Positions 1 through 44,752 of a DNA stretch of 44,752 bases are shown in pieces. The translations under genes were made by a program, and so were the position numbers. A model generated the notes under the pieces. The model was not told the DNA's origin and searched no databases. It saw nothing but the letters and a program-made list of their open reading frames with translations. The stretch covers positions 1 through 44,752 of the forward strand of contig DAOUWZ010000001.1 in the NCBI GenBank assembly GCA_030666865.1, read 5' to 3'. The DNA comes from a bacterium (GTDB lineage Bacteria; Patescibacteriota; Patescibacteriia; S139-126). Each line of letters opens with the position of its first letter. The stretch's first letter is position 1.

Positions 1-200
1 GCAGGAATGACAGTGTGGCAAATAGAAATTTATAAAGAATAAGGGAGTAGGATGTATTAATAACGATTAATTAACATTATTAAACTAACTGTGGTGTGAC
101 GGCTAATACCCCGTCAGCTTGCTGCGGGGATAATTTATTTTTTATTTTTTTATTTTATCATTAATTTTTTGGCAATTAATTTTTTATGACTATCGGGCTA

Positions 201-356
201 CTAAGAAACAGTAATAATAGGTTTTATTTCATCTTTAATATATTTATCTTTGAACACCTTGCCTCTATATTTTGGTGTCCATACAATGTGGTATTTACAA
301 TCATAAAAGCAATGTGATAACGTACGTATAGTACGTCTTTGTGTTTTTAATGACAT
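201..356 (-). pseudogene. Truncated IS200/IS605-family transposase TnpA (N-terminal fragment, about 51 aa)
   Basis: Translation MSLKTQRRTIRTLSHCFYDCKYHIVWTPKYRGKVFKDKYIKDEIKPIITVS* matches the TnpA Y1 N-terminus (YHIVWTPKYRGKVF) but stops well before the catalytic Tyr region; the ORF-track start at 440 is an over-extension into the element end. Confidence 0.8.
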
Positions 357-360
357 ACTA

Positions 361-399
361 AAAAACCACCTCCTTTCTAGACCAAAGTTGGTGGTTTTT
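361..399 (-). promoter_or_regulatory. Hairpin upstream of the TnpA start that buries its Shine-Dalgarno (IS200-type translational control)
   Basis: AAAAACCACC (361-370) pairs with GGTGGTTTTT (390-399); on the minus strand the arm contains AAAGGAGGTGG just before the ATG at 356. Confidence 0.55.
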
Positions 400-428
400 A
401 TATTACTAGCTTCGCTGTTAAACGTAGA

Positions 429-445
429 CCCCAGTTGCACTGGGG
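429..445. repeat. IS200/IS605-type subterminal hairpin CCCCAGT-TGC-ACTGGGG
   Basis: Perfect 7-bp stem with 3-nt loop, next to the transposase fragment. Confidence 0.55.
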
Positions 446-465
446 GTTTATAGATTAATAACTCG

Positions 466-599
466 CCCCCCTGATAAGGGGGGTTGGGGGGTTATTCATC
501 TTAATTAAACCCCCTTTCCTGCCTGCCGGTCATCGACTCCGAGATGAGCCTCGTGCTCAGACTCGAGGAGCAGACAGGAATTCCCCCTTATCAGGGGGA
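466..599. repeat. Nested palindromic repeat cluster
   Basis: CCCCCCTGATAAGGGGGG (466-483) and CCCCCTTATCAGGGGG (583-598) flank an interrupted CCTGCCTGCCGG...CAGACAGG element with further small palindromes inside. Confidence 0.7.
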
Positions 600-714
600 C
601 TAAAAAAATAAAAAATATATTTATTTAATAATTTGATATACTTTACCTAATATTAGTAAAAAACATCCCGCCTCTCACGAGAGGCAGGATTATATTATAT
701 ACTTCTCTGTTTAT

Positions 715-3700
715 TTAATCAATTACTTTTTGTGGTTCATCATAAAATCCAAATCCAGTACCAGCTGGAATCAGTCTGCCAATAATCACATTTTCTTTTA
801 ACCCTCTGAGATAATCTACTTGTCCGGAAACTGCGGCATTAATAAGCACTCTGGCAGTTTCTTGGAATGAAGCAGCTGATAACCAAGATTCAGTTGTTAA
901 AGATGCTTTGGTAATACCAAATAACATTCCTTCGCCGGTGGCCTCTTTTTTACCTTTGTTCAAATTATCATTGGCTTCATCAAACTTCCACATTTCTACT
1001 ATTTCACCAGGCATTAAATCTGTATCACCTGACTCTTTGACAAGTATTCTAGAAAACATATTTCTAATAATAATCTCTACGTGCTTATCATTTAAATTCT
1101 GTCCCTGAGAAGAATAAATATATTGGATTTCTTTCAAAATATATTGCTGAACAGCTTCTTTACCTTTTAATTTATATAATACTTGCAAATCAATAGAACC
1201 TTCAGTAAGCACAGCGCCAGGACTTATCAAATCATTTTCTTCAACTACTAAATTGTAAGTATTCGGAATAATCCACTCTTTCATTCCACCAATATCTCCA
1301 ACCAAAATTAATTCTTTATTGTTTAATTTTATTTGACCAGCATACTCGGCTTTAACCTTTGTATCGCTTGTAATAAATAAGGTATCACCAACTTCAACAT
1401 CCTGCTTATCCTTTACTCTTATTTTGCCATCTGGATATTCTTCAATTTTGTATGATGTAACCTGTGGTTCTTCAAACAAAACTTTTACTATTTTTTGTTT
1501 CTGCTGTCTCTCAATTTTCACTTTGCCTTTAACATCGCAAATAAAAGCCTTTTTCTTTGGATTTCTGGCTTCAAAAATTTCTTCAACACGAGGCAAGCCT
1601 TGTGTTACATCAGTTTCACCAGCTACACCGCCGGTATGAAAAGTTCTCATGGTCAATTGTGTGCCTGGCTCACCAATAGACTGAGCAGCCATAATACCAA
1701 CAGCGGCTCCAACTTTAACTGGTTTATTATATGCCAAATTATAGCCATAACAGCTAGCGCAAACTCCATGTTTTGATTTACAGCTATAAACAGATCTGAT
1801 CTTAACTTGATCTAAATCAAGTTTATCGATTATAGCTACTGTTTTCTTGTCAACAATACTATTTTTCTTAGCTATTACTTTACCCTTCTTATCTTTAATA
1901 TCTTGTAATATTGTTCGACCAAATAAACGAGGAGCTAAGCTTGCCCCAATATTTTCTGAGCCTTGTTTGGTTAACATAGTTCCGTCTTTATCACCACAAT
2001 TCTCTTGATTTACAACCATGTCTTGAGCTACATCAATTAGACGACGTGTTAAATAACCAGCATTAGCTGTTCTAAGAGCAGTATCTGACAAACCTTTTCT
2101 TGCTCCATGAGTAGAAATAAAATATTCCAAAACATTAAAACCTTCCTTAAAATTTGACTTAATAGGCAATTCAATAATATCACCACTAGGATTAATCACT
2201 AAACCTTTCATACCAATAATTTGAGTAAGTTGACCCCATGAACCACGAGCGCCTGATTCAATCATAGAACTTACCGGTCCATCCTCATCAATCGTATTTT
2301 TGGACTTTTCAGTAATTTTATTCTTAGCATTTGTCCAAATATCAATTATTTTAACTTTGCGCTCATCTTCTGTCAGTAAACCATTTTCATATTGTGAATA
2401 TGTTTCTTTGACAAGCTTATCAGCTTTATCTATCAATCCTGATTTATGTTTTGAAACCTGCAAATCATCCATTCCCCATGACCAACCTGACTGAGTAATG
2501 TATTCAAAAGCCATGTCTTTAATTTTATCAAAAGTAGCTGCCGCAACCTCATTGTCATATTCCAATATTACATCACTTACAATCTGACGAATTTTTTTAC
2601 GTTCTACCAATTCATTAATAAAATCAAAATCTTCAGGAAATACTTCGTTGAATAAAATTCTTCCCACTGTGCTAATACATTGCTTGCCTTTGATATCTAT
2701 TTTGATAGCATCACGCAAATCTATATAATCTAATTCATAAGCTAATTTTACCTCATCAAAAGATGAATAATATTTAAGTTTCTTGGCATCTTCATATACA
2801 TTAATATATGTCATATAATAAGCTCCCCAAACTATATCCTGCTGAGGTGTTACCACTGGGTCTCCGGTAGCAGGTTTTAATAAATTATGAACTGACAGCA
2901 TTATCTCAACTGCTTCTTTTTTTGATTCTTCAGTCAAAGGAACATGAACAGCCATCTGATCACCATCAAAATCAGCATTAAAAGCACTACAAACCAATGG
3001 ATGTAATTGAATTGCTTTACCCTCTATCAAAACTGGTTGAAATGCCTGAATACCCAAACGATGCAAAGTTGGAGCTCTATTCAAAAGTACATTCGCTTTG
3101 TTGGTTATTTCTTCAAGAATATCCCAAACTTCTGAATGCCCAGCTTCAATATATCTATTGGCGCTTCTAACATTATGAACATATTCTTCTTTTATCAGTC
3201 TGGAAATAACAAATGGTTTAAAAAGCTCTAAAGCCATCATTTTTGGCAAACCACATTGATTCATTCTTAGATGTGAACCAGCTACAATTACACTACGACC
3301 TGAATAATCAACCCTTTTGCCAAGCAAATTTTGTCTAAATCTTCCCTGCTTGCCCTTTAACATATCGGCAATAGACTTTAATTGCCGTTTTTGACCAGTA
3401 GATGCTGTTACTGTCTTGCCATGACGAGCTGAATTATCAATTAAAGCATCAACTGCCTCTTGAAGCATACGTTTTTCATTTCTTTGAATTACTTCTGGAG
3501 CGTTAAGATTGATCAATCTTTTAAGCCTATTATTTCGATTGATTACTCTACGATATAAATCGTTCAAATCAGAAGTAGCAAACCTTCCGCCATCAAGTGG
3601 TACCATTGGTCTGAGATCAGGTGGAATAACAGGAATAGCAGTTAAAACCATATCTTGGGAATTGATTTTATTACGAATAAAATTATTGACTAATTGCAAT

Positions 3701-4632
3701 CTTCTATATATTTTTTTACGTTTTGATCCTTGTGTTTCAGCGGCGCTTTTCACCAAAATTTCTGATAACCCTTTAAGATTAACTTCCGACAATAATTCGT
3801 GTATTGCTTCAGCTCCAATGTGGGCTTCAAAAATGTGACCATACTTCAATGATAAATCCTGATAAGTATGTTCTGAAATAACTGTAAGCACTTGTAAATC
3901 CTCCAATTCACGACGAGCTATTTTCACCGCTTTTTCCAATTCTTTCAATTTCTTATTTTTATTTTCTTCAAGCAATTCCACTTTACCTGAAAATTCTTTT
4001 TCTAACTTATTTTTACCAATTTCGGTCATCTTTTCTTGATCAAAAGCCTGAGCCTTTTCTTTTTGCAAATTTTCTAAAGCTCTTTTCGATTCTGATCCGA
4101 TAAATTTAATTTTTGATTTATATTCAGAGTCAACTTGTTTCAATAATTCTTGTTTTTGCTCTTCATTAACATGAGTAATAACAAAATTGGCGAAGTACAC
4201 GACTTTTTCGAGTTCCTGAGTTGACATATTTAACATCAAACCAATACGCGAAGGTATTCCTCTCAAAAACCAAATATGAGTAACTGGTGAAGCCAAATCT
4301 ATATGACCCATTCTCTCTCTCCTTACAGACGATCTAGTCACTTCAACTCCGCATTTATCACAAATAATACCTTTATAACGAATTTTCTTATATTTACCGC
4401 AATAACATTCCCAATCTTTAGTAGGCCCAAAAATCTTTTCACAAAATAATCCATCTTTCTCTGGTTTTTGAGTTCGATAATTGATAGTTTCGGGCTTGGT
4501 TACCTCTCCTTTTGACCATCTATGAATATCATTTGGTGAAGCCAAGCGCAACCTAATAGCGTCAAACTCCAATTGGTCATTTGATTCTCCAAATATTGTT
4601 GATATTGTTTTAGTTGATGAAGGGTGTGACAT
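715..4632 (-). CDS. rpoC: DNA-directed RNA polymerase subunit beta'
   Basis: 1305 aa; NADFDGDQMAVHVPL catalytic motif, Cys clusters CYCGKYKKIRYKGIICDKCGVEV, C-terminal VRAIL-type region. Confidence 0.98.
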   Translation of the reverse strand: MSHPSSTKTISTIFGESNDQLEFDAIRLRLASPNDIHRWSKGEVTKPETINYRTQKPEKDGLFCEKIFGPTKDWECYCGKYKKIRYKGIICDKCGVEVTRSSVRRERMGHIDLASPVTHIWFLRGIPSRIGLMLNMSTQELEKVVYFANFVITHVNEEQKQELLKQVDSEYKSKIKFIGSESKRALENLQKEKAQAFDQEKMTEIGKNKLEKEFSGKVELLEENKNKKLKELEKAVKIARRELEDLQVLTVISEHTYQDLSLKYGHIFEAHIGAEAIHELLSEVNLKGLSEILVKSAAETQGSKRKKIYRRLQLVNNFIRNKINSQDMVLTAIPVIPPDLRPMVPLDGGRFATSDLNDLYRRVINRNNRLKRLINLNAPEVIQRNEKRMLQEAVDALIDNSARHGKTVTASTGQKRQLKSIADMLKGKQGRFRQNLLGKRVDYSGRSVIVAGSHLRMNQCGLPKMMALELFKPFVISRLIKEEYVHNVRSANRYIEAGHSEVWDILEEITNKANVLLNRAPTLHRLGIQAFQPVLIEGKAIQLHPLVCSAFNADFDGDQMAVHVPLTEESKKEAVEIMLSVHNLLKPATGDPVVTPQQDIVWGAYYMTYINVYEDAKKLKYYSSFDEVKLAYELDYIDLRDAIKIDIKGKQCISTVGRILFNEVFPEDFDFINELVERKKIRQIVSDVILEYDNEVAAATFDKIKDMAFEYITQSGWSWGMDDLQVSKHKSGLIDKADKLVKETYSQYENGLLTEDERKVKIIDIWTNAKNKITEKSKNTIDEDGPVSSMIESGARGSWGQLTQIIGMKGLVINPSGDIIELPIKSNFKEGFNVLEYFISTHGARKGLSDTALRTANAGYLTRRLIDVAQDMVVNQENCGDKDGTMLTKQGSENIGASLAPRLFGRTILQDIKDKKGKVIAKKNSIVDKKTVAIIDKLDLDQVKIRSVYSCKSKHGVCASCYGYNLAYNKPVKVGAAVGIMAAQSIGEPGTQLTMRTFHTGGVAGETDVTQGLPRVEEIFEARNPKKKAFICDVKGKVKIERQQKQKIVKVLFEEPQVTSYKIEEYPDGKIRVKDKQDVEVGDTLFITSDTKVKAEYAGQIKLNNKELILVGDIGGMKEWIIPNTYNLVVEENDLISPGAVLTEGSIDLQVLYKLKGKEAVQQYILKEIQYIYSSQGQNLNDKHVEIIIRNMFSRILVKESGDTDLMPGEIVEMWKFDEANDNLNKGKKEATGEGMLFGITKASLTTESWLSAASFQETARVLINAAVSGQVDYLRGLKENVIIGRLIPAGTGFGFYDEPQKVID

Positions 4633-4760
4633 ATATAATCTAATTTATTAAAATAAAATATTATTTATCAGGCTTTTTTCGTAATTAGTTTTGTAGTAAT
4701 CCCGCAACTGGTGAACACCGCCTAGACAGAACTGGCAGTAGGAACTAATTATACAATAAA

Positions 4761-7700
4761 CTACTTATCCTTATCTTTATTCTTTTCATTATCAATATCT
4801 ACTACTTTTCCTTTTTTAATCAATTCAACATCCAAAACTAATCCTTTCAATTCTCGCATCAAAACATTGAACGATTCTGGAATATTTAATTTCTGAATTC
4901 TTTCACCTTTAATAATTGATTCGTAAGCTTTACTTCTACCTGGAACATCGTCAGATTTAATAGTCAATATTTCTTGCAATGAATAAGATGCTCCATAGGC
5001 TTCCAAAGCCCATACTTCCATTTCTCCAAAGCGCTGACCACCAAACTGCGCCTTACCACCCAATGGCTGTTGGGTAACCAATGAGTAAGGACCAATAGAC
5101 CGTTGATGAATTTTATCCTCAACTAAATGATTCAACTTCAACATATACATAACACCGACTGTAGTTTTATTCTGAAAAGACTTGCCAGTTCGTCCGTCAT
5201 ATAATTGAACTTTACCATCCTCTGAAATTCCAGCTTTCTTTAATTCTTTTTTTATTTCATCAACAGTAACACCATCAAGCGCTGGGCTGGCAATTTTATA
5301 ACCCAGTTTACTAGCTGCATAGCCTAAATGAACTTCCAATAATTGTCCTAGATTCATACGAGACACAATACCAAGTGGGTTTAACATAATATCAATAGGA
5401 GTTCCATCAGGTAAAAATGGCATATCTTGCTCAGGTATAATTCTGGAAATTACACCTTTATTTCCATGTCTACCAGCCATCTTATCACCAACCTGTATCT
5501 TACGCAGACTAGCAACTGACACTTGAATTGTTTTCAACACGCCAGCTGAAAGCTTATCACCGTTTTCCCTAGAAAATATTTTTACATCAACAACCTTGCC
5601 ATGCTCACCGTGTTCCAAATACATTGATGAATCACGAACATCTTTGGCTTTTTCGCCAAAAATAGCTCTCAATAATTTTTCTTCAGCTGATAATTCTGTT
5701 TCACCTTTTGGAGTAATCTTACCAACTAAAATATCACCTGAAGACACTTCTGCTCCAACTCTGACTACGCCTTCTTCATCCAAATCTTTGAGTTTTTCTT
5801 CGCCAACATTTGGAATATCACGAGTTATCACTTCTTCACCCAATTTTGTATCTCTAATATCAATTGAATAATCAGTTATATGAATGGAAGAATATCTATC
5901 TTCTCGAACTACTTTTTCAGAAATCATTATCGCATCTTCATAGTTACCACCTTCCCAAGTCATAAAGGCAATTAGCATGTTTTGTCCCAAAGCCAGTTCA
6001 CCGCCTTGAGTTGCTGGTCCATCTGCTAAAACATCGCCTTTAGATACTTTAACTTTATTATCTACGGCAATAATTTGATTCATACAGGTGGAAGCATTTG
6101 ATCTCAAAAATTTACTCAATATATATTCATTATTTCCCCCATTCTTATCTTTAACCACGATACGACCAGCATCAATTTCTACAACCTCTCCATCCTGTTT
6201 AACAACCATGGTATGACCTGAATCGTAAGCTGCTCTTCTTTCAACGCCAGTACCAACTATAGGGGATTCAGGCTTAACAACAGACACGGCCTGACGCTGC
6301 ATGTTTGTCCCCATTAAAGCACGGACTGCATCATCATGTTCAACAAAAGGAATCAGAGATGTTGAAACTGATAAAATTTGCTTTGGCGAAACATCAACAT
6401 AATCAACATTTTCGACATGAATAATTGTGGCTTTCTGACCAACACGCGCTTCTACCCACTTTTTAACAAAATAACCATCATCATCAACTTTAGTAGTCGC
6501 TGGAGTAGTTGAATATCCATCTTCAGTAAAAGCATCTAAATAATCAACTTGATCGGATACTCGCGGCTTAATCAGAATTTTTTTAATATCAGTTTTTGCC
6601 AAAACTTTTGCTAATTCTTTAGTAATATTTTGATCTTTGGAAATAATTATATTTCCTGATTTAGGGTCAGTAATATTTTCTCTGGCTATTTCACCCTCTG
6701 TTAATTCCGAACTATTATTTACTTCTTTTATTACTTTTCTAAAAGGAGTCTCAATAAAACCAAAATCATTTACTCTGGCAAAACTGGCCAAATGACCAAC
6801 TAAACCAATATTCGGACCTTCTGGTGTAGCAATTGGACAAATTCTTCCATAATGGGTTGTGTGTACATCACGAACTTCAAACCCTGCCCGCTCTCTTGAT
6901 AAACCACCTGGACCCATAGCAGATAAACGTCTCTTATGTTCCAATTCAGCCAAAGGATTAGTTTGATCCATAAACTGAGATAGCTGTGATGACATAAAAA
7001 ACTCTTTTATTGATCCAATTAATGGTCTGGCATTAATCAATTGATTTGGGGTAAGAGTATTAATATCAAGAGTAGACATCCTGTCTCTAACTATCCTTTC
7101 CATTCTAGCGAGCCCGACTCTAAATTTATTTTGGATCAATTCACCAACCGCCCTGACTCTTCTATTGCCCAAATGATCAATATCATCAGATTTATCTTGA
7201 GTGATATTTAAACGAATAACTTCCTTAATAATCATTATTAAATCTTCTCTTCGCAACACTCTATTTTCTGGATTGTTCTCAACATCAACACCAAAACGTT
7301 GGTTCAATTTGTATCTACCTACTCTACCAAAATCATATCTATCAAAACGGAAAAACATAGCATATATTAAACTTTTAGCATTTTCAGCGGTTGCCAAATC
7401 TCCAGGTCTGATTCTCTTATATACTTCAATTAAACCTTCATCTTTGTTGTTGGCAATATCTTTATCTAAAGTTGCTTTGATGTAATCCATATTTGGATCA
7501 TTATTTACATCTTTGAATAAATTGATTATTTCTTCTTCTGTTTCATAACCAAAAGCCCGCAATAATGAAGTTACTGCGACTTTTCTTTTTCTATCAATTT
7601 TTACATACAAAACACTATTTACATCAGTTTCAATTTCAAGCCAAGCTCCTCGGTTTGGAATAATTTTAGCGCCATAATATTTTCGTCCGCGAATTAAAGT

Positions 7701-8135
7701 AGTTGTAAAAAATACACCAGCACTTCTTATTAATTGTGACACTACTACTCTTTCAATACCATTAACTATAAAAGTTCCTCTATCAGTCATCAAAGGAAAA
7801 TCACCTAAATATATTTCTTGTTCTTTTGTTTCTCCGGTTCTTTTATTCATCAGCCGGATAAGAGTTCGAAGCGGCGCTTCGTATGTTACATTTTTTTCTT
7901 TGGCAACTTGTTCATTAAACTTTGGCTCATCTAAATAATAATCTAATAAATAAAGTTCCAAATCTCTGCCAATAAAATCTTTTATTGGATTTATCTCTGC
8001 GAATAATTCTTTCAACCCTTCTTGGAAAAACCATTCATAAGAATCTTTTTGTACCTCTATCAAATCAGGCAGTTTAAGTATTTGCTTAAACTTTGAAAAA
8101 TAAACACGTTCTTTTGACAAGTTTCTCGCAGACAT
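4761..8135 (-). CDS. rpoB: DNA-directed RNA polymerase subunit beta
   Basis: 1124 aa; [56 protein letters not shown] motifs. Confidence 0.98.
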
Positions 8136-8267
8136 AAAAATTACTCCTTTCTTATTTATTTAGAAACGAGTTGTTTAATATTTAACCTAATATTAAGTAA
8201 AAAACTTTCACAAAAATTGGCTGATGCTTAAAAAATGCTGGATTAATTAGCTTTACACGATAAAATT

Positions 8268-8296
8268 AGAATAACAGAAATAAATAGGCATGTCAA
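8268..8296 (-). promoter_or_regulatory. Sigma70-like promoter for rpoBC
   Basis: Minus strand TTGACA (8296-8291), 17-nt spacer, TATTCT (8273-8268), about 130 nt upstream of the rpoB start. Confidence 0.5.
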
Positions 8297-8430
8297 TAAA
8301 ATAACTATTTGTTATAAATTGTCAATTCTGCGACCGCAACATTAAAAAATAGCTAATATTAGCCAAATAATTACATTTAAACGATTCTACCTAAATATAA
8401 TATTAACACAATTTTTCCACAATTATTCAA

Positions 8431-9678
8431 TTATTTTAAATATTTTTGAACAACAATCCTATCATCCCATGCAATTTTGCCTTTTTTTGTAACAATACAT
8501 TGCTCGCTTCCTTTACCTGTTATTATTATCACATCACCTGTTTTTGCCAATTTTATTGCCTTTTTAATGGCTTTAGCTCTATCTAACTCTTTATACTTCT
8601 CTATCTGACAATCAACTATACCTTCCCAAACATCATTGATAATTTTTTCTGGATCTTCATCATATGGATCTTCATTGGTGATTATGGCAATATCTGCATA
8701 TTTACCTGCAATAAATCCTAATTTAGGTCTCTTTCCCTTGTCCCTGCCACCGCCGCAGGATCCTAAAACAGTAATTAATCTATTATATTTTGGTTTTAAG
8801 GTCTGATAAACAGCTTCCAAACTTTCTGGAGTATGCGCATAATCAACAATTACAGAAAAATCCCGCCCAGATTCAATTTTTTCCATGCGACCAGGCACAC
8901 ACTTGAAAGAGGCTAAACCTTTTATTATATCTATCCACTGAATATTTTGTGATTTTGCTACTGAAATAGCAGCCAAAGAATTATATATATTAAATTCTCC
9001 TGGTAATAACACGTTCATACGATGGCCCTTCACTTCAAAGGTATGACCTTCCTTAGTTTTGTTAACATTAATTGCCTGTAAATCTGATCGGTTCTTTATT
9101 GAATAATAAATATATTGCTTAGCTGAAAATAATTTATAATATTCTGCATACTCATCATCAACATTTAAAATACTAATTTGTTGTCCGGTTAATTTTTTAA
9201 ATAATTCTGCTTTAGCTTTTTTATAATTTTCAAAACTACCATGTGATTCAATGTGTTCAGGTGAAAGATTTGTAAAAACACCTACTTGATATTTTATTCC
9301 AATATGACGATGCTGTTTAATCCCTTCAGATGAAGTTTCAACCACCGCATATTCGCAACCTTGATTTACCATTTTTCTCAAAATTTTTTGCAAAGCAAAT
9401 CTACCTTGCATAGTCATTTTGGTATTATTGATCCATTCTTTATTAATAATTTTAATATTAGCAGTTGTAGTCATGCCTACCTTAAACCCGGCTTGTGTTA
9501 AAATTTGCCAAATCATATTACAAGTAGTGGTCTTACCTTTGGTGCCAGTTACTCCAATCACAATTAATTTCCTTGAAGGAAATAAAAAAATAATATTAGC
9601 CAAATAAGCCAATATTAAATGATATTTATCAAGTAAATAAACTGGTAGAATTCTTTTAATCATTTTCTTCCAATTCAT
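8431..9678 (-). CDS. murE: Mur ligase family protein, MurE-like (UDP-N-acetylmuramyl-tripeptide synthetase)
   Basis: GVTGTKGKTTTCNMI P-loop, ETSSEGIKQHR, TNLSPEHIESHGSFENYKKAKAELF, VDYAHTPESLEAV, NEDPYDEDPEKI. Confidence 0.85.
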   Translation of the reverse strand: MNWKKMIKRILPVYLLDKYHLILAYLANIIFLFPSRKLIVIGVTGTKGKTTTCNMIWQILTQAGFKVGMTTTANIKIINKEWINNTKMTMQGRFALQKILRKMVNQGCEYAVVETSSEGIKQHRHIGIKYQVGVFTNLSPEHIESHGSFENYKKAKAELFKKLTGQQISILNVDDEYAEYYKLFSAKQYIYYSIKNRSDLQAINVNKTKEGHTFEVKGHRMNVLLPGEFNIYNSLAAISVAKSQNIQWIDIIKGLASFKCVPGRMEKIESGRDFSVIVDYAHTPESLEAVYQTLKPKYNRLITVLGSCGGGRDKGKRPKLGFIAGKYADIAIITNEDPYDEDPEKIINDVWEGIVDCQIEKYKELDRAKAIKKAIKLAKTGDVIIITGKGSEQCIVTKKGKIAWDDRIVVQKYLK

Positions 9679-10049
9679 TCTTTGTTCTTTAATTCTTCTA
9701 CATCACTTTTAATACTTACAATGATGTCCTTTATTTCATTTATCATTTGTTCGGAATGAATATCAGCCTGATAATCAGCCTCGTCTCTTAAATCATCTCT
9801 TCCAGCTGCCCGATTTTGAGTCATCAAAAGAATTGCCATCAAAATAATTGCTTCCAATGACACGACCATGGTTAAAGTATTTATTTCATACTTAGCAATA
9901 AACCACCAAACAAACCAAATAACATGAATAAGCAAAAAACTCCACGAACCGCACCATTCGGAAATTTTATCAGCTAATATTTCAAACCAAGTGCGCGTTT
10001 TATCAAGTCGTTCACTAACATTGAAAGGTTTGTTAATTGTTGTTTTCAT
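9675..10049 (-). CDS. DUF1003 family membrane protein
   Basis: GSWSFLLIHVIWFVWW...LLMTQNRAAGRDDLRDEADYQADIHSE matches the DUF1003 pattern (two TM helices then MSQNRQ...LRAxxDY). Confidence 0.75.
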   Translation of the reverse strand: MKTTINKPFNVSERLDKTRTWFEILADKISEWCGSWSFLLIHVIWFVWWFIAKYEINTLTMVVSLEAIILMAILLMTQNRAAGRDDLRDEADYQADIHSEQMINEIKDIIVSIKSDVEELKNKE

Positions 10050-10057
10050 ATTATTTA

Positions 10058-10825
10058 TTATTCACCCATTCGCCTGCCCGCCGAATTGGAGGAATTAGAG
10101 ATAAGTTTATTTAAAAAATTTTCTAATTCAGAAATATCTTCGGGTTTGCCAAAATCAATCCAATAATCTTGTAAGATTAAAACTTTTACTTTTTTTTGTC
10201 CAGCCAATTTAGTTACGGCGTCAGTAATTTCATATTCTCCTCGCGGGGATAATTCAACCCTGTCAGCGATATCATATACCTCTGGATTAAATTTATATAA
10301 TCCGGCATTTATAATATTTGACTCTGGTTTAGGATTCTTCTCATCTATTCGTATTAAAAAATCATTCTTATCTTGCACTAAAGTCCCATAAAGTGTTGGA
10401 TCTAGAGATAATAAACCGCCAATATAATTATACTCGTCATCCAAATCTCTAAAACTAGCCAAATCTTTCACTGAAAATAAATTATCACCATTTAGCGCTA
10501 CAAATTGATCATCAATAACTTTATCTTTAGCAGCTAGTAAAGGCATTAATGATCCATATTTTTCCTTGCCTAAAATTTTAAATTGATCAATAAAATCTAA
10601 ATCTGGAAATTCATGAACATATTCCTTTTTAAAATCCTTAAATTTTTCTGACAAATGGCCAGTAATTACAATAATCTCTTCATATCCAGCTTGCTTGATA
10701 TTTTGCAAAAGATAATAAAGAAACGGCTTGCCATTTACCAAAATCAAATGTTTTGGCTTGTCACTAGCTAAATTTCTCATTCTAGTTCCACGACCTGCGG
10801 CAAATACAACTATTTTATTTATCAT
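10058..10825 (-). CDS. Sugar-phosphate nucleotidyltransferase (RmlA/GlmU-N-like)
   Basis: N-terminal VFAAGRGTRMRNLASDKPKHLILVNGKPFLYYLL motif; NGDNL motif. Confidence 0.85.
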   Translation of the reverse strand: MINKIVVFAAGRGTRMRNLASDKPKHLILVNGKPFLYYLLQNIKQAGYEEIIVITGHLSEKFKDFKKEYVHEFPDLDFIDQFKILGKEKYGSLMPLLAAKDKVIDDQFVALNGDNLFSVKDLASFRDLDDEYNYIGGLLSLDPTLYGTLVQDKNDFLIRIDEKNPKPESNIINAGLYKFNPEVYDIADRVELSPRGEYEITDAVTKLAGQKKVKVLILQDYWIDFGKPEDISELENFLNKLISNSSNSAGRRMGE

Positions 10826-10924
10826 AATCCGATGCTAATTTACTAATTAATACTAATAATACTAATAGCCAAAATAAATTATTTATTAGTATAACTCGTA
10901 TGCATTCGTATATTGGTATCGCGA

Positions 10925-11992
10925 TTATAATATTTTCCTACCTAACTTATACAACTCATACCATGTTTTATTATACACCCAATCCCAAGCACCAACATAA
11001 TTAACCTCCCTACCGCCAAAACCTTTTTTAAATCTAGTTATACCCGACCAACAACTCTCTTTATCACTCTTATTTATTTTTCTATTTCCTGGGGCAATCC
11101 CATAAAAATCAAACAACCCATAACTGGCCTCTTTGGCAGCTTTGATAGCTTGCCACTGTAATAGGTAAGGAGCCATAATATTTTTCTGCTGATCACTAGA
11201 AGCGCCATGCAAGTAAACTACCCGGTCGCCAAAAAATGAAAATAAAGCAGCTGCCAACGGTACACCGTCCTTTTCCGCAATTATCAACTTAATAGTTAAT
11301 TCAAATTGATCAGAAGTTTTAGCAAATCGAAACTGATTCCAAAGCTGATAGTAATATTCCCTATGGTGAGAATAAAAATTATCACGTTTAGTTGTCAATT
11401 GCATCAATACCCAGAAAATATCAAAATCTTTAACACTGGCGCCAACACGCACTTTGACTTCTTTTTTTTCTGCCAACCGAATATTATATCTAGTTTTTTG
11501 ATGCATACCTTTCAAAATATCAGCTTCAGATTTTTTCAAATCTACCACCCAAGTATCACGAGGCTGAATAGCATCGGTAGATTTTAAATTTAAATTGAAG
11601 AAATAATTTCCCAATTCTTCAATAGTTAATCTCGGTTCTAGACGTAAAAATATCTCCAATTTTGTATTAGTGTCAATCGTGATATCTCTACTTCTTGAAA
11701 GAAATAATTTAATAATTTCTTCTTTTTGAGATGTAGAAATATTTTGCTTAAATACTGGACCATAAGGACAATATAAATAAGTCCGACTTAGCGGTAATTT
11801 GTGTTCTATCATTGTGCCGACTGCCAAAATTTCATTATTTTCATAAATACCAAAACGCCAAATATTTTTACCAATAGATTTTTGAAATTCTCCCCACTCC
11901 CAGGACTGCAAAAATTGCCCGCCCTCTGCCAAGCTGACAAAATAATTCAATTCTTGTTTATTTGTAACCTCTTTAACTTGCATATTCCCCAT
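10925..11992 (-). CDS. FemAB-family peptidyltransferase (lipid II interpeptide bridge, GNAT-type fold)
   Basis: LQSWEWGEFQKSIG, MHQKTRYNIRLAEKK, ALFSFFGDRVVYLHGASS...APYLLQWQAIKAAK, KKGFGG motifs. Confidence 0.85.
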   Translation of the reverse strand: MGNMQVKEVTNKQELNYFVSLAEGGQFLQSWEWGEFQKSIGKNIWRFGIYENNEILAVGTMIEHKLPLSRTYLYCPYGPVFKQNISTSQKEEIIKLFLSRSRDITIDTNTKLEIFLRLEPRLTIEELGNYFFNLNLKSTDAIQPRDTWVVDLKKSEADILKGMHQKTRYNIRLAEKKEVKVRVGASVKDFDIFWVLMQLTTKRDNFYSHHREYYYQLWNQFRFAKTSDQFELTIKLIIAEKDGVPLAAALFSFFGDRVVYLHGASSDQQKNIMAPYLLQWQAIKAAKEASYGLFDFYGIAPGNRKINKSDKESCWSGITRFKKGFGGREVNYVGAWDWVYNKTWYELYKLGRKIL

Positions 11993-12009
11993 GTAACATA
12001 TTTACTCCG

Positions 12010-12573
12010 TTATTTCCCCAACAATCTTAAAACTTGTGATATTTTTTCTTCAACTGACAATTTATTATCTACTTGTTTGACAGCTTCTCTAATTTCAACT
12101 GGCTTATAACCAAGTGACTCCAAAGCTTCTACTACTTCACTGCTTGATTCACTACCAATAGAAGCAGTAAGACCAGCACCAATCTTTGACTTAAGTTCAA
12201 CTACAATTCTCTCCGCTGTTTTCTTGCCAATACCATTTACCTTTTGCAAGAATCCGGGATCATCATTTGTTATAGCTTGCCGGATATCTTCTACTCCTGC
12301 AGCATCCAAAATAGACAAAGCAGATTTCGGACCAATGCCAGAAATTGTAATTAATAATTTGAAAAAATGATATTGACTTTCATTAGTAAATCCATAAAGA
12401 TCAAAAGCATCTTCCCTAACTATTGTCACAATATCAAACTCAATATCTTGTCCGGGTTTAACATCTGATAGAATTCCTTTGGCAACAAATACCTCATAAC
12501 CAACACCGCCAACTAATAAAGTTAGTGACTTTTCTCCTAATCTTTTCACTTGTCCAGTTAAATAAGAAATCAT
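12010..12573 (-). CDS. ruvA: Holliday junction DNA helicase RuvA
   Basis: MISYLTGQV...FFKLLITISGIGPKSALSIL...GIGKKTAERIVVELKSKI. Confidence 0.95.
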   Translation of the reverse strand: MISYLTGQVKRLGEKSLTLLVGGVGYEVFVAKGILSDVKPGQDIEFDIVTIVREDAFDLYGFTNESQYHFFKLLITISGIGPKSALSILDAAGVEDIRQAITNDDPGFLQKVNGIGKKTAERIVVELKSKIGAGLTASIGSESSSEVVEALESLGYKPVEIREAVKQVDNKLSVEEKISQVLRLLGK

Positions 12574-12694
12574 TAAATAGTATATAGTATTATGTATATA
12601 GTATATAGTATTTTCAGAATATTTGCATTTTTATAATAAAAATTGTATTTTAAAATTATCACCGTTATTTCACAAAATTAGAAAGGTACAAAAA

Positions 12695-13048
12695 ATGAAA
12701 AAATTATCGTTTATAACTGGGGTATTAACAATTATAATAATAACTATCAATACATTATATCCCAAAATGACCATTTGGCTATGGGAAAATCTTTTTGTTA
12801 ATTGGCGACAGGGCCTAGCAACAATCTATCTCGGTATAATAATTGTCTTTGCGCTGGCTGTAATATACAGCATAATAAAATTAAATCCCAATAGAGAAAC
12901 AAAGCAATTTATTCAAAAATACCCTGAACATGAAACGATTATAGAAAATCTGGTAAACGAAATTGAGAGCTCCTTTGAGCTAACAATGGATAAAAAATTC
13001 GTGTTCAAAGCATTAAAAAGATTAATATTACGCGTAGCAAAATATTAA
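12695..13048 (+). CDS. Small membrane protein, function unknown
   Basis: Start MKKLSFITGVLTIII preceded by GAAAGG; two hydrophobic segments; ORF-track start at 12623 looks too early. Confidence 0.6.
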   Translation: MKKLSFITGVLTIIIITINTLYPKMTIWLWENLFVNWRQGLATIYLGIIIVFALAVIYSIIKLNPNRETKQFIQKYPEHETIIENLVNEIESSFELTMDKKFVFKALKRLILRVAKY

Positions 13049-13055
13049 TCTTTTT
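13015..13055 (+). terminator. Inverted repeat spanning the stop codon, terminator-like
   Basis: AAAAAGATTAATATT (13015-13029) / AATATTAATCTTTTT (13041-13055), 15-bp perfect stem. Confidence 0.5.
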
Positions 13056-13071
13056 GCCAAACCCTAAAATT

Positions 13072-13097
13072 AAAGCCCTGTCCTTTCGGGCTTTTTT
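13072..13097 (+). terminator. Rho-independent terminator
   Basis: AAAGCCC-TGTCCTTTC-GGGCTTTTTTT. Confidence 0.7.
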
Positions 13098-13162
13098 TCT
13101 TTAGTATTAAACTATATACTAATAAATTATCCCCGCAGTTTGCTTGCGGAGAATTCTTTAGA

Positions 13163-13269
13163 TTGAAGTGCTCCGACCGCTACAGATTTGGATAATATTT
13201 ATAATAATTGTTTATTTATATGTAAATATTATAATATAGATAAAGCGTGTAGCGGTCGGAGCACTTCAA
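13163..13269. mobile_element. MITE-like hairpin element, 22-bp perfect terminal inverted repeats, AT-rich core
   Basis: TTGAAGTGCTCCGACCGCTACA (13163-13184) and TGTAGCGGTCGGAGCACTTCAA (13248-13269). Confidence 0.6.
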
Positions 13270-13312
13270 CCAAAATTCTGTTATCTAGTCGCCAATAGGT
13301 AAAATAAGTCAT

Positions 13313-15286
13313 ATGAATAAATTCCAACTACAATCCAAATTCAAACCTACCGGAGACCAACCAGGAGCAATTAAAAAATTGACCACGGGGCTCCAGCGCG
13401 GTAATAAAAAACAAACTCTACTTGGTGTCACTGGCTCTGGTAAAACTTTTACTATGGCTAATATTATTGAATTGACACAAAAACCAACTTTAATAATATC
13501 TCACAACAAAACGCTGGCAGCACAATTAGCTAGTGAATTTCAAGACTTTTTCCCAAGTAATGCTGTGCATTATTTTGTTTCTTATTATGACTACTACCAA
13601 CCAGAAGCTTATATACCCCGCTCAGATACTTATATAGAAAAAGAAACTCAAATCAATGAAGAAATTGACCGCTTGCGTCACGCCGCTACTACTTCTTTGA
13701 TGACTAGAAATGATGTAATAATCGTAGCTTCAGTTTCTTGTATTTATGGATTGGGAAACCCTCAGGAATATCTAGGCATGAAAATAAAACTAGTAATAAA
13801 TAAAAAATATCAGCGCAAAGAAATCTTGAATCAGCTAAACATTATGCAATACCAACGCAATGATGTGGAATTGAAAAGAAATACTTATCAAGTCAAAGGT
13901 GAAATTATTTCTATTCATTCTTCAGCTATGCTTGATGCCTATATTCGGCTTAGTTTTTTTGGCGACCTGTTGGAAAAAATTGAAGAAATAAATTTTCTAA
14001 CTGGTAAAATAATAAATACTTATCCAGAAATAGAGATATATTCTACTACTCACTATATTGCCGCGCCGAAAAAATTACCCACAATTATAAAAAAAATAAA
14101 AACAGAAATGCTGTCTCGGGTAAAAAAACTAAAAGCGCAAAATAAACTACTGGAGGCGCAAAGAATTTCCCAGCGAGTAAATTTTGATATTGAAATGATG
14201 GAAACAACTGGCTATTGCAATGGGGTTGAAAATTATTCGCGGTATTTTGACGGACGAAAAGCCGGCACCCCACCTTTTACTTTGATTGATTATTTTTCCA
14301 AAAATTATTTGATGTTTATTGATGAATCACATATGACTATTCCGCAAATCAGAGCCATGCAAGCAGGCGACCGTGCGCGTAAACAAACATTGGTTGATTT
14401 TGGTTTTAGATTGCCGTCAGCACTTGATAACCGACCGCTTAAATATGAAGAATTTGAACCAAAAATAAATCAAGTGGTTTATATATCTGCTACTCCGAAT
14501 GAATATGAAAAACAAGCTTCCACTCAAATTGTAGAACAGCTGATCAGACCAACCGGACTACTTGATCCTAAAATTGTTATCAAACCAACTAAACATCAGA
14601 TTGATAGCCTGCTTGAAGAAATAAATAAAACAATCGACAAAAAACAACGCGTGCTGGTAACAACTATAACCAAACGCCTAGCAGAAAATCTGACTGAATA
14701 TTTACAAGAATTAGGGATTAAGGCGCAATACATTCACTCGGATGTAAAAACTTTTGAACGACTAGAAATTTTACAATCCCTGCGCCAAGGTGAATACGAT
14801 GTACTAGTCGGGATAAATCTACTTCGAGAAGGTTTGGATTTGCCAGAAGTATCTTTAGTAGCAATCTTGGATGCTGATAAAGAAGGATTCTTGCGCTCGG
14901 ACACTACTCTGATTCAAACTATGGGTCGGGCGGCCAGACACAAAGAGGGTAGAGTGATTATGTATGCTGATAAAATCACCGGTTCAATGAAACGAGCGAT
15001 TGACGAAACAAGTCGTCGTCGTAAAACTCAAAAACAATACAATAAAAAGCATAATATTAAACCACAAACTATAGAAAAAGAAATCAAAAATATAATGCTG
15101 GCTGGAACCAGTAAACCTAAAGATACTGTAGATAAGATTGATGTTAGTAAATTACCTAAAAATGAAATTAAATTTATTGTTAAAGATTTAGAAGCACAAA
15201 TGGAAATTGCGGCTGATAATTTACAATATGAAAAAGCAGCTAAATTAAGAGATCAAATCGCCGAGTTGAAAGGTATAAAAAAATAA
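13313..15286 (+). CDS. uvrB: Excinuclease ABC subunit UvrB
   Basis: GVTGSGKTFTMANII, YVSYYDYYQPEAYIP, DESHMTIPQ, GINLLREGLDLPEVSLVAILDADKEGFLRS, C-terminal UVR domain. Confidence 0.97.
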   Translation: MNKFQLQSKFKPTGDQPGAIKKLTTGLQRGNKKQTLLGVTGSGKTFTMANIIELTQKPTLIISHNKTLAAQLASEFQDFFPSNAVHYFVSYYDYYQPEAYIPRSDTYIEKETQINEEIDRLRHAATTSLMTRNDVIIVASVSCIYGLGNPQEYLGMKIKLVINKKYQRKEILNQLNIMQYQRNDVELKRNTYQVKGEIISIHSSAMLDAYIRLSFFGDLLEKIEEINFLTGKIINTYPEIEIYSTTHYIAAPKKLPTIIKKIKTEMLSRVKKLKAQNKLLEAQRISQRVNFDIEMMETTGYCNGVENYSRYFDGRKAGTPPFTLIDYFSKNYLMFIDESHMTIPQIRAMQAGDRARKQTLVDFGFRLPSALDNRPLKYEEFEPKINQVVYISATPNEYEKQASTQIVEQLIRPTGLLDPKIVIKPTKHQIDSLLEEINKTIDKKQRVLVTTITKRLAENLTEYLQELGIKAQYIHSDVKTFERLEILQSLRQGEYDVLVGINLLREGLDLPEVSLVAILDADKEGFLRSDTTLIQTMGRAARHKEGRVIMYADKITGSMKRAIDETSRRRKTQKQYNKKHNIKPQTIEKEIKNIMLAGTSKPKDTVDKIDVSKLPKNEIKFIVKDLEAQMEIAADNLQYEKAAKLRDQIAELKGIKK

Positions 15287-15308
15287 ATACTGATTTAAAT
15301 CAGTATTT
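15285..15308. terminator. Perfect palindrome at the uvrB end, possible terminator
   Basis: AAATACTGATTT/AAATCAGTATTT, followed by AT-rich sequence. Confidence 0.4.
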
Positions 15309-15349
15309 AAATAAGTATTTATTAAAATCTACCTACCAATAGATAAATA

Positions 15350-15372
15350 AAAAGGGCCTTAAATGGCCCTAT
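15350..15372 (-). terminator. Rho-independent terminator for the small ORF 15359-15535
   Basis: Minus strand AGGGCC-ATTTAA-GGCCCTTTTT. Confidence 0.6.
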
Positions 15373-15535
15373 TATTATGACGAGAAGGTATAAAAAAATC
15401 TATTACCGACTCAATTATATATTTTGTTATAAAGTATATAAGAACCCAACTTAAAGAAAATATAATAATTACAACCATATCAACCCAGCTCCATCCTTTA
15501 ATTAAAACATTAACTAAATCATTAAGTATTTCCAC
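15359..15535 (-). CDS. Small single-TM protein (58 aa), GTG start; absent from the supplied ORF track
   Basis: Minus strand AAAAGGAGTAAATT-GTG...; translation (M)EILNDLVNVLIKGWSWVDMVVIIIFSLSWVLIYFITKYIIESVIDFFIPSRHNNRAI*; SD AAGGAG and terminator at the stop. Confidence 0.55.
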   Translation of the reverse strand: MEILNDLVNVLIKGWSWVDMVVIIIFSLSWVLIYFITKYIIESVIDFFIPSRHNNRAI

Positions 15536-15631
15536 AATTTACTCCTTTTAATTATTAAACTTTTACTGTCTTAATAATAAAATACTGTAATGAATAGTCA
15601 ATACTACAAAATGATATTTAAATAGTGTAGC

Positions 15632-15686
15632 GGAAACCTTTAGGTTTCCACAATAACCAATGAACATACCGTGGTATGTTCATTGG
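15632..15686. repeat. Two adjacent hairpin repeats
   Basis: GGAAACC-TTTA-GGTTTCC, then CCAATGAACATACC (15657-15670)-GT-GGTATGTTCATTGG (15673-15686). Confidence 0.65.
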
Positions 15687-15757
15687 TATGTTCATCCAAA
15701 AAAAAGGACGACTAGAGCCGCCCCTTTGATAAAAATAATCCAACTCTCTATTTACCG

Positions 15758-15784
15758 TAGTGACAGAGCGGTGCTCTGTCACTA
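15758..15784. repeat. Palindromic repeat family TAGTGACAGAGC-NNT-GCTCTGTCACTA, copy 1
   Basis: 12-bp perfect stem with 3-nt loop; related copies at 22647 and 42074. Confidence 0.75.
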
Positions 15785-15815
15785 TAAATTTGATCAAAAT
15801 ATTAACAAGATTAAG

Positions 15816-17327
15816 TTAATGCTTAAACGACCTAACCCCAGTAAATACCATACTCATTTTATGTTCATCGACTGCGGTAATTACATCTTTATCTTTGATA
15901 CTGCCACCTGGTTGGATGATTGCGGTAATTCCTGCCTTAGCTAAGGTATCCACGCCATCCCGAAAAGGGAAAAAAGCGTCTGAAGCGCAAACCGACCTCT
16001 GTACTCTATCACCAGCTTTTTTGATAGCAATATCTACTGAATCCACTCTGGACATTTGCCCAGAACCGCTGCCAACAATCATCTTATCTTTTACTAAAAC
16101 TATAGCATTTGATTTCACATGTTTGGCTACTTGCCAAGCAAATAATAAATTTTCTAATTCTGTTTTACTAGGTTTTTTCTTGCTCACTATTTTTAAATTA
16201 TCACTAGCCACTTTTGATTTATCAAAATCCTGCTCCAGCATGCCGCCTACTACTTGTCGGTAAGCTTTGACATTGCCGCTGGTTTTAATTTCACCAAGTT
16301 TCAATAAACGAATATTTTTTTTCTTCTTTAAAATATCAAGCACTGCTGGTTCATAATCGGGCGCCAACACTACCTCTGCAAAAACTTTATTGATAGCTTC
16401 CGCAATTTTGATAGTACAATCTCTATTCAAAACAATAATCCCGCCAAAAGCAGATAATGAATCACCAGCATAAGCATTTAAAAAAGCGGTGTCTATATCA
16501 TCTGCTACTGCGCAACCGCAAGGATTAGTATGCTTGATAACAGCGGCGGCTGCTCTGTCAAATTCTTTAATTAGATTCAACGCGCCGTCAGCGTCCATGA
16601 TATTATTATAGGAAAGTTCTTTGCCATGCAAAACTTCGGCATCTACCACGCTAGTTTCTCTGATAATATCATCTTGATATAGGGTAGCGGCTTGATGAGG
16701 ATTCTCACCATAGCGAAGTTCACGTACTTTTTTATATTCCAAATTTAACTTCTCATTTTTATCAAAATAATTAGCAATTAAATCATCATAACGACTGGTC
16801 AAACTAAAAACTTTTACAACTAACTCCCTTTTCAATTCCAGGCTTACCTTTCCTGTTTTTAATTCTGTTAAAACTCTCTGATAATCACCAGGATCTGTTA
16901 CCACGGTAACATGTTTATAATTTTTAGCAGCTGCCCGCAGCATAGTTGGTCCGCCAATGTCTATATTGTGCACTGCCTGCTTCTCTGTCACATCTGCTTT
17001 ACTGATAGTTTCCGCAAAAGGATACAAATTAACCACTACCATATCTATCATAGAAATATTATGTTCTTGAGCGTCTTGCAGGTGAGATGACTCATTGCGA
17101 TCAGCTAAAATTCCGGCATGAATTTTGGGATGCAGGGTTTTTACCCGACCATCCATCATTTCCGGAAAATTTGTCATCTCTTCAACAGTAGTAACTTTAA
17201 CGCCAGCTTTAGCTAAAAGTTTGGCAGTACCGCCAGATGATATAATCTCCCAGCCTAAATTTATAAGTTCTTTGGCAAACTCCATTATTCCGTTTTTATC
17301 ATAAACGCTAATAAGTGCTTTGGACAT
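15816..17327 (-). CDS. purH: Bifunctional AICAR formyltransferase / IMP cyclohydrolase
   Basis: MSKALISVYDKNGIMEFAKELINLGWEIISSGGTAKLL; RYGENPHQAATLY; KHTNPCGCAV. Confidence 0.97.
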   Translation of the reverse strand: MSKALISVYDKNGIMEFAKELINLGWEIISSGGTAKLLAKAGVKVTTVEEMTNFPEMMDGRVKTLHPKIHAGILADRNESSHLQDAQEHNISMIDMVVVNLYPFAETISKADVTEKQAVHNIDIGGPTMLRAAAKNYKHVTVVTDPGDYQRVLTELKTGKVSLELKRELVVKVFSLTSRYDDLIANYFDKNEKLNLEYKKVRELRYGENPHQAATLYQDDIIRETSVVDAEVLHGKELSYNNIMDADGALNLIKEFDRAAAAVIKHTNPCGCAVADDIDTAFLNAYAGDSLSAFGGIIVLNRDCTIKIAEAINKVFAEVVLAPDYEPAVLDILKKKKNIRLLKLGEIKTSGNVKAYRQVVGGMLEQDFDKSKVASDNLKIVSKKKPSKTELENLLFAWQVAKHVKSNAIVLVKDKMIVGSGSGQMSRVDSVDIAIKKAGDRVQRSVCASDAFFPFRDGVDTLAKAGITAIIQPGGSIKDKDVITAVDEHKMSMVFTGVRSFKH

Positions 17328-17398
17328 ATATATTTGACTAATTATTAATAATTAATTAAGGTATAAACAATATGTACTTTTTCCCAAAAGGAGGGGTT

Positions 17399-17602
17399 AT
17401 GAGTAATATAAAAAAAAGAGGATATGTTCAAGTTGAACCTGGTAGCGAACGGGGACCTTCAGTAACCGAATTGTTAAACGGCACAATAATTTATAACACT
17501 CCGTACAATCACGCTTTGCACGGCGAAACTGTGCCAACTGAAGAAACTAACCGTATTTACTGGTTTGATGACGAAGAAATAAAAATATTCGGTTATAATT
17601 AG
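17399..17602 (+). CDS. Small conserved-looking acidic protein (67 aa), unknown function
   Basis: MSNIKKRGYVQVEPGSERGPSVTELLNGTIIYNTPYNHALHGETVPTEETNRIYWFDDEEIKIFGYN; SD AAAGGAGGGG; own terminator. Confidence 0.6.
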   Translation: MSNIKKRGYVQVEPGSERGPSVTELLNGTIIYNTPYNHALHGETVPTEETNRIYWFDDEEIKIFGYN

Positions 17603-17624
17603 CCTGCCTTAGCAGGCTTTTTTC
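17602..17624 (+). terminator. Rho-independent terminator
   Basis: AGCCTGC-CTTA-GCAGGCTTTTTT. Confidence 0.75.
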
Positions 17625-17625
17625 T

Positions 17626-18213
17626 CTACTCAATTTTTCCTTGAGCAAACGTTTCTAAACCTTTTAAAATAACTTCCTGCTCTTTGGCTTGAACTTTTGT
17701 TTTTAAAGATTCAGGAGTTTCACCGACAGTAATAGCTACTTTTTTCTGCAGAATAATCGGACCAGTATCAACTCCTTCATCAATAAAATGCAAAGTGCAA
17801 CCAGTTTCTTTTTCCCCAGCATCTAATACTGCCTGGTGAACATCCAAATCCATTCCGGGATATTTAGGAAGTAAGCTGGGGTGAATATTCATTATTCTAT
17901 TTTTATACGGCTGAACTAATACTCCGGTAATAATCCGCATATAACCGATAAGTAATATTAAATCAACTCCGTGCTCCTGACAAACTCGTAAACATTCTTC
18001 ATCATACTCTTCCCGAGTTTTTCCTTTGGCATCAATAAAAATAATTTTAATACCAGCTTGCTTAGCCCGCTCCAAAGCAAAACAATCTTGCTTATTTGAT
18101 AATACGAATTTTAAATCAACAAAATCCAGACTACCACCTTCAACACCATCTATAATGGGCTGTAAATCTGTCCCACGGGTTGATGCGAATACAGCTAGAT
18201 TTATTTTATTCAT
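17626..18213 (-). CDS. purN: Phosphoribosylglycinamide formyltransferase
   Basis: NLAVFASTRGTDLQPIIDG...GYMRIITGVLVQPYKNRIMNIHPSLLPKYPG; GCTLHFIDEGVDTGPII. Confidence 0.95.
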   Translation of the reverse strand: MNKINLAVFASTRGTDLQPIIDGVEGGSLDFVDLKFVLSNKQDCFALERAKQAGIKIIFIDAKGKTREEYDEECLRVCQEHGVDLILLIGYMRIITGVLVQPYKNRIMNIHPSLLPKYPGMDLDVHQAVLDAGEKETGCTLHFIDEGVDTGPIILQKKVAITVGETPESLKTKVQAKEQEVILKGLETFAQGKIE

Positions 18214-18314
18214 CTGGTATTACTTTCTAATCAGTGTAAATCAGCTCATATCAGTATAAATCTAATACAAGATTAAGACTGATAGACAACGGATTACCAC
18301 GGATGTTAAATTAT

Positions 18315-19637
18315 CTAATTATTTGACCTTATACTTTTCATCATCTCCACCCTCTTTTCAATCAATTCTCTCGTACCAATATCTTCCCGATGAAATATCG
18401 GTCCTTTTATTTTCTGAATTTCTTGCTCTACTATTTTCTCAGCTTCATACAAATCTTGATGCCTGCCTACCAAAGCTATAGCCCTCGAACCAGTCAAATA
18501 CAAACCATTCTTTTGCTCATCAACTGCCGCATAAAAAATATCAACTTTATTGGTATCAACTAGGCTAATATCTATTTTGACATCTTTAACTGGATTATTT
18601 GGATAACCGTCAGGCACTACATATTTACAAACCGTTGCCACTGGTTCAAATTCAGGAATTATTTTATCTAAGGTGCCACTAATTACTGCCTCACAAATAT
18701 CAACAAAATCATTTTTTAAAATAACCAGCAAGTTCATTGCTTCGGGATCACCAAAACGAGCATTATATTCAATTAATTTTACTCCGGTCTTAAGAGCAAT
18801 AAACCCGCCATAAAGCACCCCTTTATAACCACAACCAAATTTATTTTTTAAAGCCTTAGTAGTTGCCTCATTAATTTTCTGGGCTTCGACAATATCGTTA
18901 TTATGTAAAAACGGCAAACTAAAATCCTGATCTGAATAAGTTCCCATCCCTCCAGTATTGGGACCCTGGTCACCTACAAAAGCTCGCTTATGATCTTGTA
19001 CAGCGGGAAAATGAAATAAATTATCACCATCACAAATGCTAATCAAGCTAAACTCTTGGCCAATTAATTTTTCTTCAATAACAAGCTTACCACCAGCTGA
19101 AATAATTTCTTCAGCCAGTTTTATTCCTTGTTCTTTAGTGTTAAAATGATCTCCTTGCACCATAACGCCTTTACCGCCAGTTAAACCATCTGGCTTTATC
19201 ACAAAATCAGTTTCCATTGCCATAATAAAATCCGCCAAGCCTTCCTTAGTAGCAAAAACTTGATAAAGCGGGCAAGCGGGAATCTGATACTCAGTCAATA
19301 AATCACGAGTAAATGCTTTACTAACTTCTAAATCAGCTTGTTTTTTAGTAGGACCAAAACTAGCAATACCAGCTACTTCTAAATCATCAACTATTCCTTG
19401 AGCAAGCGGCGCTTCTGGTCCAATCACCGCCAAGGTAATTTTATTATCAAGAGCATAATCAACTATTTCACTATTATTACTAATATCACCAACCTGATAA
19501 TCAGTAGCTAACGCTTTGATACCTGGATTTTGACTCGCGGCAAAAATAAACAATCCATTCGCCTGCCTGCTAGCTTTGATTTGTTTAGCAATAGCATGCT
19601 CTCTAGCACCATTACCAATAAGTAATATTTTTTTCAT
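18315..19637 (-). CDS. purD: Phosphoribosylamine-glycine ligase
   Basis: MKKILLIGNGAREHAIAKQI; GPEAPLAQGIVDDL; IEYNARFGDPEAMNLL. Confidence 0.96.
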   Translation of the reverse strand: MKKILLIGNGAREHAIAKQIKASRQANGLFIFAASQNPGIKALATDYQVGDISNNSEIVDYALDNKITLAVIGPEAPLAQGIVDDLEVAGIASFGPTKKQADLEVSKAFTRDLLTEYQIPACPLYQVFATKEGLADFIMAMETDFVIKPDGLTGGKGVMVQGDHFNTKEQGIKLAEEIISAGGKLVIEEKLIGQEFSLISICDGDNLFHFPAVQDHKRAFVGDQGPNTGGMGTYSDQDFSLPFLHNNDIVEAQKINEATTKALKNKFGCGYKGVLYGGFIALKTGVKLIEYNARFGDPEAMNLLVILKNDFVDICEAVISGTLDKIIPEFEPVATVCKYVVPDGYPNNPVKDVKIDISLVDTNKVDIFYAAVDEQKNGLYLTGSRAIALVGRHQDLYEAEKIVEQEIQKIKGPIFHREDIGTRELIEKRVEMMKSIRSNN

Positions 19638-19647
19638 AAATCACCAT

Positions 19648-21117
19648 TTAAACTTTAGCTTGCTTTCTTTGTTGCCGACGATACTCTTCTACTTTTTCTA
19701 TCACTTTTTCATCAACATCACTGGTGGGATAATCACCATCAAAATAAGCAGTATGAGGCCTAGTAAATTTAATCTTATCTTTTTTCCTAACGACTGCTTC
19801 TATTACATCTTCTAAATCCTGATATATTAATTCATCGACTCCAATATATTTTTTAATTTCTTCTGTAGTTCTGTCATGCGCTACATATTCATCACGAATT
19901 GGCATATCAATACCATAAAGATCAGGCCATTTTAAAGGTGGGGCGGTTGAGGCAAAATAAACCTGTCTAGCGCCATGCCGACGAATTATATTCACTATAT
20001 GTTTAGAAACATTGCCACGAACAATACTGTCATCAATCACTAAAATATTTTTATCTCTAATTTCTAAATCAATGGGTGACAATTTGTATTTATTAGCTTT
20101 TCGCCTTAACTCTTGCTCCGGCATAATAAACGTCCGTCCGACAAAAGAATTCTTAACCAATCCTTCAGTATAACGAACCCCCAGCTCATGCGCGCAAGCG
20201 AGTGCCGCGGTATTGGCTGTTGATGGCGCGGGAATAACTCGATCTATTTTTAAATTTGGATAATCTCGTTTTATCTTAAAAGCCAAATTTTGCCCCATAC
20301 GAAGTCTAGCCCGTTGTACGCTAACACCATTTAAAAATGCATCTGGCCGGGCGAAATAAATATATTCAAAAATACAAGGACGAAATTCTTTTTGTTCAAC
20401 TATTTTAGTATGAACTACACCTTCCATATCTATAAAAACTACTTCTCCTGGTTCTACATCACGATAAAAATCATATCCTAAAAATTCAAACATAGTATTT
20501 TCTGAAGCAAAAATATGTTCTTCACCTTTGGCATTTTTCCGTTTACCCCAAACTAAAGGACGAATGCCGTGCGGATCACGAAATGCAAATAAACCTTTGT
20601 CAGCAATAGTGCCGACTACTGAATAACCGCCCTTGCATCTATTATAAACACTTTTTATAGCCATACTGATAGAATCAAAAAATTCCTTATGACAAAAGCG
20701 TGATAATTCATAAGCAAAAATACTTAAAATAACCTCAACATCATTATTTGAATTTATATAGCGATATTCATTATCAATAAGCTCCTTTTTCAATTCAGGA
20801 AAATTGTAAATATTGCCATTATGAGCCATAGCGATTCCATAAGGCGAACCAGTAATAAAAGGCTGAGCATCTTCCAATCCATAACCGCCGACTGTTGGAT
20901 AACGCACCTGACCAATGCCAATATTACCTTCCAAAAAATTCATATGCTCTTGTCTAAATATATCTCGAACTAAGCCCATGCCTTTATGCAAATGAAAACG
21001 CTTATTATAAGTAGCTATACCAGCGCTATCTTGACCGCGATGCTGCAGAGATATTAAGCCATCATAAATTTCTGTAGCAATAGAATGATTTCCAAAAATA
21101 CCAACTATTCCGCACAT
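19648..21117 (-). CDS. purF: Amidophosphoribosyltransferase
   Basis: MCGIVGIFGN N-terminal Cys nucleophile; LQHRGQDSAGI; LVIDDSIVRGNVSKHIV PRPP site. Confidence 0.97.
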   Translation of the reverse strand: MCGIVGIFGNHSIATEIYDGLISLQHRGQDSAGIATYNKRFHLHKGMGLVRDIFRQEHMNFLEGNIGIGQVRYPTVGGYGLEDAQPFITGSPYGIAMAHNGNIYNFPELKKELIDNEYRYINSNNDVEVILSIFAYELSRFCHKEFFDSISMAIKSVYNRCKGGYSVVGTIADKGLFAFRDPHGIRPLVWGKRKNAKGEEHIFASENTMFEFLGYDFYRDVEPGEVVFIDMEGVVHTKIVEQKEFRPCIFEYIYFARPDAFLNGVSVQRARLRMGQNLAFKIKRDYPNLKIDRVIPAPSTANTAALACAHELGVRYTEGLVKNSFVGRTFIMPEQELRRKANKYKLSPIDLEIRDKNILVIDDSIVRGNVSKHIVNIIRRHGARQVYFASTAPPLKWPDLYGIDMPIRDEYVAHDRTTEEIKKYIGVDELIYQDLEDVIEAVVRKKDKIKFTRPHTAYFDGDYPTSDVDEKVIEKVEEYRRQQRKQAKV

Positions 21118-21275
21118 TATTTTAGTATTAAGAATAAATTAAATTTCTAATCACTAATTGCACTAATTTCTAAAAAATATCCAATGACTGAATCCAAATG
21201 CTCAAACTTTTATTCTTCAATTAATTTAATATTTGGGATTTGATTAGGTCAATTAAAAATTAGAGTAATTAAACA

Positions 21276-22634
21276 TTATTTTATATATTTATCAACCAAC
21301 TTACTTGCTAACCCGATATATTTTTCTGGGGTTAGTTTAAGCAACCTATCCTTTTCACTTTTAGAAATATCAAGACCGCGAATAAATTTATGTAAATCTG
21401 CTTTACTAATATTTTCACCTCTAGTTAACTCTTTTAATTTTTCATAAGGCTTCTCGTACCCGACTTTCCGCAAAATAATTTGCACTGGTTCAGCTAAAAT
21501 TTCCCAATGACCATCCAATTCTTCACTACAATATTTTTTATTTATTTCCAATTTTGCCAGTCCTTTTAGAGTAGATTTAACAGCTAACAAAGCATAGCCA
21601 ATTGCCACACCTTGATTGCGTAAAACTGTACTATCAGATAAATCACGTTGCAATCTTGAAATTGGTAATTTTTTGGCTAAAAATTCTAAAATACTATTAG
21701 CGAGTCCTAAATTCCCTTCACTATTTTCAAAATCAATTGGATTGACTTTATGAGGCATAGTACTTGAGCCAATTTCACCTTTTATCTGTTTTTGTTTAAA
21801 CACCCCCCGACTAATATAAAGCCAGATATCTTGATCTAAATCTTTGATAATAGAATTAATCCTGATTAAACTATGATAAATATTTGCTGCTGAATCATGC
21901 GGTTCAATTTGAGTAGTTAAAGAATTAAATTCCAAACCAAGAGCTTTTAAATAATTTTTACTAAACTCTAACCAATCAATATTAGGGTAAGCTATCCTTT
22001 GAGCATTCCAATTACCAGAAGCTCCGGAAAATTTACCTTTTAATTCAATGCTATCCAAATTTATTAACTCGCTATGTAAACGTAAATAAAAAACAGCCAG
22101 TTCTTTACCGATAGTAGTAGGAGAAGCTGGTTGTCCATGAGTTAAAGCTAATAAAGGAATATTTTTATTTTTCAAAGAAAACAACTTCAATTCACTAAGT
22201 AACTTTTTTAAATTTCTTTTATATACCCAGAGCCCGTCAATAAGCATCAAACTATAGGCAATATTATTTACATCTTCACTAGTCAAGGCAAAATGAATAA
22301 ATTCTGTTAAGTCTGCTAGAGAGGTGCCTTTAAATTTATCTTTAATATAATATTCCACCGCTTTAACATCATGATTGGTAATTTTCTCGATTTTTTTTAT
22401 CTTGGCAGCATCTGCTTCAGAAAAACTTTCATACAATAATCTTAGTTTCTTAATTTCTTTATCTTCTAATATTCTAATTTCTTTAATTTTCTTTTCCTGG
22501 GTAAGAGCTATTAAATATTCTATTTCTACTTGCAAACGATATTGGAAAAGTGCTTTCTCACTAAAAATAGGTAAAAGCTCTTTTACTTTTCCCAAATATC
22601 TTCCATCTAATGGAGAAATTGCTGTTAGTGACAT
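21276..22634 (-). CDS. purB: Adenylosuccinate lyase
   Basis: LTAISPLDGRYLGKV; GEIGSSTMPHKVNPIDFENSEGNLG signature. Confidence 0.96.
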   Translation of the reverse strand: MSLTAISPLDGRYLGKVKELLPIFSEKALFQYRLQVEIEYLIALTQEKKIKEIRILEDKEIKKLRLLYESFSEADAAKIKKIEKITNHDVKAVEYYIKDKFKGTSLADLTEFIHFALTSEDVNNIAYSLMLIDGLWVYKRNLKKLLSELKLFSLKNKNIPLLALTHGQPASPTTIGKELAVFYLRLHSELINLDSIELKGKFSGASGNWNAQRIAYPNIDWLEFSKNYLKALGLEFNSLTTQIEPHDSAANIYHSLIRINSIIKDLDQDIWLYISRGVFKQKQIKGEIGSSTMPHKVNPIDFENSEGNLGLANSILEFLAKKLPISRLQRDLSDSTVLRNQGVAIGYALLAVKSTLKGLAKLEINKKYCSEELDGHWEILAEPVQIILRKVGYEKPYEKLKELTRGENISKADLHKFIRGLDISKSEKDRLLKLTPEKYIGLASKLVDKYIK

Positions 22635-22646
22635 AATCTAATGTAC

Positions 22647-22667
22647 GGACAGAGCAATGCTCTGTCC
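22647..22667. repeat. Palindromic repeat family (G/T)GACAGAGC-NNT-GCTCTGTC, copy 2
   Basis: GGACAGAGC-AAT-GCTCTGTCC between purB and purE. Confidence 0.7.
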
Positions 22668-22688
22668 CTACGCATTAATGATTAACAA

Positions 22689-23138
22689 TTAATTAAAGCT
22701 TTCTTTAATCTCTTTTATATTATTTTTAACCTTTTGTTGTAATTCATTATTTACTAAACCAAAAATTCTCGCGCAAGCTGCTGCTGTATTTTTAGGATTA
22801 AGCACTGTCAATGCTGGAGTGTCAGACGGCATTTGCAGGGTAGAATGAATATTCACTAAATAGTCTGATTTATCTTTGAAAGGCGGACAAGCAATTACTG
22901 GATGAATAGAATTAGCTGAAATCACTCCTGATAAGGCATTGCTACGTCCAGCAACAGCAATATAAATAATCTGCCGTTCATGGTTGTATTCTTGAATTAT
23001 GGCAAAAGTTTTTTCTGGCACTTTATGAGCTGATGACACGTGTTCAACCACCTCCAAATCCCACTCCGCTAGACCAGCTTTTATCTTATCAACCCATTCC
23101 TGATCAGATTTTGAACCCATTATTATTACTATTTTCAT
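22689..23138 (-). CDS. purE: N5-CAIR mutase / AIR carboxylase, PurE, class II-like
   Basis: MKIVIIMGSKSD; VSSAHKVPEKTF; YIAVAGRSNALSGVISANSIHPVIACPP; HSTLQMPSDTPALTVLNPKNTAAACARIFGL resembles the AIR carboxylase domain of animal PAICS. Confidence 0.9.
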   Translation of the reverse strand: MKIVIIMGSKSDQEWVDKIKAGLAEWDLEVVEHVSSAHKVPEKTFAIIQEYNHERQIIYIAVAGRSNALSGVISANSIHPVIACPPFKDKSDYLVNIHSTLQMPSDTPALTVLNPKNTAAACARIFGLVNNELQQKVKNNIKEIKESFN

Positions 23139-23484
23139 TTTATTTTATATTAATTAATAGTTGTTATATCCAAAATATTTATATATTATCTACATTATAA
23201 ATTCCTAGATACAATAACCAAATTACAAATTCAAAAAATTATTATTTATAGAAAATTTTACATTCATATATTACTTAAATATTTGAATTTTCAATTTGTT
23301 TGTAACTTGTTTCTTGAAAATTATAATTTCTCTTTAGGAGCTTTTATACCCCTTCGCTTCTATAATTCCAATTTTATTAGCTTAAATAAGTATTCAACTT
23401 TATTTATAGTTAGTACAATTTTAATGCATAGCTTCGGGGTATTATACAAATTTATTTAAGCGGTTGAGTATATTTTACCAAAAA

Positions 23485-24441
23485 TCATACTGTCCGTAAA
23501 TTTTTTTCCAGCCGTTCTAAAATTGGCTGACTACTAAATTTGAACACTTCTCCAGTAATCATTTCGTAAAGCTGAATATATCTACTAGAAAGTTCTATAA
23601 CTAAGTCATCGGGAGCCTCTGGCAACTCTTTATCGTTGTAAGGATCACAATTCTCTTTAAACCACAGACGCAAAAATTCTTTATCAATATTGTCAGGTTC
23701 CCTGCCCTCGGAAATATTTTTTTCATAAGTATCTGCTAGCCAATAGCGGGAAGAATCCGGCGTGTGAATCTCGTCTATTAAAATAATATTACCATCTTTA
23801 TCTTTGCCAAACTCATACTTAGTATCAACCAATATTAAACCATGCTCACTAGCAATTTCTTGCCCAAAAGAAAATAACTCTAAAGCTTTACTACCTATAT
23901 ATTCCCAATCCTTCTTATTCATCATATCTTCATTAAAAATATCATCTGCTGTTATATTTCTATCATGTTCTTCAAATTTAGTAGTAGGGGTAATGATATT
24001 TTTTGGCAGTTTGGTATTTTTTGATAAACCATCTTCTAAAGTAATTCCACCAAATTTTCGTTCGCCTTTTTTATAGTTAACCCAAATAGAAGTTGAAGTA
24101 GAGCCAGTCAAATATCCTCTAACCACTACTTCAATTGGCAAAACTTCGCAGCGCTTGCCAATAGTTACATTAGAATCAGGTGTTGCCAATACATAATTAG
24201 GAATAATATCTTTAGTTTGTTCAAACCACCAAATACTAACTTGATTTAAAACTTGCCCTTTAAAAGGAATTGCAGCCAATACTCGATCAAAAGCACTTTG
24301 CCGATCCGTAGTTATTATTACCACTCTATCCTCAGAAAAATATGAATCTCGTACTTTACCAATCTTTCTTTCACCTAATTCCTGAAAATCTGTTTCTGTT
24401 AAAACGTTATTAATATTTTTGGCTATGATTGTTTTGTCCAT
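23485..24441 (-). CDS. purC: Phosphoribosylaminoimidazole-succinocarboxamide synthase
   Basis: GKVRDSYF, TDRQSAFDRVLAAIPFKGQVLNQVS, EVVVRGYLTGS, DEIHTPDSSRYW. Start set at MDKTIIAKN (24441); the ORF-track start at 24582 overlaps purQ. Confidence 0.94.
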   Translation of the reverse strand: MDKTIIAKNINNVLTETDFQELGERKIGKVRDSYFSEDRVVIITTDRQSAFDRVLAAIPFKGQVLNQVSIWWFEQTKDIIPNYVLATPDSNVTIGKRCEVLPIEVVVRGYLTGSTSTSIWVNYKKGERKFGGITLEDGLSKNTKLPKNIITPTTKFEEHDRNITADDIFNEDMMNKKDWEYIGSKALELFSFGQEIASEHGLILVDTKYEFGKDKDGNIILIDEIHTPDSSRYWLADTYEKNISEGREPDNIDKEFLRLWFKENCDPYNDKELPEAPDDLVIELSSRYIQLYEMITGEVFKFSSQPILERLEKNLRTV

Positions 24442-24457
24442 ATATAAATATAAGGTA

Positions 24458-25738
24458 TTAAGTATTATGTATATTAAATACAGTTTGTGAATACGGATTA
24501 AATAAAATATGACTATCAAGTATCTTTTGCCATTTTTCTTCACTACATTCAATCTGCCAAACCACTCCTTTTTTAATTGCATTAATATCTTTAACTCCTA
24601 AACGGTTTTGCAAAGTATGTAATCTGCCCATCCCGTCAAAATCATCCTGATATCTCACCAAAATAGTGTGCCAATCACTATTATTTCCCTCGCCCTCTAA
24701 AGGTGAGGGGTGAGGGGTGAGGGGTGATCTATCGTCAACATAAGGAATTTCTTTATTAGTATTTAATAATTCACCTGACTTAATAAGGTCATCAGCTAAA
24801 ACGGCCCTGTCAACTCCATCAATTAAGCCAATTTCAAAATGAGAAAAACGTCTAACTTTTACTCCCGATAAACCTAATTCTTCTAAAGCTATTTGCAGGG
24901 TTTGCGCTTCATTGTCAGTAATAATTAAATCAACTAATAATTCCATTGTATTTTCTGGCGTATCATATTCTTCTAATTTTAAATTTGGCGTATCATATTC
25001 TAAATCTTGAATAGAGCATGGAGCCTGGAGTCGGGAATCTAGATATTTTTTCATTGATTCAAACAAAGCTATTCCTTCTTCAGTTCGCTCGGGATGAGGC
25101 ATCAAAGCCAAAATATTACCAGCCGGATTGCACACGCCAGCTAAATTGTAAACAGCGCCATTGGGATTTACTGGATATTCATTAACCACCTCGCCTTTAT
25201 CATTACAATAACGAAAAACTGTTTGCCCATTATCAATTAATTGCTGTAATAATTTTTTTGGTATTACATATCTACCCTCACCATGAGCAATAGGCAGACG
25301 AAAATGCCAATCCGTAGCAAAATTATTGAAAACTGATCGTCCCTCTTGGGCATCATTTTTGATATTTACATAAATATTCAAATATCCTTTTTCATTCCAA
25401 GCCAAACTAGCCCCAATATGGTTGGTATTTAACCCGGGAATCATACCGGCTTCAACTAATATCTGAGCGCCATTACAAATGCCAATTACTGGCTTACCTT
25501 TCGCTGCTTCTTCTGCTACCACTTCCATTAAAGGATCATGAGCGGCAATAGCGCCTGAACGCACTCTATCTTCATAAGAAAAACCACCGGGAATAAAATA
25601 TCCATCATAATTTCTTAACTCTTCTCGATTTTTATTCCAACGAAAAAACTCTGGCTCCATGTCTGTTTTTTTTACTATCCGAGCAGATTCATATTCACAA
25701 TTTGTACCAGGAAATTGAATGATTGCTATATTATACAT
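24458..25738 (-). CDS. purQ: FGAM synthase glutaminase PurQ with a C-terminal PurS-like extension
   Basis: NIAIIQFPGTNCEYESA; IPGGFSYEDRVRSGAIAA; GICNGAQILVEAG; ALMPHPER; the C-terminal ~150 aa (MELLVDLIITDNEAQTLQIALEELGLSGVKVRRF... and ILVRYQDDFDGMG...) look like PurS-type beta-alpha-beta segments. Confidence 0.9.
   Translation of the reverse strand: MYNIAIIQFPGTNCEYESARIVKKTDMEPEFFRWNKNREELRNYDGYFIPGGFSYEDRVRSGAIAAHDPLMEVVAEEAAKGKPVIGICNGAQILVEAGMIPGLNTNHIGASLAWNEKGYLNIYVNIKNDAQEGRSVFNNFATDWHFRLPIAHGEGRYVIPKKLLQQLIDNGQTVFRYCNDKGEVVNEYPVNPNGAVYNLAGVCNPAGNILALMPHPERTEEGIALFESMKKYLDSRLQAPCSIQDLEYDTPNLKLEEYDTPENTMELLVDLIITDNEAQTLQIALEELGLSGVKVRRFSHFEIGLIDGVDRAVLADDLIKSGELLNTNKEIPYVDDRSPLTPHPSPLEGEGNNSDWHTILVRYQDDFDGMGRLHTLQNRLGVKDINAIKKGVVWQIECSEEKWQKILDSHILFNPYSQTVFNIHNT
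24687..24727. repeat. Heptamer-type repeat (GGTGAGG period 7) inside purQ coding sequence
   Basis: CCCTCGCCCTCTAAAGGTGAGGGGTGAGGGGTGAGGGGTGA; in frame encodes SPLTPHPSPLEGEG. Confidence 0.8.
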
Positions 25739-25813
25739 ATATTTCTTTTTTTATTATCTAATTCTTTAAAAAAATATTAAAAACGCACTGTGCACTTTTT
25801 ATATTTAAATTAC

Positions 25814-25884
25814 AAATCCTAAATTCTAATATCCCTGCCTGCCGGCAGGCAGGGATATTAAAATTTGTTTAGAATTTAGGATTT
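25814..25884. repeat. Composite inverted repeat containing the CCTGCCTGCCGGCAGGCAGG core
   Basis: Perfect 34-nt palindrome TAATATCCCTGCCTGCC/GGCAGGCAGGGATATTA (25827-25860), flanked by AAATCCTAAATTCTAA (25814-25829) and TTAGAATTTAGGATTT (25869-25884). Confidence 0.8.
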
Positions 25885-25905
25885 AGTGCTTAGAATTTAC
25901 GTTAC

Positions 25906-26958
25906 TTAAACTAAATTAACCATTCTTTCTCCCTTTATTACTTTCCCGATCTCATACAATTTATAATCTTTAAATTCTTTTATCTTTTTATTCACTTTTA
26001 GGGCTTCTTCTGAAGATACTATTATCACCATCCCGATCCCCATATTAAAAGCGCGGTACATCTCCATTTCTTCTACCTCTCCTAATTTCTGCATAACATC
26101 AAAGACTGGTAAAATTGGCCAAGATCCTTTATTAATTTCCACGCCAGTATTTTCAGGTAAAACCCGCGGTATATTTTCAATAAATCCGCCACCAGTAATA
26201 TGAGCAATGCCTTTGATATTAATACCAGCATCAATTATTGTTAAAATTGGATTGGTATAATTTATATGTGGCGCTAACAGTGTCTCACCCACATTTTTTT
26301 CTAATTCTGGAATTTCTGAATCCACTTTATATCTGCCAACTTCAAAAAATAACTTCCGTGCCAATGAATAACCATTCGTATGCAAACCGCTAGAAGCAAA
26401 TCCTAGCAACACATCATCCTTCTTAATATTATCTCCAGTAATGACTTTATTCTTTTCCACCACTCCAGTAATACAACCAGCAATATCATGTTCGCCTTCC
26501 AAATATACTCCTGGCATTTCAGCTGTTTCACCGCCAATCAAATTTACACCCGCTTCTCGGCAAGCCTCAGCCATGCCTGATACGATTTCATCAATTATAG
26601 CTGGTTTTAAATTGCTAGCTGCCACATAATCCAAAAAAGAAATTGGCTTGGCGCCTTGGCAAACAATATCATCCGAGCAATGATTTACTATGTCATGACC
26701 AACAGTGGTAAATTTATTCATCATCGTGGCAATTTTCAACTTAGTACCTACACCATCAATACTTTGAACTAAAATTGGCTGCTGCATATCTTTGATACTG
26801 GATAAATCATACATAGCGCCAAAAGTGCCAAGACCAGTAATAACATTCTGATCAAAAGTGGCTACAACTTTATCTTTAATAAGACTGACGGCTTTATTAC
26901 CAGCGTCGATATCTACTCCTGATTGTTTGTAATTAATTGACATACTATATATGGACAA
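25906..26958 (-). CDS. purM: Phosphoribosylformylglycinamidine cyclo-ligase
   Basis: YKQSGVDIDAGNKAV; SIDGVGTKLKIA; GGETAEMPGVY; HITGGGFIENIPRVLP. Confidence 0.97.
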   Translation of the reverse strand: MSIYSMSINYKQSGVDIDAGNKAVSLIKDKVVATFDQNVITGLGTFGAMYDLSSIKDMQQPILVQSIDGVGTKLKIATMMNKFTTVGHDIVNHCSDDIVCQGAKPISFLDYVAASNLKPAIIDEIVSGMAEACREAGVNLIGGETAEMPGVYLEGEHDIAGCITGVVEKNKVITGDNIKKDDVLLGFASSGLHTNGYSLARKLFFEVGRYKVDSEIPELEKNVGETLLAPHINYTNPILTIIDAGINIKGIAHITGGGFIENIPRVLPENTGVEINKGSWPILPVFDVMQKLGEVEEMEMYRAFNMGIGMVIIVSSEEALKVNKKIKEFKDYKLYEIGKVIKGERMVNLV

Positions 26959-26986
26959 TGTAGCGGAAAATTTCCCGATACATAAA

Positions 26987-29365
26987 TTAATCTAATTTCT
27001 CCCTTAATCCACCCAACCACGCTTTAGCTATTTCTTCAATATTAATATTAATAATTGTTTTATTATTATCTTTTACTATTATTTTATTACTATAAGTAGC
27101 CTTACCAAACAAAATTAATTCAATGTCATAATTTTCCGCAATCTTTTTCACTTTATCGGCTTGCTTGGTTTCCAATACAAAACCCCCAGTTTCAGAAAAC
27201 AATTTTTTCCAGGTCTGAAAAACCTGTCCTGAGCTTGCCGAAGGGCCTACTTTATCTAAATCAACATCCAAACCGATTCTATTTTTTCCATTTCCTCCAA
27301 ATGCCATTTCGGAAAGTGTGGTAGCTAGTCCGCCATCAGAAATATCATGACAAGAATTTATTAACCCTTGATCAATCATATCTACTACGGCATTAATCTC
27401 ATTTTCAACCTCTTTAAAATCGGGCTGAGGTACATTGGCACCAATTTCATTATACAACTGATAGTAAACACTACCGCCAAGTTCATCTTTTCTTTGACCG
27501 ATTAAAAACAGTTCACTATCCGCCTCTTTTAGCTCCATAGTTATGGCTTTGCGATAGTCAGTCAATTTCCCCATACAAGCAATAATTGCTGATGGATCAA
27601 CTGCGCCTGTTTTCGACTCATTATAAAAACTGACATTCCCAGAAACTACTGGTACTGGACTATCTGGATATTCTTTTAAATGTATACCTTCGCAAGCTTC
27701 TGCTACCCCTCTAACCCCTTCAGTAAATTGCCACATTTGCTCTGGTTTTTCCGGATTACCATAGTTTAAACAATCAGTAATCGCTTGCGGACTGGCACCG
27801 ACCGCAGCGACATTACGAAAAGATTCAACCACTGCATTAACTGCTCCCCAATACGGACTAATCCGAGAATACAAAGGATTGGAATCAACTGATAAGGCCA
27901 TACCAGTATTCTTTACTGCCTCAGAAATATCTTCATCAATCAACGGTTTTATCACTCCGGCATCCGCCTGACCTGACTCAATTACGCCAATACCCTGCAC
28001 AGACTTATCATATCGTTCATAAATGGGAGAACGATTAGCAATATTTTCATGCGCAAGTATTTTTAGCAATACTTTATTGTAATCATCTATCTCATCTAAT
28101 GCTGGTTCTTGCCAATTATTTTCCGGCGCGCTAAAGGGACGATCATATTGCAGACCTTCCGTCAGGTCACAAGCCTTGCAATTAATAATTTTTTCTTCGC
28201 CTTTATATTTAACAACATACTGTCCACCATCTTTTATCTTACCAATAACTGACGCTCTAGCACCTTTTGATACTTTAGGCAGTGCCCAATCTTCGTTATA
28301 ATGTTTTAAAATGAGCGGAGTAACATCAGGATGCACTGTCCAAATAAATCTTTCTTGAGTTTCCGCGGCAAGTATCACCTGCGGTGGCAGATTATCCATA
28401 CTAACATGTATTTTATCTACCTCTACTTCCGCACCATATCCACCAGCATCAGCAATTTCTACTGACGCACATAAAACCCCGCCCGCTCCCAAATCTTTGA
28501 AGCCGACTTGATCAATTAAATTTTTCTCTTTTAAAACTCCAAACAACTGAAGGGTTGATTCCAATAAATGTCTTTTCAAAAAAGCATTAGGTTCTTGCAC
28601 TGCGCCCTTATTAGCTTCTTTATCTTTTTCATCCAGTTCAAACGAAGCAAAACTAGCCCCGCCAAATCCGGAATTATCAGTTGGCTTGCCAACTAAAATA
28701 ATATCATAGCCATCAGCATTTTTTGGCGCCTTGGAGTGAACAATATCAGTATCTTTTACTAAACCCAGAGCAACTACATTTACCAGACAATTTTCATTGA
28801 ATGAATCATTAAAATACAAATCCCCGGCAATATTTGGAACGCCAATCGGATTGCCATACCCGGAAATACCAGAAACGACTCCGCCGGCAATCCATTTTGT
28901 TTTATTGGATTCAATCTCACCAAACCGCAAAGGATCAGCCACCGCAATAACTTTAGCACCCATACAACAAACATCCCGCACAATCCCGCCAATTCCAGTC
29001 GCTGCCCCTTCATAGGGCACTATTTGTGAAGGATGATTATGACTCTCATGCGCAATTACAATTCCATAGCGCACCCCATCGTACCGCGCTAACTCCACAA
29101 TCCCAGCATCTTCTTCCGGACCTTGGATGACATTTGGTCCGTCAGTAGGCAACTTTTTCAAAAATTGCTTAGAAGTCTTATAAGAACAATGTTCTGACCC
29201 TTCAATTGACCAAGCTGTAGCCTCTGTTAAAGTCATTGGTCTTTTTAAAATCTCCTCTTCAATTTTCCTTGCCTCCTCTACTGTCAGAGTAATTTTATAT
29301 TCCTTAAACAGCTCTAATACCTCTTGGTCAGACTTATTTTTTAATTCTAAAATTTGCTGTGTCAT
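26987..29365 (-). CDS. purL: Phosphoribosylformylglycinamidine synthase subunit PurL
   Basis: 792 aa; ESHNHPSQIVPYEGAATGIGGIVRDVCCMGA; DLGAGGVLCASVEIADAGGYG; SCHDISDGGLATTLSEMAFGG. Confidence 0.97.
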   Translation of the reverse strand: MTQQILELKNKSDQEVLELFKEYKITLTVEEARKIEEEILKRPMTLTEATAWSIEGSEHCSYKTSKQFLKKLPTDGPNVIQGPEEDAGIVELARYDGVRYGIVIAHESHNHPSQIVPYEGAATGIGGIVRDVCCMGAKVIAVADPLRFGEIESNKTKWIAGGVVSGISGYGNPIGVPNIAGDLYFNDSFNENCLVNVVALGLVKDTDIVHSKAPKNADGYDIILVGKPTDNSGFGGASFASFELDEKDKEANKGAVQEPNAFLKRHLLESTLQLFGVLKEKNLIDQVGFKDLGAGGVLCASVEIADAGGYGAEVEVDKIHVSMDNLPPQVILAAETQERFIWTVHPDVTPLILKHYNEDWALPKVSKGARASVIGKIKDGGQYVVKYKGEEKIINCKACDLTEGLQYDRPFSAPENNWQEPALDEIDDYNKVLLKILAHENIANRSPIYERYDKSVQGIGVIESGQADAGVIKPLIDEDISEAVKNTGMALSVDSNPLYSRISPYWGAVNAVVESFRNVAAVGASPQAITDCLNYGNPEKPEQMWQFTEGVRGVAEACEGIHLKEYPDSPVPVVSGNVSFYNESKTGAVDPSAIIACMGKLTDYRKAITMELKEADSELFLIGQRKDELGGSVYYQLYNEIGANVPQPDFKEVENEINAVVDMIDQGLINSCHDISDGGLATTLSEMAFGGNGKNRIGLDVDLDKVGPSASSGQVFQTWKKLFSETGGFVLETKQADKVKKIAENYDIELILFGKATYSNKIIVKDNNKTIININIEEIAKAWLGGLREKLD
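27209..27247. repeat. Short repeat element(s) inserted in frame in purL
   Basis: Minus strand GGCCCTTCGGCAAGCTCAGGACAGG + TTTTTCAGACCTGG encodes GPSASSGQVFQTW; a relative (GTCCTGAGCGTAGTCGAAGGGC) is at 41314-41335. Confidence 0.75.
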
Positions 29366-29433
29366 TTATAAATATAATTAATTTTATTAACACCTATTAA
29401 AATAAGTATAATTGAGACGATTGTTGAGCTAAG

Positions 29434-29497
29434 CGAGGCTAAATGCCTCGCCTACGCGATACATAATGATTCGCGTAGCTGAGGCATTTAGCCTTAG
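29434..29497. repeat. Long imperfect inverted repeat between purA and purL
   Basis: CGAGGCTAAATGCCTCGCCTACGCGA (29434-29459) vs TCGCGTAGCTGAGGCATTTAGCCTTAG (29471-29497). Confidence 0.65.
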
Positions 29498-29610
29498 TAT
29501 AAAGGCTGCGTTTTAAGTATCTTTAACTTGTATTCCCTGCCCGTTGGCTTATTTTATATAAAACGAGCTGAATTTCGTTACAAAATAATTTTGTAACCAT
29601 TTTAACTAAC

Positions 29611-30909
29611 TTATTTCAAAATAGTATCGTTTCTTTCTGGACCGACCGACACCATTTCAATTGGAACTCCTAAATCTTTCTCTATAAAATCTAAATATTT
29701 TTTCATATTAATTGGCAATTTCTGATAATCTCTAGTCTTATGATAATCTGCTGACCAACCGGTAAAAGTCTTAAAAACTGGCTGACATTTTTCATAAACA
29801 GACAAATCAGCTGGCATTTCTTTTAATATCTTTCCTTTATACTTATAACCAGTACAAATTTTTACTTCTGATAAAACATCTAAAATATCTATTTTGGTAA
29901 TAGCGAGAGAACTTAAACCGTTTACCCGAACAGCTAATCTGAGCTGCACTAAATCCAGCCAACCAATCCGCCGTGGCCTGCCAGTAGTTGTTCCATATTC
30001 TCCGCCTACCTCGCGAATTAAATCCCCAGTATCGTCAGTCAGTTCAGTTGGTAAACAGCCACCACCCACTCTAGACAAATAAGCTTTGACTACGCCAATT
30101 ACCCGATCAATTTTTTGGGGAGCAAAACCGACGCCAGCACAAACCGCGCCAGCTATGGTATTGGAAGAAGTGGTGTAAGGATACAGACCATGATCAACAT
30201 CCAGCATTGCTCCTTGCGCGCCTTCAAATAATATTTTTTTATTCTGGTTATATGCCTGATCAAGCTCTATTGAAGTATCAACTACCAGTGGTCTTATTTT
30301 TTTTCCTATTTTAACAAACTTTTGATAAATTTTCTCCTTATTCAATCCTTTACTGTTATGATAGAGGGCTGATAATTTTTTCTTTTGCAGGTCAAATAAT
30401 AAATCAAATCTTTTTTTAAAAATTTGCTTGTCCAAAAGATCAACCACCCGGATGCCGACCCGACCCATCTTATCTGCATAAGTTGGCCAAATACCCCGCT
30501 GAGTTGACAAGGCTGATAAATTTTTTTTGGCCATCATTTGATCACTTTCGGTATCCATTAAAATATGAAAAGGAAAAATAAGATGCGCACGCTCGCTTAT
30601 TTTCAGCTTGATATTGATACCTAATTTTTTTAATTCCTGAATTTCTGCAAACAATACAAAAGGGTCAATTACTACCCCATTACCAATAACTACTGTGTTG
30701 TGTTTGTGTAGTACTCCTGATGGAAGTAAATGTAATTTTAAAACATGTTTACCATGCATAATAGTGTGGCCAGCATTATTACCGCCCTGAAATCTGACAA
30801 CATAATCGGTTTTTTTGGCATAATAATCAGTCACCTTGCCTTTGCCCTCATCACCCCACTGTGCTCCTACCACTACTACTGTTTGCCAATTTTTACTATT
30901 TTTTTTCAT
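29611..30909 (-). CDS. purA: Adenylosuccinate synthetase
   Basis: VVVGAQWGDEGKGKVTDYYA; RFQGGNNAGHTI; GQ-type FEGAQGAMLDVDHGLYPYTTSSN. Confidence 0.97.
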   Translation of the reverse strand: MKKNSKNWQTVVVVGAQWGDEGKGKVTDYYAKKTDYVVRFQGGNNAGHTIMHGKHVLKLHLLPSGVLHKHNTVVIGNGVVIDPFVLFAEIQELKKLGINIKLKISERAHLIFPFHILMDTESDQMMAKKNLSALSTQRGIWPTYADKMGRVGIRVVDLLDKQIFKKRFDLLFDLQKKKLSALYHNSKGLNKEKIYQKFVKIGKKIRPLVVDTSIELDQAYNQNKKILFEGAQGAMLDVDHGLYPYTTSSNTIAGAVCAGVGFAPQKIDRVIGVVKAYLSRVGGGCLPTELTDDTGDLIREVGGEYGTTTGRPRRIGWLDLVQLRLAVRVNGLSSLAITKIDILDVLSEVKICTGYKYKGKILKEMPADLSVYEKCQPVFKTFTGWSADYHKTRDYQKLPINMKKYLDFIEKDLGVPIEMVSVGPERNDTILK

Positions 30910-31370
30910 TTTATTTGTTGTCCTAAATATTTAAACGGTAAATTATTTTCTAAGTCTTGCCAAAATTTATTTTTTAAAATTTCTGGAAAAACATTTAAAT
31001 TTTTCAACTCATTATGACTTAACCATTTCACATCTTTAATAAAATAATAATCCTCATCCTCAACTATTAAATTATCCAAAGTTATCTTACCTTGATGTGA
31101 CTTAGCTAATATAAATAATTCAATATTATGATTGTTATGTTCCTTATCTACAAATTCCCTAATATATAAAACTTTATCTAATTCAACATCAATACCAGTT
31201 TCTTCTTTAGTTTCACGCTTAGCGTTAATAAAAATATCCTCACCTTGTTCTAAACCACCACCTGGCGGCACCCACCACTCCTGATTAGTTTGAGGATCGC
31301 AATGTAACACCATAAGAATTTTCTTTTCATTATTAATAACTATTGCCGCTGATCTAATACGATGATTCAT
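30906..31370 (-). CDS. NUDIX hydrolase
   Basis: Nudix box GGGLEQGEDIFINAKRETKEETGIDVE. Confidence 0.9.
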   Translation of the reverse strand: MNHRIRSAAIVINNEKKILMVLHCDPQTNQEWWVPPGGGLEQGEDIFINAKRETKEETGIDVELDKVLYIREFVDKEHNNHNIELFILAKSHQGKITLDNLIVEDEDYYFIKDVKWLSHNELKNLNVFPEILKNKFWQDLENNLPFKYLGQQIK

Positions 31371-32212
31371 AAATTTTCTGCTACTTTAACTGTATTCTCT
31401 AATAATTTCGCTACGGTAATCGGACCGACTCCACCAGGTATTGGAGTAACCAACGATGCTTTTTGAGAGATAGAATCGTAATTAATATCACCATACATCT
31501 TACCATCAACAAAACAAACGCCGGCATCAACCACTACCACACCTTCTTTTACCATTTCACCAGTTACTAAATCTTTTTTACCGACTCCAGTGATGATAAT
31601 ATCTGCTGTCTTGGTATAGCGCGCTAAATCTTTAGTAGCCCGACCACAAACAGTCAAAGTAACAGATCTATGTAACAACATAGCAGCGAGTGGTTTGCCA
31701 ATAAGATCACCCCGACCAACTAAACAAATTTCTTTTCCAGCTAAATCAACTTGATAATAATCCAAAATTTCCATAATCGCTCCAGGAGTTGGCGGCACCA
31801 ATATACTTTCATTCATCATCACTCGCCCTAAAGCCAAATGAGACAGACAATCAACATCAATATTTATATCAATATGATTTACTATTTCCCGAGTATCCGG
31901 CCAAAGTCGTTCTGGCACTGGCAATTGCAAAATCATACCAGTCAATTTATGTTCAGCTTGAATTTTTATTAATTCGGCGATCAATTCATCTTTGGTAATT
32001 TCAACTGGAAAATCAAATTTAAAAAAGGTGATACCAACCCGCTCGGCTGCTTCACCTTTCTTTTTTACATAAGTATGTGATGGCTTATCATCGCCAACAA
32101 TAACGACGGCTAATGCCGCCTCCTTGTTTCGCTCTTTCAATCTTTTAGTTCTAAGTTCTAAATCATCCAAAATCTTTTGAGCAATTTTTTTACCCGCAAC
32201 AATTTGTGTCAT
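31367..32212 (-). CDS. folD: Methylenetetrahydrofolate dehydrogenase / cyclohydrolase
   Basis: IVGDDKPSHTYVKKKGEAAERVGI; GMILQLPVPERL; VGRGDLIGKPLAAMLL; TPIPGGVGPITVAKLLENTV. Confidence 0.96.
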   Translation of the reverse strand: MTQIVAGKKIAQKILDDLELRTKRLKERNKEAALAVVIVGDDKPSHTYVKKKGEAAERVGITFFKFDFPVEITKDELIAELIKIQAEHKLTGMILQLPVPERLWPDTREIVNHIDINIDVDCLSHLALGRVMMNESILVPPTPGAIMEILDYYQVDLAGKEICLVGRGDLIGKPLAAMLLHRSVTLTVCGRATKDLARYTKTADIIITGVGKKDLVTGEMVKEGVVVVDAGVCFVDGKMYGDINYDSISQKASLVTPIPGGVGPITVAKLLENTVKVAENL

Positions 32213-32355
32213 TGTTTTTTAATACATACTAATTATATCAAACTGACACAATCTGACTACCTAATAAATCTGTCTTAAATCTTAATTATATGTGGATAAA
32301 TCAAACTTAAATAATAAAAGGGTTACGTGTTGTATGTTTTATGTTACATATTTAT

Positions 32356-34227
32356 TTACTCCCACTCAATTGTCCCGGGAGGTTTATTGGTGATATCAAT
32401 ATAAATATAAGAAATAGTATCTAAATTTCTAATTCGTTTAACTATTTTCTCGATAACCTTTGCGGGTAGTGGATAAAACTTAGCGGTCATAGCTTCTAAA
32501 GATTCAACTGGTCTCAATACTAAACTTTCCCGACCATCAATTCCATAGGGAAGTAAAATTACTGGAAACTGCCAAATTTTATCATAAAGTCCAGCCATCT
32601 TTACTTCATTCATTACAATAGCGTCACACTCTCGTAATATACCCAATCTGTCTTTAGTAACCGTACCTGATATTAATTTAGTGGCATGTTCTTTTTGTTC
32701 AAAACTTCCTAGACTATAAATTTCCAATAATACCCGATTAACAGTCTTGAGTGAATTAGTAATTTTAGAAGACAATTCGCCTAACTGCTGCCAATTAAAC
32801 ACTTCAGAAGTCGGACTTCTTCGGAGAAGTCCGACTTCTGATAATCTTAAAACCGCGGGATGAGCATAAGTTCGATTATCTCCTTGTACTCCCACACTTT
32901 TAAGCGGTAATACATATGAATCATCAATCTCAGTGCTACTCATAGCAATAATCTCTTTTACATCTCTGTTAATTCTTTTCAATTCCTCCTCGGTAATATT
33001 ACTCTCGCCATCACTACACAAGACTCTAATCCCTAAACCTGGTCCAGGAAAAGGATGACGATTTATCAATTCCTTGGGCAGTCTTAATGACCTACCAATT
33101 TCTCTTACTTCATCCTTATAAAAATCCTTGATGGGCTCTACTACTTTCCCTTGTTGAATCAATTTCTGTATAGCATCTACTCTATTGTGATGCGTCTTGA
33201 TGGTATCGGCGTGCTTGGTACCGCCAGTCTCTATGGTGTCTGGATAAATTGTACCTTGTCCCAGTAGCCACTCATCCGGATTTAAATTCAGTTCACTTGC
33301 AACATTATCTTTAATATCAAGAAACGCTTGACCAATTACTTTTCTTTTCTCTTCTGGATCTATCACCCCTGCCAATTTATTTAAAAATTCATCGCCAGCA
33401 TCTTTGATATGTAAATTATCAAAGCCAGTTTGATTTAACGATTGCTTAATTTCTTGAGTTTCATTCTTTCTCATTAATCCAGTGTCAACATACATCCCAT
33501 ATACTCTATTTTTTCCTAAAGCCTCAATCAATAGTGCGAAAGCAACTGATGAATCAACTCCACCTGACACCAGCATAAATACTTTTTTATCTCGGACCTG
33601 TTTTTTTATTTGTTCAATAACTTCAGCTAATAAATTACTAGAATTCCAATCACCTTGTGCTCCGCAAATATCTAGCGCAAAATTCTCCAACATCTTCAAG
33701 CCATGAGGGGTATGAGTAACCTCAGGATGAAACTGCAGGCCATACATTTGTTTATTATCACTTCCCATAGCCGCAATAGACTTGTCAGAAGTAGTGCCAA
33801 GCACCTTAAAACCATCTGGTATTTTGGACACGCAATCACCATGACTCATCCAAACAGTCTCTGGGGATTCTAACCCCGCAAACAATTTACAACTGCCAAT
33901 ATTAAGACTAGCTTGTCCGTATTCACGATTACTGCTAACTTCTACCTCACCGCCAAAATATTTAGCCATCAACTGATGACCAAAACAAAGTCCTAAAACT
34001 GGCACTCCCAATTCAAAAACATTATCCTGATATTCATATTGTTCATCACCAGCAATGCCTGGTCCGCCTGATAAAACCACCCCGACTAAATTATCAATTT
34101 GACTAACATCATAATCAGCAGGATAAATCTTAGCCAACACACGGATCTGACGAAACCGGCGAGCAATTAGATGTGTGTATTGTGAACCAAAATCTAATAT
34201 AGCGACCTGCTGATGTTTATTAACCAT
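32356..34227 (-). CDS. guaA: GMP synthase (glutamine-hydrolysing)
   Basis: GFSQ-type DFGSQYTHLIARR; VLGLCFGHQLMAKYFGG; LVSGGVDSSVAFALL; C-terminal KPPGTIEWE. Confidence 0.97.
   Translation of the reverse strand: MVNKHQQVAILDFGSQYTHLIARRFRQIRVLAKIYPADYDVSQIDNLVGVVLSGGPGIAGDEQYEYQDNVFELGVPVLGLCFGHQLMAKYFGGEVEVSSNREYGQASLNIGSCKLFAGLESPETVWMSHGDCVSKIPDGFKVLGTTSDKSIAAMGSDNKQMYGLQFHPEVTHTPHGLKMLENFALDICGAQGDWNSSNLLAEVIEQIKKQVRDKKVFMLVSGGVDSSVAFALLIEALGKNRVYGMYVDTGLMRKNETQEIKQSLNQTGFDNLHIKDAGDEFLNKLAGVIDPEEKRKVIGQAFLDIKDNVASELNLNPDEWLLGQGTIYPDTIETGGTKHADTIKTHHNRVDAIQKLIQQGKVVEPIKDFYKDEVREIGRSLRLPKELINRHPFPGPGLGIRVLCSDGESNITEEELKRINRDVKEIIAMSSTEIDDSYVLPLKSVGVQGDNRTYAHPAVLRLSEVGLLRRSPTSEVFNWQQLGELSSKITNSLKTVNRVLLEIYSLGSFEQKEHATKLISGTVTKDRLGILRECDAIVMNEVKMAGLYDKIWQFPVILLPYGIDGRESLVLRPVESLEAMTAKFYPLPAKVIEKIVKRIRNLDTISYIYIDITNKPPGTIEWE
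32803..32840. repeat. 38-nt perfect hairpin inside guaA coding sequence
   Basis: TCAGAAGTCGGACTTCT-TCGG-AGAAGTCCGACTTCTGA: 17-bp perfect stem, translated in frame as SEVGLLRRSPTSE. Confidence 0.85.
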
Positions 34228-34293
34228 ATATTTGCTAGGACTTTTAATTTTCCGTATAATTAATTATAATAATCTAATTATAAATAAACGCTT

Positions 34294-35772
34294 ATGAAAC
34301 TACAAGAATTAAAGCAAGGCACTACCTTTGACGATGTCCTGCTTGAACCTCAAAAATCAGAATATTCCCCCAGACAGGTTGATATAAAGACTAAGCTCAC
34401 TAAAAATATTTCTCTCAATATTCCATTAATGAGCGCGCCGATGGACACAGTAACAGAAAGCAAACTAGCCATTGCTTTGGCTTTAGAGGGTGGTATCGGT
34501 TTTATTCATAAAAATCTAAAACCTAATCTACAAGCTGAAGAAGTAGCTAAGACCAAACGTTTCCGTAATAGCTTTATAAATAATCCCGTAACCCTTACTC
34601 CAGATAAAAAAATTAAAGACGTGCTTAAAATTAGAAAAGAGAAAGGCTATAAAAACATCCCTATCACCGACAAACGAGGAAAACTCTTAGGTCTGATTAC
34701 CAAATTTGATTACTTTTGGCCTGAAGATGAAAATCTACCCATAAAAAAATTGATGAAACCTTTAAAAGAAATAACTATTGCTAAAGAAGGAATCAGTTTT
34801 AGCAAGGCTCGGGCAATCATCAAACAAAAAAAGACACCTGTACTACTCTTAACTGATAAAAAAAATTATATCAAAAGCATTGTTACTCGCAGTGATGTTG
34901 AAAAAAATCTGCGCTATCCTCTGGCGTGTAAAGATAATAACGACAGATTAAGAGTCGGCGCGTCTGTTGCTGTAAAAACTGACGCTCTCAATAGAGCTAA
35001 ACTACTAACCGAAGCAGGTGTAGATGTAATTGTTATTGATACAGCTCATGGACACACTAAAAACGTAATGGAAACATTAAAAAAATTAAAAACTGACAAA
35101 TTTTTCAAAAATGTTGATATTATTGCCGGTAATATTGCCACGGCAGCGGCGGCTAAAGACTTAATTGACTTAGGGGCTGACGCTATTAAAATCGGCATCG
35201 GACCTGGTTCTATTTGTACCACCAGAATAATAGCTGGCATTGGCGTTCCTCAAATTACCGCTATTCAAAATGCAGTTAACGGACGAGGTAAAAATAATAT
35301 ACCAATTATCGCTGACGGCGGCATTCGCTATTCAGGTGATATTGTTAAAGCATTAGCAGCGGGCGCTGATAGTGTTATGCTTGGTAATCTCTTTGCTGCC
35401 ACTGAAGAAAGTCCTGGTGAAATAATTTACTATAACGGAAAAATGTATAAAGTATATCGAGGCATGGGATCAGTAGAAGCAATGACACAAGGTTCTAAAG
35501 ATCGTTACGGTCAAAAAGATGAACAAGATGAAAGTAGGCTTATTCCAGAAGGAATTGTTGGCCAAACTTTATACAAAGGTAAATTAACCGATATTGTTCA
35601 TCAGCTTATTGGTGGACTTAAAAGTGGTATGGGCTATATCGGAGCAAAAAATATTAAAGAATTGCATCGGCAAGCACATTTTATTCAAATTACTCCTAAC
35701 GGACTAAAAGAAAATCATCCACATGATATCACTATCACCAAAGAAGCGCCCAACTATCAACGATTTGAATAA
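34294..35772 (+). CDS. guaB: IMP dehydrogenase
   Basis: [21 protein letters not shown]; two CBS-like repeats; [45 protein letters not shown]. Confidence 0.97.
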
Positions 35773-36904
35773 AACAAAACGGGTAGTTGTATTTGGAGCT
35801 TTTGACATTATTCATCCCGGGCACTTGCAATTATTCCGGCAAGCTGCTGCTTTGGGTAATTTGATTGTGGTTTTAGGAAGAGATAACACTATAACTGTTA
35901 AAAAAGGTAAAAAACCATACTACAACGAAACCCAAAGAATTAAAAATATTACCAAACTAAATATTGCCAAAGAAGTTATTTTGGGAAGCATAAAAGACCC
36001 TTATTTAATCCTTGATATTATCAAACCTGATATTATTATGCTTGGTACTGATCAAAAAATATTTGTTGATAAACTTCATGAAGAAATTGCTAAAAGAAAA
36101 TTAGTCATTCAAATCCTGAGAGCCGATGAATTTCATTTAAATATTTTTAAATCTTCAAAAATTAGATCGTCCTTAGAAAATAAACAAGCAGGATTTTTAT
36201 TCATCAATAAACCAACTGGATTTTCTTCGCATGATGTTGTAAAAAAATTGAGAAATATCTGTGGTACCAAGCGGGTTGGACATGCTGGTACTCTTGATCC
36301 GCTAGCGACTGGTATGCTGATTGTCGGTATCAATGAAGCCACCAAGCTTTTAAGCTGGTGGCAATTATTTCCCAAAAAGTACCAGGTAGAAATGGAATTT
36401 GGAAAAAAATCAGACACTTATGATATTGAAGGAGATATAAAAAATGTTAGTGATAAAAAAATAACTAAAAAAAATTTAGAAAATATTATTAACAAATTCC
36501 GAGGAAATATTTCCCAAACTCCTCCCGCATTTTCAGCCAAAAAAATAAATGGCGTGCCGGCTTATAAATTAGCCAGACAAGGCAAAAAAGTTAAACTAAA
36601 AAAACAGCTAATCACTATTTATCATATTGCTATAAAAAAATTTAACTTCCCTAAAGCAATCCTAGAAATTGAATGCTCAAGCGGCACCTATATACGAAGT
36701 ATAGTAAATGATATTAGAATGGAGCTCAAGGTAGGCGCAATTATGACAAAATTAGTCAGAACCAGCACTGGACCAATATCACAAAATAAAGAAGTTGAAT
36801 TGGATAAAATTGATAAAAATAATTGGGAAACTCACTTAAACCCCGCCACTATACTGACTGATAATATTAATGACTACTTTTATGAACAAGAACTAAAAAC
36901 CTAA
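35765..36904 (+). CDS. truB: Fusion: cytidylyltransferase-like nucleotidyltransferase (RibL/TagD type) + tRNA pseudouridine synthase TruB
   Basis: N-term VVVFGAFDIIHPGHLQLFRQAAALG (HxGH) with KSSKIRSSL; C-term GFLFINKPTGFSSHDVVKKLR...VGHAGTLDPLATGMLIVG (TruB). Probable TTG start at 35765; ORF-track start 35723 lies inside guaB. Confidence 0.88.
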   Translation: MNKTKRVVVFGAFDIIHPGHLQLFRQAAALGNLIVVLGRDNTITVKKGKKPYYNETQRIKNITKLNIAKEVILGSIKDPYLILDIIKPDIIMLGTDQKIFVDKLHEEIAKRKLVIQILRADEFHLNIFKSSKIRSSLENKQAGFLFINKPTGFSSHDVVKKLRNICGTKRVGHAGTLDPLATGMLIVGINEATKLLSWWQLFPKKYQVEMEFGKKSDTYDIEGDIKNVSDKKITKKNLENIINKFRGNISQTPPAFSAKKINGVPAYKLARQGKKVKLKKQLITIYHIAIKKFNFPKAILEIECSSGTYIRSIVNDIRMELKVGAIMTKLVRTSTGPISQNKEVELDKIDKNNWETHLNPATILTDNINDYFYEQELKT

Positions 36905-36948
36905 CCCTCTCTTGCAATTATATTAGAAAGAGTGTATTGTATTTATTG

Positions 36949-37103
36949 TAATTAGTCACTATATAAAAATAGATTTTATTAAAAATTATTATTTTTGGCT
37001 AAATTTTGTGCATACCTGCCTGCCGGCAGGCAGGTATGCACAAAATTTATCATAAAACTAACCAATTTTAATTTAACAATCATTTTTATATAGTGACTAA
37101 TTA
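36949..37103. mobile_element. MITE-like hairpin element with 22-bp TIRs and a 50-bp central perfect palindrome
   Basis: TAATTAGTCACTATATAAAAAT (36949-36970) / ATTTTTATATAGTGACTAATTA (37082-37103); center TAAATTTTGTGCATACCTGCCTGCC|GGCAGGCAGGTATGCACAAAATTTA (37000-37049). Confidence 0.65.
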
Positions 37104-37135
37104 ATAATAATAATAATTAAATTAATAACGAGTGT

Positions 37136-37408
37136 ATGCCAAATACAAAATCAGCTGCGAAAGAATTGCGTAAAACTGAAAAAAGAACAAAACGTAATAA
37201 TAGAATAAAAAGCAACATAAAATCACTGATAAAAAAATTGGAAAAAGCTTTGCAAGATACCAATGACAAAACAGCCAAAGAACTTTATATAAAAATTCAG
37301 TCAGCTATTGATAAAGCGGCTAAGAAAAAAATTCTCAAAAAAAATACTGCCTCCAGAAAAAAATCACGGCTGACAAAAAAAATAAATTCAAGCAAAAAGA
37401 CTAAATAA
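37136..37408 (+). CDS. rpsT: 30S ribosomal protein S20
   Basis: MPNTKSAAKELRKTEKRTKRNNRIKSNIKSLIKKL...AIDKAAKKKILKKNTASRKKSRLTKKI. Confidence 0.93.
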   Translation: MPNTKSAAKELRKTEKRTKRNNRIKSNIKSLIKKLEKALQDTNDKTAKELYIKIQSAIDKAAKKKILKKNTASRKKSRLTKKINSSKKTK

Positions 37409-37443
37409 AAAACATCCCTCTAATTCGGGGGATATTTTTTATT
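37406..37443 (+). terminator. Terminator after rpsT
   Basis: AAAAACATCCC-TCTAATTC-GGGGGATATTTTTT. Confidence 0.6.
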
Positions 37444-37452
37444 ATTCCTAAT

Positions 37453-38415
37453 CTAAATATTCAAAATGAATAAATCAAGCAATAACTCCTGATTCTTTTC
37501 ACCAGTTTTCATTTGTATATCAGTCTTCAATAACAGCTGATAAATCCTTTTCAATTGTGGCAATGAAAAATTCTTAACCAATGGCAATGACTTTTGTACT
37601 ACATACGGATGAAGACCAAGTTCTTTGGCAACTTCACTGCTAGTATAACCATTTTTTTCCAGCACCTCTTTTACCAATATCAATACTCTAAACTGCCAAA
37701 TCATTTTGGCAAAAAGTTCTGAAGGATCACTGCCGGCTAACAACTGATTTTTAAAAAGTTTTAATGCTTGTTTTTTATTATTTTTTGCCAAAGCATCAGT
37801 AAACAACCAAATATTATCACTTACTCTGGCTTCAACCAAAAGTTCTAGGTCTTTGCTAGTAATTTCTTCATCTTTCTTATATAAAATCAATTTATTCAAC
37901 TCATTATATAGGTGCCATAAATTATTCCCCGCTAAACTGATCAAATTTCTAGCAACTGATTGATTTATTTTTACTCCTTCCTGACTCGCTTGATTAATAA
38001 TCCATTTTTCCAATTGTATGGCTGATAAACTTTTAAACTCTTGAGAAAATTTTTCTTTACTTAATTTTTGATATAATGGTATTTTTGCAATTTTTTTTAA
38101 CTGATCAGTGTCAACAATAAATTCCCAAAAAACTACTACATTCTCATCAGCCTTATCTAATAATTCTATAATTTGTTCTTGATTCTTTTTTGACAAGCCT
38201 TGTTGCAATAAATTTTTGATTATTACCATTCTCTCTTTCGAAAACAGAGCCGGGGACAATATTTGTTCTCTTAAAATATTAATATCAAAATCATCACCTT
38301 CCATCACAACAATGTTTGATCCGGTTGTATCAACTTTCTCTTTAAATTTCTTTTTTATATCCTGAAGCTTGTGCCAAGAACGGAAACTATCGTTTCCATG
38401 AATAAATATAATCAT
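37453..38415 (-). CDS. holA: DNA polymerase III subunit delta
   Basis: MIIFIHGNDSFRSWHKLQDIKKKF; LFTDALAKNNKKQALKLFKNQLLAGSDPSELFAKMIWQFRVL typical of HolA. Confidence 0.88.
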   Translation of the reverse strand: MIIFIHGNDSFRSWHKLQDIKKKFKEKVDTTGSNIVVMEGDDFDINILREQILSPALFSKERMVIIKNLLQQGLSKKNQEQIIELLDKADENVVVFWEFIVDTDQLKKIAKIPLYQKLSKEKFSQEFKSLSAIQLEKWIINQASQEGVKINQSVARNLISLAGNNLWHLYNELNKLILYKKDEEITSKDLELLVEARVSDNIWLFTDALAKNNKKQALKLFKNQLLAGSDPSELFAKMIWQFRVLILVKEVLEKNGYTSSEVAKELGLHPYVVQKSLPLVKNFSLPQLKRIYQLLLKTDIQMKTGEKNQELLLDLFILNI

Positions 38416-38792
38416 AAAATTAACAATTCTTACTCAGGTCTACTGTATCAAAAAAACAGACTAATTCCAATTGGATAATTTGTATATAAGTTAGTCGCTG
38501 TATAAAATAAACTTTATACAACTAGTCTTGCCAAAAACCTTATAATCTGGTATTTTAAAATTTGCATAGCAGTTATGCATTTTTTTTGATAAAATATAAA
38601 TAATCTGGGCGTGTTCCTCCTTCGTCCCGCTATCGCGGGACTACGGCGGACAAGAGCTTCCCGCTTACACTTCGTTACTGCGGGACAGGCCCGCCGAGTC
38701 GGCAGGGCAGGCAGCTGTACCAGCTTCGCTTCCATGTTATTACTAACAGATTGTTCATATCAATTAAATATTTTTACTATTACCCATTACAT

Positions 38793-38869
38793 GGGCGTGT
38801 AGCTCAGCTGGTTAGAGCGCTTCACTGATAATGAAGAGGTCGGAGGTTCGAGTCCCCCCACGCCCACCA
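38793..38869 (+). tRNA. tRNA-Ile (GAT)
   Basis: GGGCGTG acceptor pairs with CACGCCC; anticodon loop CTGATAA; encoded CCA. Confidence 0.95.
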
Positions 38870-38893
38870 TCCTTCGCACATGTGCGAAGGATG
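38868..38893. repeat. 26-nt perfect palindrome starting at the tRNA-Ile CCA
   Basis: CATCCTTCGCACA|TGTGCGAAGGATG. Confidence 0.8.
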
Positions 38894-39023
38894 TCCGCCG
38901 GCTTGTCCGTCATAGCTTTTTGGCGACGATGGAAGCTTTAGCGTAGGCTGGGCAAGATTACTTAATCTTACTCTTCTGCTACTATGTGCTACGGCTGGCA
39001 CAGCCATTATAAATATTATTCAT

Positions 39024-39128
39024 GCCGAGGTAGCTCAGTTCCCGCTATGCAGCGGGACAGGATCCGAGCAGTGGACTGAAAATCCACGTGTCGGCAGTTC
39101 CCTGCCTGCCGGCAGGCAGGAATTCTGC
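39024..39128 (+). pseudogene. Degenerate tRNA-Phe (GAA) interrupted by two palindromic insertions in D-loop and T-loop, 3' acceptor lost
   Basis: Relative to the intact tRNA-Phe at 39197: D-loop carries TCCCGCT-ATGC-AGCGGGA... (39040-39057), T-loop carries CCTGCCTGCCGGCAGGCAGG (39101-39120), and CCTCGGCACCA is absent. Confidence 0.85.
39101..39120. repeat. 20-nt perfect palindrome CCTGCCTGCCGGCAGGCAGG inside the degenerate tRNA-Phe
   Basis: Exact core also at 25834-25853 and 37015-37034. Confidence 0.9.
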
Positions 39129-39196
39129 ATCTTATAAATCAAATTTTATATCCTTAATATATATTGCTAAAATAAATATTTTTACTTTCTCATGAC

Positions 39197-39271
39197 GCCG
39201 AGGTAGCTCAGTGGTAGAGCAGTGGACTGAAAATCCACGTGTCGGCAGTTCAATTCTGCCCCTCGGCACCA
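39197..39271 (+). tRNA. tRNA-Phe (GAA)
   Basis: GCCGAGG/CCTCGGC acceptor; anticodon loop CTGAAAA; encoded CCA. Confidence 0.95.
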
Positions 39272-39293
39272 TGAGAAAGTAAAAATAAATTAT

Positions 39294-39370
39294 CGGGGTG
39301 TGGCGCAGTTGGCTAGCGCGCTTGGTTTGGGACCAAGAGGTCGTGGGTTCGAGTCCCACTACCCCGACCA
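39294..39370 (+). tRNA. tRNA-Pro (TGG)
   Basis: CGGGGTG/TACCCCG acceptor; anticodon loop TTTGGGA; encoded CCA. Confidence 0.94.
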
Positions 39371-39473
39371 TTCGACTTTGTTCGTCGTTTTAATATATAA
39401 CATGATTTATTATTAGTTATTACTTATTAATAATTGCCTGTGGCGGGCCTGCCCGCCGAAGCTTTATGCGAAG

Positions 39474-39548
39474 GCGGGTATTGTATAATGGCTATTATGT
39501 CAGCCTTCCAAGCTGAAGATGGGGGTTCGATTCCCCCTACCCGCTCCA
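39474..39548 (+). tRNA. tRNA-Gly (TCC)
   Basis: GCGGGTA/TACCCGC acceptor; anticodon loop CTTCCAA; encoded CCA. Confidence 0.93.
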
Positions 39549-39586
39549 ACAAAAAATACTTATCGTGAGATAAGTATTTTTTGTTG
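39547..39586 (+). terminator. Hairpin directly after tRNA-Gly, probable terminator
   Basis: CAACAAAAAATACTTATC-GTGA-GATAAGTATTTTTTGTTG, 18-bp perfect stem. Confidence 0.65.
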
Positions 39587-39637
39587 GTTGAATTATAAAA
39601 TGCCCGACTGATGCATATGCGGGCATTTTTTCTGTTA

Positions 39638-39925
39638 CTAATTTAACTCAATTTGAGTTTTGGGGTTAGTAGTGCCAACCACTATATAAGAACCAGGTTT
39701 TGCGTCATCAGCATGTAATTCTTCAATCTTAATTGCATAGCTATACTTAGCTGGCCGACCATTCTTTGATCTTATTTTAATTACTGAAAAAGTAACCTTG
39801 CCTAAAATCGGCTTCCGCTTACTAAACTTAACAACGCACTCTGAAATCTCATGTTTTTCCCCATAAGGAATGTCACCTTGATGAGCTAAAAAATAATCTT
39901 GAATTGTCTGTGCGGCTTTAATCAC
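39638..39925 (-). CDS. Hypothetical protein (95 aa)
   Basis: Intact ORF with SD (AAGGAGGTGATT) just upstream; no family recognised. Confidence 0.6.
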   Translation of the reverse strand: MIKAAQTIQDYFLAHQGDIPYGEKHEISECVVKFSKRKPILGKVTFSVIKIRSKNGRPAKYSYAIKIEELHADDAKPGSYIVVGTTNPKTQIELN

Positions 39926-39999
39926 CTCCTTATAAACGGTATAATTAATGAGCTATTGAGATAATTATAAAACTACTACATTATATTATTATAAACCAA

Positions 40000-40313
40000 A
40001 TGAACTTTTATCAAAATGTGTATAAAATTGTAAAAAAATCCCTCAAGGCGGAATAATGACCTATGGACAAATCGCGGCTATTATTTCAACACCAAGAGCA
40101 GCCAGAGTGGTCGGTTTTGCTCTTCGCGCTCTACCAGCTAACACCAATATTCCCTGGCAAAGAGTCATTAATAGCCAAGGAATTATTAGTATTCATAATC
40201 AAATTTTTACACCTCAACTACAAGCCGAACTTCTGAAAAAAGAAGGTATTCGCGTTGAAAAATGTGATGATAATTATATTATTGATTTAGATAAATACTT
40301 AGTTGCCGTATAA
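40000..40313 (+). pseudogene. Alkyltransferase-like (ATL/MGMT C-domain) protein, split by a 1-nt frameshift in a poly-A tract
   Basis: Frame 1: ATG at 40000, MNFYQNVYKIVKK; after A7 (40032-40038) the frame must shift to read IPQGGIMTYGQIAAIISTPRAARVVGFALRALP..NIPWQRVINSQG. ORF track lists only 40056-40313. Confidence 0.75.
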
Positions 40314-40439
40314 AAATAGATATCCACTCTATACAATTGACAATATTAACTAAAGTTGATATCATATTATCAACCCAAAAATGGGTATTTTTTATTTAAG
40401 TTAAGGCTCTTTAGCAAAATTAAACATTGAAACACTTGT

Positions 40440-40952
40440 ATGAAACGTATTTTTAAGAAATGCATGAAGAAGTATGTAGTAATCTCTCTATTGGTAATGA
40501 TGTCATTTCTATTTTTATTACCGCAGGCAGAAATATTAGCGCAAAGCGAAACTACAGCTTCACCAGAAATCACCGGGGAGAGTGAAATCTTAACAGAAAC
40601 AAAACTTGAAAATAAAAAAAATATAGTTCTACCAGTCAATGAAATTAAAATCAGAAAAAAAGTTGTAGTTACTGCTACTGCTTACAATGCTGTACCATGG
40701 CAAACTGATGACACGCCATGCATCGCCGCTGACGGAACCAATGTCTGCGCCAATCCTGATTTGAATATTATTGCTGCAAATTGGCTTCCTTTTGGCACAA
40801 AGGTTAGAATCCCGGAATATTTCGGCGATACAATCTTTGAAGTCCATGATCGGATGAATAAACGATATTCTGATCGGGTGGATATATTGATGAAATCAAT
40901 ACCAGAAGCTAAACAATTTGGCAGAAGACAAATAGAACTTGAAATACTTTAG
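40440..40952 (+). CDS. Secreted 3D-domain (double-psi beta-barrel) protein
   Basis: N-terminal signal/TM segment; VVVTATAYNAVPWQTDDTPCIAADGT...IIAANWLPFGTKVRIP...FEVHDRMNKRYSDRVDIL. Confidence 0.8.
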   Translation: MKRIFKKCMKKYVVISLLVMMSFLFLLPQAEILAQSETTASPEITGESEILTETKLENKKNIVLPVNEIKIRKKVVVTATAYNAVPWQTDDTPCIAADGTNVCANPDLNIIAANWLPFGTKVRIPEYFGDTIFEVHDRMNKRYSDRVDILMKSIPEAKQFGRRQIELEIL

Positions 40953-40956
40953 ACTC

Positions 40957-41105
40957 ACTGCATAATAAGTTACATAACGAAATTTTTAGATTTTGAGATA
41001 AATTTTTAAAATAATTTTTGAAGTTTAGCTAGAAGCTTAAGCTGAAAATATTTTTTAAAAATTTAGCCAAAATGTATAATTGCAGTAGTAAAATTATTAT
41101 GCAGT
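40957..41105. mobile_element. MITE-like hairpin element with 12-bp TIRs
   Basis: ACTGCATAATAA (40957-40968) / TTATTATGCAGT (41094-41105); internal arms partly complementary around AGCTTAAGCT (41033-41042). Confidence 0.5.
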
Positions 41106-41111
41106 TGGTCT

Positions 41112-41149
41112 TCAATATAAAAATCCCCGTTAGGGGATTTTTATATTGA
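41112..41149 (+). terminator. Bidirectional-type terminator hairpin
   Basis: TCAATATAAAAATCCCC-GTTA-GGGGATTTTTATATTGA, 17-bp perfect stem. Confidence 0.75.
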
Positions 41150-41222
41150 TTTTCCATTAAATTTTTGATAATGTATTAATACTTATACTTGATACATAAT
41201 ACTTCATACTAGATACTAATAC

Positions 41223-41297
41223 GGCCTGGTAGCCAAGCGGTAAGGCAGAGGTCTGCAAAACCTCTATACGGGGGTTCGAATCCCCCCCAGGCCTCCA
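41223..41297 (+). tRNA. tRNA-Cys (GCA)
   Basis: GGCCTGG/CCAGGCC acceptor; anticodon loop CTGCAAA; encoded CCA. Confidence 0.95.
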
Positions 41298-41335
41298 TTC
41301 CGCGGAGCGGAATGTCCTGAGCGTAGTCGAAGGGC
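41296..41335. repeat. Palindrome plus repeat directly after tRNA-Cys
   Basis: CATTCCGC-GGA-GCGGAATG (41296-41314) followed by GTCCTGAGCGTAGTCGAAGGGC (41314-41335), a relative of the purL insertion. Confidence 0.75.
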
Positions 41336-41364
41336 TATATATCTTAATTAATTAATATAATAAT

Positions 41365-41997
41365 ATGAAAGAAAAACCATGGCGTTCACCTGCTTTAAAA
41401 AATGAAGGAATTATAGATAAAGAAGAACAAGAAAAACACCTTAAAAGATCTATAGCAAATAGTCCAACAAAAGGTCATTTAATAAAACAAGATAATACTG
41501 CTCAACCAGCTGGTAAACGAACAAACGATACGTTTGGTGGTATTCCACTAGAAGATATTTACGAAGATGAAAAAGATTTAGCTAGAGTAAATGCCAATGA
41601 AAAATTATCAGCCAAAAGAAAAAAAGAAGATCCTGCAGATGAAGAAGCTATTGGTACAGAAGGTTATAATGAAAAACAAGAAGCTGAGCTTAATGAAGAA
41701 ATTGATCCATACGAACTTATTGATGAAGAAGAAAATACAGAAATAAATGAACGATTACAAAAAGAAAAAATTACTGAAGTCAAAAAACAAAGAAAACAAC
41801 AAATGATTGATAGTAAAAGAAAAATCATTCAGACGATTCAGGAAGAAAAAAGCGGATCAAACCCTAAACTCAAAACTCTAGAAATCACTCCAAAAAATGA
41901 AAACCAAATATACCGTAAAAAAGATTTAAATTATATGGAAAAACTACTGATAAAATTCAAAATAAAAAAAGATAAAAATATAAATAAAGCTGCTTAA
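41365..41997 (+). CDS. Hypothetical highly charged protein (210 aa)
   Basis: Intact ORF rich in E/K, low complexity; no family recognised. Confidence 0.6.
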   Translation: MKEKPWRSPALKNEGIIDKEEQEKHLKRSIANSPTKGHLIKQDNTAQPAGKRTNDTFGGIPLEDIYEDEKDLARVNANEKLSAKRKKEDPADEEAIGTEGYNEKQEAELNEEIDPYELIDEEENTEINERLQKEKITEVKKQRKQQMIDSKRKIIQTIQEEKSGSNPKLKTLEITPKNENQIYRKKDLNYMEKLLIKFKIKKDKNINKAA

Positions 41998-42073
41998 AAT
42001 AAATTTCTAAATTAAATACAAAAATGCTACCATTAAAGGGTGGTATTTTTGTAAATATAATTAAATATCGTAA

Positions 42074-42094
42074 TGACAGAGCAGTGCTCTGTCA
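42074..42094. repeat. Palindromic repeat family TGACAGAGC-NNT-GCTCTGTCA, copy 3
   Basis: TGACAGAGC-AGT-GCTCTGTCA just upstream of polA. Confidence 0.75.
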
Positions 42095-42108
42095 CTACAA
42101 ATTTATAC

Positions 42109-44752
42109 ATGACTAAACAAAAAAAGGACAAATTAATAATTATCGATGGTAACGCCCTACTACACAGAGCTTTTCATGCTATTCCCCCGCTAACCACTAA
42201 AGACGGAGTAATGGTCAATGCAGTTTATGGATTTGTTACTATTTTGATGCGAGTAATGAAAGACCTAAAACCAACCCATGTAACTGCTACTTTTGATCTG
42301 AAAGCGCCAACTTTTCGCCATAAAGAATATGAGGAATACAAAGCTCATCGGGTAAAACAACCTGATGAACTATATGATCAATTACCTTTGATAAAAAAAA
42401 TAGTAAAAGCTTTTAATATCCCAATTTATGAAATAGAAGGATTTGAAGCTGATGATATTATTGGCACTGTCAGCAAGCAACTGGATCCAATAGATAATAT
42501 TGAATCTTATATTATTACTGGCGATTTAGACGCTTTGCAGTTGGTGGATGACAACACCAAAGTATATACTTTGAAAAAAACAATCGCTGATACTATTATC
42601 TACGATGAGGCGGAAGTAATCAAAAAATATGATGGACTAAAACCTTGCCAACTTATTGATTATAAAGCCCTACGCGGAGACCCGTCTGACAATATTCCTG
42701 GGGCGCGAGGAATTGGTGAAAAAACTGCCATAGAACTTCTTAATGAATTCAAAACCCTGACGGATCTTTATAAAAAATTCAAAAAATCAAATAAAATAAA
42801 ACCAAGAATTAAAGATTTGCTAACTGAATATGAGGACGATGCTTGGTTATCGCAAAAATTAGCTACCATTGTTACCGATGTGCCAATTAATTTCAATATT
42901 GAAGATTGCTTGTTTACCGGGGTAGATAAAAATAAAACAGTAAAAATATTTCAAGAATTGGAATTCAGAACTTTATTGGGGAAAATACCAGAACTTGAAT
43001 CTAAATTAAAAGTTGATGATAATCCGGCAACAAAAACGACTACCAAAAATAAGTATAAATTGATAGCTGATAATAAAAAATTTCAAACTTTTTTAAACCA
43101 ACTAGCTAAACAAAAAATATTTGCAATTGATACTGAAACTTCTGGACTAGATCCGCTGACTTGTGAACTGATTGGGATTAGTATCTCTTGGAAGCCCGAG
43201 GAGGCATATTATATTGATTGGCAATCTATAAAAAATGCTAACCTAGAGCCATTAAAAAAAATATTAGCCGATGAAAACATAAAAAAAATCGGTCATAACA
43301 TAAAATTTGATATGGCAATTTTGGAAAATGCTAACCTGCCCCTACAAGGAGCTGATTTTGACACTATGATCGCAGCTTATTTGATAAATCCGGGAGAAAG
43401 AAGATTTAAACTAGATAATTTAGCTTTTAGTGAATTTGGGCATCAAATGATTCCAATTGAATACTTAATTGGTAAAAAAGGCAAAGGTCAGCTGACTATG
43501 GATCAAATTGATAAAGAGAAAATATATGACTATGCTTGTGAAGACGCTGATTATACTTTCCGGCTCTACGAAATTCTAGAAAAAAATCTAAAGAAAAAAC
43601 AACTGGGTGAACTTTTTAAAAATATTGAAATGCCGCTGATTCCTGTTTTACTTCTGATGGAAAAGAATGGTGTCAAAATAAATAAAAAATATTTGAGCAA
43701 AATTGAGAACCTAGTCAGTAAACAAATCAAAGCTCTGGAAAAAAATATTTATAAATTATCAGGTGAAGAATTTAATATTGCTTCTCCTAAACAATTGAAA
43801 GAGATATTATTTACTAAACTTAATATTTCTACCGAGGGCCTGAAAAAAACCAAAACTGGTGTATCTACTGCAGCCGGGGAATTGGAAAAAATGAAGGACC
43901 TACACCCAATCATTCCATTGATTTCTGAATATCGAGAACTAGCTAAACTAAATTCCACTTATATCAAGGCTCTACCAGAACTGATAAATAAAACTACAGC
44001 CAGAATTCATACCAGTTACAACCAAACCATCACCGCCACAGGCAGACTATCATCTTCAAATCCAAATTTGCAAAATATTCCGATTCGCACTCCGCTTGGC
44101 AAAAAAATCCGCGGGGCGTTTATTGCTGACAAAGGTAATAAACTAATTACGGCTGATTATTCTCAAATAGAACTCAGAGTAGTGGCCCATCTGTCAGAAG
44201 ACCAAAATATGATCAATGCTTTCAAACAAAATAAAGATATTCACCAAACTACGGCGGCTTTTATTTTTGATGTACCGTTTGATAAAGTTGATAGCGATAT
44301 GAGACGCAAAGCCAAAGAGGTTAATTTTGGCATTATGTATGGTATGGGCGCTTTTGGTCTGGCACAAAGAACTGGCATTTCCCGGTTTGAAGCTAAAGAA
44401 TTTATTGACCGTTATTTTGCCAAATATGCCAAAATGAAAAAATATACTGAGGATATTATTACCAAAGCTCATGAACTCGGGTTTGTAAAAACACTTTTTG
44501 ATCGAGTTAGGTACCTGCCAGACATAAATTCCAGCATGGCGATGGTGCGCAACGCCGCTGAACGAGCTGCTATCAACCTCCCTATTCAAGGTACTAGCGC
44601 TGATATCATGAAACTAGCCATGATTGCGGTTTATCATAAACTACAAACAGAAAAATTAACTGCTAAGCTCATTATGCAGGTTCATGATGAATTAATTTTG
44701 GAAGTTCCGAAAAATGAAGTAGGAAAAATATCTAAACTACTAAAACAAGAAA
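42109..44752 (+). CDS. polA: DNA polymerase I (partial, runs off window end)
   Basis: ATG at 42109; 5' nuclease (IIDGNALLHRAFHA...RGDPSDNIPGARGIGEKTA), 3'-5' exo (IDTETSGLDP), polymerase (ATGRLSSSNPNLQNIPIRT, DYSQIELRVVAHLS, MQVHDELILEVP). Missing from the ORF track because no stop occurs in the window. Confidence 0.97.
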   Translation, partial: MTKQKKDKLIIIDGNALLHRAFHAIPPLTTKDGVMVNAVYGFVTILMRVMKDLKPTHVTATFDLKAPTFRHKEYEEYKAHRVKQPDELYDQLPLIKKIVKAFNIPIYEIEGFEADDIIGTVSKQLDPIDNIESYIITGDLDALQLVDDNTKVYTLKKTIADTIIYDEAEVIKKYDGLKPCQLIDYKALRGDPSDNIPGARGIGEKTAIELLNEFKTLTDLYKKFKKSNKIKPRIKDLLTEYEDDAWLSQKLATIVTDVPINFNIEDCLFTGVDKNKTVKIFQELEFRTLLGKIPELESKLKVDDNPATKTTTKNKYKLIADNKKFQTFLNQLAKQKIFAIDTETSGLDPLTCELIGISISWKPEEAYYIDWQSIKNANLEPLKKILADENIKKIGHNIKFDMAILENANLPLQGADFDTMIAAYLINPGERRFKLDNLAFSEFGHQMIPIEYLIGKKGKGQLTMDQIDKEKIYDYACEDADYTFRLYEILEKNLKKKQLGELFKNIEMPLIPVLLLMEKNGVKINKKYLSKIENLVSKQIKALEKNIYKLSGEEFNIASPKQLKEILFTKLNISTEGLKKTKTGVSTAAGELEKMKDLHPIIPLISEYRELAKLNSTYIKALPELINKTTARIHTSYNQTITATGRLSSSNPNLQNIPIRTPLGKKIRGAFIADKGNKLITADYSQIELRVVAHLSEDQNMINAFKQNKDIHQTTAAFIFDVPFDKVDSDMRRKAKEVNFGIMYGMGAFGLAQRTGISRFEAKEFIDRYFAKYAKMKKYTEDIITKAHELGFVKTLFDRVRYLPDINSSMAMVRNAAERAAINLPIQGTSADIMKLAMIAVYHKLQTEKLTAKLIMQVHDELILEVPKNEVGKISKLLKQE

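Follow-up and report, generated by a model that had tools for sequence, protein, structure and literature searches.

The damaged copy of tRNA-Phe that lies beside the intact gene in this 44,752-nucleotide stretch of a patescibacterial genome (the window) is probably the leftover 5′ piece of a tRNA gene that was invaded by a small homing-type GIY-YIG nuclease element. The first-pass annotation had described a duplicated tRNA gene struck by stray palindromes; for this simple picture we found no support, the copy being instead a partial relic like those found alongside tRNA-associated GIY-YIG genes. The anatomy of the locus is set out in Table 1.

Table 1. Parts of the tRNA-Phe relic, the neighbouring intact gene and its flanking repeats (window positions)
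Feature	Position	Strand	Evidence or remark
tRNA-Phe relic, tRNA positions 1-16 (acceptor 5′ strand, D-stem 5′ side)	39024..39039	+	identical to positions 1-16 of intact tRNA-Phe
D-loop palindrome TCCCGCTATGCAGCGGGA plus CAGGATCC, 26 nt replacing GGTA	39040..39065	.	direct reading; single copy in genome
tRNA-Phe relic, tRNA positions 21-55 (anticodon arm to T-loop 5′ half)	39066..39100	+	35/35 identical, BLAST E 3.6e-12
T-loop palindrome CCTGCCTGCCGGCAGGCAGG, 20 nt, clean insertion without target duplication	39101..39120	.	30 exact genome copies
tRNA-Phe relic, tRNA positions 56-63 (T-loop 3′ half, T-stem 3′ side)	39121..39128	+	end of relic
AT-rich spacer, 68 nt, without ORF (a GIY-YIG ORF occupies the equivalent place at other loci)	39129..39196	.	
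Inverted repeat around intact tRNA-Phe, left arm (ATTTTTACTTTCTCA)	39177..39192	+	16-bp match with downstream arm
Intact tRNA-Phe (GAA)	39197..39271	+	ARAGORN; Rfam 74.5 bits
Inverted repeat around intact tRNA-Phe, right arm (TGAGAAAGTAAAAATA)	39272..39287	+	

Much of what had been read from the locus at first pass was borne out. The retained parts (tRNA positions 1-16, 21-55 and 56-63) are identical to the intact gene, with 35 of 35 bases matching in the longest of them, and the T-loop insertion is a clean one of 20 nt whose flanks are tRNA positions 55 and 56. The D-loop insertion is likewise real, although the size given for it (about 20 nt) was not; read directly, 26 nt replace 4. The 3′ part is missing, as had been noted: after tRNA position 63 the sequence is unrelated, and the 3′ acceptor strand and CCA are absent. 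Neither ARAGORN nor Rfam (at the gathering score) called the copy, while both called its neighbor, which is the only full tRNA-Phe that BLAST found in the genome. No intron family was detected in the window by Rfam at the gathering score.

Relics of this kind are not peculiar to tRNA-Phe. Using all ARAGORN tRNAs as queries, followed by spliced alignment with shuffled controls, we found a partial same-strand self-copy near 20 of the 39 tRNAs of the genome, with 5′ parts mostly upstream and 3′ parts mostly downstream (our genome-wide statements are based on searches and on selected stretches of the draft genome, which comprises 55 contigs). Over all loci examined, 126 flanks scored at least 12, compared with a single shuffled flank. 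Polarity is almost complete: of the 76 upstream relics, 62 have their start in the first 8 nt of the tRNA and 1 extends to its 3′ end, and of the 50 downstream relics, 42 extend to the 3′ end and 1 has its start at the 5′ end. Palindromes occur in the D-, anticodon- or T-loop of the relics, which as a rule break off close to where an arm ends. Certain insertion sites recur, namely, that of TCCGCCAGYTGGCGGA after GCTC in the D-loop of the Asn, Arg and Thr relics and that of a CCTGCC palindrome directly before GAGC in the D-loop of the Arg and Asn relics. Preference for loops in general is of moderate strength: 68 insertions out of 76 lie within 1 nt of a loop, versus 56.4 expected (p = 0.0008). 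Because loops form much of a tRNA, the notion that insertion is strictly confined to them is weakened, and the pattern is better described as insertion at a small number of sites that recur in conserved loops of the tRNA.

Complementary arms around the intact tRNA are a further feature associated with relics. Near-perfect inverted repeats of 12 to 18 bp extend the acceptor stem of some intact tRNAs, and 9 of 10 such tRNAs have relics. Among the tRNAs wrapped in this way are tRNA-Phe itself (window 39177-39288), the tRNA at L134 (G009), the tRNA-Trp of C3 and the tRNA-Leu of C33. Separately, we noted a 142-nt tRNA-like gene (L103; G000:C51:1994-2135) with a very long variable region and an unusual anticodon loop, CTACAAA; CCA is not encoded, and a terminator-like hairpin comes next.

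The palindrome in the T-loop belongs to a repeat, as the first-pass annotation had proposed. There are 3 exact copies of the 20-mer in the window (0 expected) and 30 in the genome, which contains 64 copies if up to 2 mismatches are allowed in the 18-mer core; the reversed pattern, used as a control, gave 0 matches. Its distribution in the class is patchy, with copies in 52 of 192 genomes and bursts of 9 to 39 copies in some, and two other genera of the same family have 0 to 1 copies versus the 30 found here. Flanks of the repeat copies show that the 20-mer also sits inside the loops of other tRNA relics of this genome. To that extent, the view that repeated palindromes entered a tRNA gene is supported, but chance strikes on a spare duplicate are not. 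The D-loop insert was also considered as a repeat family and was rejected, being single copy in the genome.

Other palindromes in the genome have features of their own. The 20-mer lies at the exact center of longer palindromes at 37000-37049 (50 bp, perfect) and 25821-25866 (46 bp) of the window, and two further genomic copies have common GAGGCTGAATGC arms. A second palindrome family, with GACAGAGC..GCTCTGTC arms, is present in 3 copies in the window (15758-15784, 22643-22671, and 42070-42098). Palindromes of the form CAT...ATG start at the CCA end of tRNA-Ile, tRNA-Cys, and one tRNA-Met (window 38868-38893 and 41296-41314; tRNA-Met of C42).

At other tRNAs of this genome, the interval between relic and intact tRNA holds a small ORF, and these ORFs encode GIY-YIG proteins (PF01541 above the cut-off). 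GIY-YIG genes number 22 in the genome, and for 11 of the 22 a tRNA is found no more than 400 bp away (p = 2e-11, binomial). The usual order is a 5′ relic with loop palindromes, then the GIY-YIG ORF, which starts shortly after the relic, and then the intact tRNA; it was found at Gln, Glu, Tyr, Trp, Arg(TCT), Ser(GGA), Ser(CGA) and Asn (at Asn, two in tandem). Residues at four catalytic-type positions (Y5, Y16, R26, and E62) are invariant in 10 aligned proteins, and some of the ORFs are damaged (e.g., at Glu and Ser(CGA)). Two features of a free-standing GIY-YIG homing endonuclease were found at these loci: a domain with catalytic-type residues, and a gene beside its putative target and outside any intron or intein. 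Judged by domain and location, the tRNA-linked genes are likely to belong to the homing endonuclease class. A phage origin was considered and rejected, the matches being weak (near 35 to 40% identity).

Several observations nevertheless count against the GIY-YIG explanation. Many relics of this genome have no adjoining GIY-YIG gene, and the tRNA-Phe locus is itself without the ORF; with a spacer of just 68 nt between relic and tRNA, there is no intervening gene. In addition, both Phe inserts are single palindromes without duplication and are not of the double-hairpin type described below. On the GIY-YIG explanation, the Phe locus, in which the ORF is absent, would be a decayed or non-autonomous case.

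Relatives within the class show what the locus looks like with and without the insertion. The order Ile-Phe-Pro is common in the class, and the Ile-Phe gap, which is 327 nt here, is only 18 nt in a genome of the same family (G001) and in G035; the insertion here is therefore derived. In both genomes, the Phe locus is empty. The same architecture is seen at tRNA-Phe in another family with the ORF present (L137). At the tRNA-Phe of G044, it includes a palindrome in the D-loop, together with a GIY-YIG ORF and a leader of about 43 bp that is repeated. It also occurs on both sides of tRNA-Phe in G043 and on both sides of tRNA-Ile in G009.

The association extends to other phyla. When genomes, one per species, were scanned with only one 85-aa protein as the query, the search yielded, by protein similarity alone, 80 loci from Patescibacteria, Kiritimatiellota, Lentisphaerota, Cloacimonadota, Omnitrophota and others. 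In this sample, which was seeded with one tRNA-linked protein and, because that protein was the only query, leans towards relatives of the tRNA-Arg element, a tRNA lies within 600 bp of the GIY-YIG gene at 71 of 80 loci (the nearest tRNA being on the same strand), and a relic is present at 54 of 80. Two orders were observed, either relic, ORF and intact tRNA, or intact tRNA, ORF and 3′ relic. In many of the relics, the T-loop contains a 38-nt double hairpin, which sits precisely at TT[CG]AA, with the two bracketed bases repeated on the far side. The double hairpin consists of two 18-nt hairpins around GTCATNCGAC and GTCGNATGAC; where the dinucleotide at the site is CA, CA is repeated and TG forms the spacer between the hairpins. 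The 2-nt duplication was present in all 18 of the 38-nt inserts counted. Ser(CGA) tRNAs have an alternative site, CT[CG]AA in the anticodon loop, and a double hairpin with a short flanking duplication is also found in the tRNA-Ser(CGA) relic of the present genome. A pattern search that was blind to GIY-YIG genes recovered 7 T-loop double hairpins from 380 genomes of the phylum (control matches, 0). A close same-strand tRNA accompanies 6 of the 7, and a GIY-YIG gene is present at 2 and absent from 5; relics without the ORF are therefore common. A pattern taken from part of a double hairpin gave no matches in the loci compared.

One sequence of events could connect these features. The GIY-YIG protein would cut a tRNA gene at a conserved loop (mainly, across the phyla sampled, at TT[CG]AA of the T-loop), a step on which the fixed site and 2-nt duplication of the hairpins bear indirectly, and repair from an element-bearing tRNA locus would copy in, and so spread, the ORF. 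If the element carries or copies in enough tRNA sequence, one complete tRNA would come to stand beside the nuclease gene, and the remaining piece would stay behind as a truncated relic. Presumably, a hairpin or double hairpin is laid down at the cut, capping the relic at its break point, and the working tRNA may in some cases be the incoming one. Such an invasion accounts for the loop palindromes without many independent strikes on a spare gene.

Movement of this kind finds some echo in the proteins and in the relics themselves. The protein of the tRNA-Arg element shares 73% identity with a protein from Cloacimonadota located at a tRNA-Ser, and the tRNA-linked GIY-YIG proteins within this genome are, when aligned, mostly 36 to 46% identical to the first of them. 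On the protein tree, which is poorly resolved, tRNA isotype labels change as often as shuffled labels do, and lineages of elements specific to one isotype were rejected on these grounds; the side of insertion keeps some signal on the same poorly resolved tree. The 3′ relic of one locus (L247) matches the working tRNA-Ser of a same-family genome at every one of 21 nt and has 6 differences from its own working tRNA, as would be expected if the working tRNA had arrived with the element. L245, like L247, fits a native remnant with a foreign completing part; at the Phe locus, relic and intact tRNA are identical. A broader proposal, to which we would give slightly less than an even chance, is that these genes form a widespread selfish GIY-YIG class that breaks essential tRNA genes at their most conserved loop and supplies a working replacement tRNA (a break-and-rescue drive). 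Each cut would be marked by a hairpin or double hairpin, and the elements would move between isotypes and phyla, with host tRNA genes being replaced by foreign ones.

Alternatively, tRNA-Phe may have been duplicated for unrelated reasons, with mobile palindromes, perhaps moved by a Y1 (RAYT-like) transposase, entering the tolerant loops of the spare copy. The REP/RAYT palindromes and the Rickettsia palindromic elements are likewise short, are repeated and enter both genes and intergenic DNA, and the 20-mer is, as REP sequences are, a multicopy extragenic palindrome; its patchy presence in the class and its insertion here without duplication would suit such an origin. The genome has two full Y1_Tnp genes, in addition to a shorter remnant of a Y1 (IS200/REP-type) transposase gene at window 201-491 (minus strand). 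However, the hairpins within 1 kb of both Y1_Tnp genes differ in sequence, so that these genes are without flanking cognate palindromes and a RAYT origin of the palindrome is unsupported. Unlike REP/RAYT and Rickettsia elements, the palindromes described here are tied to tRNA relics, and no RAYT gene with matching palindromes was found. Moreover, a spare gene should also yield full-length copies and stem insertions, and this account leaves unexplained both the polarity of the relics and the GIY-YIG genes between relic and tRNA. We consider it unlikely.

A functional role for the relics is a slim prospect. They might serve as RNAs in their own right, e.g., as tRNA-like leaders controlling nuclease or tRNA expression, the palindromes being added helices. 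The arms do remain foldable, ORFs begin shortly downstream of the relic, and where stem pairs differ on both sides, 14 still pair versus 1 that does not. Paired differences, however, are equally expected if relic and working tRNA represent different tRNA alleles, single-sided changes are mostly pair-breaking (25 broken, 15 kept), and many relics have no ORF. That tRNA genes were simply duplicated in tandem and then decayed, the proximity of GIY-YIG genes being secondary, seems to us highly improbable; some relics lack an ORF, and the relic here is identical to the intact gene, but this would explain neither why 71 of 80 independent GIY-YIG loci are near a tRNA nor the fixed insertion sites with 2-nt duplications. 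An integrase-type island at a tRNA att site finds no support either, given that no gene stands in the 68-nt interval, that the duplicated part is 5′, not 3′, and that elsewhere the interval holds a GIY-YIG ORF. Finally, we give almost no weight to chance similarity (E = 3.6e-12 for the 35-nt core) or to an assembly chimera. The genome is a draft of 55 contigs and rich in short repeats, but the relic is internal to a 110,707-bp contig, and a chimera is made very unlikely by the return of the same arrangement at many tRNAs of this genome and in many independent assemblies of unrelated ones.

If invasion by a GIY-YIG element is the correct reading, the pattern would explain the broken self-copies that surround tRNA genes in these genomes. 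It would also mean that tRNA genes are replaced horizontally and that tRNA annotation should expect a new type of pseudogene, and the sharply defined T-loop site with its 2-nt duplication makes a cutting assay straightforward. GIY-YIG elements that sit at bacterial tRNA genes and appear to leave hairpin-capped pieces span many phyla; in the open-licence literature we found no earlier description of them and none of a tRNA-inhabiting GIY-YIG family.

Parts of the pattern have parallels elsewhere. SegB of phage T4 is a free-standing GIY-YIG homing endonuclease that targets an intergenic tRNA region (PMC2988022), and it shares with the loci described here a GIY-YIG ORF between tRNA genes that is neither intron nor intein. 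SegB is phage-borne, however, and tRNA relics have not been described for it, whereas the proteins here are chromosomal and about 85 aa long. The rRNA genes of CPR bacteria contain non-intron insertions with GIY-YIG genes, mostly at the top or base of stem-loops (PMC11270868). In both cases, GIY-YIG genes of CPR bacteria are associated with genes for structural RNAs, but the rRNA inserts are sparse and no replacement copy is reported for them; tRNA is not mentioned in that study (PMC11270868). As for the hairpins, yeast GC clusters, which are flanked by AG or ACT (PMC4478555), and the mitochondrial double-hairpin elements of Allomyces (cited in PMC4478555) have in common with the relics short GC-rich hairpins and short direct repeats at the insertion site. 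What sets the bacterial relics apart is a double hairpin at a fixed tRNA-loop site beside a nuclease gene.

In overall plan, the loci resemble the mobile ORFs (mORFs) of fungal mitochondria, which enter a gene and bring with them a substitute for one of its ends, as in Allomyces atp6 and in Glomus atp6, atp9, cox2 and nad3 (PMC3630166); atp9 in Armillaria is a further case for comparison (PMC6506933). In both the fungal and the tRNA loci there is an endonuclease ORF, a working gene completed by a duplicated part and, opposite, a truncated remnant. This combination of working gene, endonuclease ORF and truncated remnant was found at other loci; the Phe locus has the gene and the remnant only. 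The fungal mORFs differ in occupying mitochondrial protein-coding genes, whereas here the targets are bacterial tRNA genes, either end of the tRNA may be involved, and the remnant contains hairpins. The tRNA loci would thereby provide a bacterial, tRNA-based counterpart both of fungal mORFs and of the double-hairpin elements, whose movement is an old question.
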